This document shows positions 1-64,000 of a DNA stretch of 64,000 nucleotides, piece after piece. The stretch's first letter is position 1. Each line of letters opens with the position of its first letter. Below the pieces are notes generated by a model. It saw only the letters and a program-made list of their open reading frames with translations. It ran no database searches and was not told the origin of the DNA. The translations under genes were made by a program, and so were the position numbers. Origin of the DNA: Stenotrophomonas sp. BIO128-Bstrain (GTDB lineage: Bacteria; Pseudomonadota; Gammaproteobacteria; Xanthomonadales; Xanthomonadaceae); assembly GCF_030128875.1 (NCBI RefSeq), contig NZ_CP124620.1, forward strand, positions 992,001-1,056,000, given 5' to 3'.

Positions 1-841
1 CGCGCAGTTCCGGGTCCAGGTCATCGTAGATCGGCATCGCGCCGGCATTGACGATGCCCATGTCCATGCCCGCGCCAATGGCATGGAACAGGAACACGGA
101 GTGGATCGCCTGGCGTACGGTTTCATTGCCGCGGAAGGAGAAGGACACATTGGAGACACCGCCGGAGACATGGCAGTGCGGCAGGGTGCGCTTGATGATG
201 CGGGTGGCTTCGATGAAGTCGACCGCGTAGTTGTCGTGTTCCTCGATACCGGTGGCGACGGCGAAGATGTTCGGGTCGAAGATGATGTCCTGCGGCGGGA
301 AGCCGACCTGTTCGGTCAGGATCCGGTAGGCGCGGGTGCAGATCTCGACCTTGCGCGCGCAGGTATCGGCCTGGCCGTCCTCATCGAAGGCCATCACCAC
401 CGCGGCCGCGCCGTAGCGCAGTACCTTGCGCGCCTGCTCGATGAACTGCGCTTCGCCTTCCTTGAGCGAGATCGAGTTGACCACGCTCTTGCCCTGCAGG
501 CACTTCAGCCCGGCCTCGATCACGCTCCACTTGGACGAATCGACCATCACCGGAATGCGCGCGATGTCCGGCTCGGACATGATCAGATTCAGATAGCGCG
601 TCATCGCCTTTTCGGAATCGATCAGGCCCTCGTCCATGTTCACATCGAGGATCTGCGCGCCATTGGCGACCTGCTGGCGCGCCACTTCCACCGCCTCCTC
701 GTAACGCTCTTCCTTCACCAGCTTGCGGAACTGCGCACTGCCGGTGACGTTGGTGCGCTCGCCGATGTTGACGAACAGCAGGTCCGGGGTGATGACCAGC
801 GGCTCGAGACCGGACAGGCGGGTGTGGCGGGAAGACGTCAT
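1..841 (-). CDS. metH: Cobalamin-dependent methionine synthase, folate/cobalamin half (partial)
   Basis: This is the first 280 residues of the second MetH polypeptide; the gene runs off the left edge, so its C-terminal part is unseen. The visible part matches the methyltetrahydrofolate-binding (pterin) domain, with the conserved start RLSGLEPL, then [19 protein letters not shown] and [17 protein letters not shown]. In Escherichia coli MetH these follow the homocysteine domain in one chain. Here a new ATG at 841 starts a separate protein 63 nt after the stop of the homocysteine half, in the same frame. No clear Shine-Dalgarno sequence precedes that ATG, so translation may depend on reinitiation after the upstream gene. 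The expected cobalamin-binding and reactivation domains should lie to the left. Confidence 0.93.
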
Positions 842-904
842 GGGCAGGCTGGCACGGGCTGGCGGAGGAAGGTCAACGACAACGGGAACGGGGAGCAGGT
901 GCGG

Positions 905-2011
905 TCATGCCGCATCTTCCAGCGGTGGCGCCGGCAGGCGGCGCGGCGGCAGATCGGCCACCGCCTCGGCGATCGCGCGGATGTGCGCCGGGGTAGTGCC
1001 GCAGCAGCCGCCCACCAGGTTGAGCAGGCCGGCGCTGGCGAACTCGCGCAGCGTGGTCGCCATTTCTTCCGGGGTTTCGTCGTACTCGCCGAATGCATTG
1101 GGCAGGCCCGCATTCGGGTGTGCGCTGACCAGGCACTCCGCCACGGTCGACAGCGTCTCCACGTGGGGCCGCATGTCGCTGGCACCGAGCGCGCAGTTCA
1201 GCCCGATCGACAGCGGCCGACCGTGCGCGACCGAGGCGTAGAACGCCTCTGCCGTCTGCCCGGACAACGTGCGCCCGGACGCATCGGTGATGGTGCCGGA
1301 GATCATCACCGGCAGCCGCCCGCCGCGGGCATCGAACACTTCTTCGATGGCGAACAGCGCGGCTTTGGCGTTGAGCGTGTCGAAGATGGTTTCCACCATC
1401 AGGGTGTCGGCACCGCCGTCGATCAGCCCATCGATGGCCTCGCGATAGGTCTCGCGCAGCGCATCGAAGCTGGTATTGCGGAAACCCGGATCGTTCACGT
1501 CCGGGCTGATCGAGGCGGTGCGGCTGGTCGGGCCGAGCACCCCGATCACGAAGCGGGGCTTGCCCGGCGTGGTCGCCGCGACCGCATCGCAGCAGGCCCG
1601 CGCCACGGCGGCACCGGCTTTGTTGAGCTCGTAGACCAGGTGCTCAAGGTGGTAGTCGGCCTGGCTGACCGAGGTCGCGTTGAAGGTGTTGGTCTCGACC
1701 AGATCGGCACCGGCCTCCAGATAGGCGGTGTGGATGCCGCCGATGACCTCCGGGCGGGTCAACAGCAACAGGTCGTTGTTGCCCTTGAGGTCATGGCCCT
1801 GCGGCGCCTCGCCGGATGCGGCATGGTCGCAGCCGGGACCGTGGTGATGGTCGTACCCCCCGGCGAAACGCTCGCCGCGGTAATCGTCCTCCTCCAGCCC
1901 GTGCCGCTGGATCATCGTGCCCATGGCGCCATCGATGATCAGGATGCGCTGGGCCAGCGCCGTTTCCAGCGCATGCACGCGGTCGGGGTGGAGCCAGGGC
2001 AGGGATGGCAT
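905..2011 (-). CDS. metH: Methionine synthase, homocysteine-binding half
   Basis: The 368-residue protein is the homocysteine S-methyltransferase domain of cobalamin-dependent methionine synthase. The zinc site is intact: C273 in GLNCALG and C336-C337 in GGCCGTTP, with the same spacing as C247, C310 and C311 of E. coli MetH. The N-terminal DGAMGTMIQ motif is typical. Near residues 50-75 there is a His/Gly-rich insertion ([11 protein letters not shown]) before DLKGNNDLL that E. coli lacks. The gene starts 9 nt after sahR and ends at a TGA that lies in frame with the next metH half. It should supply homocysteine and zinc chemistry in trans to the folate/cobalamin polypeptide. Confidence 0.95.
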
Positions 2012-2020
2012 GGGCAGACC

Positions 2021-2950
2021 TCAGGGCTTGCTGGCAATCAGCGAAATGACTTCGAAATGCGGCGGGCGCTTCTCGCGGGTCACGGTTTCCAGGCTGGAGA
2101 CGACCAGGCCGGCCTTCTCCACGAACTTGCGCAGTTCCTTGTCGCTGAAACCAAGGTTGACGTGGCCATACGCGTCCACGGCCGCACGGTGTTCGTGACG
2201 GGCCAGGCTGCACAGCAGCAGGCGACCGCCCGGGCGCAGCACGCGCGCGCCCTCGGCGACGGCCTGGGCCGGCTTGGCCGCGTAGGTCAGTGCGTGCATC
2301 AGCACCACCAGATCGAAGCTCTGGTCGGGGAAGGGCAGGGCGTGCATGTCGCCTTCGCGCACTTCCACGTTGGCCAGCCGGCGCAGGCGCTCGCTGGCGG
2401 CGGCGACCACGCGCGCGCTGGTGTCGATGCAGACATAGCGCTTGGCATGCGGGGCGACCAGTTCGGCCAATACGCCGTCACCGGAGGCGATATCAAGCAC
2501 GTCACCGGTTTCCAGCAGCGGCAGCGCGGTGCGCGCCAGCGCCTCCCAGGTGCGGCCGGGGGAGTAATGGCGTTCCATGTCGCCGGCGACGCTGTCGGCC
2601 CAGTTCTGGTCGGCGGCGCGGCTGGCCATCACCGCGGCCACGCGTTCAGCATCCTTGCGCAGCAGCGGATCGTCGCTGCCGGTGCTCAGGGCATGCCACA
2701 ATGCGCGCTGCGCCGGATCCAGCGCGGCGTCATCGAAGCGGTAATACGCCGAGACGCCCGAGCGACGGTCGCGGACCAGGCCGGCTTCCTTGAGCCGGGC
2801 CAGATGGGTGGACACCCGCGGCTGGGCCAGCGTGGTGATGGCCGACAGCTCGGCCACGGTGAGTTCTTCCTGTTCCAGCAGCGCCAGCAGGCGCACCCGG
2901 GTGGCGTCGGCGAACACTTTCAGCCGGACGGACCAGTCCTCGAGATCCAT
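2021..2950 (-). CDS. sahR: SahR-type ArsR-family regulator fused to a methyltransferase-like domain
   Basis: The 309-residue protein has an ArsR-type winged helix at residues 1-90 (recognition-helix region PRVSTHLARLKEAGLV) and a class I SAM-methyltransferase fold after about residue 140 (VLDIASGDGVLAEL, then the acidic loop YVCIDTS). This architecture, placed at the head of metH, matches SahR, a repressor of S-adenosylmethionine-cycle genes that senses S-adenosylhomocysteine through its methylase-like domain. It is the first gene of the operon sahR-metH-metH, with 9 nt to the next start. The ATG abuts a long palindrome likely to be its own operator, so autoregulation is inferred. The assignment rests on domain order and context; ligand binding is not provable from sequence. 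Confidence 0.85.
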   Translation of the reverse strand: MDLEDWSVRLKVFADATRVRLLALLEQEELTVAELSAITTLAQPRVSTHLARLKEAGLVRDRRSGVSAYYRFDDAALDPAQRALWHALSTGSDDPLLRKDAERVAAVMASRAADQNWADSVAGDMERHYSPGRTWEALARTALPLLETGDVLDIASGDGVLAELVAPHAKRYVCIDTSARVVAAASERLRRLANVEVREGDMHALPFPDQSFDLVVLMHALTYAAKPAQAVAEGARVLRPGGRLLLCSLARHEHRAAVDAYGHVNLGFSDKELRKFVEKAGLVVSSLETVTREKRPPHFEVISLIASKP

Positions 2951-2982
2951 AAATATCTACCTATCGCGATATAGAGATATTT
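2951..2982. promoter_or_regulatory. Probable SahR operator palindrome
   Basis: A 32-bp inverted repeat is centred between 2966 and 2967. The outer arms AAATATCT and AGATATTT and the inner core TATCGCGATA share one centre; 13 of 16 base pairs match. It directly adjoins the sahR start codon and lies in the sahR / acyl-CoA dehydrogenase divergent region, as expected for an ArsR-family autoregulatory site. Binding by SahR is inferred. Confidence 0.7.
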
Positions 2983-3034
2983 TCGTCCTTTGGCGGCGGT
3001 GCGGTCAAGTCAGGCGTCCTCTCCCCGCCCCCCG

Positions 3035-3040
3035 TACAAT
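3035..3040 (+). promoter_or_regulatory. Possible -10 element of the acyl-CoA dehydrogenase gene
   Basis: TACAAT lies 57 nt upstream of the chosen GTG start. No good -35 hexamer is visible at 16-18 nt, so this is a tentative call. Confidence 0.35.
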
Positions 3041-3097
3041 CGCCCGACCGGGCCGCGCGCACTGCGGCCCCTTTCACTCTGTACCCGGGAGGGTGTT

Positions 3098-4246
3098 GTG
3101 GATTTCAGCTTTACCGAAGAGCAGTTGATGCTGCAGGACGTTGCGCGCCGTATCGCGCAGGAAAAAATCGCGCCCAGCGCCGAACACCACGATCGTACCG
3201 GCGAGTTCCCGCTGGAGAACATCCGCCTGCTGGGCGAGAACGGTCTGATGGGCATCGAAGTGCCTGAAGAATACGGCGGCGCGGGCATGGACCCGATCGC
3301 CTACGTCCTGGCGATGGTGGAGGTCGCCGCCGGAGACGCTGCGCATTCGACGATCATGTCGGTCAACAATTCGCTGTTCTGCAACGGCATCCTGACCCAT
3401 GGCAGTGAAGCGCAGAAGCAGAAGTACGTGCGCGCCATCGCCGAGGGCGAGGCCATCGGCGCGTTCGCGCTGACCGAGCCGCAGTCCGGGTCGGATGCGA
3501 CGGCGATGCGCTGCCGGGCGGTCAAGCAGGCCGATGGCACTTACGTGATCAACGGCAAGAAAAGCTGGATCACCTCCGGCCCGGTCGCCAAGTACATCGT
3601 GCTGTTTGCGATGACCGATCCGGACCAGGGCGCGCGTGGCATCACCGCGTTCATGATCGACACCGACAAGGCCGGCTTCCACCGCGGCAAGACCGAGCCG
3701 AAGCTGGGCATCCGTGCCTCGGCCACCTGCGAAATCGAGTTCCAGGATTACGTGGCGGCCGCCGAGGATGTCGTCGGCAAGGAAGGCGAGGGCTTCAAGA
3801 TCGCCATGGGCGTGCTAGACGCCGGCCGCATCGGGATCGCCTCGCAGGCGATCGGCATTGCGCGTGCCGCGTATGAGGCGACGATCGAATACGTGAAGGA
3901 CCGCAAGGCCTTCGGCGCGGCGATCGGCACCTTCCAGATGACCCAGGCCAAGATCGCCGACATGAAATGCAAGCTGGACGCAGCCCTGCTGCTGACCCTG
4001 CGCGCGGCATGGGTGAAGGGCCAGGGCAAGCGTTTCAGCAATGAAGCGGCGATCGCCAAGCTGACCGCCTCCGAAGCGGCCATGTGGATCACCCACCAGG
4101 CGGTGCAGATCCACGGCGGCATGGGCTACTCCAAGGAAATGCCGCTGGAGCGTTACTTCCGTGATGCCAAGATCACCGAGATCTACGAGGGCACCTCGGA
4201 GATCCAGCGGTTGGTAATCGCGCGCAACGAGACGGGTCTGCGCTGA
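3098..4246 (+). CDS. Acyl-CoA dehydrogenase (short/branched-chain type)
   Basis: A 382-residue FAD enzyme that oxidises an acyl-CoA to the 2-enoyl-CoA and passes electrons to ETF. The sequence shows the flavin-binding stretch FALTEPQSGSDATAM, the second signature QIHGGMGYSKEMPLERYFRD, and the catalytic glutamate region ITEIYEGTSEIQR. The start is taken as GTG at 3098 because GGAGGG sits 4-5 nt upstream and the protein then begins DFSFTEEQLMLQD, the usual family N-terminus. The reading frame stays open further upstream without homology. Substrate chain length cannot be read from the sequence; butyryl-, isobutyryl- or 2-methylbutyryl-CoA are all possible. It is transcribed away from sahR. Confidence 0.92.
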   Translation: MDFSFTEEQLMLQDVARRIAQEKIAPSAEHHDRTGEFPLENIRLLGENGLMGIEVPEEYGGAGMDPIAYVLAMVEVAAGDAAHSTIMSVNNSLFCNGILTHGSEAQKQKYVRAIAEGEAIGAFALTEPQSGSDATAMRCRAVKQADGTYVINGKKSWITSGPVAKYIVLFAMTDPDQGARGITAFMIDTDKAGFHRGKTEPKLGIRASATCEIEFQDYVAAAEDVVGKEGEGFKIAMGVLDAGRIGIASQAIGIARAAYEATIEYVKDRKAFGAAIGTFQMTQAKIADMKCKLDAALLLTLRAAWVKGQGKRFSNEAAIAKLTASEAAMWITHQAVQIHGGMGYSKEMPLERYFRDAKITEIYEGTSEIQRLVIARNETGLR

Positions 4247-4254
4247 GGTTCGAC

Positions 4255-4277
4255 GGCCACGACCCACGGTCGTGGCC
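4255..4277 (-). repeat. SMAG-like REP palindrome, degenerate head
   Basis: The stem GGCCACGACC / GGTCGTGGCC lies just 3' of the acyl-CoA dehydrogenase stop. The head reads CTGC rather than CTAC, so it is a diverged copy of the same palindrome family seen at 15560 and 40949. Confidence 0.6.
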
Positions 4278-4314
4278 TGCTGGCGACGGCCGTCGCCTCG
4301 CGACCGCCAGCCAG

Positions 4315-4339
4315 GTAGGTGCCGACCGTTGGTCGGCAC
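4315..4339 (+). repeat. SMAG (GTAG-type REP) element
   Basis: GTAG is followed by the stem GTGCCGACC, loop GTT and stem GGTCGGCAC. This is the canonical form of the Stenotrophomonas REP family. Confidence 0.8.
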
Positions 4340-4380
4340 GCGTAGTGCAGAATATGCGGTTCCGTTCTGCAGGAGATTCC

Positions 4381-4680
4381 ATGGTGATCTATCGAGGCGC
4401 AGGGTTCCTGACGCTGCTCACGCCCATCGCGGCCCTGCTGCTGTTGATGTGGCTGTGGCCGGATCCGAGCGTCGACCACGGCAATACGTCGCTGCGGCAG
4501 CTGTTGTTCGGTTTCGCCACCGGGGCGTTCATCAATGTGCTGCTGGGGACATTTCTCAATCACGGTGCGCGCGCGCCCGGCGAGCCTGCCCGTCACCATT
4601 TCTTCTACATGCCGATGCAGTGGCCGTCGCTGGCGATCGTGGTCGTCTGCGCGGTATGGGGCGCCATCCGCGTGAATTGA
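4381..4680 (+). CDS. Small integral membrane protein, unknown function
   Basis: A 99-residue hydrophobic protein with three likely membrane segments: residues 8-26 (TLLTPIAALLLLMWLW), 41-60 (LLFGFATGAFINVLLGTFL) and 80-96 (WPSLAIVVVCAVWGAI). The ATG at 4381 is chosen because AGGAG lies 5 nt upstream. I do not recognise the family. It stands alone between two SMAG groups and is followed by a bidirectional terminator. Confidence 0.75.
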   Translation: MVIYRGAGFLTLLTPIAALLLLMWLWPDPSVDHGNTSLRQLLFGFATGAFINVLLGTFLNHGARAPGEPARHHFFYMPMQWPSLAIVVVCAVWGAIRVN

Positions 4681-4701
4681 TCGCCGGCAGCTGCTCGCCA
4701 G

Positions 4702-4777
4702 GTAGTGCCGGCCGCTGGCCGGCAACCAGGCGGCCCTTCCCGAGCAACCGGAGGAGCCGGCCAGCGGCCGGCACTAC
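4702..4777. repeat. SMAG inverted dimer
   Basis: Two REP copies face each other. The first at 4702-4724 begins GTAGTGCCGGCC; the second, inverted, at 4756-4777 ends CGGCACTAC. About 31 nt separate them. The transcript could fold into one long hairpin. Confidence 0.85.
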
Positions 4778-4830
4778 CGGGATCGCTTCCGGTCAGCCAC
4801 ACATGGTGTGACCCGGCATGCATGACACAC

Positions 4831-4862
4831 AAAAAAGCCCCGGCTCGCGCCGGGGCTTTTTC
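4831..4862. terminator. Bidirectional rho-independent terminator
   Basis: Stem AAAAGCCCCGGC / GCCGGGGCTTTT with loop TCGC, flanked by an A run on one side and a T run on the other. It can serve the 99-residue membrane protein gene (plus) and the RND pump operon (minus). Confidence 0.85.
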
Positions 4863-4870
4863 GTTTCAGC

Positions 4871-4891
4871 GTGACCACCCACGGTGGTCAC
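4871..4891. repeat. SMAG-like palindrome
   Basis: GTGACCACC-CAC-GGTGGTCAC forms a 9-bp stem followed by CCTGC. It is the same general form as the degenerate copies at 4255 and 40949. Confidence 0.5.
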
Positions 4892-4924
4892 CTGCGGTGG
4901 GGCAACCGGGGCTGCCCCTGTCCC

Positions 4925-7900
4925 TTAACGATCCGGACGGTGCGCCGTGTTGGCTTCGCCCTGGCGTTCCAGGAACTCCTTGGACGGTTCGTCCAGCTTG
5001 TCGCCCAGCATGCGGCGGACCACCACGAAGAACACCGGGATCATCAGCAGACCCAGGAAGGTGGCGAACACCATGCCGCCGATCACGCCGGTACCGATCG
5101 CGTGACGTGCGTTGGCGCCGGCACCGGTGGAGATGGCCATCGGCACCACGCCCATGATGAAGGCGAAGGAGGTCATCAGGATCGGGCGGAAACGCAGGCG
5201 GGAGGCTTCGATGGTCGCTTCGCGCAGGTTCTTGCCTGCGGCCCGCTGCTCCACCGCGAACTCCACGATCAGGATCGCATTCTTCGCGGCCAGGCCGATC
5301 ACGGTGATCAGGCCGATCTTGAAGTACAGATCGTTCGGCAGGCCACGTGCGAGCGAGAAGGCCAGCGCGCCCAGGACACCCAGCGGCACCACCAGCAGCA
5401 CCGCCACCGGGATCGACCAGCTTTCATACAGCGCGGCCAGGCAGAGGAACACCACCACGATGGACAGCACCAGCAGCAGGGTCGCGGCGTTGCCGGCCAG
5501 GATTTCCTGGTAGGACATGCCCGACCAGTCGTAACCGAAGCCGGCCGGCAGGTCGTCGTTGACGATCCGTTCCATCGCCTGCATCGCCTCGCCCGAGCTG
5601 CGGCCTTCCGCCTGCGAGCCGACGATGTTGACCGCCGAGTAACCGTTGTAGCGGCTCAGCGACGGCGGGGCGGACACCCACTCGGACTTCACCACGGTGC
5701 TCAGCGGAATCATCGCCTGCGTACCGTCGGCGTTGGTCTGCAGCGTGCTGGGCGTGTAGAAGCTGTTCAACGACTCCGCACCGGTGCGGTACGGACCATC
5801 GGCCTGCAGGGTCACGCGCTTGATGCGGCCTTCATAGAAGAAGTCGTTGACGTACACCGGGGCCAGCATCAGCTGGATGGTGCTGTACACGTCCGACACC
5901 GACAGCCCCATGGTCTGCGCCTGCACGCGGTCCACGTGCAACTGCAGCTGCGGGGCGTTTTCCAGGCCGTTCGGGCGCACGCCGGTCAGCAGGTCGCTTT
6001 CCTGCGCCGCCTTGCCGAGCAGGATGTTGCGGGCCTGCGTCAACTGCTCATAGCCCACGCCGCCACGGTCCTGCAGCCACATGTCGAAGCCGCCGAACTG
6101 GCCCAGGCCCTGCACGGTCGGCAGGTTGACCACGAAGATCTGCGCTTCCTTGATGCCGAAGAACGCGCCGTTCATGTTGTTGATGAACTCGGGCACGGTG
6201 ATGTCGCGGTCCGCCCAGGGCTTGAGGCGGATGAAGCCCATGCCCACGTTTTCACCGGAACCGACGAAGCTGAAACCGGCCACCTGCAGCATGCCTTCGA
6301 AGCCATCCTGCTTTTCCAGGATGCCGCGCATCTGGGCGAAGGCGTGGTTGGTCTGCGACTTGGTCGAGCCCGGCGGCAGCTGCACGATCGCCAGCGCATA
6401 GCCCTGGTCTTCTTCGGGCAGGAAGCTGCCCGGCATGCGCGTGAACAGGAAGCCGCACAGCACGGTCAGCACCACGAACAGGATCATCCAGCGCGGGGCA
6501 TGCTTCACCGCCGAGGTGATGTGGCCCACGTAGGTGTTGCTGACCTTGTCGTAGTACTTGTTGAAGGTGCGGTAGACGATGTTCGGGTTGTCGTTGTGCG
6601 TCGGCTTGAGGAACGTCGCGCACAGTGCCGGGGTGAAGCCCAGCGCCAGGAACGCCGAGAAGGCCATCGCGATGGCGATCGTCAGCGCGAACTGCTTGTA
6701 GATCTCACCGGCGGCGCCGCCCTGCAGGGCCGACGGAATGAACACCGCCGCCAGCACCACGGTAATGGCGACCACCGCACCGGTGATCTGGGTCATGGCC
6801 TTCTGGGTGGCGGCCTTGGGCGGCAGCTTCTCCTCGGTCATGATGCGTTCGACGTTCTCGATCACCACGATCGCGTCATCGACCACGATGCCGATCGCCA
6901 GCACCATCGCAAACAGCGTCAGCTGGTTGATGGTGAAGCCGATGATGCTCATGCCCAGGAACGTGCCCAGCAGCGCGACCGGGATGACCAGGGTCGGGAT
7001 CAGCGTGGCGCGGAAGTTCTGCAGGAAGATCAGCATCACCAGGAAGACCAGCGCGACCGCTTCGATCAGGGTCTTGACCACTTCCTCGATCGAGATCTTC
7101 ACGAAGGTGGTGCTGTCGTACGGCGAGAACCAGCTGACACCGGCCGGGAAGCTCGGGGCCAGTTCGTCCATCTTGGCGGTGACCGCGTTGGCCACGTTCA
7201 GTGCGTTGGCGCCCGGCAGCAGCTGGATCGCGAAGGCACCGGTCGGCTTGCCGTTGTACTGGGTATCAAAGCCGTAGTTGTTCGCACCGAAGGCGATCCG
7301 GGCGATGTCCTTGAGCAGCACGCGCGAGCCATCGGTGTTGGCGCGCAGGATGATGTTCTCGAACTCTTCCGGCGAGCTGAAGCGGCCTTCGGCCGAGACC
7401 GTCGCGGTGAAGTAGTGGCCTTCAGGCGAGGGGTCCGAGCCCAGCGAACCGGCTGCGAACTGCACGTTCTGGTCCTTGATCGCGGCCAGCACCTGGGTGG
7501 CCGACAGGCCGTAACCCTGCATCTTTTCCGGGTTGAGCCAGATGTTCATGGCGTACTCGGAACCGAACTGCTGGGTGCTGCCCACGCCGGGGATACGTGA
7601 GATCTGGTCGAGCACGCGCGAACCGACGATGTCGTTCAAGGCATCGCGGTCGATCGAGGCGCTGTCGGACTGCAGGGCCACCACCATCAGGAAGCCGGCG
7701 TTGGCCTTGGCCACCACCACGCCCTGCTGGGTCACCTCGGTCGGCAGGCGAGGGGTCGCCAGCGACACCTTGTTCTGCACCTGGACCTGGGCGATATCGG
7801 CATCGGTGCCGGTTTCGAAGGTCAAGGTGATGGTGACGCGGCCGTTGGAGGCCGAGGAGGAGCTGAAGTACAGCAGGTGATCGATGCCGGTCAGCTGCTG

Positions 7901-8098
7901 CTCGATCACCTGGGTGACCGACTTTTCGGCGGTGTCGGCGCTGGCGCCGGGGTAGGTGGCGCTCACCGTCACCTGGGGCGGTGCGATGCTCGGGTAGGAC
8001 TCCACGCCCAGACCCAGGATCGAGATCACGCCCGCAAGCGAGATCAGGATCGCGACCACCCAGGCGAATACCGGGTGTTCAATGAAAAATTTAGGCAT
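4925..8098 (-). CDS. RND efflux transporter, HAE1 (AcrB-like) inner-membrane pump
   Basis: A 1057-residue proton-driven multidrug pump. The N-terminus MPKFFIEHPVFAWVVAI and the proton-relay aspartates in GIVVDDAIVVIENVER (TM4) are diagnostic of the AcrB/MexB branch. The length is normal for the family. It begins 15 nt after the membrane-fusion gene in the operon tetR-mfp-rnd. No outer-membrane channel gene follows, so it should borrow a TolC-type channel encoded elsewhere. Stenotrophomonas has several pumps of this layout (for example SmeGH, SmeMN and SmeOP); I cannot tell which of these it corresponds to. Confidence 0.95.
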   Translation of the reverse strand: MPKFFIEHPVFAWVVAILISLAGVISILGLGVESYPSIAPPQVTVSATYPGASADTAEKSVTQVIEQQLTGIDHLLYFSSSSASNGRVTITLTFETGTDADIAQVQVQNKVSLATPRLPTEVTQQGVVVAKANAGFLMVVALQSDSASIDRDALNDIVGSRVLDQISRIPGVGSTQQFGSEYAMNIWLNPEKMQGYGLSATQVLAAIKDQNVQFAAGSLGSDPSPEGHYFTATVSAEGRFSSPEEFENIILRANTDGSRVLLKDIARIAFGANNYGFDTQYNGKPTGAFAIQLLPGANALNVANAVTAKMDELAPSFPAGVSWFSPYDSTTFVKISIEEVVKTLIEAVALVFLVMLIFLQNFRATLIPTLVIPVALLGTFLGMSIIGFTINQLTLFAMVLAIGIVVDDAIVVIENVERIMTEEKLPPKAATQKAMTQITGAVVAITVVLAAVFIPSALQGGAAGEIYKQFALTIAIAMAFSAFLALGFTPALCATFLKPTHNDNPNIVYRTFNKYYDKVSNTYVGHITSAVKHAPRWMILFVVLTVLCGFLFTRMPGSFLPEEDQGYALAIVQLPPGSTKSQTNHAFAQMRGILEKQDGFEGMLQVAGFSFVGSGENVGMGFIRLKPWADRDITVPEFINNMNGAFFGIKEAQIFVVNLPTVQGLGQFGGFDMWLQDRGGVGYEQLTQARNILLGKAAQESDLLTGVRPNGLENAPQLQLHVDRVQAQTMGLSVSDVYSTIQLMLAPVYVNDFFYEGRIKRVTLQADGPYRTGAESLNSFYTPSTLQTNADGTQAMIPLSTVVKSEWVSAPPSLSRYNGYSAVNIVGSQAEGRSSGEAMQAMERIVNDDLPAGFGYDWSGMSYQEILAGNAATLLLVLSIVVVFLCLAALYESWSIPVAVLLVVPLGVLGALAFSLARGLPNDLYFKIGLITVIGLAAKNAILIVEFAVEQRAAGKNLREATIEASRLRFRPILMTSFAFIMGVVPMAISTGAGANARHAIGTGVIGGMVFATFLGLLMIPVFFVVVRRMLGDKLDEPSKEFLERQGEANTAHRPDR

Positions 8099-8113
8099 GA
8101 CGGAGGATTCCCG

Positions 8114-9391
8114 TTATTGCTTGTTCGGTTCGGCAGCCGGAGCGGCGTCGGACTTCGTGGCGGCGGCATCGGCCGGGGCGGCAGCGGCGTCAGGCTGGGC
8201 GGCATCGGCCGGAGCGGCGCCTGCCGGAGCAGCACCCGCCGGAGCCTGGCCATTGCCGTTGCCGGCGGCCGGGTTCCACGGGGCGGCCTTGGCCGGGGCG
8301 CCTTCCTTGACCTTCTGCACGCCGGCCACGATCACCTGGTCGCCGGCATCCAGGCCACCGCTGACCAGCCAGTTGCTGCCCTGCTGGCCTTCGCTCTTCA
8401 CGTTCTTGCGGATGACCTTGCCATCCTTGCCGACCACCAGCACGTAGCCGCCGGTGGTGTCGCGCTGCAGCGCCTGCAGCGGCACCAGGTAGGCGTTGTT
8501 GCGCTCACCCAGAGTCGCCTGGAAGCTGACGAAGGCGCCCGGCAGCAGGATCTGCTGCGGGTTGGGCAGCACCGCGCGCAGCGAGACCGCGCCGGTGGCC
8601 GGGTCGACCGTGGTCGAGGAGAAGTCCAGCGTGCCCGGCTGGTCGTAGACGGTGCCGTCGGCCAGCTTCACCTGCACGGTGGACTTGCCGTCCCCGCTCA
8701 GGGCCAGTGCGCCCTTGGCCTGGGCCGCGCGCATCTGGGTCAGCTCATCCACGCTCATGGAGAAGTTCACGTACAGCGGGTCGAGCTGGTCCACGGTGGT
8801 CAGCAGGGTGACATCGCCCTGGCCGACCAGTGCGCCTTCGGTGACCTGCTGCTTGCCGGCGCGGCCGCTGATCGGCGAACGCACTTCGGCATAGCCGAGG
8901 TTGATCTTCGCGCTGGCCAGCGAGGCCTGGGCCTGCTGCACCGCCGCGGCGGCGGTACGCTCGGTCGCTTCGGCCGCGTCCAGATCGGACTTGGAGACAT
9001 AGGCCTGCGGGGCCAGCGAGCGGGCGCGGTTGGCCGCGGCCTTGGCGTTCGCGGCGGTGGCCTGGGCCGAGGTCAGCTCGGCCTGCGCGGCGTTGAGCGC
9101 AGCGCGCAGCGGTGCCGGATCGATCAGGAACAGCACCTGGCCTTCCTTCACATCCGAACCTTCCTGGTAGACGCGCTTGAGCAGCACGCCCGGCACACGG
9201 GCCCGGACATCGGCACTGCGGTACGGCGACAGACGGCCGACCAGCTCACGCTGCAGGGGCAGGGTCTGGGGCTTGGCCTCGATCACGCCCACTTCCGGCG
9301 GCGGCGGGGCCTGCTGCTCTTCCTTCTTGCAGGCGGTCAACGCAAGGGCGACTGCGCACGTCAGGGCAAGGGTGCGGAGTGGGGCGATCAT
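8114..9391 (-). CDS. RND efflux periplasmic adaptor (membrane fusion protein), lipoprotein
   Basis: A 425-residue AcrA/MexA-type adaptor linking the RND pump to an outer-membrane channel. Residues 1-21 are a lipoprotein signal with lipobox LTAC (C21). The lipoyl/hairpin region spans about residues 60-190 (VRARVPGVLLKRVYQEGS, then an Ala/Gln-rich coiled hairpin), followed by the beta-barrel domain. The last 50 residues or so are a low-complexity Ala/Pro tail built from PAGA and PADA units, not part of the conserved fold. Its start overlaps the tetR stop by one base (TGATG), implying translational coupling. Confidence 0.95.
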   Translation of the reverse strand: MIAPLRTLALTCAVALALTACKKEEQQAPPPPEVGVIEAKPQTLPLQRELVGRLSPYRSADVRARVPGVLLKRVYQEGSDVKEGQVLFLIDPAPLRAALNAAQAELTSAQATAANAKAAANRARSLAPQAYVSKSDLDAAEATERTAAAAVQQAQASLASAKINLGYAEVRSPISGRAGKQQVTEGALVGQGDVTLLTTVDQLDPLYVNFSMSVDELTQMRAAQAKGALALSGDGKSTVQVKLADGTVYDQPGTLDFSSTTVDPATGAVSLRAVLPNPQQILLPGAFVSFQATLGERNNAYLVPLQALQRDTTGGYVLVVGKDGKVIRKNVKSEGQQGSNWLVSGGLDAGDQVIVAGVQKVKEGAPAKAAPWNPAAGNGNGQAPAGAAPAGAAPADAAQPDAAAAPADAAATKSDAAPAAEPNKQ

Positions 9392-10050
9392 CAGGAGAAG
9401 CTCCGGTGTTGGTTTGAATGCGAAGCCGTGGCGGCTTCGGGCGCAGCGAACGCGCGCAGGAAGCTGTCGACGGAGAATTCTGCCCAGCGGCGCCGCACGG
9501 TGGCGTCAGCGCGATGGGGGATGTGGAAGCGCTGTTTTTCGAAATCCAAGCCGGCGATCATGCTCAATAGCAGTTCAGCCATGAAGTGCGGGTCGTCATG
9601 CCTCAATTGGCCTTGCGCGGACCGGGTTGCCATCCATTCAGAAACATGAAGCGCCAGTGCCCCGGCGCCGTCCTGGTAAAGGGTGCGGGCTTCCTGGGGG
9701 AACTGGCTGGATTCTGTCGCGATCAGCCTCCGGGCCTGGACCACGTGAGGCTGATTGAAGTGATCCAGGTAATCGTTGGCGAACTGCAGCAGGCTGCCAC
9801 GCAGGTCATCACCGTCCAGTGAGCGCAGCCCGGCGGTCGCGCGGCACACATGCCGCTGCATCACCCGGCGCAGGAGTTCCTGCTTGCTTCCATAGCGGCT
9901 GTAGAGGGTCTGCTTGGAGCAGCCGGCATGCTGGGCCACCGCGTCCATGCTCAGCTGCATCCCCTGGCTGGCCAGCAACTCGCGCACAGCATCGAACACG
10001 CGATGATCGCGCGCGTCCATCGTGCTGGCGGCGGGGTGTGGGGGAGTCAC
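9391..10050 (-). CDS. TetR-family regulator of the RND pump
   Basis: A 219-residue regulator. The TetR helix-turn-helix occupies about residues 14-60 (SMDAVAQHAGCSKQTLYSRYGSKQELL). The C-terminal domain resembles the AefR-like group. It is co-transcribed with, and overlaps, the adaptor gene, so it probably represses its own operon. An operator-like palindrome and a TATAGT box lie within 25 nt upstream. A second in-frame ATG 10 codons in (10020) is a possible alternative start. Confidence 0.9.
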   Translation of the reverse strand: MTPPHPAASTMDARDHRVFDAVRELLASQGMQLSMDAVAQHAGCSKQTLYSRYGSKQELLRRVMQRHVCRATAGLRSLDGDDLRGSLLQFANDYLDHFNQPHVVQARRLIATESSQFPQEARTLYQDGAGALALHVSEWMATRSAQGQLRHDDPHFMAELLLSMIAGLDFEKQRFHIPHRADATVRRRWAEFSVDSFLRAFAAPEAATASHSNQHRSFS

Positions 10051-10057
10051 GCGGTGG

Positions 10058-10072
10058 ACTATACCGTCCAGT
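10058..10072. promoter_or_regulatory. TetR-type operator overlapping the pump operon -10
   Basis: The 15-bp palindrome ACT-N2-AC-N-GT-N2-AGT is centred at 10065. On the minus strand it includes TATAGT, a good -10 for the tetR-mfp-rnd operon. Position and symmetry suit autorepression. Confidence 0.55.
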
Positions 10073-10269
10073 TCAGAATTGTAGAAGCCTTGTCTTTCGG
10101 TGCGTTTTGATGACCAACGTCAAGTTGCAACCGAAGCGGCCGATGCTGCGACGGAGGGAGCGCCATGCGCTGATCCGTACGTCGCCGAATTGACATCGCC
10201 GATGTAAACGGGACCCAACCCGAATCACCTTATTCCGTCCTGCAGCAAGGTATTTCTGTGCGGTAGGCC

Positions 10270-10275
10270 TACAAT
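10270..10275 (+). promoter_or_regulatory. Possible -10 element of the NAD-GDH gene
   Basis: TACAAT lies 37 nt before the ATG and partly overlaps a 10-bp perfect palindrome (GTAGGCCTAC, 10263-10272). No convincing -35 is seen. The TTGACA at 10190 is too far away to pair with it. Confidence 0.4.
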
Positions 10276-10312
10276 TTCATTTTCCCAACTGAGCAACACG
10301 CACCGCTCCGTC

Positions 10313-13300
10313 ATGAAACCGCAAAAACCAGCAGCCAAGACCGTGAAAAACAAATCCAAACCAGCCGATACGCAGACTGTTTCGCCAGTGGGCTTCTCGC
10401 TGGAGCCGGTGTACACGGCCTTGCGCAAGCGCTACCCGTCGGCCGGGCAGGCCGAGGCAGTGGCTTTTGCCGCCGACTTCTACAAGCGCATGGAGGCGGA
10501 CGAGTTCCCGCACCACAGCGCCGAGGAGTGGGCCGCACTGGCAGCGGACACGCTGGAATTCGCGCGTGTGCGCAAGCCCGGCAAGGCCAACGTCCGCGTG
10601 TTCAACCCGACGCTGAAGGGCAACGGGTGGGAGTCGCCGCATACGGTGCTGCAGATCGTCAATGACGACATGCCGTTCCTGGTCGACACCGTCACGATGT
10701 CGCTGGCCGAACACGGCGTTGGCGTGCACGTGCTGGGTCACCCGGTGATCCGCTTCGCGCGTGACAAGGCCGGCAAGCTGACCACGGTCAGCGACGGCAC
10801 CGCCGAATCGGTGATGCTGCTGGAAATCGACCGTCAGCCGGCCGAAGCCATGGCCGACGTCGAGAAGGCGATCATCAAGGCGCTGGACGAGGTGCGTGCC
10901 ATCGTCCGCGATTGGGACGCGATGCGTGCCAAGGCGCAGAGCCTGGCCGACGATCTCGGCAGCCGCCAGCTGCCGGTTGATGCCGCCTCGCGCGCCGAAG
11001 CACAGGAATTCCTGCGCTGGGCCGCCGACAATCACTTCACCTTCTTCGGTTACCGCGAGTACCGCGTCGAGAAGCAGGGCAAGGAAGATGTGCTGGCGCC
11101 GTTGAACGACACCGGCCTTGGCCTGATGCGCGGGCAGGACAAGTCCGCCGCGCGCCCGGTCAAGACCCTCGCCGCGCAGGGGCTCAATGCCACCTCCGGT
11201 TTGAAGGACGCACTGATCCTGACCAAGACCAATGCCCGTTCGCGCGTGCATCGCTCCGGTTACATGGATTACATCGGCGTGCTGGAGTTCGACGCCAAGG
11301 GCAAGATCATCGGCGAACAGCGCTTCCTGGGCCTGTTCACCTCCAGCGCCTACAACCGCCGCCCGTGGGAAATCCCGCTGGTGCGCCAGCGCCACGAATA
11401 CGTGATGAGCAAGTCCGGCCTGGCGCCGAGCAGCCACAGCGGCAAGGCCCTGCGCCACATCCTGGAAACCCTGCCGCGCGAAGAACTGTTCCAGTCCAGC
11501 GAGGACGAACTGTTCCGCACCGCCATGGGCGTGCTGGGCCTGCAGGAGCGCGTGCGCAGCCGCCTGTTCCTGCGCCGTGACAAGTACAGCCGTTTCATCT
11601 CCGCGCTGGTGTACCTGCCGCGCGAACGCTTCAACACCGATGTGCGCCTGCGCATCGAAGCCATGCTCAAGGACGCCCTGCAGGGTGAGTACGTGGACAG
11701 CTCCGTGGTGCTCGGCGAATCGCCGCTGGCCCAGGTGCATCTGATCGTGCGCCCGAAGGCTGGCCAGTCCCTGGAAGTGGACACCAGCGAACTGGAGCAG
11801 AAGCTTGCCCAGGTGCTGCGCAACTGGCAGGACGATCTGCGCGAAGCGCTGGTCGCCCGTCATGGTGAAAGCGAAGGCCTGCGCATCGCCGCGCGTATCG
11901 GCAAGGCGCTGCCGGCCGGTTACATCGAAGACTCCAGCACCGAAATCGCCGCCAACGACGTCAGCCAGCTGGATGCGCTGACCGGCCCGGACGATCTGCG
12001 CCTGAGCCTGCAGGCCGTGCAGCGCGAAGGTGGTGAAGGCCTGCGCCTGAAGCTGTATCGCCAGCTGGATGACATCCCGCTGTCCGACGCGCTGCCGATG
12101 ATGGAAAACATGGGCCTGCGCGTGATTGCCGAGCGTCCGTACCGCCTGACGGTCGACAACGCGCCGGTGTACGTGCAGGACTTCGAAGTCGAATCGGTGG
12201 CCGGTGCGATCGATGCACCGAGCGTCGATGAAGCCTTTGGCGAGACCTTCGCCCGCGTGTGGCATGGCGATGCCGAGAACGACGGCTTCAACCGCCTCGT
12301 GCTCGCTGCCGGCCTGCACTGGCGCCAGGTGGCGATGCTGCGCGGCTACTGCAAGTACCTGCTGCAGACCGGCGTGCCGTTCTCGCAGGCCTACGTGGAA
12401 GGCACCTTCACCCGTTACCCGCTGCTGGCCCGCCTGCTGGTGGAGCTGTTCGAAGCCCGCTTCGACCCGGCCACCGGCAACGAGAGCAAGGATGCGATCG
12501 CCGAGGGCCAGGCCCAGCTGCGCGCACACCTGACCGTGCTTGCCGGTGGTGACGAAGCCACCCTGAAAGTGCTCAAGACCGTGGTCGATGCACGCAAGGG
12601 CGACCGCACCGTGCAGATGGATGCCGCGCGCGATGCGCTGCTGAAGCTGATGGACCGTGTCTCCAGCCTGGATGAAGACCGCATCCTGCGCAGCTTCATG
12701 GGCGTGATCGATGCGACCCTGCGCACCAGCTACTACCAGACCGATGCCGAGGGCCGCCCGGGCCACGTCATCAGCTTCAAGTTCGATTCGGCGCTGGTGC
12801 CGGACCTGCCCAAGCCGCGCCCGTACCGCGAAATCTTCGTGTACGGCCCGCGCGTGGAAGGTACCCACCTGCGCTTCGGTGCGGTGGCCCGTGGTGGCCT
12901 GCGCTGGTCGGACCGTCGCGAAGACTTCCGTACCGAGGTGCTGGGCCTGGTCAAGGCGCAGATGGTCAAGAACACCGTGATCGTGCCGGTCGGTGCGAAG
13001 GGTGGCTTCTTCGCCAAGACCCCGCCGGTGAACGGCGACCGCGATGCGATCTTCGCCAACGGCGTGGCCTGCTACAAGCTGTTCATCCAGGGCCTGCTGG
13101 ACATCACCGACAACATCGTCAACAACAAGATCGTGCCGCCGGTGGATGTCGTGCGCCATGACATGGACGACCCGTACCTGGTGGTGGCCGCCGACAAGGG
13201 CACTGCGACCTTCTCCGACATCGCCAACGGCCTGGCCGTGGCGCATGGCTTCTGGATGGGCGATGCCTTCGCCTCCGGTGGCTCGGTCGGTTACGACCAC

Positions 13301-15289
13301 AAGGGCATGGGCATCACCGCGCGCGGTGCGTGGGAGTCGGTCAAGCGCCACTTCCGTGCGCTGGGCCGTGACAGCCAGAGCCAGGATTTCACCGCGGTCG
13401 GCGTGGGCGACATGTCCGGCGACGTGTTCGGCAACGGCATGCTGCTGTCGCGCCACATCCGCCTGGTCGCCGCGTTCGATCACCGCCACATTTTCCTGGA
13501 CCCGAACCCGGATGCGGCCACGACCTTCGTCGAGCGCGAGCGTCTGTTCACCGTGCCGCGTTCCAGCTGGGCCGATTACGATGCCAAGCTGATCAGCAAG
13601 GGCGGCGGCGTGTACCCGCGTACGCTGAAGTCGATCGAGATCACCCCGCAGGTCCGTGAAGTGCTGGGCCTGGACGAGGGCATCAAGTCGATGGCCCCGA
13701 ACGATCTGATGAGCGCGATCCTGAAGGCGCCGGTCGATCTGCTGTGGAACGGCGGCATCGGTACCTACGTCAAGGCGGCCAGCGAGCAGCACAGCGACGT
13801 CGGCGACCGTGCCAACAACGCGCTGCGCGTCAATGGCGGCGAGCTGCGCTGCAAGGTGGTGGGCGAGGGCGGCAACCTGGGCATGACCCAGCTGGGCCGC
13901 ATCGAAGCTGCCCAGGCCGGCGTGCTGCTCAACACCGACTTCATCGACAACTCGGCCGGTGTGGACACCTCCGACCACGAAGTCAACATCAAGATCCTGC
14001 TCAATGATGTGGTGCGGGCCAAGAAGTTGACCGTCGAGCAGCGCAACAAGCTGCTGGCCTCGATGACCGACGAAGTGGCCGCGCTGGTGCTGATGGACAA
14101 CTACCGTCAGAACCAGGCGCTGAGCCTGATGGAACGCATGGCGGTCAAGCGCCTGGGCTCCAAGCAGCACTTCATCCGCACGCTGGAACAGCAGGGCCTG
14201 CTGGATCGCCAGATCGAGTACCTGCCCTCGGATGCGGAGCTGTCCGCGCGCAAGGCGCGTGGCCAGGGCCTGACCCGTCCGGAGCTGTCGGTGCTGTTGT
14301 CCTACTCCAAGCTGGTGGCCTTCCAGCAGCTGCTCGAGTCGGACATCCCGGAAGATCCGTACCTGTCCAAGGAACTGCAGCGTTACTTCCCCACGCCCCT
14401 GCAGAAGAAGTACGCCGACGCGATGGAGCGTCACCGCCTGAAGCGCGAAATCATCGCCACGGCCGTGACCAACCAGACCATCAACCGCATGGGCGCCACC
14501 TTCCTGATGCGCATGCAGGAAGACACCGGCCGCACCGTGGCCGAGGTCGCCAAGGCGTACACGATCAGCCGTGAAACGCTGGACGCACGCGCCCTGTGGG
14601 CACAGATCGACGCCCTCGACGGCACGCTGCCGGAGTCGGTGCAGATCGACGCACTGGAAGTGATCTGGAAGCTGCAGCGCTCGTTCGTGCGTTGGCTGCT
14701 GTCGCGTCCGGGCGCCATGCCGGGCATCACCGAAGCCGTCAACCGCTACCAGGCCGCGTTCAACGACATCCGCGACGCCTCGGGCGTGCTGCCGGATTCG
14801 CAGCGCCCGGCCTACGAGGCGAGCGTGCAGGAGTGGAAGGACAAGGGTCTGCCGCCGGCGTTGTCGCAGCAGCTCTCGGAACTGCAGTTCCTGGAGCCGG
14901 CGTTCGACATCATCGAGCTGGCCCGCACCCGCAAGCTCAAGCCGGTGGACGTCTCCAAGGTCCACTTCCGCCTGGGCGATGCCCTGCAGCTGCCGTGGCT
15001 GTTCGAGCAGATCGACGCGCTGGAGGTCAATGGCCGCTGGCACGCCGTGGCCCGTGGCGTACTGCGCGACGAGCTGGCCGCCCACCATCGCAACCTGGCT
15101 GCCCAGGTCCTGTCGATGAAGGGCAACAGCGCCGAAGCCAAGGTCGCCGCCTGGATGGGCCGCGATGACAGCAGCCTGCGCTTCACCCTGGCGATGCTGG
15201 CCGAACTGGCCGAGCAGAAGACCCTGGACTACCCGACCGTTTCGGTCGCGGTGCAGCGCCTGGGCCAGCTGGCTTCGCATGGTGCGTAA
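10313..15289 (+). CDS. gdhB: NAD-specific glutamate dehydrogenase, 180-kDa class
   Basis: A 1658-residue protein of the large NAD-GDH family (Bac_GDH), which oxidatively deaminates glutamate to 2-oxoglutarate. The N-terminal 700 or so residues carry the ACT-like regulatory segments typical of this class. The catalytic core begins near residue 860 with GGLRWSDRREDFRTEVLGLVKAQ and continues with KNTVIVPVGAKGGF (substrate lysines), then DKGTATFSDIAN and ASGGSVGYDHKGMGITARGAW. Length equals that of described L-GDH180 enzymes. It stands alone, divergent from the efflux operon, with a 262-bp intergenic region. A long open frame on the opposite strand is a shadow of its GC-rich codons. Confidence 0.95.
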   Translation: MKPQKPAAKTVKNKSKPADTQTVSPVGFSLEPVYTALRKRYPSAGQAEAVAFAADFYKRMEADEFPHHSAEEWAALAADTLEFARVRKPGKANVRVFNPTLKGNGWESPHTVLQIVNDDMPFLVDTVTMSLAEHGVGVHVLGHPVIRFARDKAGKLTTVSDGTAESVMLLEIDRQPAEAMADVEKAIIKALDEVRAIVRDWDAMRAKAQSLADDLGSRQLPVDAASRAEAQEFLRWAADNHFTFFGYREYRVEKQGKEDVLAPLNDTGLGLMRGQDKSAARPVKTLAAQGLNATSGLKDALILTKTNARSRVHRSGYMDYIGVLEFDAKGKIIGEQRFLGLFTSSAYNRRPWEIPLVRQRHEYVMSKSGLAPSSHSGKALRHILETLPREELFQSSEDELFRTAMGVLGLQERVRSRLFLRRDKYSRFISALVYLPRERFNTDVRLRIEAMLKDALQGEYVDSSVVLGESPLAQVHLIVRPKAGQSLEVDTSELEQKLAQVLRNWQDDLREALVARHGESEGLRIAARIGKALPAGYIEDSSTEIAANDVSQLDALTGPDDLRLSLQAVQREGGEGLRLKLYRQLDDIPLSDALPMMENMGLRVIAERPYRLTVDNAPVYVQDFEVESVAGAIDAPSVDEAFGETFARVWHGDAENDGFNRLVLAAGLHWRQVAMLRGYCKYLLQTGVPFSQAYVEGTFTRYPLLARLLVELFEARFDPATGNESKDAIAEGQAQLRAHLTVLAGGDEATLKVLKTVVDARKGDRTVQMDAARDALLKLMDRVSSLDEDRILRSFMGVIDATLRTSYYQTDAEGRPGHVISFKFDSALVPDLPKPRPYREIFVYGPRVEGTHLRFGAVARGGLRWSDRREDFRTEVLGLVKAQMVKNTVIVPVGAKGGFFAKTPPVNGDRDAIFANGVACYKLFIQGLLDITDNIVNNKIVPPVDVVRHDMDDPYLVVAADKGTATFSDIANGLAVAHGFWMGDAFASGGSVGYDHKGMGITARGAWESVKRHFRALGRDSQSQDFTAVGVGDMSGDVFGNGMLLSRHIRLVAAFDHRHIFLDPNPDAATTFVERERLFTVPRSSWADYDAKLISKGGGVYPRTLKSIEITPQVREVLGLDEGIKSMAPNDLMSAILKAPVDLLWNGGIGTYVKAASEQHSDVGDRANNALRVNGGELRCKVVGEGGNLGMTQLGRIEAAQAGVLLNTDFIDNSAGVDTSDHEVNIKILLNDVVRAKKLTVEQRNKLLASMTDEVAALVLMDNYRQNQALSLMERMAVKRLGSKQHFIRTLEQQGLLDRQIEYLPSDAELSARKARGQGLTRPELSVLLSYSKLVAFQQLLESDIPEDPYLSKELQRYFPTPLQKKYADAMERHRLKREIIATAVTNQTINRMGATFLMRMQEDTGRTVAEVAKAYTISRETLDARALWAQIDALDGTLPESVQIDALEVIWKLQRSFVRWLLSRPGAMPGITEAVNRYQAAFNDIRDASGVLPDSQRPAYEASVQEWKDKGLPPALSQQLSELQFLEPAFDIIELARTRKLKPVDVSKVHFRLGDALQLPWLFEQIDALEVNGRWHAVARGVLRDELAAHHRNLAAQVLSMKGNSAEAKVAAWMGRDDSSLRFTLAMLAELAEQKTLDYPTVSVAVQRLGQLASHGA

Positions 15290-15303
15290 GCATGGTGCGT
15301 AAG
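15278..15303 (+). repeat. 13-bp tandem duplication across the NAD-GDH stop codon
   Basis: CATGGTGCGTAAG occurs twice head to tail (15278-15290 and 15291-15303). The first copy contains the TAA stop (15287-15289). The second copy repeats the end of the gene beyond the stop. Confidence 0.9.
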
Positions 15304-15320
15304 CGCATTCGCGCTGACGC

Positions 15321-15409
15321 CCCACGGTTTGCCCTGCAAACCGTGGGCCCCATGCAAACCCTGCGTCCAGACCCCCGCGCCTTCGGCGCGCCCCCCTGAC
15401 TCAGGGGGG
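15321..15409. other. Cluster of three strong hairpins after NAD-GDH
   Basis: CCCACGGTTTGC / GCAAACCGTGGG (15321-15347, loop CCT), CGCGC / GCGCG (15376-15390) and CCCCCCTGA / TCAGGGGGG (15391-15409) follow each other. None has a T tract, so they are not classic terminators. The transcript here must be heavily structured. Confidence 0.6.
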
Positions 15410-15457
15410 CTCTGCTCCAGAGGTGTGTTTCTGGATCTGGCAGGTGCATGACTGATC

Positions 15458-15488
15458 AACGGCCCCGCTCACGCGGGGCCGTTCTTTT
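15458..15488 (+). terminator. Rho-independent terminator after NAD-GDH
   Basis: Stem AACGGCCCCGC / GCGGGGCCGTT with loop TCAC, followed by CTTTT. It lies 169 nt after the NAD-GDH stop, behind the hairpin cluster. The rest of the stretch up to nadK at 15634 holds only SMAG palindromes. Confidence 0.85.
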
Positions 15489-15512
15489 ATGTCGGTGGCC
15501 GGCATCCGGCAG

Positions 15513-15533
15513 GCACCGACCGTTGGTCGGTGC
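15513..15533. repeat. SMAG-like palindrome
   Basis: GCACCGACC-GTT-GGTCGGTGC, a 9-bp stem with the GTT loop typical of this family, but without an intact GTAG head. Confidence 0.6.
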
Positions 15534-15559
15534 GGACGTCGACATGACCGCAACACTAC

Positions 15560-15584
15560 GCCACGACCAACGGTCGTGGCCTAC
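15560..15584 (-). repeat. SMAG element
   Basis: Read on the minus strand it is GTAG followed by GCCACGACC-GTT-GGTCGTGGC. It lies 50 nt upstream of the nadK start. Confidence 0.8.
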
Positions 15585-15633
15585 CGGGGACGTGGCGGGT
15601 ATGCTCTGGCGAACCCGCCCCACCGGATGTTTG

Positions 15634-16404
15634 ATGAGCGCTTCCCCTCGTATCGCCTTCCTGGCCAGCTCCACCGAAGCGGCGCAGCTTGCGCTGGCAC
15701 AGATGCGGGCGCGTTATGGCGACTTCGCGCCCGAGCAGGCCGAGGTGCTGTGCCCGCTGGGCGGTGATGGCTTCCTGCTGCAGACCCTGCATCGCTATGG
15801 CGCGCTGGGCAAACCGGTGTTCGGCATGAAGCTGGGCACGGTCGGGTTCCTGATGAACCAGTTCCGTGATGACGACCTGCCGGCACGCTTGGCTGCGGCC
15901 GAGCCGGCCAACCTGCGCCCGCTGGAGATGCTGGCGCTGACCGAGTCCGGCACCACCACCGGCTCGCTGGCCTACAACGACGTCTCGCTGCTGCGCCAGA
16001 CCCGCCAGGCCGCGCACATCGGCATCGACCTCAATGGCCAGGAACGCGTGGCCGAGCTGATCGGCGACGGCGTGCTGGTGGCCACCCCGGCCGGCAGCAC
16101 CGCCTACAACTATTCCGCGCACGGCCCGATCCTGCCGCTGGGCTCGCACACCATCGCACTGACCCCACTGGCCCCGTACCGCCCACGCCGCTGGCGCGGT
16201 GCGATCCTCAAGGCCGACACGGAAGTGCGGTTCCGCGTGCTCGACCCGTACAAGCGCCCGGTCAGCGTCACCGCCGATTCGCACGAAACCCGCGATGTGG
16301 TGGAAGTCACCATCCGCGAATCGCGCGAGCGCCGCGTCACCATGCTGTTCGACCCGGAGCACAATCTGGAAGACCGGATCCTGAGCGAGCAGTTCATGTT
16401 CTGA
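15634..16404 (+). CDS. nadK: NAD kinase
   Basis: A 256-residue kinase that phosphorylates NAD to NADP. The sequence shows [15 protein letters not shown] (the GGDG motif), [10 protein letters not shown], and the second NAD-binding loop [25 protein letters not shown]. The ATG at 15634 gives the usual family start ([11 protein letters not shown]). In-frame codons further upstream would translate through SMAG repeats and are rejected. The 5'-nucleotidase gene follows after 79 nt in the same direction. Confidence 0.95.
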
Positions 16405-16483
16405 GGGCGCTTGGCCGTGGCGGCCATGCTCTGTGGGAGAATGGATGGCCGGCCGCTGCGGCCGCATTGGATTGCTGATTGCC

Positions 16484-17431
16484 ATGGGCGACAACACCCC
16501 CCGTTTGCTGACCGTTGCCGTGACCTCGCGGGCCCTGTTCGATCTGGAAGAGGGCCATGCGCTGTTCGAGGCCGAAGGCGTCGATGCCTATGCCGAGTAT
16601 CAGCGCAAGCACGAAGACGACGTGCTGCGCCCCGGCGTGGCCTTCCCGGTGGTGCGCAAGCTTCTGGCGCTCAACCAGGGCCAGTCGCCGGAACAGCCGC
16701 GGGTGGAAGTGATCCTGCTCTCGCGCAACTCGGCCGACACCGGCCTGCGCATCTTCAATTCGATCCAGCACTACGACCTGGGCATCATCCGCGCGACCTT
16801 CACCGCAGGTGAGCCGACCTGGCCGTACGTGAAGCCGTTCGGCACCGATCTGTTCCTGTCGGCCAACCCGGAATCGGTGCGCCGCGCATTGCTGCACGGG
16901 ATCGCCGCGGCCACCATCCTGCCCAAGCCGCCGGGCGAGACGATTGCCGCGGCCGAGCAGGTCGATCTGGGCCGTCCGCTGGGCCAGCTGCGCATCGCCT
17001 TCGATGGCGATGCGGTGATCTTCGGCGATGAAAGCGAGCGCATTTCGCGCGAGCAGGGCGTGGAAGCGTTCGGTCGCCACGAGCGGGAAAACGCCCGCGA
17101 GCCGCTCAGTGGTGGCCCGTTCCGCAATTTCCTCTCGGCCCTGCATACGCTGCAGGCCGTGTTTCCCTCGGGCGAGGATGCCCCGATCCGCACCGCCCTG
17201 GTGACGGCGCGCTCGGCGCCGGCGCACGAGCGCGTGATCCGCACCCTGCGCGAGTGGGGCGTGCGTCTGGACGAAGCGCTGTTCCTTGGCGGCCGCCACA
17301 AGGGGCCGTTCCTGGAAGCGTTCGGCGCGGACATCTTCTTCGATGATTCCCAGCACAACATCGACAGCGCGCTGCAGCACCAGAGCGTGGCGGCTGGGCA
17401 TGTGCCGCATGGCGTCGCCAACGGCGGTTGA
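16484..17431 (+). CDS. Cytosolic 5'-nucleotidase family protein
   Basis: A 315-residue protein of the bacterial 5'-nucleotidase family (related to cytosolic 5'-nucleotidase I), predicted to dephosphorylate nucleoside monophosphates. Visible conserved parts are LTVAVTSRALFDLEE, VILLSRNSADTGLRIFNSI, and IAFDGDAVIFGDESE with the acidic DGD cluster, then RTALVTARSAPAHERVIRTL and ADIFFDDS. The start at 16484 is preferred because homology begins there; ATGs at 16433 and 16445 would add residues without similarity. It follows nadK and may share its transcript. Confidence 0.88.
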   Translation: MGDNTPRLLTVAVTSRALFDLEEGHALFEAEGVDAYAEYQRKHEDDVLRPGVAFPVVRKLLALNQGQSPEQPRVEVILLSRNSADTGLRIFNSIQHYDLGIIRATFTAGEPTWPYVKPFGTDLFLSANPESVRRALLHGIAAATILPKPPGETIAAAEQVDLGRPLGQLRIAFDGDAVIFGDESERISREQGVEAFGRHERENAREPLSGGPFRNFLSALHTLQAVFPSGEDAPIRTALVTARSAPAHERVIRTLREWGVRLDEALFLGGRHKGPFLEAFGADIFFDDSQHNIDSALQHQSVAAGHVPHGVANGG

Positions 17432-17484
17432 TGCAGCGCCCGGATGCACGTGGGGCCCAGGTATCCGCCAACGATGGCGCCGAT

Positions 17485-17509
17485 GTACCCACCAACGGTG
17501 GGTACCTAC
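17485..17509 (-). repeat. SMAG element supplying a stop codon
   Basis: On the minus strand it begins GTAG and continues with a palindrome of the form GTACCCACC-GTT-GGTGGGTAC. The TAG of the GTAG head is the stop codon of the DUF2939 gene. Confidence 0.85.
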
Positions 17510-18087
17510 CGGATCGGCAGGACCGACGGCGCGGTGGTGTCCGGATTCAGCGGCAGGCGGATGTCCACCAGCCGCCAGCGCAGGCCCGAACGCTGCAGGA
17601 TGAACACCACCGGTGCGCCCTGCGGCGTGTAGGTGGTGGCGGTAAAGCGCGACAGCGAGTCGAAATGGTGGGTCGCCCCCTTCAGCGGGCGCGCCGGCCG
17701 TGGCGCCGCGTAGGCATCGTTGCTCGGACTGTCCAGGTCATTGCTGGCCCGCTTCCACAGGGTATGGCCCTCCAGCAGCGCGCCGATGCCGGTCGGCGTC
17801 ACCAGCGCATCCACGGCGGTCGCGCTGAGCCGATCGCCGGCCGAGAGCAGCAACGCGCCAAACAGGCTGGACTGCATGTCCGGACCGGCGCGACGGACCA
17901 CGTAGTCGCTGAGCTGGGCGCGCAGGTTGGCGCGCAGCATCGGGAAATCCACGTAACGGTCGAGCCTGGCGGTATCACGCTGTTCGATCGCGCGGCTGAG
18001 GCCGTGCACGGTCACGTAGGGCCCGCTGAACACAATGCCGGCCAGCACCAGCAGCACGGTGACCAGCAACCAGAGCAGTTTCTTCAT
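17506..18087 (-). CDS. DUF2939 protein
   Basis: A 193-residue protein with an N-terminal signal or anchor (KKLLWLLVTVLLVLAGIVFS) and the DUF2939 pattern: AIEQRDTARLDRYVDFPML followed by RANLRAQLSDYVV. Such proteins are probably periplasmic or anchored in the inner membrane; no function is established. It is the last gene of the long minus-strand run and is 61 nt from the DUF2461 gene. Its stop codon TAG is donated by a SMAG repeat, so the original C-terminus may have been cut or fixed by the repeat. Confidence 0.88.
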   Translation of the reverse strand: MKKLLWLLVTVLLVLAGIVFSGPYVTVHGLSRAIEQRDTARLDRYVDFPMLRANLRAQLSDYVVRRAGPDMQSSLFGALLLSAGDRLSATAVDALVTPTGIGALLEGHTLWKRASNDLDSPSNDAYAAPRPARPLKGATHHFDSLSRFTATTYTPQGAPVVFILQRSGLRWRLVDIRLPLNPDTTAPSVLPIR

Positions 18088-18148
18088 CGGGTCTGCCTTG
18101 TCGTCATGGTGCCCAGCTTGCCGCAGCGGACGTCAGCACACGTGAAGC

Positions 18149-18835
18149 TCAGAATTCCAGGTCCAGCGCCGCGCACAGGTAGTCCACAAATGGCGCCAGC
18201 GTGACCAGGTCGGCCGCGATGGTCTGGCGCAGCCGCGGGCCGGTCATCGTGGCATCGTCCAGCGAACGCCAGAACACCCAGTTGCGGTGCTTGAGATCAT
18301 CGATGAACTCGAAATCCGGCTCGAAACCCCGCGGGGCACGGACCAGCTTCTCGCTTTCCTCGAAATCGAACTTTTTACGCAGCACCGGGGAATGCGCGGC
18401 CGCCTTCCAGCTGCCGGGATTGTCGACGATGAAGTGGCGCACCTTGCGCTGGGTGGCCGGCTCGGGATGCCACAGCCCCGCGCCGACGAAGCTCTCGCCT
18501 GGCTGCAGGTGGATGTAGAACGACGGGGCCGGCACCTGCTTGCGCCGCTCATGGAACAGGCGCGCGCCCTGCCAGCTCTTGTAGGGCGATTTATCGTTGG
18601 AGAAGCGCGCATCGCGGTAGATGCGGAACAACGACCCACCCACGGTGCGCGGGTCGGCGCGGAAGTGCTCGCTGACCGCGGCCAGGTCCGGCTGCAGATC
18701 GGTGATCAGGCCCAGGAACGGCTGGCGGACATGTTCTTCGTACTTCGGCTTGTGTTCGTTGAACCAGGTCTTGTCGTTGTTGCGGGCCAGGCCACGCAGG
18801 AACGTGAACGTGGCCGGGCTGAAATACGTGCTCAT
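18149..18835 (-). CDS. DUF2461 protein (TIGR02453 family)
   Basis: A 228-residue soluble protein with the DUF2461 layout: FLRGLARNNDKTWFNEHK at the N-terminus, SLFRIYRDARFSNDKSPYK in the middle, and SFYIHLQPGESFVGAGLW after it. No biochemical role is established for the family. Its ATG overlaps the sbcB stop by 4 nt (ATGA), so it is translationally coupled to exonuclease I. Confidence 0.92.
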   Translation of the reverse strand: MSTYFSPATFTFLRGLARNNDKTWFNEHKPKYEEHVRQPFLGLITDLQPDLAAVSEHFRADPRTVGGSLFRIYRDARFSNDKSPYKSWQGARLFHERRKQVPAPSFYIHLQPGESFVGAGLWHPEPATQRKVRHFIVDNPGSWKAAAHSPVLRKKFDFEESEKLVRAPRGFEPDFEFIDDLKHRNWVFWRSLDDATMTGPRLRQTIAADLVTLAPFVDYLCAALDLEF

Positions 18836-20271
18836 AGGCTGCTCTGCAGGTGGGTGCCCCAGTCGCGCAGCTGCTGCAGCAGGGCGAGCTTGCCGGCATC
18901 GTCGGCATGCTCTGCGGCCAGTGCATCCAGCTGCGCGGTGAACTGCGGCAGGGTCTGTTCGCCCAGCGACGCATCGCCGAGCAGGCGCTGGCGACGATAA
19001 TCGTTCCAGCGTGAGCGCTCGGTGGTGTCCAGGGTGTCCAGATGGTTGCGGGCGCGGTACCGGAACAGCAGTTCGGGCATGCGCGGGTCACGCAGGCGCT
19101 CGGCGAAGCTGGCCAGCTCGGCCGGCGGGCTGGTGCGGATCCGCGACATCAGGGATTTGTCGCCGTCGGCCAGGAAGCCGTCGTACAGCGAGGCATCGAC
19201 ATCGCTGGGCGCCAGGCTGCGCTCGCCCGAATACACCTGGCGGACCTTCTCGGCCAGCGCCGGTCCGATCTGGCGCAGCCGCTCGGCTTTGGCCTCGATC
19301 GCGGCCGGGTCGATCCCCAGGCGTGCATGGTCGGCCGGGCGCAGATGGTTCCATGCGACCAGCGCCGGCACCTTGTTGAGGTGCACTTCCTTGAGCGGCA
19401 CGCGCTGCTCGCCCTCGGCCATGTCGGCCGCGCGGGTGTACAGGCGCGCGGCGATGGTTTCCGGCGGCAGCTCGAGCAACGGTTCGATATCACCGTCCAG
19501 GTCGAGCGCGATGATGCGGTTGTTGATGAAGGGATGGCGCGCCAGTGGCAGCACCGGCGCGGCGCACATGCGCTGGGCCGGATAGCGCATCGAGATGTGC
19601 AGCACCGGCTGCATCGCGTCCACATCCAGCAGGCCGCCGACGAAACGCTTGTCGCGCAGCTTCAGCGCGTAGTCCCACAGCCGCGGCTGCGCCTGCTTGA
19701 ACAGCTTCGCCAGCCCGATCGTCGCGTACACATCGGACAATGCTTCGTGCGCATCGCCCTGGCGGACGTTGTTGGCCACGGCCAGATGTTCCAGCTTGAA
19801 GGAGGTCGCGCCATCCTCGCGTTGCGGCCAGGCAATGCCGTCCGGGCGCAGCGCGTGCAGCAGCCGCATCATGTCCAGCAGGTCCCAGCGCGAGTTGCCG
19901 TTGCGCCATTCGCGCTCGTAGGGGTCGTAGAAGTTGCGGAACAGACCGTGGCGGACGAACTCATCGTCGAAGCGCAGGGTGTTGTAGCCCAGCGTGCAGG
20001 TCCCCGGCCGCGACATCAGGTCGTTGATGCGCGCGAACGCCTCGGCCTCGGTGACGCCGGCGCTGAGGGCATGCTGCGGGGTGATGCCGGTGATCAGCGT
20101 GGCGACCGGCGAGGGCAACAGGTCGTCGGCCGGTTTGACGTAGAAGCTGACCGGCTCGTCGATGATGTTCAGATCAGCATCGGTGCGGATGCCGGCGAAC
20201 TGCGCGATGCGCGTGCGGCGCGGGTCCTGGCCGAAGGTTTCCAGGTCATAGAACAGGAAGCTGTCGGCCAT
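18832..20271 (-). CDS. sbcB: Exodeoxyribonuclease I
   Basis: A 479-residue 3'-to-5' single-strand DNA exonuclease of the DnaQ-like DEDDh class. Exo motif I is YDLETFGQDPRRTRIAQFAG, exo II is GYNTLRFDDEF, and exo III is HEALSDVYATIGL. The length is close to the 475 residues of E. coli ExoI. The ATG at 20271 is chosen; frames reading further upstream only shadow kmo. It overlaps kmo by one base (TGATG) and the following DUF2461 gene by four. A DNA-repair nuclease is therefore coupled behind tryptophan-catabolic genes. Confidence 0.96.
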   Translation of the reverse strand: MADSFLFYDLETFGQDPRRTRIAQFAGIRTDADLNIIDEPVSFYVKPADDLLPSPVATLITGITPQHALSAGVTEAEAFARINDLMSRPGTCTLGYNTLRFDDEFVRHGLFRNFYDPYEREWRNGNSRWDLLDMMRLLHALRPDGIAWPQREDGATSFKLEHLAVANNVRQGDAHEALSDVYATIGLAKLFKQAQPRLWDYALKLRDKRFVGGLLDVDAMQPVLHISMRYPAQRMCAAPVLPLARHPFINNRIIALDLDGDIEPLLELPPETIAARLYTRAADMAEGEQRVPLKEVHLNKVPALVAWNHLRPADHARLGIDPAAIEAKAERLRQIGPALAEKVRQVYSGERSLAPSDVDASLYDGFLADGDKSLMSRIRTSPPAELASFAERLRDPRMPELLFRYRARNHLDTLDTTERSRWNDYRRQRLLGDASLGEQTLPQFTAQLDALAAEHADDAGKLALLQQLRDWGTHLQSSL

Positions 20272-21638
20272 CAGTGCGCGCCCTCCAGGACTGGCAGTTG
20301 TTCGTGGACCAGGCGCTCCAGGGCGGCCCAGTCGATATGTGCCAGGCTGTCGTGCCCGGCGGTGGCATCCTCCAGCATGCGCCGCTGCAGCTCGGTGCGG
20401 GCCAGCGCTACGGCATACGGGGTGCGCAGGAAGGTGACCATCGTGTAATGCGGCACGAAGCGGGTCGGCCATCGCGCCTGCAGCGCCTGTTCCAGTTCGC
20501 GCTGCAGCAGGAACTGCGGATCGGCCACGCGGTCGCGCATTTCCAGATAATTCTCCAGCGCCATCTGCTGGATCGCCTCGGCGTTCGGCTTGCGGTCGGT
20601 TTCGAAGGCCGCGAACGCCTCGGCCAGCGAGTCCTGCTCGAGCAGGTGCGCGGCCAGTGCGATGCAGTCTTCGAAGGCGCAGTTCATGCCCTGGCCGTGG
20701 AACGGGACCATCGCGTGCGCGGCATCGCCGATTAGCACCGCGCGGCCCTTCATGTGCCAATGCTTGAGGTGCAGCGTGCCGAGCAGGCCCGGCGGGTGCT
20801 GCTCCCAATCGCGGCGCAGGTTCGGGATCAGCGCCAGTGCATCGGGGAAGTCGCGCGCGAACAGCGCCTCGGCCTCGGCGCCGCTGTTGGTGGTGGCAAA
20901 GCTCGGGTCGCCCTCGTTGGGCAGGAACAGCGTGACCGTGAACGTGCCTTCGTCGTTGGGCAGCGCAATGCACATGTAGTGCCCGCGCGGCCAGATGTGC
21001 AGCGCATTGGCCTCGATCCGGAAACCACCGTCAGCCGTCGGCGGGATCTCCAGTTCCTTGTAGGAGTGATCCAGAAAGGCGATGCGTTCGTCCAGCGGCT
21101 GCTTGCGGTTCATCGCCGCGCGCAGCGCCGAGCCGGCACCGTCGGCGCCGATCAGGGTATCGAAGCGGATATCGTGTGGCTGGTCGTCGCGGTCATCGAT
21201 GAAGCGCGCGTAGCCGGCATCGAAATCCACGGTGTGCAGGCGGCGGTGGAAATGCACGGTGGCGCCCGCATCCTCGGCCAGCTGCAGCAGCGTGGTATTG
21301 AGGTCCTTGCGGTGGATCGACCAGATCACTTCGCTGTCATCGCGACCGTAGCGCTGCAGCTGCGGCTCGCCCTCGCGCGGGTGGATCATGCGCCCGCGCA
21401 TCATCACCGCCTTGGCCATGACCGCGTCTTCGACACCGGCCTGGCGCAGCGCATGGCGGCCACGCTCGGCGAGCGCCAGGTTGATCGAGCGACCGGACTC
21501 GTAATCGCTCACGCGCGGATCGCCGCGGCGCTCATACAAGGTGATCTGCCAGCCCTGGCGGGACAGCAGGATGGCAAGCAGCGAACCGGCCAGACCTGCG
21601 CCGATGATGCTCAGCGAGCGGGAGGGGGTAGCGATCAA
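20271..21638 (-). CDS. kmo: Kynurenine 3-monooxygenase
   Basis: A 455-residue FAD monooxygenase that turns L-kynurenine into 3-hydroxykynurenine with NADPH and oxygen. The Rossmann motif IIGAGLAGSLLAI is at residues 10-22, RSINLALAERGRHAL follows near residue 50, and the second FAD motif GRAVLIGDAAHAMVPFHGQG is near residue 285. The start codon is TTG at 21638; the frame has no ATG before the FAD motif. A hydrophobic C-terminal stretch (FVPHYTMVTFLRTPYAVA) may contact the membrane, as in other KMOs. It follows kynU by 30 nt. Confidence 0.95.
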   Translation of the reverse strand: MIATPSRSLSIIGAGLAGSLLAILLSRQGWQITLYERRGDPRVSDYESGRSINLALAERGRHALRQAGVEDAVMAKAVMMRGRMIHPREGEPQLQRYGRDDSEVIWSIHRKDLNTTLLQLAEDAGATVHFHRRLHTVDFDAGYARFIDDRDDQPHDIRFDTLIGADGAGSALRAAMNRKQPLDERIAFLDHSYKELEIPPTADGGFRIEANALHIWPRGHYMCIALPNDEGTFTVTLFLPNEGDPSFATTNSGAEAEALFARDFPDALALIPNLRRDWEQHPPGLLGTLHLKHWHMKGRAVLIGDAAHAMVPFHGQGMNCAFEDCIALAAHLLEQDSLAEAFAAFETDRKPNAEAIQQMALENYLEMRDRVADPQFLLQRELEQALQARWPTRFVPHYTMVTFLRTPYAVALARTELQRRMLEDATAGHDSLAHIDWAALERLVHEQLPVLEGAH

Positions 21639-21668
21639 GTCAATGTCCGTGGGGGCGGGGAGGGCGGC

Positions 21669-22946
21669 TTAGAGGCCAGCCCAGGCTTCCACTTCCTCGA
21701 CGAAGTGGTGCAGGTCGAGGTAGCGGTTGTAGAGCGGGGTCGGCGAAATGCGGATCACATCGGGCTCGCGCCAGTCGCCGAGCACGCCCACGGTCTGCAG
21801 GTACTCGAACAGGCTGCGGCCGCGCTCGCGGCCACCGGCCACGCGCAGCGAGAGCTGGCAGCCGCGGCGTTCCGGTTCGGACGGGGTCAGCACCTCGAGC
21901 ACGCCGGACAGGCGCGCGCGCACCAGCGCATCCAGCATGCCGGTCAGGCGCAACGATTTGACCCGCAGCGCGTCGATGCCGCCGGCCTTGTCGACCAGGT
22001 CCAGCGCGGCGCGCAGCGGGGCCAGGCCGAGCACCGGCGGGTTGCTGAGCTGCCAGCCTTCGGCGCCGACGGCGGGCACGAACTGTGGAGCCATCTTGAA
22101 GCGCGTGGCTTCTTCATGGCCCCACCAGCCCGCGAAACGCGGCAGGGTGGCGTCGCGGTGGTGGCGCTCATGCACGAAGCAACCGGCGACGGCGCCCGGG
22201 CCCGCGTTGAGATACTTGTAATGGCACCACACAGCGAAATCCGGTGCGATGTCGTGCAGCTGCAGCGGCACGTTGCCGATCGAGTGGGCCAGATCGAAGC
22301 CGACCCGGGCGCCCTGCAGGCGCGCCATGCGGGTGATGGCCTCCAGATCGAAGACCTGGCCACTGCGGTACTGCACGCCGGGCCACAGCACCAGCGCCAG
22401 GCGTGGGCCGTGTTCGGTGATGGCGCGCTCGATCGCCTGCAGCGAAATGGTGCCGTTCGGCTCATCGGGCTGCACTTCGATCAGATCGGTCTCCGGGCTG
22501 AAGCCATGGAAGCGGAGCTGCGATTCCACTGCGTGCCGATCGGTCGGGAAGGCGCCGGCCTCCATCAGGATGGCGGGGCGTTCGGCCGTGGGCCGGTAGA
22601 AGCTGACCATCATCAGGTGCAGGTTGACGCTGAGGGTGTTCATCGCCACGACTTCGCTGGGCAGGGCGCCCACGACGCGGGCAAGCTGTTCGCTCACCAG
22701 GCGGTGGTAGTGCAGCCACTGGGTGTCGCCGGTGAAGTGGCCTTCGACGGCCAGCGAGGCCCATTTGTCCATGACTTCCTGGACGGCCGCACGTGCCCCG
22801 CGCGGCTGCAGGCCCAGCGAGTTGCCGACGAAGTAGGTCTGGTCGCGGTGGTTGTGCTGGGGAAAGACGAATTCGTTGCGCAGGCTGCGCAGCGGATCGG
22901 CGGCGTCCAGGGCAACGGCATGGGTGCGGCTGAGGATCTCGGACAT
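21669..22946 (-). CDS. kynU: Kynureninase
   Basis: A 425-residue PLP enzyme that cleaves 3-hydroxykynurenine (or kynurenine) to 3-hydroxyanthranilate (or anthranilate) and alanine. The PLP lysine lies in WCHYKYLNAGPGAVAGCFVH near residue 242. YFVGNSLGLQPR and FAGWWGHEEATRFKM are family signatures. The length is normal. It is the first gene of kynU-kmo-sbcB-DUF2461. The 320 bp before it carry short repeats and probably its promoter, although no clear -10/-35 pair was found. Confidence 0.95.
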   Translation of the reverse strand: MSEILSRTHAVALDAADPLRSLRNEFVFPQHNHRDQTYFVGNSLGLQPRGARAAVQEVMDKWASLAVEGHFTGDTQWLHYHRLVSEQLARVVGALPSEVVAMNTLSVNLHLMMVSFYRPTAERPAILMEAGAFPTDRHAVESQLRFHGFSPETDLIEVQPDEPNGTISLQAIERAITEHGPRLALVLWPGVQYRSGQVFDLEAITRMARLQGARVGFDLAHSIGNVPLQLHDIAPDFAVWCHYKYLNAGPGAVAGCFVHERHHRDATLPRFAGWWGHEEATRFKMAPQFVPAVGAEGWQLSNPPVLGLAPLRAALDLVDKAGGIDALRVKSLRLTGMLDALVRARLSGVLEVLTPSEPERRGCQLSLRVAGGRERGRSLFEYLQTVGVLGDWREPDVIRISPTPLYNRYLDLHHFVEEVEAWAGL

Positions 22947-23074
22947 GGTGCAACCGGCGGTGTCAGTGAGCCGACAGTTTATCCGGGTGGTGGGGGTGTG
23001 GGCTGAATCAGGCTTGCTGTGCTGCTTTGGCGTGGGCTGCCAGCTGCCTGCTGGCGCTCAAGCTGGAGGCCGGG

Positions 23075-23110
23075 GCCAAAGCCAAAGCCAAGCCAAAGCC
23101 AAAGCCAAAG
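23075..23110 (+). repeat. GCCAAA hexamer microsatellite
   Basis: Five GCCAAA units and one shortened GCCAA unit stand in tandem in the 320-bp space between nbaC and kynU (22947-23266). The same space has a CTCTCAAG doublet at 23224-23239. I see no gene there; it is likely leader or promoter of kynU and the end of nbaC. Confidence 0.9.
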
Positions 23111-23266
23111 CGTATGCAGTGACGTTCCAGTGGACGGGCCGATGTGGGTGGGTCTGCTGGAAGGGCCGAACTCCCTCCAGCAACACAGTTGCTACATGCA
23201 CTCGCAGTCACCTCAACCGCCGGCTCTCAAGCTCTCAAGCTCTGACGCCTTGAAGCGAGCGAACCA

Positions 23267-23794
23267 TCACCCCTCAACAGCCACCTTCTCAGGCAGCGGA
23301 TCGACATGCCCGCACGCATCGCACGTACGCAGCTCCAGCGAAGAGTGATAGCGATCGAACACCTTCGGCAGATCCGTCTCGATGTTCTCCAGCGCGAAAA
23401 ACTCCTCGTACAGCTTGTGATTGCATTGCTCGCAGAACCACATCAACCCATCGCGCTCATGCGCCAACCGCTTGCGCTCCACCACCAGGCCCACACCGCC
23501 CGGCGGGCGGCGCGGCGAATGCGGCACGCCGCCCGGCAACAGGAAAATCTCGCCCGCGCGGATCGGAATGTCACGCACCGCGCCATCCTCCTGCACCTTC
23601 AGCGTCATCTCGCCCTCGAGCTGATAGAACCACTCCGGGCCTTCGTCGTAATGGAAATCCGTGCGGCTGTTCGGGCCGCCGACCACCATCACGATGAAGT
23701 CGCCGTTCTCGATCATCTTGTTGCCGACCGGCGGCTTGAGCAGATGCCGGTGCTCTTCGATCCAGGCAAGCAGATTGATGGGGGAGGCAAGCAT
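23267..23794 (-). CDS. nbaC: 3-Hydroxyanthranilate 3,4-dioxygenase
   Basis: A 175-residue cupin that opens the ring of 3-hydroxyanthranilate to aminocarboxymuconate semialdehyde, which closes to quinolinate for NAD synthesis. The Fe(II) ligands are visible as the first histidine of [16 protein letters not shown], its glutamate, and the histidine in [16 protein letters not shown]. The C-terminal rubredoxin-like metal site has CEQC and CDAC pairs, a feature of the bacterial enzymes. It starts 24 nt after the carbonic anhydrase stop, probably in one transcript with it. Together with kmo and kynU it forms the last three steps to quinolinate. Confidence 0.95.
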
Positions 23795-23818
23795 GGGCGC
23801 TGTCCGAAAGAGGAAGAA

Positions 23819-24481
23819 TCAGTCGCGCCGACCGTGGCGCGGAACATAGGACAGGGCCTTTTCGTATGCGGCCTGCAGCTCTTCCGGTGCGCCCACGTCG
23901 ATGCCCATCTCGCGCACCCGGCCGTCCTTCAGGCTGTACACCCAGCCGTGCACCATCAGCTTCTGGCCACGCGCCCAGGCGTCCTGCACGATCGTCGAGC
24001 GGCAGGCGTTGACCACCTGCTCGATCACGTTCAACTCGCACAGGCGCGCATGCTTCAGTTCGGGCTCTTCGATCGCATCCATGATCGCCGCATGCTTCTG
24101 CGCCACATCGCCCACGTGCCGCAGCCAGTTGTCGGCCAGGCCCACGCGCGTGTTGTTCAAGCTGGCGTGTACGCCACCGCAGCCGTAATGGCCCACGATC
24201 AGGATGTGCTTCACCTTCAGCTGATCCACGGCGTACTGGATCACGCTCAGGCAGTTCAGGTCGGTGTGCACCACCACGTTGGCCACGTTGCGGTGCACGA
24301 ACACTTCGCCTGGCGCCATGCCGATGATCTGGTTGGCGGGCACGCGCGAATCGGAACAGCCGATCCACAGGTATTCCGGGTGCTGCTGCTTGGCCAGTTG
24401 ATGGAAGAACTCCGGATCCTCTTTCTCGATCCGGTCCGCCCATTCGCGGTTGTTCTGCAGCAGCTTGTGGATGTCTTTCAT
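23819..24481 (-). CDS. can: Beta-class carbonic anhydrase
   Basis: A 220-residue zinc enzyme interconverting carbon dioxide and bicarbonate. The zinc ligands and catalytic dyad are in IGCSDSRVP (Cys, Asp, Arg) and VGHYGCGGV (His, Cys). ATG 24481 gives MKDIHKLLQNN, the standard start of the proteobacterial Can group; the frame extends upstream by 39 residues without similarity. It lies 74 nt after the PaiB-like gene and 24 nt before nbaC. Confidence 0.96.
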   Translation of the reverse strand: MKDIHKLLQNNREWADRIEKEDPEFFHQLAKQQHPEYLWIGCSDSRVPANQIIGMAPGEVFVHRNVANVVVHTDLNCLSVIQYAVDQLKVKHILIVGHYGCGGVHASLNNTRVGLADNWLRHVGDVAQKHAAIMDAIEEPELKHARLCELNVIEQVVNACRSTIVQDAWARGQKLMVHGWVYSLKDGRVREMGIDVGAPEELQAAYEKALSYVPRHGRRD

Positions 24482-24555
24482 CGTGCGGGGTCCCTGACGT
24501 CGGGTGGGGGCAAGGCGCGGCCAGGGTGGCCGCGTCGTCGCAGGAGTGGGGAGGG

Positions 24556-25194
24556 TCAGTCGGCGGCTGGGCCGCCCTCGCGGCGCCAGCGCATCCACTG
24601 CGCCAGCTCGCGTGATGCCGGGGCGTCCAGTGCCGACAGCGCGTCGATCACGCTGGTCTGGTTGGCCTCGGGATGGTTCTGGCTGAGCTTGAGTTTGATC
24701 TGCACCTGCGCCGGGCGGAAACGGAAGCCGACGATGCCGCCAAGCATGCGCTGTTGGCGCGGCTCGATCGGCAGCAGGTCCCAGTCGCCGCCGACGCCAG
24801 CCTCATAGTGCGCGCTGAGGCCGTCCAGCATCGCGATCAGTGCCTCATCATCGGTGACCGGTTCCAGTACGCCACGCAGTTCGGCGGCGGCGTAATTCCA
24901 GGTCGGCACGCGTGCCTGCGCGTCCTTGTCCGGATACCAGCCCGGCGACACATACGCATGCGGGCCGTGCACCAGCATCAACGCGGGGCCGGCATGGCCC
25001 GCCTGCGGGTTGGGCTTGGCCCAGTGCCCTTCGATCAGGATGCCGCCAGCATCACGCGTGTACACCACCGGCAGGCGCGTGGCCTGCGGGTAGCCGTCGG
25101 CGCCGTTGGTCACCAGGGTGACGAACGCATCGCGCGCCAGCAGCCGGTCCAGCCAGATCAGGTCGGTCTCGACGAAGGCGGACGGGATGAACAT
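24556..25194 (-). CDS. PaiB-family FMN-binding protein
   Basis: A 212-residue protein of the PaiB / FMN-binding split-barrel family. It shows HAYVSPGWYPDKDAQARVPTWNYAA, the family signature, and LLPIEPRQQRMLGGIVGFRF near the C-terminus. Bacillus PaiB was described as a negative regulator, but the fold suggests flavin binding and the true role is uncertain. It begins 6 nt after the 104-residue hypothetical gene, so it is part of the asnS downstream run. Confidence 0.88.
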   Translation of the reverse strand: MFIPSAFVETDLIWLDRLLARDAFVTLVTNGADGYPQATRLPVVYTRDAGGILIEGHWAKPNPQAGHAGPALMLVHGPHAYVSPGWYPDKDAQARVPTWNYAAAELRGVLEPVTDDEALIAMLDGLSAHYEAGVGGDWDLLPIEPRQQRMLGGIVGFRFRPAQVQIKLKLSQNHPEANQTSVIDALSALDAPASRELAQWMRWRREGGPAAD

Positions 25195-25200
25195 CGTCGG

Positions 25201-25515
25201 TTACGCGCGGGCGCCCAGGCTCTGGATCATGCGACCGTGCAGGGCATCGTCGCTGTCGGCCTGCGGCGGCTGCACTTCATGCAGCGAGAAGCCGCGCACC
25301 AGCGCGTCCTCTTCATCCAGGCCGTCGTAGGCGACGAACTCGGCGTCGAACAGCTGCGAGCGAGCCGTGTCTTCGCTGTCGTAGCTCAGCGTGTTGCCGT
25401 CGCTGTCCAGCACCTCGGCGGTACCGGCCGGGCGCACGCGCAGGCGCGCCCAGATCAGGGTGTTGCCCAGGCTGGCCAGGAACCACTCGTCGTGGTGGGA
25501 AGTAGCGTCGTTCAT
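25201..25515 (-). CDS. Conserved hypothetical protein, 104 residues
   Basis: A small soluble acidic protein. It starts MNDATSHHDEWFLASLGNT and has DSDGNTLSYDSEDTARSQLF in the middle. No domain is recognised. The ATG at 25515 overlaps the stop of the preceding membrane-protein gene by 4 nt (ATGA) and its stop lies 6 nt before the PaiB-like gene, so the position in a coupled operon supports it being real. Confidence 0.75.
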   Translation of the reverse strand: MNDATSHHDEWFLASLGNTLIWARLRVRPAGTAEVLDSDGNTLSYDSEDTARSQLFDAEFVAYDGLDEEDALVRGFSLHEVQPPQADSDDALHGRMIQSLGARA

Positions 25516-25817
25516 GTCAGTACCATCGAAAGCAGCCAGAGCAGGGCAGCCATGCCCAGTCCGGCAAGAAGGGTGAGCAGCGAGAGCCAGGCCGGCGTGG
25601 CCAGGCCGGTCAGCGAGCGGTCGCTGCTCTGCCGATAGTCGCGGCCGAGCAGCCAGCGCAGCGCGTCCGGGCGCAGGAAGGCACCCGCGCCGAAGCGATT
25701 GGCCAGCGCCGGGTGGCGGTCGCGGATGTGGACCAGGGTCAGCGGCCAGAAGATCACGAAGGCACTGAACCCGGCGATCGCCACGCCGACGAAACACAGC
25801 GCGAAGAACAGGGTCAT
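25512..25817 (-). CDS. Small membrane protein, 101 residues
   Basis: The protein has two hydrophobic segments, residues 3-29 (FFALCFVGVAIAGFSAFVIF) and 77-99 (LSLLTLLAGLGMAALLWLLS), with a basic loop RWLLGRDYRQSSDRS between them. It is somewhat like UspB in size and layout, but I cannot assign it. It follows asnS by 23 nt and overlaps the next gene by 4 nt. Confidence 0.75.
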   Translation of the reverse strand: MTLFFALCFVGVAIAGFSAFVIFWPLTLVHIRDRHPALANRFGAGAFLRPDALRWLLGRDYRQSSDRSLTGLATPAWLSLLTLLAGLGMAALLWLLSMVLT

Positions 25818-25840
25818 GGTTCAGTGCCTCCGTAGGTCGA

Positions 25841-27235
<1,395 letters not shown>

Positions 27236-27331
27236 GACTTGAATCCTCTGTTGATCGACTCGATCTCTGAACACGGAGTTTAACGGGTGCGGTGTTCGGC
27301 TTGCGAGGCATTTCTTGCGGTCCGGGGCGCA

Positions 27332-27337
27332 TATAAT
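27332..27337 (+). promoter_or_regulatory. -10 element of iscA
   Basis: A perfect TATAAT lies 27 nt before the iscA ATG. The -35 region is poor. Confidence 0.55.
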
Positions 27338-27364
27338 GATCACGATCCGCTGGAGTTGCCTGTC

Positions 27365-27703
27365 ATGGCCGTAAGCCTTACCCCTGTTGCCTTTGCCCGT
27401 GTGCAGAAGTTCGTCGAGCAGACGCCCGGCGCGCTGGGCCTGCGTTTCGGCGTGACCCGCACCGGTTGTTCCGGCTGGGGCCACATCACCGATCTGGCCC
27501 GCGATGAGCGCGAGGGCGACACCGTCTTCGAGCAGGATGGGGTCCGCATCTATGTGGATGCCACCAGCCTCGAGCTGGTGGACGGCACCGAAATCGACTT
27601 CGGCAAGCACGGGCTGAGCGAGACCTTCACGTTCAGGAACCCGAACGCCACCGCTGAATGCGGCTGCGGCGAGAGCTTCACGACCGAGGCCGACAAGGCC
27701 TGA
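27365..27703 (+). CDS. iscA: IscA-type iron-sulfur cluster assembly protein
   Basis: A 112-residue A-type carrier. The three cluster-binding cysteines are C35 (in RTGCSGWG), C99 and C101 (ECGCGESF), with the same numbering as in E. coli IscA. The segment [23 protein letters not shown] resembles IscA more than ErpA. GGAG lies about 9 nt before the ATG. It is monocistronic here, away from an isc or suf cluster, and divergent from asnS. Confidence 0.9.
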
Positions 27704-27830
27704 TCGCCCGTGCGCCGGGCCTGTTCAGCCCGCCCGGCTTGCCTTGTGACCCCTTCTGCTGCCACAATGCGCGGCTTCCTGCCTGATTCCGGGCAGGACC
27801 CTTGCCCCACCGCGTTCACCTGCGGGGGGC

Positions 27831-27853
27831 TGTCCGGCCCTCAAAGGGCCACA
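27831..27853 (+). promoter_or_regulatory. Probable S6:S18 ribosomal leader motif
   Basis: TGT pairs with ACA around an inner hairpin GCCCT-CAA-AGGGC, leaving the trinucleotide CCG (27834-27836) bulged on the 5' side. A conserved CCG bulge beside a hairpin, close upstream of rpsF, is the known recognition site of the S6:S18 complex, which represses its own operon. It ends 18 nt before the rpsF ATG. Regulation is inferred. Confidence 0.6.
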
Positions 27854-27871
27854 TCCGAAAGGTAAAAACAC

Positions 27872-28312
27872 ATGAGTCGTCATTACGAAGTCGTGTTCCT
27901 GGTCCATCCGGACCAGAGCGAACAGGTCCCGGCCATGATCGAGCGCTACAAGGCGCTGGTCGAGAACGGCAACGGCACCATCCACCGTCTGGAAGATTGG
28001 GGCCGTCGTCAGCTGGCTTACCCGATCCAGAACCTGGTGAAGGCCCACTACGTCATGCTCAACATCGAGTGCGACCAGGCCGTGCTGAGCGAGCTGGTGG
28101 AAAGCTTCCGCTTCAACGACGCCGTGCTGCGCAACCTCGTCATCAAGCGTGACGAAGCTGACACCGAGCAGTCGCTGATCATGAAGAGCAAGGACGAGAA
28201 GGGTGACAAGCCCGAGCGTGGCGAGCGTCGTCGTCGTGATGACGAAGAAGGTGAAACCACCCCCGCCGCCGCTGACACCGATGCCGGCGAAGACGCCGCT
28301 TCGGCCGCTTAA
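27872..28312 (+). CDS. rpsF: Ribosomal protein bS6
   Basis: A 146-residue small-subunit protein. The core ([19 protein letters not shown] to about residue 100) is standard bS6, including [20 protein letters not shown]. The C-terminal 40 or so residues are a charged, Ala-rich tail ([20 protein letters not shown]). It is the first gene of rpsF-rpsR-rplI. AAAGG lies about 9 nt upstream. The priB gene often found between rpsF and rpsR in gammaproteobacteria is absent. Confidence 0.97.
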
Positions 28313-28323
28313 GGAGCACTGAC

Positions 28324-28554
28324 ATGTCCAAGTTCTTCCGTCGTCGCAAGTTCTGCAAGTTCACGGCCGAAGGTGTGAAGGAGATCGATTACAAGGATCT
28401 CAACACCCTGCGCCAGTACCTCACCGAGAACGGCAAGATCGTGCCGAGCCGCGTGACCGGTACCAAGTCGAAGTACCAGCGCCAGCTGGCAACGGCCGTC
28501 AAGCGCGCCCGTTTCCTGGCCCTGATTCCGTACACCGACAACCACGACGTCTGA
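28324..28554 (+). CDS. rpsR: Ribosomal protein bS18
   Basis: A 76-residue protein with the conserved core [20 protein letters not shown] and [20 protein letters not shown]. It starts 11 nt after rpsF with GGAG just upstream. bS18 binds bS6 on the 30S platform, and the pair should act on the leader at 27831. Confidence 0.97.
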
Positions 28555-28559
28555 TGAAG

Positions 28560-28604
28560 GCGGGCGGCCTGTTGGTCGCCGCTTTCGCAGATCCCGCCGC
28601 CCGC
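28560..28604 (+). other. Inverted repeat between rpsR and rplI
   Basis: Arms GCGGGCGG and CCGCCCGC enclose 29 nt in the 155-nt gap. There is no T tract, so it could attenuate or stabilise rather than terminate the transcript. Confidence 0.4.
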
Positions 28605-28709
28605 GCTGTGAAGCGTCGGGCGGTGTGAAGGATCTGCCGTTCGGATATTCGGACAGCCATCGCTGCGGGGCCTGGGCCTCGCTAACGAATACATATTTGG
28701 AGCTACACC

Positions 28710-29162
28710 ATGAAGCTGATTCTTCTTCAGAAGGTCACCAACCTCGGCGGTCTGGGCGATCTGGTCGACGTCAAGCCGGGCTACGGCCGCAACTTCCTCG
28801 TCCCGACCGGCAAGGCCGTTCCGGCCACCGCGACCAACGTGGCCGAGTTCGAAGCCAAGCGCGCTGATTACGAAGCCAAGGCCCAGTCGATCCACGCTGA
28901 TGCCGAAGCCCGCAAGGCGCAGCTGGAAGGCAAGAGCGTGACCATCGCTGCCAACGCTTCGACGGAAGGCAAGCTGTACGGTTCGGTCGGCCCGCGCGAT
29001 ATCGCCGAAGCCTTCACCGCTGCCGGCCTGCCGCTGGAAAAGAGCGAAGTGATCCTGGGCGAAGGCGCCTTCCGCAACGTGGGCGAGTACGAGGTGACTG
29101 TTCACCTGCACGCCGACGTGGAAACCACCGTCAAGGTGGTTGTGGAAGCCGAAAAGGCCTGA
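28710..29162 (+). CDS. rplI: Ribosomal protein bL9
   Basis: A 150-residue large-subunit protein. The N-terminal domain [20 protein letters not shown] with [12 protein letters not shown] is diagnostic, followed by the long connecting helix and the C-terminal domain. TTGGAGC lies about 8 nt upstream of the ATG. It closes the rpsF-rpsR-rplI operon and is followed by a strong terminator. Confidence 0.97.
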
Positions 29163-29190
29163 TTCCTGCCGAAAGGCGGGCGTCACTGAA

Positions 29191-29220
29191 ACGGGTACCC
29201 GCGAGGGTGCCCGTTTTTTG
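29191..29220 (+). terminator. Rho-independent terminator of the rpsF operon
   Basis: A 10-bp stem ACGGGTACCC / GGGTGCCCGT (one G-T pair) with loop GCGA, then a run of six T, 29 nt after the rplI stop. Confidence 0.92.
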
Positions 29221-29392
29221 TTTGTGGCAACGGCAACCGCAACGGCTTGGCGCCGTGACGATAGAGGGGGGAGGGCGCCGGGTAGCCCGGGCCGGGACGC
29301 GCCCTGAACCCCCGCCCGTGCCGTCCCGCCTGGCCCCACGCTGGAAATGCGGGCTGGAGCCGCCCCCGCAGCGCGCTGAACACCGGCCCCGT

Positions 29393-29398
29393 TATACT
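29393..29398 (+). promoter_or_regulatory. Possible -10 element of smc
   Basis: TATACT lies 126 nt before the smc ATG, with no clear -35. The remainder of the 29221-29524 gap shows no gene or further structure that I recognise. Confidence 0.4.
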
Positions 29399-29524
29399 CA
29401 GGCTATCGCGTCGCCCCCGGGGTCATTGAAGTCCTGCAATATCAATGGCTTGAGGGGTAAATCCGCTCCGTAATCCACCATGGTGGGGGTCGCTTCAGGC
29501 CTTCGCCCGGAACCCAATCACGCC

Positions 29525-32500
29525 ATGCGTCTGTCCACGATCAAGCTGTCCGGATTCAAATCCTTCGTCGATCCGACCACGCTGCACCTGCCGACCAACA
29601 TGACCGGCGTGGTGGGCCCAAACGGCTGTGGCAAATCGAACATCATCGACGCCGTGCGCTGGGTCATGGGCGAAAGCTCCGCCAGCCGCCTGCGTGGCGA
29701 CTCGCTGACCGACGTCATCTTCTCCGGCTCCTCCGCCCGCAAGCCCGTCTCGCAGGCCGCCGTCGAGCTGATCTTCGACAACACCGACCACACCATCACC
29801 GGTGAGTACGCCTCGTTCAACGAGATCTCGGTCAAGCGCACCGTCAGCCGTGACGGCAGCAGCAACTACTACCTCAACGGCACCAAGTGCCGCCGCCGCG
29901 ACATCACCGACCTGTTCCTCGGCACCGGCCTTGGGCCGCGCAGCTACTCGATCATCGAGCAGGGCATGATCAGCAAGATCATCGAGGCGCGGCCTGAAGA
30001 TCTGCGGGTCTACCTGGAAGAAGCTGCCGGCATCTCCAAGTACAAGGAGCGCCGCAAGGAAACCGAGACCCGCATCCGGCATACCCGCGAGAATCTGGAC
30101 CGCCTCAACGACCTGCGCGAGGAGATCGGCAAACAGCTCGAGCACCTCAAGCGCCAGGCGCGCCAGGCCGAGCAGTACCAGGCGCTGCAGGAAGAGCGCA
30201 AGGTCAAGGACGCCGAGTGGAAGGCGCTGGAATACCGTGGGCTGGATGGCCGCCTGGGCGGCCTGCGCGAAGCACTCTCGCGCGAGGAGACCCGCCTGCA
30301 GCAGCTGATCGCCGAGCAGCGCGATGCCGAAGCCCGCATCGAAACCAGCCGCCTGCGCCGCGAAGAGGCCTCCGATGCGCTCAACACCGCGCAGGCCGAG
30401 GTCTACCAGGTCGGCAGCACGCTGGCCCGCCTGGAGCAGCAGATCCAGCATCAGCGCGAGATGTCGCAGCGACTGAACAAGGCGCGCGATGAAGCGCAGC
30501 AGGCACTGGCCGATCTGGGCCAGCACATCAGTGGCGATGAGGCCAAGCTGATGGTGCTGCGCGAGGCAGTGGACGATGCCGAGCCGCGCCTGGAGCAGTT
30601 GCAGGAAGAGAATGAGATCAAGCAGGAAGCCCTGCGTGATGCCGAGGCCCGGCTGGCCGATTGGCAGCAGCGCTGGGAGAGCCATACCCGCAGCACCTCC
30701 GAAGCCTCGCGCGCCGGCGAAGTCGAGCGCACCCGCGTGGATTATCTGGATCGCCAGGTGCTGGAAGCCGATCGCCGCCGCGAGTCGCTGCAGGCCGAGC
30801 GCGCCGGGCTGGATCTGGACGCCCTGGCCGAGGTGTTCGAAGAACTGCACCTCCAGCACGAGACCCAGAAGGCCTCGCTGGACACGCTCAACGAGCAGGT
30901 GGAAGAACGCAAGCATGCCGTGGCCGGGCTGCAGGACCGCCAGCGCGCCGGGCAGACCGAGCTGGCCGAGATCCGCAAGCAGGCCCAGGCCGCCCGCGGC
31001 CGGTTGTCGTCACTGGAGACCCTGCAGCAGGCCGCACTAGGCCAGGAGCAGGGCGCCGCGGTGGCCTGGCTGAAGGCACGCGGGCTGGATTCGGGCGCGC
31101 GTGTCGGCGAACGCCTGACCGTGGAGAGCGGCTGGGAAAACGCCGTGGAAAGCGCGCTCGGCCAGCTGATCGAGGGCGTGCTGGTCGATTCCCCGGCATC
31201 GTTGGTGGACGCGCTGGGCGAACTGGGCGAAGGCCGTATCGCGCTGGTCTCGGCCGAGCAGGACGCGCTGGATGTCGCGCCAACCTCGCTGGCGGCGAAA
31301 GTGCAGGGCCCCACTGCGATCCGTCGGCTGCTGGCACGCCTGCATGCCGCCGAGGATCTCGCGTCCGCCCGTGCGCTGCAGGCGACGCTGGGCGAGGGCG
31401 ACTCGGTCATCACCCGCGGTGGCGAGCGGCTGGGCGAGGGCTGGGTGCGCGTGTCGCGCTCCGGCGCGGCCAAGCAGGGCGCGCTGCTGCGCGAACGCGA
31501 GATAGTCACCCTGCGCGAGCAGATTGAAACACTGCAGGACCGCGAAGCGGCCTTGGAAGAGCAGCTGGCCGGCTTCCGTGACCAGTTGCTGGCCGGTGAG
31601 CAGCAACGCGAAGACGCGCAGCGCCAGCTGTACCTGGCCCATCGCAGCGTTTCCGAGCTCGGTGGCCAGCTGCAGAGCCAGCAGGGCAAGGTGGAGGCCG
31701 CACGCACCCGCATCGACCGCATCGAAGGCGAGCTGGTGCAATTGCTGGAGACGCTGGATGCCGGTCGCGAGCAGGTGCGCGAAGCACGTTCGCGGCTGGA
31801 CGATGCGGTCACCAGCATGGGCGACCTGGAATCGGTCCGCGCCGCGCTGGAAGGCGAGCGTCGCCAGCTTACCGATGCCCGCGACCAGGCCCGCGACCAG
31901 GCCCGCAACGTGCGCGAGGCGGCGCACTCGCTCGCCTTGACGCTGGAATCGCAGCGCGCGCAGATCGCCTCGCTGAGCCAGGCGCTGGAGCGCATGAGTA
32001 CCCAGCGTGGGCAGCTGGATACGCGATTGGGTGAACTGCATTCGCAGCTGGACGAAGGTGATTCGCCGGTCAAGGCGCTCGAAGCCGAACACCAGAACGC
32101 CTTGGGCGAGCGCGTGCGTGCCGACCGCGTGCTGGGCGAAGCCCGTACGTTGCTCGATGGCATCGATGCCGAACTGCGCACGTTCGAGCAGACCCGCCAC
32201 CAGCGCGACGAACAGGCGCTGGCGCAGCGCGAGCGCATTTCCCAGCGCAAGCTCGACCAGCAGGCACTGGTGCTCAGTGCCGACCAGCTGTCGGCCTCGG
32301 TGGAGAAGGCCGGCTTCGTGCTGCAGGATGTGATCAACAGCCTGCCCGAGGATGCGCGGGTCACCGACTGGGAGCAGGCCGTGCACCAGATCGATGGCCG
32401 CATGCGCCGGCTGGAGCCGGTCAACCTGGCCGCCATCCAGGAATACGGCGAGGCGTCGCAGCGTTCGGAGTACCTGGATGCGCAGAACACCGACCTCACC

Positions 32501-33028
32501 ACCGCGCTGGAAACCCTGGAGGACGCGATCCGCAAGATCGACCGCGAGACCCGCGGCCGCTTCAAGGACACCTTCGACCGCGTCAACGCCGGTGTGCAGC
32601 AGCTGTATCCGCGCCTGTTCGGTGGTGGCCACGCCTACCTCGAGCTGACAGGTGAAGACCTGCTCGACACCGGTGTTGCGATCATGGCGCGGCCGCCGGG
32701 CAAGCGGGTGTCGAGCATCTCGCTGCTTTCCGGTGGCGAGAAGGCGATGACCGCGGTGGCGCTGGTGTTTGCGATCTTCCAGCTCAACCCGGCACCGTTC
32801 TGCCTGCTGGACGAGGTGGACGCGCCGTTGGACGAAGCCAACGTCGGTCGCCTGGCCAACATGGTCAAGGAAATGAGCGAGAAGGTTCAGTTCCTGTTTG
32901 TGAGCCACAACAAGGCCACGATGGAAGCTGCACACCAGCTCTCCGGCGTGACCATGCGCGAACCGGGCGTCAGCCGACTGGTCAGTGTCGACCTGGAGGA
33001 AGCCGCACGATTGGCGGGCGCGGCTTGA
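29525..33028 (+). CDS. smc: Chromosome segregation protein SMC
   Basis: A 1167-residue SMC ATPase that, with ScpA and ScpB (not in the window), forms condensin. Walker A GPNGCGKS is at residues 31-38. Two long coiled-coil arms flank a hinge near residues 510-640. The signature LSGGEKAMTAVALVFAIF lies near residue 1067 and Walker B PFCLLDEVDAPLDE near residue 1095. The ATG at 29525 gives the standard start MRLSTIKLSGFKSFVDP; an in-frame ATG at 29480 would add 15 unrelated residues. The ribosome binding site is weak. zipA follows after 47 nt. Confidence 0.96.
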   Translation: MRLSTIKLSGFKSFVDPTTLHLPTNMTGVVGPNGCGKSNIIDAVRWVMGESSASRLRGDSLTDVIFSGSSARKPVSQAAVELIFDNTDHTITGEYASFNEISVKRTVSRDGSSNYYLNGTKCRRRDITDLFLGTGLGPRSYSIIEQGMISKIIEARPEDLRVYLEEAAGISKYKERRKETETRIRHTRENLDRLNDLREEIGKQLEHLKRQARQAEQYQALQEERKVKDAEWKALEYRGLDGRLGGLREALSREETRLQQLIAEQRDAEARIETSRLRREEASDALNTAQAEVYQVGSTLARLEQQIQHQREMSQRLNKARDEAQQALADLGQHISGDEAKLMVLREAVDDAEPRLEQLQEENEIKQEALRDAEARLADWQQRWESHTRSTSEASRAGEVERTRVDYLDRQVLEADRRRESLQAERAGLDLDALAEVFEELHLQHETQKASLDTLNEQVEERKHAVAGLQDRQRAGQTELAEIRKQAQAARGRLSSLETLQQAALGQEQGAAVAWLKARGLDSGARVGERLTVESGWENAVESALGQLIEGVLVDSPASLVDALGELGEGRIALVSAEQDALDVAPTSLAAKVQGPTAIRRLLARLHAAEDLASARALQATLGEGDSVITRGGERLGEGWVRVSRSGAAKQGALLREREIVTLREQIETLQDREAALEEQLAGFRDQLLAGEQQREDAQRQLYLAHRSVSELGGQLQSQQGKVEAARTRIDRIEGELVQLLETLDAGREQVREARSRLDDAVTSMGDLESVRAALEGERRQLTDARDQARDQARNVREAAHSLALTLESQRAQIASLSQALERMSTQRGQLDTRLGELHSQLDEGDSPVKALEAEHQNALGERVRADRVLGEARTLLDGIDAELRTFEQTRHQRDEQALAQRERISQRKLDQQALVLSADQLSASVEKAGFVLQDVINSLPEDARVTDWEQAVHQIDGRMRRLEPVNLAAIQEYGEASQRSEYLDAQNTDLTTALETLEDAIRKIDRETRGRFKDTFDRVNAGVQQLYPRLFGGGHAYLELTGEDLLDTGVAIMARPPGKRVSSISLLSGGEKAMTAVALVFAIFQLNPAPFCLLDEVDAPLDEANVGRLANMVKEMSEKVQFLFVSHNKATMEAAHQLSGVTMREPGVSRLVSVDLEEAARLAGAA

Positions 33029-33075
33029 CGTGCCATCCTTAAGTACCTGAATGATTTAGCCGGAGACCCCCCCGA

Positions 33076-33813
33076 ATGTCCGACATGGCACTGCTCCGCA
33101 TCGGCATCCTGGCCGCCGGCCTGCTGTTGATCGCTGCGATCTTCCTGTTTGGCCGTCCGAAAAAGAAAGTGCAGGGCCGTCGCGTCGAAGGTGCCGAGAG
33201 CACCAGCGGCCAGCGCCGTGAGCCCGTGCTGGGCGAGGGCGAGAGCCCGGCCGAGGGCGCTGCTCCCGTTGTCGGCGAAGACGGCGTCACCCAGCCCGAG
33301 CTGGGCCTGCCGGACGTGGACGCCGCGCCGGCCAGCGACCTGGGCAAGCGTGCGACGCAGGATTTCGACAAGATCGTCTCGCTGTTCGTCGCTGCGCGCG
33401 CGGGCGAGCAGCTGCGTGGCGAGGACATCGTCGTTGCTGCGGAAAAGACCGGCCTGGTGTTCGGCCACATGAATGTCTTCCACCGCCTGGTCGAAGGCCA
33501 CCCCGAGCGCGGCCCGATCTTCTCGATGGCCAGCATCATGAAGCCGGGCAGTTTCGACATGGCCAACATCCGCGAGATGGAAACCCCGGCGATCGCCTTC
33601 TTCCTGACCCTGCCGGCGCCGCTGACCGCGCTGGACGCCTGGGAAAAGATGCTGCCGACCGTGCAGCGCATGGGCGAGCTGCTCGATGGCGTCGTGCTCG
33701 ATGACAGCCGCAATGCCCTGGGTCGCCAGCGCATCGCGCACATCCGTGATGAGCTGCGCGCCTACGACCGCCAGCACCAGGCCCCGCCGCTGACCAAGGC
33801 CCCGCGCTGGTGA
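33076..33813 (+). CDS. zipA: Cell division protein ZipA
   Basis: A 245-residue bitopic division protein. A single N-terminal membrane anchor (residues 7-25, RIGILAAGLLLIAAIFLFG) is followed by a basic patch (RPKKKVQGRR), a variable linker to about residue 95, and the C-terminal FtsZ-binding domain (FDKIVSLFVAARAGEQLRG, GLVFGHMNVFHR, FSMASIMKPGSFDM). smc-zipA-ligA is a common gammaproteobacterial order; here an aminotransferase on the other strand separates zipA from ligA. Confidence 0.95.
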   Translation: MSDMALLRIGILAAGLLLIAAIFLFGRPKKKVQGRRVEGAESTSGQRREPVLGEGESPAEGAAPVVGEDGVTQPELGLPDVDAAPASDLGKRATQDFDKIVSLFVAARAGEQLRGEDIVVAAEKTGLVFGHMNVFHRLVEGHPERGPIFSMASIMKPGSFDMANIREMETPAIAFFLTLPAPLTALDAWEKMLPTVQRMGELLDGVVLDDSRNALGRQRIAHIRDELRAYDRQHQAPPLTKAPRW

Positions 33814-33818
33814 TTGCC

Positions 33819-33841
33819 GTAGAGCCGACCAACGGTCGGCT

Positions 33842-33845
<4 letters not shown>
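33819..33845. repeat. Symmetrical SMAG element between convergent genes
   Basis: GTAGAGCCGACC-AAC followed by the complementary arm ending CTAC; both ends carry the GTAG head. The CTA at 33842-33844 is, on the minus strand, the TAG stop codon of the aminotransferase gene. The element begins 6 nt after the zipA stop and may act as a shared 3'-end structure. Confidence 0.88.
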
Positions 33846-37552
<3,707 letters not shown>

Positions 37553-37566
37553 ACAAGAGAAACCGC

Positions 37567-38052
37567 ATGCAGACCGTTCCCCTCGATTTCCGCCTGGCCA
37601 CCGTCGCCGACACCGAGTTGCTGATCGGGCTGATGCGTGATTTCTACGCCGAAGACAACCTCGACTTCGAAGACACCCGTGTGCGGAACGCGCTGGCCGC
37701 GTTGCTGGAAGATCCGCGCAACGGTGAAGTGCTGCTGTGGCTGGACGAGGCCGGCGCGGTGGTGGGCTATGGAGCACTGGCGATGGGCTTCAGCCTGGAG
37801 CAGGGCGGCCACTTTGCGTTGCTCGATGAGCTGTACCTGAGCCATGCCGCGCGTGGGCGGGGCCGCGGCAAGCAGGCGCTGGCCATCCTCGAACAGCGCG
37901 CCAACGCACGTGGCGTGGAGCGCATGCGCCTGGAAGTGAACCATCACAACGAACTGGCGCGACGCCTGTACCTGGCCACCGGCTACGTCGATGACACCCG
38001 CGATCTGCTGACCCTGCCGCTGGCGAAGCGCCTGAAGGACGCGCGCGCGTGA
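37567..38052 (+). CDS. GNAT-family N-acetyltransferase
   Basis: A 161-residue acetyl-CoA-dependent acyltransferase. The acetyl-CoA pyrophosphate loop appears as AARGRGRGKQALAILEQRA near residue 100, preceded by the beta-strand LDELYLSHA and followed by LEVNHHNELARRLYLATGYV. The substrate is unknown. It lies 14 nt after ligA and overlaps epmA by 4 nt (GTGA), so the three genes probably form an operon. AAGAGA precedes the ATG. Confidence 0.9.
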   Translation: MQTVPLDFRLATVADTELLIGLMRDFYAEDNLDFEDTRVRNALAALLEDPRNGEVLLWLDEAGAVVGYGALAMGFSLEQGGHFALLDELYLSHAARGRGRGKQALAILEQRANARGVERMRLEVNHHNELARRLYLATGYVDDTRDLLTLPLAKRLKDARA

Positions 38053-38993
38053 TCGCCGCGCTGCGCCAGCGTGCCGCGCTCAACGCACTGATCCGCCGCT
38101 TCTTCGCCGCACGCGACGTGCTCGAGGTCGAAACGCCGATCCTGTCCGCAGCGGGCAATACCGAGCCGAACATCGACAGCTTCCATACCCGCTTCAGCGG
38201 GCACGTGGATGCGGGCACTGCGCAACGCTGGCTGCGCACCTCGCCGGAGTTCCCGCTGAAGCGATTGCTCGCGGCAGGGGTGGGGGACTGCTACGAACTG
38301 GGTCGTGTGTTCCGCAACGGCGAAGCCGGCGGCCGCCACAATCCCGAGTTCACCATGCTGGAGTGGTACCGGGTCGGCTGGGACCACCGTCGCCTGATCG
38401 ACGAGACCGCCGCTCTCGTGCGCGATGCGCTGCAACTGGTTCAGCGCGAGGCGACGCTGGAGGTCATCGATTACCGTGGTCTTTACCAGCAGCACGTCGG
38501 GCTGGACCCGTTCCAGGCCAGCCTGGAAGACCTGCAGGTACCGCTGGCCGAGGTCCGCATCGATGCGGACGGATTGACCCGGGATGACTGGCTCGATCTG
38601 CTGATGACCCACTGCATCCAACCGCACTTCCGTGACGACACCATGACGGTGGTGCATGACTGGCCTGCCACCCAGGCGGCACTGGCGAGAATTCGGCCGG
38701 GCACGCCGCCGCTGGCCGAACGGTTCGAGCTGTACCTGGGCAGCGTGGAGCTGGCCAACGGCTATCACGAGCTGAACGACGCGGCTGAACAGCGCGCGCG
38801 TTTCGAGCGCGACCATGCCATCCGTACCGCGCGCGGCGACGTGCTGCCCCCGCTGGATGAACACCTCTTGGCGGCCCTGCCGGCGCTGCCCGATTGCGCG
38901 GGGGTGGCGGTGGGCGTGGACCGGCTGCTGATGGCGATGAACCGCACCGGCCGCATCGCCGATGTGCTGGCCTTCGATTTCGCCCACGCCTGA
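38049..38993 (+). CDS. epmA: Elongation factor P beta-lysyltransferase (GenX/PoxA)
   Basis: A 314-residue homologue of the class II lysyl-tRNA synthetase catalytic core without an anticodon domain. It ligates (R)-beta-lysine to EF-P. Conserved parts are VLEVETPILSAAGNTEPNI, LRTSPEFPLKRLLAAG, GRVFRNGEAGGRHNPEFTML and the C-terminal GVAVGVDRLLMAM. The start is GTG at 38049, overlapping the GNAT stop by 4 nt. EF-P itself and EpmB are not in the window. Confidence 0.94.
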   Translation: MIAALRQRAALNALIRRFFAARDVLEVETPILSAAGNTEPNIDSFHTRFSGHVDAGTAQRWLRTSPEFPLKRLLAAGVGDCYELGRVFRNGEAGGRHNPEFTMLEWYRVGWDHRRLIDETAALVRDALQLVQREATLEVIDYRGLYQQHVGLDPFQASLEDLQVPLAEVRIDADGLTRDDWLDLLMTHCIQPHFRDDTMTVVHDWPATQAALARIRPGTPPLAERFELYLGSVELANGYHELNDAAEQRARFERDHAIRTARGDVLPPLDEHLLAALPALPDCAGVAVGVDRLLMAMNRTGRIADVLAFDFAHA

Positions 38994-39103
38994 GGCGTTT
39001 TGACGCATCCGCGTCTTGCACGGGCTGCATGATGATGCTCTGATCACACCGGATGTCCGAAGGTGGGTCATGTGATTGTTCAGGCGTGGCGGGGATCGTG
39101 TTG

Positions 39104-39826
39104 ATGAAGCTGTTGGTAGGCGCGGGCATGCCCTTGTGGCCGGTGTTGCTGTGGACTGCGCTGATGCCTGAAACGGCGCTCGCGCAGGCCGGCGGCTATG
39201 CCGGTCAGGTGGTGCGTTGCGAATCGCGCGACATGGGGTGGGTGCATTGCGATGTCCCCACCGAAGGCGGTGTCGATCTGATCCGCCAGCTCTCCGACAA
39301 CAGCTGCGTGCGAGGCTCGGAATGGGGCACCGACCGTTCCGGCGTCTGGGTGACCCTGGGCTGTCGCGCCGAGTTCCGCGCGCGTACCGCGGCTGCCGCG
39401 CCGCGTGCCGACGGCGAACGCCGCACGCGGCGGGTGGTGCGCTGCGAATCCAACGGGCGCCCGCAGAGCTGCCCGGTTGTGCTGCAGGGCGCGCCGGTGC
39501 GTCTGCTGCGCCAGCTCACCTCGCTGCCGTGCCGCGAAGGCCACAGCTGGGGCTATCGCCGCAATGAGATCTGGGTGACCCGCGGTTGCCAGGGCGAGTT
39601 CGAGGTCGGTGCCGCCGATGGCAGCGGGTTCCTCAACGTGCCACGCATCCTGGTCTGCGAATCCAAGTCGCGCCAGCGCCGCTTCTGTGGCGCCGGGATC
39701 ACCCACGGTGTCACGCTCAACAAGCAGCTCTCCGGCACCCCCTGCGAGCAGGGCAGCAGCTGGGGCTGGGACAGCCGTGGGGTCTGGGTCGACAAGGGCT
39801 GCCGCGCCGAGTTCGCGGTCAACTGA
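39104..39826 (+). CDS. Secreted protein with three DUF3011 repeats
   Basis: A 240-residue protein with a signal peptide (residues 1-28, ending ETALAQA) and three DUF3011 repeats at about 35-92, 110-166 and 181-238. Each repeat follows the pattern CES, second Cys, RQL or KQLS, third Cys, (S/E)WG, (V/I)WV, then GC(R/Q)(A/G)EF, giving four cysteines per repeat (for example 39, 49, 68, 87), likely two disulfides each. The function of DUF3011 is unknown; a periplasmic or surface binding role is plausible. The ATG at 39104 begins [12 protein letters not shown]; an upstream in-frame ATG would bury the signal peptide. It stands alone between epmA and mtnA. Confidence 0.85.
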
Positions 39827-39857
39827 GCGCGCGATTCCGCCTGCATCGGCACGCCGC

Positions 39858-39863
39858 TACAAT
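39858..39863 (+). promoter_or_regulatory. -10 element of mtnA, suggesting a leaderless transcript
   Basis: TACAAT ends only 6 nt before the mtnA ATG (39870). If this -10 is used, transcription starts at or next to the A of the start codon. There is no room for a Shine-Dalgarno sequence in such a transcript. Confidence 0.45.
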
Positions 39864-39869
39864 GGCCCG

Positions 39870-40931
39870 ATGAACGCATCCACCGACATCGACTACGCCC
39901 GTTACGACCATATCCGCCCGATCCTGTGGACCGGCGAGAGCCTGCAGCTGCTCGACCAGCGCAAACTGCCGTTCATCGTCGAGCACGTGGAGTGCCGCGA
40001 CAGCGACGCGGTTGCCGAGGCCATCCATGCGCTGACCGTGCGCGGCGCACCGGCGATCGGCATTGCCGCCGCCTGGGGCGTGGTACTGGCGGCCAATGAG
40101 GTCCAGGCCGACGATGGCGCCCAAGCGCTGTTGAAGCTGGAGCCGGCCCTGCAACGCCTGAACGCCTCGCGCCCGACCGCCGTGAACCTGGCCTGGGCGC
40201 TGGCCCGCATGCGCCGCGCGCTGGCCCCGGCCGGTGCCGACTGGCAGCAGGTGCTGGCCGCCGAAGCCCAGGCAATCGCCGAGGAAGATCTGGCCGCCAA
40301 CCGCCACATGGGCGCGCTGGGCGCCGGCCTGATCGAGGCCGGCAGCGGTGTGCTCACCCACTGCAATACCGGCTCGCTGGCCACTGCCGGCTTCGGCACC
40401 GCGCTGGGCGTGATCCGCGCCGGCATGGCCCAGCACCGCATCGCCCGCGTGTTCGCCGGCGAGACCCGGCCGTGGCTGCAGGGCGCTCGCCTGACCGTAT
40501 GGGAGCTGCAGCAGGATGGCATCGATGCCACCCTGATCGCCGATTCGGCCGCCTCGCACCTGATGAAGACTGGTGCGGTCCAGTGGGTGATCGTGGGCGC
40601 GGACCGCATCTGCGCCAACGGCGACACCGCCAACAAGATCGGCACCTACCAGCTGGCCATCGCCGCCCGCCACCACGGCGTGAAGTTCATGGTGGTGGCG
40701 CCGTCCTCCACGGTGGACATGGACACTGCCGACGGCGAGCAGATCGAGATCGAGCAGCGCGATCCTGGCGAGCTCTACGGCGTGGGCGGCACCCGCACCG
40801 TGGCCGAGGGCATCGCCGCCTGGAACCCGGTGTTCGACGTCACCCCGGGCAGCCTGATCGACGCCATCGTGACCGAGCGCGGGGTGATCCTGAACCCGAC
40901 GATGGCCAACATGCAGGCCGCGTTCGGCTGA
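39870..40931 (+). CDS. mtnA: Methylthioribose-1-phosphate isomerase
   Basis: A 353-residue enzyme of methionine salvage converting 5-methylthioribose-1-phosphate to the ribulose form. The sequence shows [33 protein letters not shown] (catalytic Cys) and [21 protein letters not shown] (catalytic Asp), all typical of MtnA and the eIF2B-related fold. The length is normal. The other mtn genes are not here. gyrA follows in the same direction after 217 bp, which hold a SMAG-like palindrome and the gyrA promoter region. Confidence 0.95.
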
Positions 40932-40948
40932 GGCCGGCTGCGGCGCGT

Positions 40949-40969
40949 GCCACGACCGACGGTCGTGGC
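40949..40969. repeat. SMAG-like palindrome, degenerate head
   Basis: GCCACGACC-GAC-GGTCGTGGC with the head read as CTGC, 17 nt after the mtnA stop. It may help end the mtnA transcript. Confidence 0.6.
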
Positions 40970-41058
40970 CTGCCCAAGCGCCCGCCAACGCCCCCGTAAG
41001 TTCCTGATTCTTGCCGGTAAAACCCCCGTAAAAGCGGGCGGAAAATGGCCCGCTGTGG

Positions 41059-41064
41059 TAGAAT
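41059..41064 (+). promoter_or_regulatory. Possible -10 element of gyrA
   Basis: TAGAAT lies 84 nt before the ATG. The leader that follows contains a hairpin ACCGCCC / GGGCGGT (41092-41110, loop CGAAA). Confidence 0.45.
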
Positions 41065-41148
41065 CCAACGGTTAATCGAGATTCCGGCGCAACCGCCCCG
41101 AAAGGGCGGTCGTGACGGACTGGACCGCTACCAGACAACGGAACCCGA

Positions 41149-43848
<2,700 letters not shown>

Positions 43849-43869
43849 GCCCCTGCGGCAGTGACACGG

Positions 43870-43896
43870 AAAACGCCGGCAGATGCCGGCGTTTTT
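43870..43896 (+). terminator. Rho-independent terminator of gyrA
   Basis: Stem AACGCCGGCA / TGCCGGCGTT with loop GA, flanked by A and T runs, 22 nt after the gyrA stop. Confidence 0.92.
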
Positions 43897-44048
43897 CGTT
43901 GTGGGGCAGGGAGATTGCACGCTTTCATCGTCGGCTGTGCCGACGCTGGCGGCTGCAGCAAAGAACGCGCAACGTTCACGACCCCGGTGGGATAAGAGCC
44001 GCGGGGCCGGCGGCAACGTCGGCGATCTTCGCGCTTCAGGAGAAACCG

Positions 44049-46541
44049 ATGTCCACCACGACGCAGACCCGCCGCCCCCGCCATTGGCTGGTGGCTGTGC
44101 TGGCAATTGTCATTCTGTTGCTGGGCGTTGTATTCACCGCGGGCGGCGCCTGGCTCGCCAGCCTCGGTGGTTCCTGGTACTACGTCCTGGCCGGCGTCGG
44201 CCTGCTGATCTCCGGCGTGCAGCTGTGGCGGGGCCGCTACAGCGGCGCGCTGTGGTTCGCGCTGGTGTTCGTCGGCACGCTGCTGTGGACGTGGTGGGAG
44301 TCGGGCAGCAACTATTGGCGCTGGGTGCCGCGCCTGGGCCTGATCGTGGCGATCGGCTTCGTGCTGTCGCTGCTGCTGCCGACGTTGGATCGTCCGGTGT
44401 CGCGCAAGGTCTCGCGGGGCATCGCCGGCGTGCTGGCGCTGGTGTTCGTTGCGGCCTTCACCCTGGCCTTCGTGCCACATGGTGTTACCGAGGCACAGGG
44501 CGCCTTCCCCGAACCGATGACCAGCACCGGCCTGGCACCCACGGCCGACGCGCCCCTGCAACCGGCCGACCGCCCGGTGGACGGCGACTGGGCCGCCTAT
44601 GGTCGGAACAACGCGGCAACGCGTTTCTCGCCGCTGCAGCAGATCACCCCGGACAACGTGGCCAAGCTTGAGCAGGCCTGGCTGTTCCGCACTGGCGACC
44701 TGCCGGAGAAGCGCTGGGGTGCGGAAACCACGCCGCTGAAGGTCGGCGACAGCCTCTACCTGTGCACCGCACGCAACCAACTGGTCGCGCTCAACGCCGC
44801 CGATGGCACCGAGCGCTGGCGTTACGACCCGAAGATCAAGGACAAGTCGATCCCGTACACCGCCGCCTGCCGTGGGGTCTCCTATTACGAAGTGCCGGCC
44901 ACCGCGCAGGATGCTGCATTCAATGACGTCGCAGCGGATCTCGCCGTCCCCAGCGGCGTGCCCGTGCTGACCCAGGTGCCGCGTGGCGCCTGTGCGGCGC
45001 GCATCATCGAAGGCACCCTGGATGGCCGCCTGATCGCGGTCGATGCCGCCACCGGCAAGCCGTGCGCCGGTTTCGGCAACAACGGCCAGGTCGACATCAC
45101 CGTGGGCATGGGCGACAGCCCGGCCGGCTATGTCTCCATCACCTCGCCGCCGGCGATCGTGCAGGGCGTGATCGTGACCGGCCACCAGGTGCTGGACGGT
45201 CAGCGCCGCGACGCGCCGTCCGGCGTGATCCAGGCCTACGATGCCGTCACCGGCAAACTGCGCTGGGCCTGGGACATGGTCCGCCCGGAGCGCAACGGCG
45301 CACCGCCGCCGGGTGAGACCTATACCCGCGGCACCCCCAACATGTGGACCACTGCGACCGGCGACGACGAACTTGGGCTGGTCTACCTGCCGATGGGCAA
45401 CTCGGCCGGCGATTACTGGAGTGGCTCGCGCACCAAAAACGAAAACCGTTACGCCACCTCGCTGGTGGCGATCGACGTCAACACCGGCAAGCCGGCCTGG
45501 CACTTCCAGGCGGTGCGCAAGGACGTCTGGGATTACGACATGGGCTCGCAGGCGACCCTGATCGATTATCCGACCGCCGCCGGCAAAGTCCCGGCCCTGC
45601 TGCTGCCGACCAAGCAGGGCGACATGTACATCCTCGACCGTCGCACCGGCAGGCTGCTGACCCCAGCCGAAGAGCGCAAGGTGCCCACGGGCGGCGTCGA
45701 GCCGGAACAGCGCTCGCCCACCCAGCTGTTCTCGCTGTATCACACGCTGCGCAAGCCGGACCTCACCGAGCGCGACATGTGGGGCATGACCCCGATCGAC
45801 CAGCTGGTCTGCCGCATCCAGTTCCGCAAGGCCAGTTACGAAGGTTTCTACACGCCGCCGACCGCGGACCGTCATTCCATCGAGTATCCCGGCTACAACG
45901 GGGGCTCGGACTGGGGCAGCGTGGCCGTGGATCCGCGCCGTGGCGTGATCGTTGCCAACTACAACGACATGCCCAACTACAACCGGCTGGTGCCGCGCGA
46001 GAAGGCGGACAAACTGGGGTGGCTGCCGCGCGAGGATGTGACCGCCGACAAGGGCGGCGCCGAAGGCGCGGGCGATCCGCAGGTGGGCACGCCGTACGCC
46101 ATCGACGTCAACGCCGGCTGGCGCCTGCCGTTCACCAAGCTGCTGTGCAAGCAGCCGCCCTACGGTGGCATCCGCGCGGTCGACCTGCGTACCGGCAAGA
46201 CCCTGTGGGACCGCCCGTTCGGCAGCGCCCGCGGCAATGGGCCGTTCGGCATCCGCTCCGGCCTGCCGATCGAGATCGGTACGCCCAACAACGGTGGTTC
46301 GGTGGTCACGGCCAGCGGCCTGATCTTCATCGCCGCGGCGACCGATGATCTGCTGCGCGCGATCGACCTGAAAACCGGCAAGGAACTCTGGCATGCCAAG
46401 CTGCCGGCCGGCGGCCAGGCCAACCCGATGATCTACGAGTTCGGTGGGCGCCAGTACGTGGTCATCATGGCCGGTGGTCATCACTTCATGGAAACCCCGG
46501 CCGGCGATTACGTGATCGCCTACGCGTTGCCGAAGGGGTGA
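44049..46541 (+). CDS. gcd: Membrane-bound PQQ-dependent glucose dehydrogenase
   Basis: An 830-residue quinoprotein that oxidises glucose to gluconolactone in the periplasm and passes electrons to ubiquinone. The first 150 or so residues hold five membrane segments, as in E. coli Gcd. The rest is a PQQ beta-propeller: DWAAYGRNNAATRFSPLQQI, GTPNMWTTATGDDELGLVYL, NGGSDWGSVAVDPRRG and AGGQANPMIYEFGGRQYVVI. The ATG at 44049 has AGGAG 7 nt upstream. No pqq biosynthesis genes are in the window. It is monocistronic after the gyrA terminator. Confidence 0.95.
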   Translation: MSTTTQTRRPRHWLVAVLAIVILLLGVVFTAGGAWLASLGGSWYYVLAGVGLLISGVQLWRGRYSGALWFALVFVGTLLWTWWESGSNYWRWVPRLGLIVAIGFVLSLLLPTLDRPVSRKVSRGIAGVLALVFVAAFTLAFVPHGVTEAQGAFPEPMTSTGLAPTADAPLQPADRPVDGDWAAYGRNNAATRFSPLQQITPDNVAKLEQAWLFRTGDLPEKRWGAETTPLKVGDSLYLCTARNQLVALNAADGTERWRYDPKIKDKSIPYTAACRGVSYYEVPATAQDAAFNDVAADLAVPSGVPVLTQVPRGACAARIIEGTLDGRLIAVDAATGKPCAGFGNNGQVDITVGMGDSPAGYVSITSPPAIVQGVIVTGHQVLDGQRRDAPSGVIQAYDAVTGKLRWAWDMVRPERNGAPPPGETYTRGTPNMWTTATGDDELGLVYLPMGNSAGDYWSGSRTKNENRYATSLVAIDVNTGKPAWHFQAVRKDVWDYDMGSQATLIDYPTAAGKVPALLLPTKQGDMYILDRRTGRLLTPAEERKVPTGGVEPEQRSPTQLFSLYHTLRKPDLTERDMWGMTPIDQLVCRIQFRKASYEGFYTPPTADRHSIEYPGYNGGSDWGSVAVDPRRGVIVANYNDMPNYNRLVPREKADKLGWLPREDVTADKGGAEGAGDPQVGTPYAIDVNAGWRLPFTKLLCKQPPYGGIRAVDLRTGKTLWDRPFGSARGNGPFGIRSGLPIEIGTPNNGGSVVTASGLIFIAAATDDLLRAIDLKTGKELWHAKLPAGGQANPMIYEFGGRQYVVIMAGGHHFMETPAGDYVIAYALPKG

Positions 46542-46582
46542 GGGACGCCGCGTCGGATGTGGCCGGCGTTCCATTGACGCAA

Positions 46583-46601
46583 GGCCGGGCAGCGCCCGGC
46601 C
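46583..46601. other. Hairpin 3' of gcd, near the RAYT relic
   Basis: GGCCGGGC-AGC-GCCCGGCC, an 8-bp GC stem without a T tract or GTAG head. It could be a worn REP copy or a weak terminator. Confidence 0.45.
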
Positions 46602-46698
46602 GCTCGTTGCGCGACTACAGCGCTTCCCGCAGAAATCTGACAACGGGCCGCGTTCTCTCCCGGTGAGCCTGGACGGCACGCACTGCCATGCTGGCCGG

Positions 46699-46977
46699 AT
46701 GCCGAGTTCCTCTGTTCGATATGGGCGATGTCCGCTGTTAAATGCCTGCTACATCGTCACCGCTGTCGCCACCCATCAATTCCCGCTGTTTCATCATCAC
46801 GGTAATGCGCAGGATGTCGCGCGCTGGCTGCGTGCTTCCGATGCGGAAAGGCGCACGGAATCTTTCGCCTGGGCCATCATGCCCGACCGCGTGCATTGGC
46901 TGTCCCTCCCGATGCGGGCGGGGCTGGCCAGCGGTCTGCATGGCTATCCGTTTTCGTGGTGCCGCTGGCCGGTCTGA
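46699..46977 (+). pseudogene. REP-associated tyrosine transposase (RAYT), internally deleted relic
   Basis: A 92-residue frame that joins the two ends of a RAYT (Y1/IS200-like transposase). The N-terminal part YGRCPLLNACYIVTAVATHQ and PLF match the usual RAYT opening. AWAIMPDRVHWLSLP corresponds to the metal-binding motif PDHVHWL, but the first His of HxH is Arg. The sequence then jumps to MRAGLASGLHGYPFSWCRW, the normal C-terminal NPxRAGL...YPF segment. The middle, roughly 60 residues including the catalytic tyrosine region, is missing. It cannot be an active transposase. RAYTs mobilise REP sequences, so this relic fits the SMAG repeats in the window. The start is taken at 46699; an ATG-less extension upstream is possible. 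Confidence 0.75.
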
Positions 46978-47006
46978 ATGGTGACGGGGCCGCCGCGCCG
47001 ACGGTG

Positions 47007-47399
47007 CTACGCCGGGACCCGCACCATCTTCCGCATCAGATGCTCGACCACGCCTGTCGGCTCTGCGGTACGGCCCACGTGCGTGCTCGACATCTGCACC
47101 ACCGAGCTGCGCTTGGCGGTGAGGAAATGGAAACGTGCACGCGCAGGCAGCTGCGCGATCGGCCCGGCGTTCGCGTCACCGCGGCAGATCGCCACGATCG
47201 CATCCAGCCACGGCTGCAGGCCCTCGATATCCAGCGTCGGCGCGAAGGCACGCAGCCGCTCCACATCCAGCTCGATCGCCGCTTCCAGGTGCTTTGCGCC
47301 CGGGCAGGACACGATCACCCCGACGTTGATGAATTCCTCGCGCTCCACGCGGGGCACTACGCGGATCACCGCATAGTCATAGGTGTGCAGTGTGGGCAC
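47007..47399 (-). CDS. DUF3037 protein, partner of the HipA-like kinase
   Basis: A 130-residue protein matching DUF3037: TYDYAVIRVVPRVEREEFIN, VGVIVSCPGAKHLEA and the C-terminal FHFLTAKRSSVVQMSSTHVG. No activity is established. The start is GTG at 47399: a full AGGAGG lies 7 nt upstream, and the protein then begins with the family core. It overlaps the 3' end of the HipA-like gene by 23 nt, so the two are translated from one message. DUF3037 genes commonly sit next to HipA-like kinases, which suggests a two-protein unit. Confidence 0.85.
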   Translation of the reverse strand: MPTLHTYDYAVIRVVPRVEREEFINVGVIVSCPGAKHLEAAIELDVERLRAFAPTLDIEGLQPWLDAIVAICRGDANAGPIAQLPARARFHFLTAKRSSVVQMSSTHVGRTAEPTGVVEHLMRKMVRVPA

Positions 47400-48153
47400 G
47401 GACGGCCTCCTGTACAAAAGCCGCGCGTACGCGAAGGCGGTGTTGCAGATAATCGATATACGCCTGGCGGTAAGCCGCCGGGCTGTCGAAGGCGGGTTCG
47501 TCCACCAGCCAGCTGTCCGGCACCAGGCCGACGATCCGCTCGATTTCGGCATCCGGCAGCATCACCGCGAGCGCAGAATCCACTTCGGCAATCTGCGTGG
47601 CGAAGGGCAGCAGTACATGATCGCGGATCAGCACGAACGGCTTACTGCAGGCCTCCCCGGCGCTGGCCCAGTCGTGATGGAAATACATCGCTGCGCCATG
47701 GTCGATCAGGTACAGCCTGCGATGCCAGACCATCAGGTTGGGATTGCGCGCGGTGCGGTCCACGTTGCTGGTGAAGGCATCGAACCACACGATCTTCGAG
47801 GCCAGCTCGGCATCGGGCTGCATGGCCGCCGGGTCGTAGTTGATCGCCCCGGGCAGGTAATCACTGCCGAGGTTCAGGCCCTCGCTGGCACGGATCAGAT
47901 CCTGGATTTCCGGGTCCGGTTCGGTCCGGGCGAACTCGCGGTCGAGCTCCACGAACACGATCTCGGGGATCGGCAGGCCGAGCGTGCGGGCGATCTCGCC
48001 GGCGATCAGTTCGGCGATCAGGGCCTTCGGCCCTTGGCCAGCGCCACGGAATTTGAGCACCACCATGCCGTCGTCGTCGGTCTCGACTACGGCGGGCAGG
48101 GAGCCGCCTTCGCGCAGCGGGGTGACATATCGGAGGGCGTGCACGGTTCGCAT
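47377..48153 (-). CDS. HipA-like kinase-fold protein
   Basis: A 258-residue protein of the HipA-like family (HipA_2 type), smaller than E. coli HipA (440). Kinase features are a candidate ATP lysine K34 in MVVLKFRGAG, a catalytic-loop-like NVDRTARNPNL (D132, N137), and LYLIDHGAAMYF (D151, in place of DFG). No HipB-type DNA-binding antitoxin is adjacent; instead the overlapping downstream gene encodes DUF3037. The ATG at 48153 gives MRTVHALRYVTPL. It is divergent from the S9 peptidase gene. The target of the predicted phosphotransfer is unknown, and calling it a toxin would go beyond the evidence. Confidence 0.85.
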   Translation of the reverse strand: MRTVHALRYVTPLREGGSLPAVVETDDDGMVVLKFRGAGQGPKALIAELIAGEIARTLGLPIPEIVFVELDREFARTEPDPEIQDLIRASEGLNLGSDYLPGAINYDPAAMQPDAELASKIVWFDAFTSNVDRTARNPNLMVWHRRLYLIDHGAAMYFHHDWASAGEACSKPFVLIRDHVLLPFATQIAEVDSALAVMLPDAEIERIVGLVPDSWLVDEPAFDSPAAYRQAYIDYLQHRLRVRAAFVQEAVRAHTAHL

Positions 48154-48260
48154 GGGGCATTCTAGCCGGGCCAAGGCCGGGCGTGACGCGTAAGGGGGCG
48201 CTACCCGGCACGGTGGAGCGCCTCGCTTTGCAGTGTCGGGCGGTTGGCCCTTCCGGCCCA

Positions 48261-48288
48261 TTCACACCGGTCCCGGCGGTGCTAGATT
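48261..48288 (+). promoter_or_regulatory. Promoter of the S9 peptidase gene
   Basis: TTCACA (48261-48266) and TAGATT (48283-48288) with a 16-nt spacer, 50 nt before the ATG. Confidence 0.5.
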
Positions 48289-48338
48289 CGGGTCATGCCC
48301 CTGTTGCGGGCATTCGTTGACACTGCAAGGGGATAAGG

Positions 48339-50810
48339 ATGCTGATCCGTCGTACTTCGCTGGCTGCGGCCGTTGCCGTTGCCACCTTCGGGCTGCTGCT
48401 CGCTGCACCGGCCTTTGCCGGTTACGCCACGCCGCCGGAGAGCCTGCTCAAGGTGCTCAAGGCACCGCCGCCGCCGACGCCCAGCGTCGACCCGACTGGC
48501 CAGCGCCTGCTGCTGACCACCACGCAGACCTATCCGTCGATCACCCGCGTCGCCCAGCCGTATCTGAAGCTGGCCGGCGTGCGTCTGGAGCCGAAGAACC
48601 GCAGCCGCCACGACACCCCGGGTGGTTATGGCATTCCACCGTGCGTGGGCGACTTCACCGTGGTCGATACCGCCAGTGGCCGCTCCACCAAGGTCGCCTT
48701 GCCCGGCGGGTGCGCCGGCATGGCGCAGTGGTCGGCCGACGGCCAACGCTTCGCGTTCCAGAACGTGGTCGATGACAGCGTGCAGCTGTGGATCGGTGAT
48801 GCGGTCACTGGCCAGGTCCGCCAGGTGCCCAACGTCGCGCTGAACCCGATCTTCGGCAGCACCGTGCAGTGGCTCGGCGGCAGCCAGCAGCTGTTGGTCA
48901 AGCTGGTGCCTGCCAAGCAGGGACCGGCGCCGAGCGCCGAAGGTGCGATCGGCCCGGACATCCAGGAGTCGCTGGGCACAGCCGGTGAGAGCAGCACCTA
49001 CGAAGCCCGCGATACGCTGACCAGTGCCTACGATGAAGCGCTGTTCGCCTATTACGGCCAGTCGCAGCTGGCGGTGGTGGATACCGCCTCCAACACCGTG
49101 CGCACCGTCGGTGCCCCGGCGCTGCTGGACAGCATCGGGGCCGCCCCGGATGGCGTGCATGTGCTGACCACAACACTCAAGGCGCCGTTCTCGCATGCGG
49201 TGACCTACCAGCGTTTCGCCAATGACGTGGCCGTGCTGGATATCGCCAGCGGCCGCAGCACGCCGATCGCCAGCCTGCCGCTGGCCGACCGCGTGCCGGT
49301 GCACGGCGTGCCGGAAGGCCCGCGCGATTTCGATTGGCGCGCCACCGATCCGGCCACGCTGGTCTATGCCGAAGCCCTGGACAAGGGCGACTGGAAAGTC
49401 ACGGTTCCGCATCGTGATCGCGTGCTGATGCTCAAAGCCCCGTTCACCGCCAAGCCCACCGAGATCGCCCGCACCGCGCAGCGTTTCGAAGGCCTGGCCT
49501 GGACCGCGCAGCCGGACGTTGCCTTCCTCGACGAGAACGACGAGAACCGCCACTGGCGCCAGACCCGCATCGTCAACGTCGACAACCCCAAGCAGGAGGG
49601 CCGGCTGCTGTGGGATCTCTCCAGTGATGAGCTGTACGAGGACCCGGGCAGTTTCGTGTACCAGCGCCTGCCCAACGGCGCCTACGTGGTGCGTCAGGAA
49701 GGCAACACGGTCTTCCTGCGCGGGCAGGGCTCTTCGCCGCAGGGGGATCGGCCCTTCCTGGATGCGCTCAGCCTCCGCAGCCTGAAGACGGAGCGTCTTT
49801 TCCGCAGCGATGCCGATGCCTACGAGCAGTTCATCGGCTTCAGCGCCATCCCGGGCCACCTGCTCACGTGGCACCAGTCGGTGACCGATGCGCCGAATGC
49901 GTTCGTGCGCCTGCTTGGCGAGGACGTCGCCGACGCCAAGCCGGGCGAAGCGCAGGTCGTGTCCAAGCCGGCCGCGTTGACCCACCTGGTGGATCCGACG
50001 CCGGAAGTGCGCCAGATCCAGAAGCGCCTGGTCACCTACAAGCGTGCCGACGGCGTGGATCTGTCGTTCACCCTGTACACCCCGCCGGGGTACAAGGAGG
50101 GCCAGCGCGTGCCGGCGATCCTGTATGCCTACCCGGCCGATTTCGCCAACGCGGCACAGGCGGGGCAGGTGTCCGGTTCGCAGCAGACTTTCACCCGTCT
50201 GGCGCCGTACCGGCTGATGCTGCTGGCCGGCTACGCGATCATCGACAACGCCTCGTTCCCCATCGTCGGCGACCCCAAAACCGCCTACAACACGTATCTG
50301 GAACAGCTGGAGGCCGATGCCAAAGCCGCGGTGGACAAGGCGGTGGACCTGGGCGTGGTCGACCGCAACCGGATCGGCGTCACCGGCCACAGCCATGGCG
50401 GCCTGATGACCGCCAACCTGATCGCGCATACCGACCTGTTCAAGGCCGGCGTCGCCACCAGCGGCTCGTACAACAAGACGTTTACGCCGTTCGGGTTCCA
50501 GAACGAGCGTCGCTCGGTGTGGCAGGCGCAGGACGTGTACCTGAAGGCGTCGCCGTTCTTCTACGCGGACAAAATCAAGCTGCCGCTGCTGCTGGTCCAC
50601 GGCGAGGATGATGCCAACCCGGGCACCGAGCCGTTCCAGTCGCGCAAGCTGTTCCAGGCGATCCGCGGCAATGGCGGCACCACCCGCCTGGTGATGCTGC
50701 CGCACGAACCGCATTGGTACACCGCACTGGAATCCAATGAGCAGCTAGTGTCGGAAATGCTGAGCTGGTTCGACACCTATGTGAAGAATGCGCCGCCGGC
50801 CAAACGCTGA
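48339..50810 (+). CDS. Secreted S9-family prolyl oligopeptidase-like serine peptidase
   Basis: An 823-residue protein with a signal peptide (residues 1-27, LAAAVAVATFGLLLAAPAFA). An N-terminal beta-propeller is followed by an alpha/beta-hydrolase domain. The nucleophile lies in GVTGHSHGGLMTANL, the acid in LLVHGEDDANPGTEPFQS, and the histidine in LPHEPHWYTALES. This resembles the S9D glutamyl endopeptidase-like group. It probably degrades peptides in the periplasm or outside the cell. It is monocistronic: its own promoter lies upstream and a terminator follows. Confidence 0.93.
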   Translation: MLIRRTSLAAAVAVATFGLLLAAPAFAGYATPPESLLKVLKAPPPPTPSVDPTGQRLLLTTTQTYPSITRVAQPYLKLAGVRLEPKNRSRHDTPGGYGIPPCVGDFTVVDTASGRSTKVALPGGCAGMAQWSADGQRFAFQNVVDDSVQLWIGDAVTGQVRQVPNVALNPIFGSTVQWLGGSQQLLVKLVPAKQGPAPSAEGAIGPDIQESLGTAGESSTYEARDTLTSAYDEALFAYYGQSQLAVVDTASNTVRTVGAPALLDSIGAAPDGVHVLTTTLKAPFSHAVTYQRFANDVAVLDIASGRSTPIASLPLADRVPVHGVPEGPRDFDWRATDPATLVYAEALDKGDWKVTVPHRDRVLMLKAPFTAKPTEIARTAQRFEGLAWTAQPDVAFLDENDENRHWRQTRIVNVDNPKQEGRLLWDLSSDELYEDPGSFVYQRLPNGAYVVRQEGNTVFLRGQGSSPQGDRPFLDALSLRSLKTERLFRSDADAYEQFIGFSAIPGHLLTWHQSVTDAPNAFVRLLGEDVADAKPGEAQVVSKPAALTHLVDPTPEVRQIQKRLVTYKRADGVDLSFTLYTPPGYKEGQRVPAILYAYPADFANAAQAGQVSGSQQTFTRLAPYRLMLLAGYAIIDNASFPIVGDPKTAYNTYLEQLEADAKAAVDKAVDLGVVDRNRIGVTGHSHGGLMTANLIAHTDLFKAGVATSGSYNKTFTPFGFQNERRSVWQAQDVYLKASPFFYADKIKLPLLLVHGEDDANPGTEPFQSRKLFQAIRGNGGTTRLVMLPHEPHWYTALESNEQLVSEMLSWFDTYVKNAPPAKR

Positions 50811-50861
50811 GCCGAGGCATCGGTAACGTCGGCTGCCCTCGGCATCGCCTGGCATCAGAGT

Positions 50862-50891
50862 AACGGCCGCCCGTGATGGGCGGCCGTTTTT
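50862..50891 (+). terminator. Rho-independent terminator of the S9 peptidase gene
   Basis: Stem AACGGCCGCCC / GGGCGGCCGTT with loop GTGAT, followed by a T run, 51 nt after the stop. Confidence 0.9.
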
Positions 50892-50946
50892 ACATACAAG
50901 GCCGGCCGCAGCCTTACACTGCCGAAAAACGCACAAGGACGTGAGC

Positions 50947-51390
50947 ATGGACATCCACGCTTGGGGACCGACGGTCAGCGGTGTCGCTGGCGGCCTGATC
51001 GCAACGTGGCTGGTGGCGTACTGGGCGAGGGGGTTGCAGACGCACTACCGTGGCTGGTCCCGGGCCGCCCTGCGGCGCCGTCACCGGACCACGATCTGGA
51101 CCGCCAACATCCTGCTCTTCGTGGGACTGCTGGGGGGGCTGGCCTTGTACCCGCTGGGTGGATTCACCAGCAACGATCACCGCCCGGCATTCCTGGCGTT
51201 CGGGCTCGCCTCGTTGTTGCCCCTCTCTGCGCTGGTCATCATTCCGTTTCTGACCGGCCGAAGCGTGCGGGAGTCGTTCGTCGCGTTCGCGCTCGGCCAG
51301 GGCGCGCCGGTATGGGCAACGTATCTGCCGCTGGCAGGCGGCCTGGTCTGCCTCGTCGTGGCGATGGTGGGCTTTGTTCCTGGTGGCTGA
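50947..51390 (+). CDS. Four-helix membrane protein, unknown function
   Basis: A 147-residue protein with hydrophobic segments at about residues 9-26 (SGVAGGLIATWLVAYWA), 53-72 (TANILLFVGLLGGLALY), 84-104 (FLAFGLASLLPLSALVIIPF) and 123-145. No family is recognised. The ATG at 50947 has AAGGA 7 nt upstream; a GTG two codons earlier is an alternative. Confidence 0.7.
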   Translation: MDIHAWGPTVSGVAGGLIATWLVAYWARGLQTHYRGWSRAALRRRHRTTIWTANILLFVGLLGGLALYPLGGFTSNDHRPAFLAFGLASLLPLSALVIIPFLTGRSVRESFVAFALGQGAPVWATYLPLAGGLVCLVVAMVGFVPGG

Positions 51391-51477
51391 TGAGGCGTGA
51401 CTTATGAGACCGGCCATCCCGGTGCCAGCACGGGGGCGCTCGCGCGTTCTATGCTGTGCAGCCCCGCCTTCGATGTA

Positions 51478-51816
51478 ATGCCGATGAAATCCGTGTTCCT
51501 GGCGTTGTTGCTGCTGTTGTCTGCTGGCCACGTCCTCGCGGCGGAGACGCCCGAATTGCCACCATCGTGGACCGCGATCGGCGTCACCGTCGGCATGCCA
51601 TACGCGCAGGCCAAAGCGCTGTTGCTCGAGGCAGGGTGGGTCGCCGAAGCGCCCGACAACGAGGGCGACCCCAGCTTCGCCGCGCATCCGGAGGTGGATT
51701 GCGGGCAGGGCTGGGACGCGATCTGCTCGGCAGGATTCAGCCGCAAAAACGAGGCTTATGGGCTGGTACTGACGCCCACCGATGATGGCAACCTGCGCGT
51801 GCAGGGCGTCTTCTGA
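51478..51816 (+). CDS. Small exported protein, unknown function
   Basis: A 112-residue protein with a signal peptide (MPMKSVFLALLLLLSAGHVL, cleavage near LAAE). The mature part has GVTVGMPYAQAKALLLEAGW, then an acidic loop and a Cys pair (VDCGQGWDAICSAGF) that could form a disulfide. The layout is that of a small periplasmic protein. ATG 51484 is an alternative start. It lies 14 nt before the HAD hydrolase gene. Confidence 0.7.
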   Translation: MPMKSVFLALLLLLSAGHVLAAETPELPPSWTAIGVTVGMPYAQAKALLLEAGWVAEAPDNEGDPSFAAHPEVDCGQGWDAICSAGFSRKNEAYGLVLTPTDDGNLRVQGVF

Positions 51817-51830
51817 ACGGAGTGACACGG

Positions 51831-52448
51831 ATGTCCGAACGTACCGTAGTGGTCTTCGATTTCGATCTGACGCTGACCCGCTGGGAGACCGCCAGCCGGT
51901 TCTTCAAAACGCTGCTGCGGCGCCAGCCATGGCGGATCGCCGGGGTGCTGCTGGCACTGCCGGTGCTGGTTCCGCTCTGGGCACTGCCGCGCACGCGCCG
52001 GCGGCCGGTGCGCTTTGCGGTCTGGATGGCCACCTTCGGACGCAGCCGTGAGGCGCTGGTGGCGCTGGCGGTCGCGCATGCCGACGAGGTGTTCGCAGGA
52101 CCGGAGCCGGTGTTCCTGGCGCAGGGCGTGGAACGACTGCGTCAGCATCTGGCGCAGGGCGACGAGGTCGTCATCGCCACCGGCTGCTGGGAGCCGCTCG
52201 CACGTGCGCTGCTTGAGCGCGAAGGTCTGCAGGACGTGCCGCTGGTCGCCTCGACATTGCGGCCGTTCCTGGGCGGGTGGATCAGCGAGCACCATTGTCT
52301 TGGCGAGAACAAGATTCCGATGCTGACCGAACGTGGCTATCCGCCGCCGTGGCGCATCGCCTATACCGATCATCGCGCCGACCTCCCGCTGCTGCGCAAC
52401 AGCGAGCAGTGGTATCTGGTCAGCCCGGGGAAACGTGCCTGCGCGTGA
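51831..52448 (+). CDS. HAD-superfamily phosphatase
   Basis: A 205-residue HAD phosphatase of the SerB-like (IB) type. Motif I is VVFDFDLTLTRWE (D10, D12), motif II is VIATGCWEPLARA, and motif III/IV is ENKIPMLTERG followed by YTDHRADLPLL. A hydrophobic cap segment (IAGVLLALPVLVPLWALP) could contact the membrane. The substrate is unknown. ATG 51831 has GGAG 7 nt upstream; it is probably translated with the preceding exported protein. Confidence 0.85.
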   Translation: MSERTVVVFDFDLTLTRWETASRFFKTLLRRQPWRIAGVLLALPVLVPLWALPRTRRRPVRFAVWMATFGRSREALVALAVAHADEVFAGPEPVFLAQGVERLRQHLAQGDEVVIATGCWEPLARALLEREGLQDVPLVASTLRPFLGGWISEHHCLGENKIPMLTERGYPPPWRIAYTDHRADLPLLRNSEQWYLVSPGKRACA

Positions 52449-52532
52449 TCGAGCAGGCGATGATGACGAAGGCGGACATCCTGCCGTGGCGCGCAGCCTG
52501 ACCGCTGGGATGCCCGGTCGGGGTGCGCCGCC

Positions 52533-53072
52533 TCAGTCCTCTTTCATCGCCAGTTCCGCGGCAAGCAGCGCCTGCGCCGCCTTGCTCAGCTCGGGCGAGG
52601 GCACCACCGGCGCACCGATGGCCTCCATCATCTGATCGGTGGAGACGAACCGGCGGTGCCGGCGGTCGTAGATGCCGGTGATCAGCAGGGCACGCGTGGC
52701 GACCTTTTCCTCGTCGCCGATCAGTACCCGCTGCTCCATGATGATGCGCGTGCCGACCCAACCGGCCAGCCGCGTTTCCAAGACGAAGCGCTGGAAAGGC
52801 TTGAGCTCGCGCCGGAACTGGATGCTGCCGCCACTGACGATCGGGGCCCACTTCGAGCGCCATGCCACCCGGCCCAGGCCCATGCGGAACACGAGATCGA
52901 GCCGGCCCAGGTCGAAGATCGTCCAATAGCGGCCGTTGGTCATGTGCAGGTTGCTGTCGATGTCGTTGGGCAGCACCCGGAAGTTCAAGCGCGACACCGC
53001 GAACGGCGCGCTCAGCTTCGGGCGGAATGGCGAGGACAGCAGCAGGAACAGCAGGCGGAACCAGAGATTCAT
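52533..53072 (-). CDS. Hotdog-fold acyl-CoA thioesterase (4HBT type)
   Basis: A 179-residue thioesterase-family protein. NFRVLPNDIDSNLHMTNGRY carries the catalytic Asp and the HMTNG signature of 4-hydroxybenzoyl-CoA thioesterase relatives, followed by GGSIQFRRELKPFQRF and VATRALLITGIYD. Residues 1-18 are hydrophobic (MNLWFRLLFLLLSSPF) and may attach it to the membrane. It faces a TetR regulator across an 82-bp region with two palindromes, so it is the likely target of that regulator. Confidence 0.85.
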   Translation of the reverse strand: MNLWFRLLFLLLSSPFRPKLSAPFAVSRLNFRVLPNDIDSNLHMTNGRYWTIFDLGRLDLVFRMGLGRVAWRSKWAPIVSGGSIQFRRELKPFQRFVLETRLAGWVGTRIIMEQRVLIGDEEKVATRALLITGIYDRRHRRFVSTDQMMEAIGAPVVPSPELSKAAQALLAAELAMKED

Positions 53073-53089
53073 GGGCAGGGGCGCTCATC

Positions 53090-53139
53090 TATAACAGGTG
53101 TCATAATGGAAATACGCTAATCTATGACACTCGTCTTAG
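53090..53139. promoter_or_regulatory. Two palindromic TetR-type operators in a divergent promoter
   Basis: Site 1 (53090-53105) has the symmetry TAT-N-ACA-N2-TGT-N-ATA. Site 2 (53122-53139) reads CTA-N-GAC-N4-GTC-N-TAG. The two share a TATGACA-like half site, and their centres are about 33 bp apart. They fill the space between the thioesterase gene (start 53072) and the tetR gene (start 53155). Site 2 resembles the TAGAC-N4-GTCTA type of LmrA/YxaF regulators. Confidence 0.65.
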
Positions 53140-53154
53140 CAAGGAGTCCGGCTC

Positions 53155-53730
53155 ATGAGTGCACGTCATTCCGATGCGCCGCAGCGCGTCGTGGCTGCGG
53201 CCGCGGAAATGCTGGCCACCTACGGACTCAATGCCTCCAGCGTCCGTGAGGTCGCCAAGCGCGCGCAGGCGCCGTTCGGCTCCACCTACCACCACTTTCC
53301 CGGCGGCAAGCAGCAGGTCCTGGCCGAAGCCACGACATTGGCGGGCACCAAGGTGGATGCGCTGCTCGATACCTGCCTGCAGGGAGCGGCCCCCGACGGG
53401 CTGTCCTTGTTCCTGGCGGCGTGGCGCGAGCGCCTGATCCGCTCGGCGTTCCATGTCGGCTGCCCGGTGCTTGCGGCGGCGGTCGAAGAGCCGATCGACG
53501 ATGCACCCGACGATGCACGGCGGGCCGCGGCCGAGGTATTCGCGCGCTGGGAAGCCCGTCTGACCGAAGCGTTGGGTCGGGGTGGCCGCTCGCCCGAGCA
53601 GGCCAACGGCATTGCCACCATGATCATCGCCAGCATTGAAGGCGCGGTGGCGATGAGCCGGGCCACGCGTGACATCGGACCCTTCGATCGCGTCGCAGCG
53701 CAGCTTGAATCCCTGGTCGCCGATCGCTGA
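53155..53730 (+). CDS. TetR-family regulator (YxaF/LmrA type)
   Basis: A 191-residue repressor-type protein. The HTH at about residues 15-55 reads ASSVREVAKRAQAPFGSTYH, then HFPGGKQQVLAEA, the variant typical of the YxaF/LmrA group. The C-terminal ligand domain has HVGCPVLAAAVEE. AAGGAG lies about 8 nt before the ATG. It probably controls itself and the divergent thioesterase gene through the two palindromes upstream. Confidence 0.9.
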   Translation: MSARHSDAPQRVVAAAAEMLATYGLNASSVREVAKRAQAPFGSTYHHFPGGKQQVLAEATTLAGTKVDALLDTCLQGAAPDGLSLFLAAWRERLIRSAFHVGCPVLAAAVEEPIDDAPDDARRAAAEVFARWEARLTEALGRGGRSPEQANGIATMIIASIEGAVAMSRATRDIGPFDRVAAQLESLVADR

Positions 53731-53764
53731 GACTGTCCGCTTGCCCTCAGCGGAGCGCCACGCC

Positions 53765-54547
53765 GTGCCAGCCTTGATCCGTTCCACCCTCGTCGCGACG
53801 CTCGCGTTGTGTGCCCTGCAACCGGTGGCGCAGGCGCAGGATCGCCCGGCGATCAATCCCCTGTACCTCATGCCGGCAGACCAGGCGACACCCGCGCAGG
53901 TCACGCAGATGCAGCAGCGCCTGCTGGATTGGCCGCAACTGCAGCGCTATCGCGACGAGAACGCGGCGTTGCCGCCGGTCGCCCCGGGTGCCAAGCGCGT
54001 GGTGTTCTACGGTGACTCGATCACCGAAGGTTGGGGACCGACCGGTAGCGAGCGTTTCTTCCCGGGCAAGCCGTACGTCAACCGCGGCATCTCCGGGCAG
54101 ACCACCGCGCAGATGCTGGTGCGCTTCCAGCAGGATGTCATCGCGCTGAAGCCGGCCGCGGTGGTGATCCTGGCGGGCACCAACGATATCGCCGGCAACA
54201 CCGGGCCGACGACGCAGGCGATGATCGAAGACAACCTGCACGCGATGGTGGAACTGGCGCAGGCGCACAACCTCCGCGTCGTGCTGGCCTCGGTACTGCC
54301 GGTCAGCGACTACCCGTGGCAACCCGGCGTGCAGCCCGCCGGCAAGGTCACCGCGCTCAACCGGGCATTGCGCGCCTATGCGGCGCAGCAGGGGCTGGTC
54401 TATCTGGATTACCACACGGCCATGACAAACAAGGATGGCGGCCTGGACCCGGAACTGGCTGCCGATGGCGTGCATCCCACGCCGGCCGGTTACGCGAAGA
54501 TGGTGCCGTTGGCCGAAGCGGCGATTGCCCGGGCACAGGGGCGCTGA
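53765..54547 (+). CDS. Secreted SGNH/GDSL-type esterase
   Basis: A 260-residue hydrolase. A signal peptide (residues 1-22, STLVATLALCALQPVAQAQ) is followed by block I VVFYGDSITEGWG (nucleophile Ser), block II NRGISGQTTAQML, block III VVILAGTNDIAGNTGP, and block V DGVHPTPAGYAKM (Asp, His). It resembles periplasmic acetyl-hydrolases or lysophospholipase-like enzymes of the SGNH family. The start is GTG 53765, with GGAG 10 nt upstream; a longer frame would begin inside tetR. It lies 34 nt after tetR and may share its transcript. Confidence 0.88.
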   Translation: MPALIRSTLVATLALCALQPVAQAQDRPAINPLYLMPADQATPAQVTQMQQRLLDWPQLQRYRDENAALPPVAPGAKRVVFYGDSITEGWGPTGSERFFPGKPYVNRGISGQTTAQMLVRFQQDVIALKPAAVVILAGTNDIAGNTGPTTQAMIEDNLHAMVELAQAHNLRVVLASVLPVSDYPWQPGVQPAGKVTALNRALRAYAAQQGLVYLDYHTAMTNKDGGLDPELAADGVHPTPAGYAKMVPLAEAAIARAQGR

Positions 54548-54567
54548 AGCAATCCCCGGGTCGCGGC

Positions 54568-55251
54568 TTACTGTGCCGCCTGCTGCGCTAGCAGCTCGGA
54601 CAGACCGAGCCACCCGATCTGCACGCCGATGCACAGAATCACGAATGCCAGCAGCCGCAGCACGACCTGGGTGCCGGTGCGACCCAGCAGTGACTGCAGC
54701 CGCCCGGCGTAGCGCATGCACAGGTAGATCAAGGCGCACAGTGCAAGCAATGCGCACGCGGCGGCTGCGATGTGCACGGCCTCCGGTCCCTGTGCCGGTG
54801 AGCTCGTGCCAACCGCGATGGCCACCGCGATGGATCCCGGTCCCACCGTAAGGGGCAGGGTGAAGGGATAGAACAGCAATGAGTCCAGCGAGGCCTCCGC
54901 ATCGTCGCGGGCCTCCTGCTGGGCGGCGCCGGCCAGCGAGCCATGCTCGCCCTGCGCGGGTGCCTGCAGCAGGCGCCACCCGGTCACCGCGATCACCAGC
55001 CCGCCCGCCAGCCGCAGCACGGGGATCGAGATGCCGAAGAACGACAGCACATAGGCCCCGATGCCGATCGAGGCGGCAAGCATCACCAGGCTGTTGAAGG
55101 CCACCGCGCGGGCCACCCGGCTCCGCTGGGCAGTGGTGGCTTCAGGCACGATGCCGAGCACCATCAGCGCCGCGCCCGGCGGATTGATCACCGGGAGCAG
55201 GCTGGTGAAGATCACCAGGAAGGTATGGCTGAAGTCGTTCCACATGGCCAT
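54568..55251 (-). CDS. MarC-family (UPF0056/NAAT) membrane protein
   Basis: A 227-residue protein with six predicted membrane helices. The N-terminus LVIFTSLLPVINPPGAALMV, FTLPLTVGPGSIAVAIAVG and the C-terminal LAFVILCIGVQIGWLGL are MarC-family features. No transport substrate is established. ATG 55251 is chosen; ATG 55245 is as plausible. It is divergent from the FNR-box operon, whose regulatory region lies just upstream of this gene. Confidence 0.88.
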   Translation of the reverse strand: MAMWNDFSHTFLVIFTSLLPVINPPGAALMVLGIVPEATTAQRSRVARAVAFNSLVMLAASIGIGAYVLSFFGISIPVLRLAGGLVIAVTGWRLLQAPAQGEHGSLAGAAQQEARDDAEASLDSLLFYPFTLPLTVGPGSIAVAIAVGTSSPAQGPEAVHIAAAACALLALCALIYLCMRYAGRLQSLLGRTGTQVVLRLLAFVILCIGVQIGWLGLSELLAQQAAQ

Positions 55252-55311
55252 GGGTGCTCGCAACACGCGGGGAGCCGCGCCCTACGATGCGACCACGGCG
55301 ATGAAGGCGGC

Positions 55312-55325
55312 TTGATCCTGGTCAA
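55312..55325. promoter_or_regulatory. FNR-type box 1 upstream of the multicopper oxidase operon
   Basis: TTGATCCTGGTCAA matches the FNR/Anr consensus TTGAT-N4-ATCAA at 9 of 10 defined bases. If transcription starts near 55415, it is centred at about -96.5. Confidence 0.75.
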
Positions 55326-55366
55326 GGGGCTGAATGCGCCCGTCGCGCACGGCAAGGCGTCCCGGC

Positions 55367-55380
55367 TTGATCTAGGTCAT
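55367..55380. promoter_or_regulatory. FNR-type box 2 at a class II activator position
   Basis: TTGATCTAGGTCAT matches the FNR consensus at 8 of 10 defined bases. A TACCGT hexamer at 55403-55408 is placed so that the box centre (55373.5) falls at -41.5 from a start near 55415, the standard position for FNR-activated promoters. The ATG of the first gene is 41 nt downstream of that start. Confidence 0.72.
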
Positions 55381-55455
55381 GCGTCGGGACGGCAGCACTC
55401 GCTACCGTGGGGTGGCCTGTGACCGGCGCAGGTCCGAACGCTCCGAGCGAGACCC

Positions 55456-55824
55456 ATGCACGAGCCAGCCTCTCCCCCACCTGCAGCGGACAAGCCGCCA
55501 ACACATGCGGCCTCCCTGGACGAGGACATCTGCGTCCACATCTTCACCACCTCGGCCGCGATGCTGGGCGTGTGCATGACCGTGGTCGGCGTGCTGCACG
55601 TGGTCACCGTATTGCGCCAGGTCGACACCCTCGGCGATGACCTGCTCAGCATCAACTCGCTGATCTACCTGGCCGCGTGCCTGAGCGCCTATTGGGCGCT
55701 GCGTACGCGGCGACGCAGGCGCAACCAGTTCCTGGAGGGGATGGCCGACTGGCTGTTCCTGGTCGGCCTGGTGGTCAGCGCCATTGCCACCGGTTTCATC
55801 ACCTGGGCCATCGCCGGCACCTGA
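55456..55824 (+). CDS. Three-helix membrane protein, first gene of the FNR-box operon
   Basis: A 122-residue protein. A Pro-rich cytoplasmic head of about 25 residues is followed by membrane segments near residues 28-50 (TTSAAMLGVCMTVVGVLHVV), 65-82 (INSLIYLAACLSAYWALR) and 95-119 (WLFLVGLVVSAIATGFITW), with the basic loop RTRRRRRN between the last two. I do not recognise the family. It lies 36 nt before the multicopper oxidase gene and directly behind the FNR boxes, so a part in the same process is likely. Confidence 0.75.
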   Translation: MHEPASPPPAADKPPTHAASLDEDICVHIFTTSAAMLGVCMTVVGVLHVVTVLRQVDTLGDDLLSINSLIYLAACLSAYWALRTRRRRRNQFLEGMADWLFLVGLVVSAIATGFITWAIAGT

Positions 55825-55860
55825 CGCGCCGGTCCCTTCTTCTCTCCAGCAGGTATCGCC

Positions 55861-57450
55861 ATGGCTCTGTTCCGCACCGCAGCGATTACCCCGTGCAGCC
55901 GGCAGTGGCGCCGGCTGCTGGATGCCTGTTTCGTTGCCCTGACCGGCGTGCTGCTGTGGGTGGGCGCGACGATGGCGCAGGCACCGCCGAACAGCGTGGA
56001 CCCGGGCGCAGCGCTGCAGGCCCCCATTGAGATCCGCTACGGCGCCGATGGCATCAGTGCGGGCACGCTGCGCGCGGCGATGTCGGCGGTATCCGTGGGT
56101 GGGCAGCCGTATCGCGCGCTGGTCTTCAACGGCAACTACGACGCCCCGCTGATCCGCACGCGACCCGGTGGCACGGTGGCGATCACGCTGGACAACCAGA
56201 TGGACGAGAAGACCAATCTCCACTTCCATGGGATGACGGTCACGCCGCTGGACTCGGGTGACAGCATCTTCCGCGAGGTCGGCCCGCACGAGAAAGGGCT
56301 GTACCGTTTCAAGCTGCCCCCCGATCACAGCCCGGGCGCCTACTGGTACCACAGCCATTTCCACGGCGGCGCGCAGCGCCAGGTGGAGTCGGGCATCGCC
56401 GGGCCGATCCTGGTCGACGGCATCCTCGATCCGTTCCCGGAACTGAAGGGCATCCAGGAGCGCGTTCTGGTCCTGCGCAATTTCCAGAAGACCCGTACCG
56501 GCAGGCTGGCCAGCGAGATCGTGACGAGCGCGCCATCGATCCGGACAGTCAACGGGCAGGGCGATCCGGTGATCGCCATCCAGCCCGGCGAAACCCAGCT
56601 GTGGCACCTGCTCAACATCTCCGCCAACCAGTACTTCCGCATCCGCATCAACGGGCAGAACGTGCAGATCCTGTCGCGCGACGGCAATACGGTGAACAAG
56701 CGGGTGATGACCGATGAACTGCTGATCGGGCCGTCCGCGCGTTTCAGCATTCTGGTGGTCGGCCCGTCCGCGGGCGATTACCCGGTCGAGCTGGCCGCCG
56801 GCAATACGGGTGCGGCAGGTGACCAGTACAAGGGCGCGCGCATCGCGACCCTGCGTGCCGGCGGAGCAGCTGTGGCCATCCGGGCGATCACCAGCGCATA
56901 TCCGGTATTGGAAGATCTGAGCAACGTGCGTGTGGCCAATGTCCGCCAGTTCGCCTTCCAGGATTCGGCGACTGACGGCGACGCCTTCCTGATCAATGGC
57001 GAGCGCTTCGATCCACGCCGGGTGAACACCACCGTCAAACTCGGCGATGTCGAGGAGTGGCGCCTGTACAACCCGTCCCAGGAGCTGCATCAGTTCCATA
57101 TCCACCAGACCGATTTCCAGGTGGTGGCGATCAACGACAAGCCCGTCCCGTTCAGTGGGTACCGCGATACGGTGTTCATCCCGACCCGCGGTTCGATCAC
57201 GTTGCGCATTCCGTTCCGTGATCCGGTGATGCTGGGCAAGTTCGTCTACCACTGCCACATCCTCGAGCACGAGGACGGCGGAATGATGCAGGTGATCCAG
57301 GTGGTACGCCCGGAGGACTACGCGCAGGCGGTCAAGCTGGCGCCGCTGGGTGGCATCTACGGCGACAACCAGACCTGCAGCTATCTCAGGAACACCGGGC
57401 GCGACTTCGCGCTGCCGCCCAACGTGCAGCTGCCTGCGGAGGTGCCGTGA
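55861..57450 (+). CDS. Three-domain multicopper oxidase
   Basis: A 529-residue periplasmic cuproprotein with a hydrophobic N-terminal signal ending near residue 40 (TMAQAPP). All copper ligands are visible: H121 and H123 (HFHG), H164 and H166 (YHSHFHGG), H410, H413 and H415 (HQFHIH), and the HCHILEH motif with H464, C465, H466, H470 and axial M475. This gives one type 1 and one trinuclear site, so it is laccase-like rather than a two-domain NirK nitrite reductase. The substrate is unknown. It is followed with a 1-nt overlap (TGATG) by an outer-membrane barrel gene, then a copper chaperone gene. FNR-type boxes head the operon, which is unusual for an oxygen-using enzyme. Confidence 0.93.
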   Translation: MALFRTAAITPCSRQWRRLLDACFVALTGVLLWVGATMAQAPPNSVDPGAALQAPIEIRYGADGISAGTLRAAMSAVSVGGQPYRALVFNGNYDAPLIRTRPGGTVAITLDNQMDEKTNLHFHGMTVTPLDSGDSIFREVGPHEKGLYRFKLPPDHSPGAYWYHSHFHGGAQRQVESGIAGPILVDGILDPFPELKGIQERVLVLRNFQKTRTGRLASEIVTSAPSIRTVNGQGDPVIAIQPGETQLWHLLNISANQYFRIRINGQNVQILSRDGNTVNKRVMTDELLIGPSARFSILVVGPSAGDYPVELAAGNTGAAGDQYKGARIATLRAGGAAVAIRAITSAYPVLEDLSNVRVANVRQFAFQDSATDGDAFLINGERFDPRRVNTTVKLGDVEEWRLYNPSQELHQFHIHQTDFQVVAINDKPVPFSGYRDTVFIPTRGSITLRIPFRDPVMLGKFVYHCHILEHEDGGMMQVIQVVRPEDYAQAVKLAPLGGIYGDNQTCSYLRNTGRDFALPPNVQLPAEVP

Positions 57451-58598
57451 TGCGCATCGTGTGCAGATCCCCTCTGTGTGCCGGGCTTGTTGCCGGGCTG
57501 GGCCTGCTGGCCAGCCCGGGCGCGCATGCCGACAAGGGCTATTACCCGAATCTGGGCATGGATTACAACGCGGTGATGCAGTACGACGTCAGTCGCACGG
57601 AAGGCAGTGGCGTGACCTCCCCGCGCAACACCACGGATTTCTATCCGGACATCCAGAGCAGCTTCTACATCCGCTTCAGCCCCAATGACCAGCTGCGGCT
57701 GTCCACCGAGTTCAACCCGGTCAATCCGCCAGCCGCCGGTGAAAAGCGCACTTTCGGCGATCTCGGGCTGGTGGTGAACGAACTCAACTACTACAAGCTG
57801 ACCCAGCACACCCAGCTGCAGATCGGCAAACTCCAGGTGCCGTTCGGGCGTGCGATGGACGCTGCGCCCGGCCTGTATACCAATGATTTCGTCGCCGCCT
57901 ACGACCTTGGCGGGATGCTGGGCGCCACGTACGCCTACCGCTGGTTCGGCCAGAAAGTCGGGATGATCGAAGGGGGGCTCAACCTGTACACCGCTGACAC
58001 CACCGAACTCAGCCGGCCTTTCCTGCGCAGCGGTGCGCGGGCGCAGCGCTCGGACGGCGGGCCGGCCAACACCGGCAAGCTCGATTCCTATGCGGTCACC
58101 GTGAACTGGGATGCGATGCCGGCGCTGCCGTTCCTGGAGATGCAGGCCGGCTACATGCGCAACCGCGCCGGCGTCGCGCAGCCCAACAGTGGGCCGGCCG
58201 ATGACGAAGTTATCCGCATTGTGTCCGCGCGCTACATCTGGGCGCCCGATTCCAGCGCGGACCTGGATACGACGCTGCGGTTCCGCTATTTCGATATCGT
58301 GCCGCTGGTCGAGTACGCGGATGTGCAGAATGAGAATGCGATCGCCGACAATGACACGCGCTATCTGACGACCTCGGTCACCGTCGACTACGGGCGCTGG
58401 GTCTTCGGGGCGACACGTACCGACAAGCGCCGCCCGTGGGCGGCCGGTGCGGGCCGGCATGACTATCTCAATGAAGTGAGCTGCGGCTATCGCGTGACTG
58501 GCCAACTCAGTATCGGGCTCTCCATCGGCAGCCAGGCAGTGGGTGGGCGGGAGGCCAACCTGGTCGGCATGGCGCTGTCCTACAACGGAGCGCACTGA
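57450..58598 (+). CDS. Outer-membrane beta-barrel protein (porin-like)
   Basis: A 382-residue protein with a signal peptide (residues 1-27, ending SPGAHADKG). The mature part is rich in alternating aromatic strands, such as SSFYIRFSPNDQLRLSTEF and LNYYKLTQHTQLQIGKLQVP, then DTTLRFRYFDIVPLVEY, and ends near LVGMALSYNGAH. This fits a 14- to 16-strand barrel of the phosphate-porin/OprP-like kind, although no exact family is assigned. The ATG at 57450 overlaps the oxidase stop by one base; GTG at 57447 is an alternative. SCO follows immediately. Confidence 0.82.
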   Translation: MRIVCRSPLCAGLVAGLGLLASPGAHADKGYYPNLGMDYNAVMQYDVSRTEGSGVTSPRNTTDFYPDIQSSFYIRFSPNDQLRLSTEFNPVNPPAAGEKRTFGDLGLVVNELNYYKLTQHTQLQIGKLQVPFGRAMDAAPGLYTNDFVAAYDLGGMLGATYAYRWFGQKVGMIEGGLNLYTADTTELSRPFLRSGARAQRSDGGPANTGKLDSYAVTVNWDAMPALPFLEMQAGYMRNRAGVAQPNSGPADDEVIRIVSARYIWAPDSSADLDTTLRFRYFDIVPLVEYADVQNENAIADNDTRYLTTSVTVDYGRWVFGATRTDKRRPWAAGAGRHDYLNEVSCGYRVTGQLSIGLSIGSQAVGGREANLVGMALSYNGAH

Positions 58599-58599
58599 G

Positions 58600-59199
58600 A
58601 TGGGGCGCACTCTGTGGACACTGGCGTGGGTGGGGATCGCGCTTCTGGCGCTACCGGCGTGGTCAGCCTCGCCAGACAACCCGATCGGCGGTGGTTTCAC
58701 GCTGGTCGACCAGCACGGGAAGGTAGTCACCGATCGCAGTTTCCATGGCAGACCGGTGCTGCTGTACTTCGGCTTCACGGCCTGTCCGGATGTCTGCCCG
58801 ACTGACCTCGCACGGCTGGTACGCATCGCCAGGCGGGTGCGCGCGCTCGGTGGGCCCGCGCTGAAAACGATCTTCGTCAGCGTCGATCCGGCACGCGACA
58901 CACCGTCGAAAATGAAGGCGTATGTATCGCTGTTCGGTCCCGATGTGATCGGGCTGACCGGTACCCCCGCGCAGATCGCGGCGGTCACCGATCGCTATCA
59001 CGTGTATTACCAGAAGGTGCCCTACGGCAAGCAGGGCCAGTACATGATGGATCACTCGACGTTCGTGTTCCTGCTTGATCGCGAGGGCCGCTATGTCGAC
59101 CATTTCGGGCGCACCGCCGACGAAGCCGCGGTGGCAGGCGATATCGTCGCCGGGCTGGGCGGGACGTCGCCTCGAGCGCACGCGGCCCGGCAGCGATGA
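58600..59199 (+). CDS. SCO1/SenC-family copper chaperone
   Basis: A 199-residue thioredoxin-fold protein with a signal peptide or anchor (residues 1-23). The copper-binding CxxxC is C62-C66 (FTACPDVCPTDLA), and the conserved histidine is H152 (MMDHSTFVFLLD). SCO proteins deliver copper to cuproenzymes, classically CuA of cytochrome oxidase; here the neighbour is a multicopper oxidase, its probable client. GGAG lies 10 nt before the ATG. Its stop TGA is directly adjacent to the stop of the convergent gene (TGATCA at the junction). Confidence 0.93.
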   Translation: MGRTLWTLAWVGIALLALPAWSASPDNPIGGGFTLVDQHGKVVTDRSFHGRPVLLYFGFTACPDVCPTDLARLVRIARRVRALGGPALKTIFVSVDPARDTPSKMKAYVSLFGPDVIGLTGTPAQIAAVTDRYHVYYQKVPYGKQGQYMMDHSTFVFLLDREGRYVDHFGRTADEAAVAGDIVAGLGGTSPRAHAARQR

Positions 59200-59484
59200 T
59201 CAGGGGCGGCCGTGGTCGTTGGCCGAATTCGCCGCCATCCGCAATTCCTGATCCGCCTGGATCAGCAGCTGGCGTGCACGCTCGGCATGGCCGCCGAGGC
59301 GCGAATTGTTGTCCTGCTGTGCCACACCGACCAGTTGATAGGCCTGCACGATGTGTTCCTGTGCGGTGCGGAGGTTGCCATGGCGCTCGCCGATGTTGAC
59401 GGTGGGCGCCTGCGCCAGGGCGAGCCCGGCGAGGGCGAGGGCGCCGACCAGAGCAAGGGGGGCGAGAAGGGAATGAGGCTTCAT
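59200..59484 (-). CDS. Small helical periplasmic protein with its own FNR-type box
   Basis: A 94-residue protein with a signal peptide (residues 1-25, LLAPLALVGALALAGLALAQ). The mature part is predicted mostly helical with several His and Gln residues (RHGNLRTAQEHIVQAYQLVG, GGHAERARQLLIQADQELR). I do not recognise it. The ATG at 59484 is chosen because it begins the signal peptide. It is convergent with the SCO gene with no gap. An FNR-type box lies 90 nt upstream, so it is probably co-regulated with the oxidase operon. Confidence 0.75.
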   Translation of the reverse strand: MKPHSLLAPLALVGALALAGLALAQAPTVNIGERHGNLRTAQEHIVQAYQLVGVAQQDNNSRLGGHAERARQLLIQADQELRMAANSANDHGRP

Positions 59485-59573
59485 GGGATCGACTCCGGAA
59501 AGGACAGGACGTCCGGACCGTACCCCGCTGCGTCCGGTAGGGGACACGCTACGACCGCCTGGGAACGGTCAGC

Positions 59574-59587
59574 TTGATGTGGGTCAA
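59574..59587. promoter_or_regulatory. FNR-type box upstream of the small periplasmic protein gene
   Basis: TTGATGTGGGTCAA matches the FNR consensus at 9 of 10 defined bases. On the minus strand TAGCGT (59551-59546) lies where a -10 should be if the box is centred at -41.5. Toward the plus strand no such -10 is found. The rest of the 59485-59864 gap shows nothing else I recognise. Confidence 0.72.
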
Positions 59588-59864
59588 GCGCGCAGCGCTT
59601 CGCCGGATTTCCTCGACGGCGGGACTGAACGCTTCAGCCTGCCGCGCGCCCTGAGAGGGCCCGACGGCATAAACCAGTAGAAATACTGATCGTTCGGATA
59701 TTGCACAACGCCGCGGCTCGAAACAGTATGAATCCGCCACCGGCAAGGGCGGCAGTATCAGTGCGGATGGGGTGTGTCAGTCACAGGGGGAAAGGCGGCA
59801 GGTGCAGTACCTGCCAGACGCGCCCGCGCACCGGGTGACGCAGCATCGCAGGAGGCCCACGATC

Positions 59865-60632
59865 ATGCGCATCCTCTCTGGCACGCCGTCGGCGCTGCGC
59901 TGCGCATGCTGTTCCTGCCCGCTGGGTCCGGGGTGCTTTCCGGGATCCGCCGATGCGGCCCATCTGCAGGAGTTGGAGAGGCTGGTCGAGCACACGATGC
60001 CCGTGCATGCCGGCCATCTGTTGTTCCGGCAAGGTGATCGGTTCCAGTACCTCACGGCGATCCGCTTGGGCACGGTCAAGACCTATGCAGTGGATCGCGA
60101 AGGCCGCGAGCAGACCCTCGGCTTCCACATGCCGGGTGATTTCCTCGGCCTCAGTGCCATCGATGAAGAGCGCTACCCCTGCAATGCGGTGGCGCTGGAT
60201 ACCGTGAGCCTGTGCCGGCTGCCGTTCCACGAGATCGCGGAACTGGCCACGAGAATGCCGATGCTGCAGGCCACGTTGTTCCGGTTGATGAGTCGCGACA
60301 TCGCCCGCGCCACCCAGTTGGCGTGCAACAGCATGGCCGACGAGCGGTTGGCCGCGTTCCTGATCGACATGGCCGACCGCATGGCGGCGCGGGGCTATGC
60401 TGCGAACCGGTGGCAGCTCACGATGTCGCGGATGGATATCGCCAGCTACCTGCGGCTCGCACCGGAAACCCTGAGCCGGTTGTTGCGCCGCTTCCAGGCG
60501 GAAGGGCTGGTGAATGTAGAGGGGCGCGATGTCGAAGTACGCGGCCGCGACCGCCTGCAGGTATTGGCGGCCGCCGACCCCATGCGGCGGAGCGCTGCAG
60601 CCGGCGTGCAGGTCCGCAACCAGGCGGCCTAG
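59865..60632 (+). CDS. fnr: FNR/Anr-type oxygen-sensing transcription regulator
   Basis: A 255-residue Crp/Fnr regulator. The [4Fe-4S] ligands match E. coli FNR: C15-x2-C18-x5-C24 at the N-terminus (CSCPLGPGC) and C117 in VSLCRLPF, the counterpart of C122. Two extra cysteines (C13, C16) lie in the same cluster. The recognition helix has E201, S204 and R205 (APETLSRLLRRF), the residues that read TTGAT half sites. ATG 59865 has AGGAGG 9 nt upstream and gives the usual length; a frame from 59772 would add 31 unrelated residues. It should respond to oxygen and act on the FNR boxes at 55312, 55367 and 59574. Confidence 0.92.
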   Translation: MRILSGTPSALRCACCSCPLGPGCFPGSADAAHLQELERLVEHTMPVHAGHLLFRQGDRFQYLTAIRLGTVKTYAVDREGREQTLGFHMPGDFLGLSAIDEERYPCNAVALDTVSLCRLPFHEIAELATRMPMLQATLFRLMSRDIARATQLACNSMADERLAAFLIDMADRMAARGYAANRWQLTMSRMDIASYLRLAPETLSRLLRRFQAEGLVNVEGRDVEVRGRDRLQVLAAADPMRRSAAAGVQVRNQAA

Positions 60633-60660
60633 CGCGGCATACCGCAGCGGGCCGCGGCGC

Positions 60661-62793
60661 TCAGTCAAAGCGCCAGCGCACCCCGGCATACACACCGCGC
60701 CCATCACCCGGGCTGGAACGCGCTACATCCTTGCCCGCATCGTCGTAGCCCGGGGTCACCGTGGCGGCATAGTGGCGGTCGCTCAGATTGCGCAGCTCCG
60801 CCCAGGCCTGCCAGCGCCCACCGGGGGCGTCGTAGCCTATGCGGGTGCCGAAGATCACGTGGCTGTCGGCGGCCATGCTGTTGGCATAGTCGACGAACAT
60901 TTTCGACGCGTACTCGGTGTTCAGCCCGGCGTAGAAGCCGGCCGGGTGGTCGTAGCGCAGTTCGGCCTGGTAGTAGTGGCGCGGCAGGCCGGGCAGGCGG
61001 TTGCTACCGAAGCGTGCATCATCGCGGTAGCGGAAGTCGCTGAAGGTGTAGGCCTGGCGCAATGACAGCCGCCCGCCGACGCCCTGCCACAGCGCACTGT
61101 CCAGGCCGGCTTCGATGCCACGGTGCACGGTCGGGCTGGCGTTGGATTCGGCGATGAACAGGTTCGGCACCGGCTGCACTTCCACGGTGAGCAGTTCGTG
61201 GTTGAGGCGCGCGTAGTAGCCGGTCAGCTCCCAGCGGCCGAGTGCGCTGTCTCCGCGCGCGCCGAGTTCCAGCGTGGTCGCGGTCTGGTTGTCCAGGTTC
61301 ACCGGCGCACGCTGGCGGCCGGTGGAGGCGCCATTGCCGGCGGCGAAGTACTGGTTCGAACCCCAGATCATCGACCACGGATGCGCCGGTTCCACCGAAC
61401 GGCTCAGGTTGCCGAACCACTGTGTCTGCGGCGTCTGCTGCCAGGTGAAGCCGAGCCGCGGCGCGTAATCCCATTGCCGCTCGGAGAGCCGTTCCGGCGT
61501 GGCCGGCCAGGTGACCTGCACATCGCGGCGGGTGTGGATCAACGCCAGCCCGGTCTGCAGGCGCAGCGTCTCGCTCAGCGCCAGGTCGTTGCCGAGGTGC
61601 AGCACGCTGTCGGTTCCGTAATGCTGGAAGTCGCGGGTGTGCGTGCCGGCGGCGTAACCGTTGCTGGCAAAGCGCAGCGTCTCGCGCACGTTCGCGTCCA
61701 GATCATGGGTCACGCGCAGGCCGATCGTGGTCACGCTGTCATGCCCGAACAGCGCGTGCCGGCGGCGGTAGTCCAGCGTGCCGTTGAGGTTGGCGTAGTC
61801 CAGCTGCTGGCGGAACAGGCTTTCGTTCAAGTCCATCGGGTACTTGTGGTACACGAGGCCGGCCTGCAGCGACGAATCTGCATCGATGGTGTAGGTGGTG
61901 GTGTTGCCGATCCAGGTGCTGCCCGGCTGCGGGCGGCGCGCATCGATGGCCAGGTTGGCCGGATTGGCGGCACGTGGGTCGCTGCGGATCTGTGCGCGGG
62001 TCAGGCGCCCCGGGGTTTCGTGATCGGTCTCGCGGTAGCGCAGGAAGAAGCGCGTCTCCAGATCCGGCGTGAGCTGCCAGCCGATGTTGGCCACGGCGCC
62101 CTTGCCCTTGCCGGCGGCGTGCTGCTGATAGCCGTCGTACTCGGTATCGGTGTAGGCCAGGAAGTAATCAACCGCGTCCCGCACTCCGCCCAGGCTGATC
62201 CCGCGCTTCTGGTAACCGCGTGCGCCCGCTTCGTAGTGCAACTCCAGCCCGGGCGTGTCGCGGCCGCTGCGGGTGATGTAGTTGACCGCACCGCCCAGCG
62301 CCAGCGCGCCGCGCTCGAACCCGTTGGCGCCGCGCAGGACCTCGACGCGGCTCAGCCACAGCGGCTCCAGCAGCTCGTAGGGCGTACCGCCCGGGCCGGT
62401 CAGCGGCAGGCCATCCAGCGAGACCGACAGGCCGGAGGCATGCGCACCGGGCGCCCGGTTGAGGCCCGAACCGCGGATGGAGACCTTGACGCCTTCATTG
62501 CCAGCGCTCTGCGCGCTGATGCCGGGCTGGTAGGCCAGCACATCGGCGGTGCCGGCGACGCGGCCCTGACCGACCTGGGTCATATCGACGACGTTGCCTG
62601 CCCCGGGCACCCGGTCGAGCGCGCGGCGCACAGCCTCGGTGGCATCGGCGGCGGTGACGTTCACCGCGTCGAGGGTGACGGCCTGGCCAGCAGGCGCGGC
62701 GTGGGCGATGCCAGTGGTGGCAAGGCTGGCCAGCAGGGCGGCGGCGAGCAGCGACAGGGCAGGGGCGGTGGAGCGATTCGTGAGGGCAGTCAT
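60661..62793 (-). CDS. TonB-dependent outer-membrane receptor
   Basis: A 710-residue receptor. A signal peptide (residues 1-32, ending IAHAAPAG) is followed by a plug domain (AADVLAYQPGISAQS-like region, SIRGSGLNRAPGAHASGLSV, VEVLRGANGFERGALALGGA) and a 22-strand barrel ending in WRFD. It is nearest to the FecA/siderophore-type receptors, but the ligand is not readable and no Fur-box-like sequence is obvious. It is convergent with fnr. The 273-bp upstream region holds a long inverted repeat and SMAG elements. Confidence 0.92.
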   Translation of the reverse strand: MTALTNRSTAPALSLLAAALLASLATTGIAHAAPAGQAVTLDAVNVTAADATEAVRRALDRVPGAGNVVDMTQVGQGRVAGTADVLAYQPGISAQSAGNEGVKVSIRGSGLNRAPGAHASGLSVSLDGLPLTGPGGTPYELLEPLWLSRVEVLRGANGFERGALALGGAVNYITRSGRDTPGLELHYEAGARGYQKRGISLGGVRDAVDYFLAYTDTEYDGYQQHAAGKGKGAVANIGWQLTPDLETRFFLRYRETDHETPGRLTRAQIRSDPRAANPANLAIDARRPQPGSTWIGNTTTYTIDADSSLQAGLVYHKYPMDLNESLFRQQLDYANLNGTLDYRRRHALFGHDSVTTIGLRVTHDLDANVRETLRFASNGYAAGTHTRDFQHYGTDSVLHLGNDLALSETLRLQTGLALIHTRRDVQVTWPATPERLSERQWDYAPRLGFTWQQTPQTQWFGNLSRSVEPAHPWSMIWGSNQYFAAGNGASTGRQRAPVNLDNQTATTLELGARGDSALGRWELTGYYARLNHELLTVEVQPVPNLFIAESNASPTVHRGIEAGLDSALWQGVGGRLSLRQAYTFSDFRYRDDARFGSNRLPGLPRHYYQAELRYDHPAGFYAGLNTEYASKMFVDYANSMAADSHVIFGTRIGYDAPGGRWQAWAELRNLSDRHYAATVTPGYDDAGKDVARSSPGDGRGVYAGVRWRFD

Positions 62794-62838
62794 TCGTGCG
62801 CGATATCAGTGCTGACACGACGCGCGACATCGCGGCAC

Positions 62839-62874
62839 CCTGTCAACTTCATGTGGGGCGCGCAAGTTAACAGG
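62839..62874. promoter_or_regulatory. Inverted repeat upstream of the TonB-dependent receptor gene
   Basis: Arms CCTGTCAACTT and AAGTTAACAGG (10 of 11 pairs) are separated by 14 nt, centred about 63 nt before the receptor start. It could be an operator; there is no T tract to suggest termination. Confidence 0.5.
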
Positions 62875-62937
62875 ATGTGGGGGTGTTCGTCACCCTTGTG
62901 GGGCGTATGGGGGACGTGTTGCCGACGACCGGACTCG

Positions 62938-63027
62938 GTAGTGCCGGCCGCTGGCCGGCTCTTCAGGCTCCATGCAACCGCGCCGCATGGCGCCCTGATC
63001 GGGTTGCCGGCCAGCGGCCGGCACTAC
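62938..63027. repeat. SMAG inverted dimer between the receptor gene and hutU
   Basis: The first copy (62938-62960) begins GTAGTGCCGGCCGCTGG and the second (63005-63027) ends GGCACTAC, in opposite orientation, 44 nt apart. It is the same subtype as the dimer at 4702-4777. Confidence 0.87.
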
Positions 63028-63037
63028 CTTGAGCTGC

Positions 63038-63060
63038 GGCCCCGACCGTCGGCCGGGGCC
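63038..63060 (-). terminator. Hairpin at the 3' end of hutU
   Basis: Stem GGCCCCGACC / GGCCGGGGCC with one mismatch, starting 6 nt after the hutU stop. The T tract is missing, so termination is uncertain; it may also be a worn SMAG copy. Confidence 0.45.
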
Positions 63061-63066
63061 CACCCA

Positions 63067-64000
63067 TCAGCCCAGAATCCCAGGCAGATCCAGCCCCTTC
63101 TCCTTCGCGCACTCCACCGCGATCTCATACCCCGCGTCGGCATGCCGCATCACGCCCGTCGCCGGGTCGTTCCACAGCACGCGCGCGACGCGCTTGGCCG
63201 CCGCGTCGGTGCCATCGCAGACGATGACCATGCCCGAATGCTGCGAGAAGCCCATGCCGACGCCGCCGCCATGGTGCAGCGAGACCCAGGTGGCGCCACT
63301 GGCGGTGTTGAGCAGTGCGTTGAGCAGCGGCCAGTCGGAGACGGCATCGGAGCCGTCGGCCATTGCTTCGGTTTCGCGGTTCGGCGAGGCGACGCTGCCC
63401 GAATCCAGGTGATCGCGGCCGATCACCACCGGTGCCTTCAGCTCGCCATTGGCGACCATCTCGTTGAAGGCCAGACCGAGTCGGTCACGATCGCCCAGGC
63501 CGACCCAGCAGATGCGCGCGGGCAGGCCCTGGAATTTGATCTTCTCGGCGGCCATGTCCAGCCAGCGGTGCAGGTGCGGGTTGTCCGGGATCAGTTCCTT
63601 GACCTTCGCGTCGGTCTTGGCGATGTCCTCCGGATCGCCGCTCAGCGCCGCCCAGCGGAACGGGCCGATGCCGCGGCAGAACAGCGGGCGGATGTAGGCG
63701 GGCACGAAGCCGGGGAAGTCGAACGCATCCTCGACGCCTTCTTCCAGTGCCATCTGGCGCAGGTTGTTGCCGTAATCCACGGTCGGCACGCCGAGTGCGT
63801 GGAAGGCGAGCATGGCGCGGATGTGGTTGGCCATGGAGGCGCGCGCGGCGGCTTCGACGTCCTTCGGCGCGGAGACGCGTTTTTCATCCCACTCTTCCAC
63901 GGTCCAGTCCTGCGGCAGGTAGCCGTTGACCGGGTCGTGCGCGGAGGTCTGGTCGGTCAGCAGGTCCGGCTTGACGCCGCGCACCAGCAGCTCGTCCAGC
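63067..64000 (-). CDS. hutU: Urocanate hydratase, C-terminal part
   Basis: The final 310 or so residues of urocanase (family length about 555), cut by the right edge. The enzyme converts urocanate to imidazolone propionate in histidine degradation, using NAD. Family signatures are [40 protein letters not shown] and [20 protein letters not shown], then [20 protein letters not shown]. The first residues seen ([18 protein letters not shown]) are internal, so no start is in the window. Other hut genes probably lie to the right. Confidence 0.96.

Follow-up and report, generated by a model that had tools for sequence, protein, structure and literature searches.

Does the promoter of a multicopper oxidase (MCO) operon in Stenotrophomonas answer to an FNR-type regulator and, if it does, which regulator acts and what does the oxidase do? 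Copper oxidases need oxygen, and copper and iron chemistry shifts sharply as oxygen falls; the original prediction, which described two FNR-type boxes ahead of the operon, had considered control by an anaerobic activator unexpected. The locus was examined in a window of 64,000 nucleotides, to which all positions below refer, and in related genomes. It proved to be a 6-kb cassette that occurs in few Stenotrophomonas species and holds an oxidase, the protein that probably loads it with copper, a putative outer-membrane barrel, and an oxygen-sensing switch of its own. Because the cassette brings its own switch, the oxidase is, judging from sequence, probably made mainly when oxygen is low.

Gene content and extent of the cassette

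The order of the four tightly packed genes, all on the plus strand, was as predicted. The first (55456–55824) encodes a small membrane protein (TM) of 122 aa with no Pfam family. It had been described as a three-helix membrane protein; its membrane character was upheld, but the number of helices is uncertain, because its hydropathy profile has two strong regions (25–56 and 92–122). The second gene (55861–57450) encodes the MCO, a protein of 529 aa with an N-terminal hydrophobic segment. It is a complete three-domain oxidase, as had been claimed. Cu-oxidase domains 3, 1, and 2 (PF07732, PF00394, and PF07731) scored above their cut-offs, and the T1 and T2/T3 ligands of the superfamily are present. 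All 12 expected copper ligands were found (H121, H123, H164, H166, H410, H413, H415, H464, C465, H466, H470, and M475, with Met at the T1 axial place), assigned by motifs that we take to be those of the MCO copper sites, and they are invariant in an alignment of 36 sequences. NCBIfam models did not place the protein among the CueO equivalogs (NF008205, score 135.1 against a cut-off of 525), CopA/PcoA proteins (copper_res_A, TIGR01480, 112.5 against 478.95), FtsP proteins (NF008135, 71.4 against 581), or copper nitrite reductases (TIGR02376, 38.1 against 296.3). Some databases name its relatives 'suppressor of ftsI'.

The third gene (57450–58598) encodes a protein of 382 aa with no Pfam family above cut-off. 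It is a putative outer-membrane barrel, also recorded in S. rhizophila, but there is little behind the description 'porin-like', since no Pfam family scored better than Porin_4 (E 0.24). As to the C-terminal aromatic residue of such barrels, the family consensus ends in YSGAY and the window protein in NGAH. A profile search gave no solved relative, and a sequence search gave two rows at chance level. There was also no CopB/PcoB Pfam match in a search up to E 5, PF05275 presumably being the CopB family. The fourth gene (58600–59199) encodes an SCO1/SenC protein, and here the predicted copper chaperone was borne out by a match to PF02630 (E 4.3e-48) and by a CxxxC motif and distal His of the copper site (CPDVC at 62–66 and MDHS at 150–153, the latter aligned to Blr1131); no NCBIfam SCO model matched at E 0.001.

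The operon and its boxes do occupy 55312–59199, the extent first proposed, but the full feature is larger. It is an island of 6.1 kb (54548–60660), which also includes a third box, a small gene, an FNR gene, and a marC gene. The small gene (59200–59484, minus strand) is convergent with the SCO gene and encodes a protein of 94 aa with an N-terminal hydrophobic segment. The FNR gene (59865–60632, plus strand) lies 0.7 kb downstream of the operon. The marC gene (54568–55251, minus strand; PF01914, E 1.6e-34) encodes a MarC-family (NAAT) membrane protein, has its ATG at 55249–55251, and is divergent from the operon. In the conspecific genome G007 the 6.1 kb is missing as one block, leaving an empty site. 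The G+C content of the island is 66.0%, and that of the window is 66.7%. Recent plasmid transfer was considered and rejected, because the 11 plasmid records that matched all had less than 60% identity and because the island's G+C is near that of the window. Older transfer and vertical descent with losses would both fit the distribution of the island.

Boxes, predicted promoters, and their conservation

Both predicted boxes were found upstream of the operon. Box 2 (TTGATCTAGGTCAT, 55367–55380, plus strand) is centered at 55373.5, exactly at −41.5 from a predicted start at 55415, as had been proposed. The −10-like hexamer TACCGT (55403–55408, plus strand) begins 22 nt past the box and thus falls at −12 to −7. 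A box at −41.5 ahead of a −10 hexamer is an activating arrangement. A third box (TTGATGTGGGTCAA, 59574–59587, minus strand) has the same geometry before the small convergent gene, lying at −41.5 from a predicted start at 59539 with the −10-like hexamer TAGCGT (59546–59551, minus strand).

The pattern TTGAYNNNNRTCAW matched the 4.49-Mb contig 30 times in the forward and 32 times in the reverse direction, compared with 6 and 6 for a control pattern. These matches represent 44 distinct places, or 42 when two duplicates at the end of the contig are left out. Three of the 42 lie inside the island, where 0.057 would be expected (Poisson P 3e-5). Of 20,000 mononucleotide shuffles of 55267–55455, 0.015% contained one site or more and none contained two. 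The clustering of boxes in the island is not due to chance.

Among 91 Stenotrophomonas genomes, six contained the MCO, and these represent only about four independent lineages. All six have the TM gene, the small gene, the FNR gene, and a promoter-proximal box with a TANNNT hexamer at fixed spacing. Each gene was strongly associated with the MCO: the FNR gene was present in 2 of the 85 genomes without the MCO (Fisher P 4e-8), and the small gene and the TM gene each in 1 of 85 (Fisher P 1e-8 for both). Box 2, its 22-nt spacer, and its −41.5 geometry were kept in all six, with TACCGT in five and TAAGGT at the identical place in one. Box 3 was present in the other five MCO genomes as well, with one mismatch in L037, and the box and TANNNT geometry of the small-gene unit was exact in 4 of 7 cases and one base off in 3. 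The hexamer was less regular among all 20 cassette-type boxes examined: it was exact at 10, one base off at 6, and missing at 4 (three before marC and one in G067). This irregularity and the small number of lineages count against the reading preferred below.

Conservation of the boxes held among the MCO-bearing genomes of the genus but was not general. The MCO itself was found in 4 of 395 sampled genomes of the family (E 1e-60) and 9 of 398 of the order (E 1e-120), and the MCO–barrel–SCO core is wider, occurring in Pseudomonas, Luteibacter, Lysobacter, and Verrucomicrobia. An SCO gene was near the MCO gene in 22 of the 47 loci listed, the two were fused in 9 of 120 listed homologues (1327 found), and in a Dadabacteria contig the MCO is adjoined by SCO and PCuAC. 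Luteibacter-like genomes have the small-protein gene directly upstream of the MCO, and in L050 and L051 a marC gene lies 1.2–1.4 kb before the small gene. The idea that FNR boxes are a general feature of the MCO family was rejected: of 74 loci only two, each from Stenotrophomonas, had an exact TTGAYNNNNRTCAW within 600 bp upstream, a count that leaves out 6 further loci too short to judge. The Pseudomonas and Luteibacter modules had no exact boxes upstream, and a one-mismatch box in L158 (G325) was not counted, because it overlaps a shortened TM reading frame.

Box 1 (TTGATCCTGGTCAA, 55312–55325) was tried as a second operon site and rejected, because among the six MCO genomes it is present only where marC lies upstream (the window and L034); G072 has it with one mismatch. 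It probably belongs to marC, since it fits a start in the minus direction. We make this assignment only weakly, because the corresponding −10 is CATCGT or CATGGT rather than TANNNT.

FNR-type regulation of the locus is well supported by these comparisons, and the predicted activation and co-regulation of the operon, which gain support from conservation in all six MCO-bearing genomes, appear very probable. There is a slim chance that FNR acts here as a repressor or that the boxes are inactive relics. In Pseudomonas cioA is repressed by Anr (PMC6588701), and G067 keeps a box although its MCO operon is gone and its TM gene is truncated. However, the activating geometry was kept in six of six genomes while the flanking sequence varied.

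Choice of regulator

The cassette FNR protein (255 aa) has all four cluster cysteines (C15, C18, C24, and C117), whose counterparts in Escherichia coli FNR are C20, C23, C29, and C122. It also has an E..SR recognition helix (PETLSR) and the CRP-family domains PF00027, PF13545, and PF00325 above cut-off. Its score with the NCBIfam Fnr subfamily model NF008365 was 195.9 bits, under the cut-off of 228, and in the phylogeny the cassette FNRs are separate from the Fnr of the genus. The genome also encodes a second, core FnrL-type regulator (C-x2-C-x7-C, METVSR helix), and the same gene is present in G007.

We consider the cassette's own FNR the likelier main regulator. It is possible, but unlikely, that FnrL drives the promoters and that the cassette simply joined an ordinary microaerobic regulon. 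FnrL could bind the same boxes, and class II-type boxes between a hemN-globin pair and a ccoG-like gene, and before a bacteriohemerythrin gene, suggest a working FNR-type regulon in this genome. The FNR gene, however, travels with the MCO, and the boxes themselves differ. The GTCA half-site was present in all three island boxes versus none of the seven boxes picked as class II or as lying beside likely targets, and of the three exact TTGAT-N4-GTCAA sequences in the genome, two are in the island and one is inside a predicted gene. The half-site also occurs elsewhere, in 3 of the 9 remaining sites that lie outside predicted genes (L125, L129, and L164), which favors FnrL. Two further observations count against the preferred reading. 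The cassette FNR of G026 lacks the third cluster cysteine while its boxes are intact (the other seven of eight cassette FNRs have all four), and G067 and G072 have kept the cassette FNR without the MCO, in G072 alongside marC, so this FNR may have other duties. A stronger proposal is that the cassette is a portable, self-regulating microaerobic metal-oxidation module, in which the MCO has a dedicated SCO protein and outer-membrane barrel and a private oxygen switch of TTGAY-N4-GTCAW specificity stands apart from a host FnrL regulon of TTGAT-N4-ATCAA sites; it would fit the sequences but is speculative, and we think it doubtful.

Oxygen-dependent control of such an oxidase is less surprising than was first thought. 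Besides the boxes named above, this genome has one beside a cydA-like gene, and azurin and cioA belong to the core Anr regulon that a published study derived in silico, as does ccoN in most of the species covered (PMC6588701); thus, FNR-type control has precedents among proteins that use oxygen and among cupredoxins. Among the matches listed from the PMC literature, none described an MCO with SCO under the control of FNR.

Proposed function and comparison with known systems

The reading that we prefer overall, with a probability of roughly 0.5, is that of a self-contained low-oxygen cassette for an SCO-loaded, exported multicopper oxidase. At low oxygen an FNR protein, most likely the cassette-encoded one, would keep its [4Fe-4S] cluster, dimerize, and bind the TTGAY-N4-GTCAW boxes centered at −41.5. 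It would thereby activate two units, the TM-MCO-barrel-SCO operon and the gene for the small exported protein. SCO would deliver copper to the exported MCO, which would oxidize a metal in its reduced state (most likely Cu(I), Fe(II), or both, forms that would persist where oxygen is scarce) and pass the electrons to the remaining oxygen. The barrel may be the outer-membrane passage for the substrate or product. We favor a Cu(I)/Fe(II) metallo-oxidase as the identity of the MCO, and that this is its main role is a tentative assignment, a little short of an even bet. McoP, an MCO from an archaeon, is described as oxidizing Cu(I) and Fe(II) efficiently (PMC11111587). Neither a copper regulator nor a family of metal genes points to the MCO substrate, and 19 neighbor ORFs of related loci, scanned for clues to it, yielded nothing informative besides SCO and, in one case, PCuAC.

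Two other roles were weighed. The MCO and barrel might form an electron path, either a high-affinity terminal oxidase or an outer-membrane conduit like the porin–MCO pairs of iron oxidizers; this is rather improbable. Some respiratory genes of this genome have similar boxes nearby, close relatives of the MCO have the barrel next to them (17 of the 47 loci listed), and He et al. 2017 (PMC5566968) put forward a porin–MCO conduit. That paper, however, leaves efflux and energy gain undecided for its own pair. Moreover, a Pfam scan of the operon gave no cytochrome or quinone partner, and the barrel has no CopB/PcoB match that would equate the two with the PcoAB pair of that paper.

Even less probable is that the MCO uses or handles nitrogen oxides, for instance by passing electrons to N2O or oxidizing NO, and that NO is the signal read at the box. 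FNR-type clusters react with NO too, and McoP has nitrous oxide reductase activity; there are papers that mention multicopper oxidase, this activity, and Pyrobaculum together. The GTCAA half-sites also resemble the HcpR motif TTGACnnnnGTCAA, but the four FNR cysteines are present in the cassette regulator and missing from HcpR, DNR, and NnrR (PMC1274295), and family scans found no denitrification gene among the genes of the island.

With the metallo-oxidase reading, an MCO and a likely copper loader tied to an FNR sensor offer a concrete case for low-oxygen handling of Cu(I) and Fe(II), in which a wide, unnamed MCO–barrel–SCO module has come under a different switch in one genus. The best solved relatives of the MCO are of the Thermus thermophilus laccase type (PDB 2xu9, 6w2k, and 9cpm; residues 63–481, E about 1e-58), likewise of three domains; to our knowledge, that laccase has neither an operon with SCO and an outer-membrane barrel nor FNR-type control. 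CueO also has three domains and a Met axial ligand, with the motif HCHxxEHxxxGMM. Most CueO rows, however, align to the MCO in two pieces, the NCBIfam score is below cut-off, and with only 9 Met in 529 residues no Met-rich insert like that of CueO is evident. CueO is under CueR, whereas the cassette MCO is under putative FNR-type control. In PcoA/CopA with PcoB/CopB, and in the pairs of iron oxidizers (He et al. 2017), an MCO stands beside an outer-membrane barrel, as the cassette MCO does beside a putative one; the cassette differs in its copper_res_A score below cut-off, its barrel without a CopB match, and its additional SCO. With the FNR/Anr microaerobic regulons the cassette shares the box type, the −41.5 geometry, and a [4Fe-4S]-type regulator, but its boxes carry a GTCA half-site and its regulator is encoded within the cassette that it appears to control.

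FNR-type boxes and putative promoters of the cassette

The operon encodes a small membrane protein (TM, 55456–55824), a multicopper oxidase (MCO, 55861–57450), a barrel-like protein (the barrel, 57450–58598), and an SCO copper chaperone (58600–59199). The original prediction described two FNR-type boxes upstream of these four genes, the second centered at −41.5, and all of these features were present in the sequence. Box 1 occupies 55312–55325. Box 2 (55367–55380) is centered at 55373.5, and TACCGT (55403–55408) lies at −12 to −7 for a predicted start at 55415. The observation is confirmed and enlarged by two features that had been missed. Box 3 (59574–59587; TTGATGTGGGTCAA) precedes a minus-strand gene for a 94-residue protein (the small gene, 59200–59484), with TAGCGT exactly at the class II place, i.e., 22 nt after the box; just beyond it lies a gene for an FNR protein (59865–60632).

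On the 4,487,389-base contig (true chromosome ~4.471 Mb), the pattern TTGAYNNNNRTCAW was matched 30 times in the forward and 32 times in the reverse direction, vs. 6 and 6 for a control pattern. These matches represent 44 distinct places, and 42 were kept after two repeats of other sites at the contig end were dropped. Three of the 42 fall within the 6.1-kb island containing the cassette, where 0.057 were expected (Poisson P = 3e-5), and a shuffle test on a short upstream stretch likewise placed the boxes beyond chance. An extra exact match (TTGACGTTGGTCAT) was found on the minus strand at 10110–10123, between two predicted gene starts; TANNNT was absent from its class II place.

Conservation of a box upstream of orthologous operons, one of the checks named with the original prediction, was observed within Stenotrophomonas: the promoter-proximal box was kept in all six MCO-bearing Stenotrophomonas genomes, each with a TANNNT hexamer 22 nt 3′ of it (TACCGT in five, TAAGGT in one). 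For the small gene, the spacing was exact in four of seven genomes and one base off in three close relatives, one of which (locus L037) had a mismatch in the box. A gene for a 178-residue membrane protein, located in the same block 3′ of the FNR gene in three loci (L035, 10284–10820; L036; and L037; L035 and L036 coordinates refer to the reverse complement), had its own TTGATCCAGGTCAA box, with TAGGCT displaced by one base from the class II position. Over the 20 boxes examined, TANNNT was exactly placed in 10, one base off in six, and missing in four (three 5′ of MarC and one in the decayed locus of genome G067), the chance of TANNNT at a given place being ~0.5% at 66% G+C. At the sequence level, these features point strongly to an FNR-type protein as regulator of the operon.

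Distribution of the island and of the oxidase module

The island (54548–60660) contains MarC, the operon, the small gene, and the FNR gene. Conspecific genome G007 has only 42 bases in its place, between flanks that are 91% and 95% identical. Among 91 Stenotrophomonas genomes, the MCO orthologue (87–89% identity to that in the window) was present in six, including the window's own, representing about four independent lineages. Cassette FNR (70–84% identity) was present in eight, namely these six plus G067 and G072; the small gene and the TM gene were each present in seven, leaving out a 25% TM match in G013. Fisher P values for linkage with MCO were 4e-8 for FNR and 1e-8 for both the small gene and the TM gene, and are optimistic because the genomes are related. 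The part-cassettes consisted of a box, a truncated TM gene, and FNR in G067 (a draft, 77% complete), and of MarC, the small gene, and FNR in G072; no MCO orthologue was found in either genome, nor were barrel and SCO found in the stretches examined. A short REP-like element (62936–63029) has many copies, in both orientations, in G007, G067, and G072.

Of 80 loci fetched, 47 are listed. SCO occurred in 22 of these 47, and MCO, barrel, and SCO occurred together in 17: two Stenotrophomonas, 11 Pseudomonas, two Luteibacter, one Verrucomicrobia, and one Phycisphaerales contig. All three were present in genome G325. SCO was fused to MCO in nine of the 120 MCO homologues listed. Because SCO, a PCu(A)C (PCuAC) copper chaperone, and MCO lie side by side on a Dadabacteria contig (L055, 5651–8320), such a chaperone pair may also serve these oxidases. 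In G667, from the same order, the genes run small gene, MCO, barrel, SCO, and then an EF-hand-like protein (by eye). Small exported proteins of this type, also identified by eye, are encoded next to SCO in that genome (L231, 5957–6235, reverse complement) and near a Stenotrophomonas cassette (L035, 10919–11335, reverse complement), and are possible further module members.

Exact FNR boxes were found within 600 bp upstream in only two of 74 loci, both Stenotrophomonas. Eight Pseudomonas module promoters (L040, L042, L044, L046–L049, and L062) share a different motif upstream of MCO, AAAACTTGCGCGC ... TTCTACACTGC ... AAAAGTTGCGCGCA around a −10-like TACACT, which another regulator may bind. FNR control therefore appears to be either an addition made within Stenotrophomonas or an import into the genus.

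Candidate regulators

Cysteines C15, C18, C24, and C117 of cassette FNR align with those of a solved FNR, and its recognition sequence is PETLSR. In G026 (L034), Gly replaces the third N-terminal cluster cysteine; the boxes are intact. In the tree, a long branch divides 24 family and genus Fnr proteins from the eight cassette FNRs. Its ultrafast bootstrap is 84 and its SH-aLRT 100, so it is not among the starred branches (only seven of 29 inner ones); the eight did not form a single closed group in the tree itself. Fnr relatives (E of 1e-72 or better) occurred in 178 of 395 sampled family genomes, and cassette and genus proteins occurred together in G006 and G072.

A core FnrL-type protein with C-x2-C-x7-C, present in the window's genome and in G007, could bind the cassette boxes too. 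Seven of the 42 genome sites had TANNNT within one base of the class II place (about 1.2 expected), two of them in the island. Of the five outside it, one maps to an unclear place, and the other four neighbor, respectively, a ccoG-like gene with hemN-globin, bacteriohemerythrin, an oleate-hydratase-like gene, and a protein that by eye is outer-membrane-like. Several of these genes run off the edge of the locus and fall short of their cut-offs; hemN and bacteriohemerythrin pass. TANNNT is absent from the boxes located between a cydA-like and a cydD-like gene (the latter by eye) and upstream of an adhP-like gene.

All three island boxes have a GTCA half-site vs. none of seven other likely-target boxes (P = 0.008), the seven having been chosen for resemblance to real targets. 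Because GTCA also occurs in three of nine other sites outside predicted genes (L125, L129, and L164, all without TANNNT), this split is suggestive only. Rodionov et al. (2005; PMC1274295) assign the motif TTGACnnnnGTCAA to HcpR proteins in which CRP position 180 is Ser or Pro, and link that residue with the half-site's third base. Cassette FNR has Pro and FnrL has Met at this position. Pro does not single out the cassette, however, because the third base is not the one that differs between cassette and other boxes, and ordinary family Fnr proteins also have Pro.

Proposed function and comparison with known systems

As predicted, the MCO is a complete three-domain enzyme, with three Cu-oxidase domains and all 12 expected ligands, and the identity of SCO is clear; a Pfam search found no family for the barrel or the small membrane protein. 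We propose that at low oxygen, with its cluster intact, FNR would activate two units; SCO would supply copper to the exported MCO, which would oxidize a reduced metal using residual oxygen, and the barrel would handle transport. Cu(I) and Fe(II) ions persist at low oxygen. This persistence, the likely copper loader encoded in the operon, and the description of McoP, an enzyme of related type, as efficient on cuprous and ferrous ions (PMC11111587) make these ions the preferred candidate substrates. Action on phenols or in electron transfer is possible; the closest solved relatives of the MCO are laccases.

CueO, CopA, FtsP, and nitrite reductase were each rejected as identities of the MCO, which scored below the curated cut-offs. 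These scores, and the lack of a CopB match to the barrel in the Pfam search, do not identify the MCO and barrel as the PcoAB porin–MCO pair of He et al. (2017; PMC5566968). Among the matches listed in a literature search, no FNR-controlled MCO–SCO system was described. Anaerobic control of an oxygen-using oxidase had been considered unexpected; that surprise is tempered, because cupredoxins and oxygen-using oxidases are already known under FNR-type control: the Anr regulons in PMC6588701 include azu, ccoN, and cioA, the last of which is repressed.
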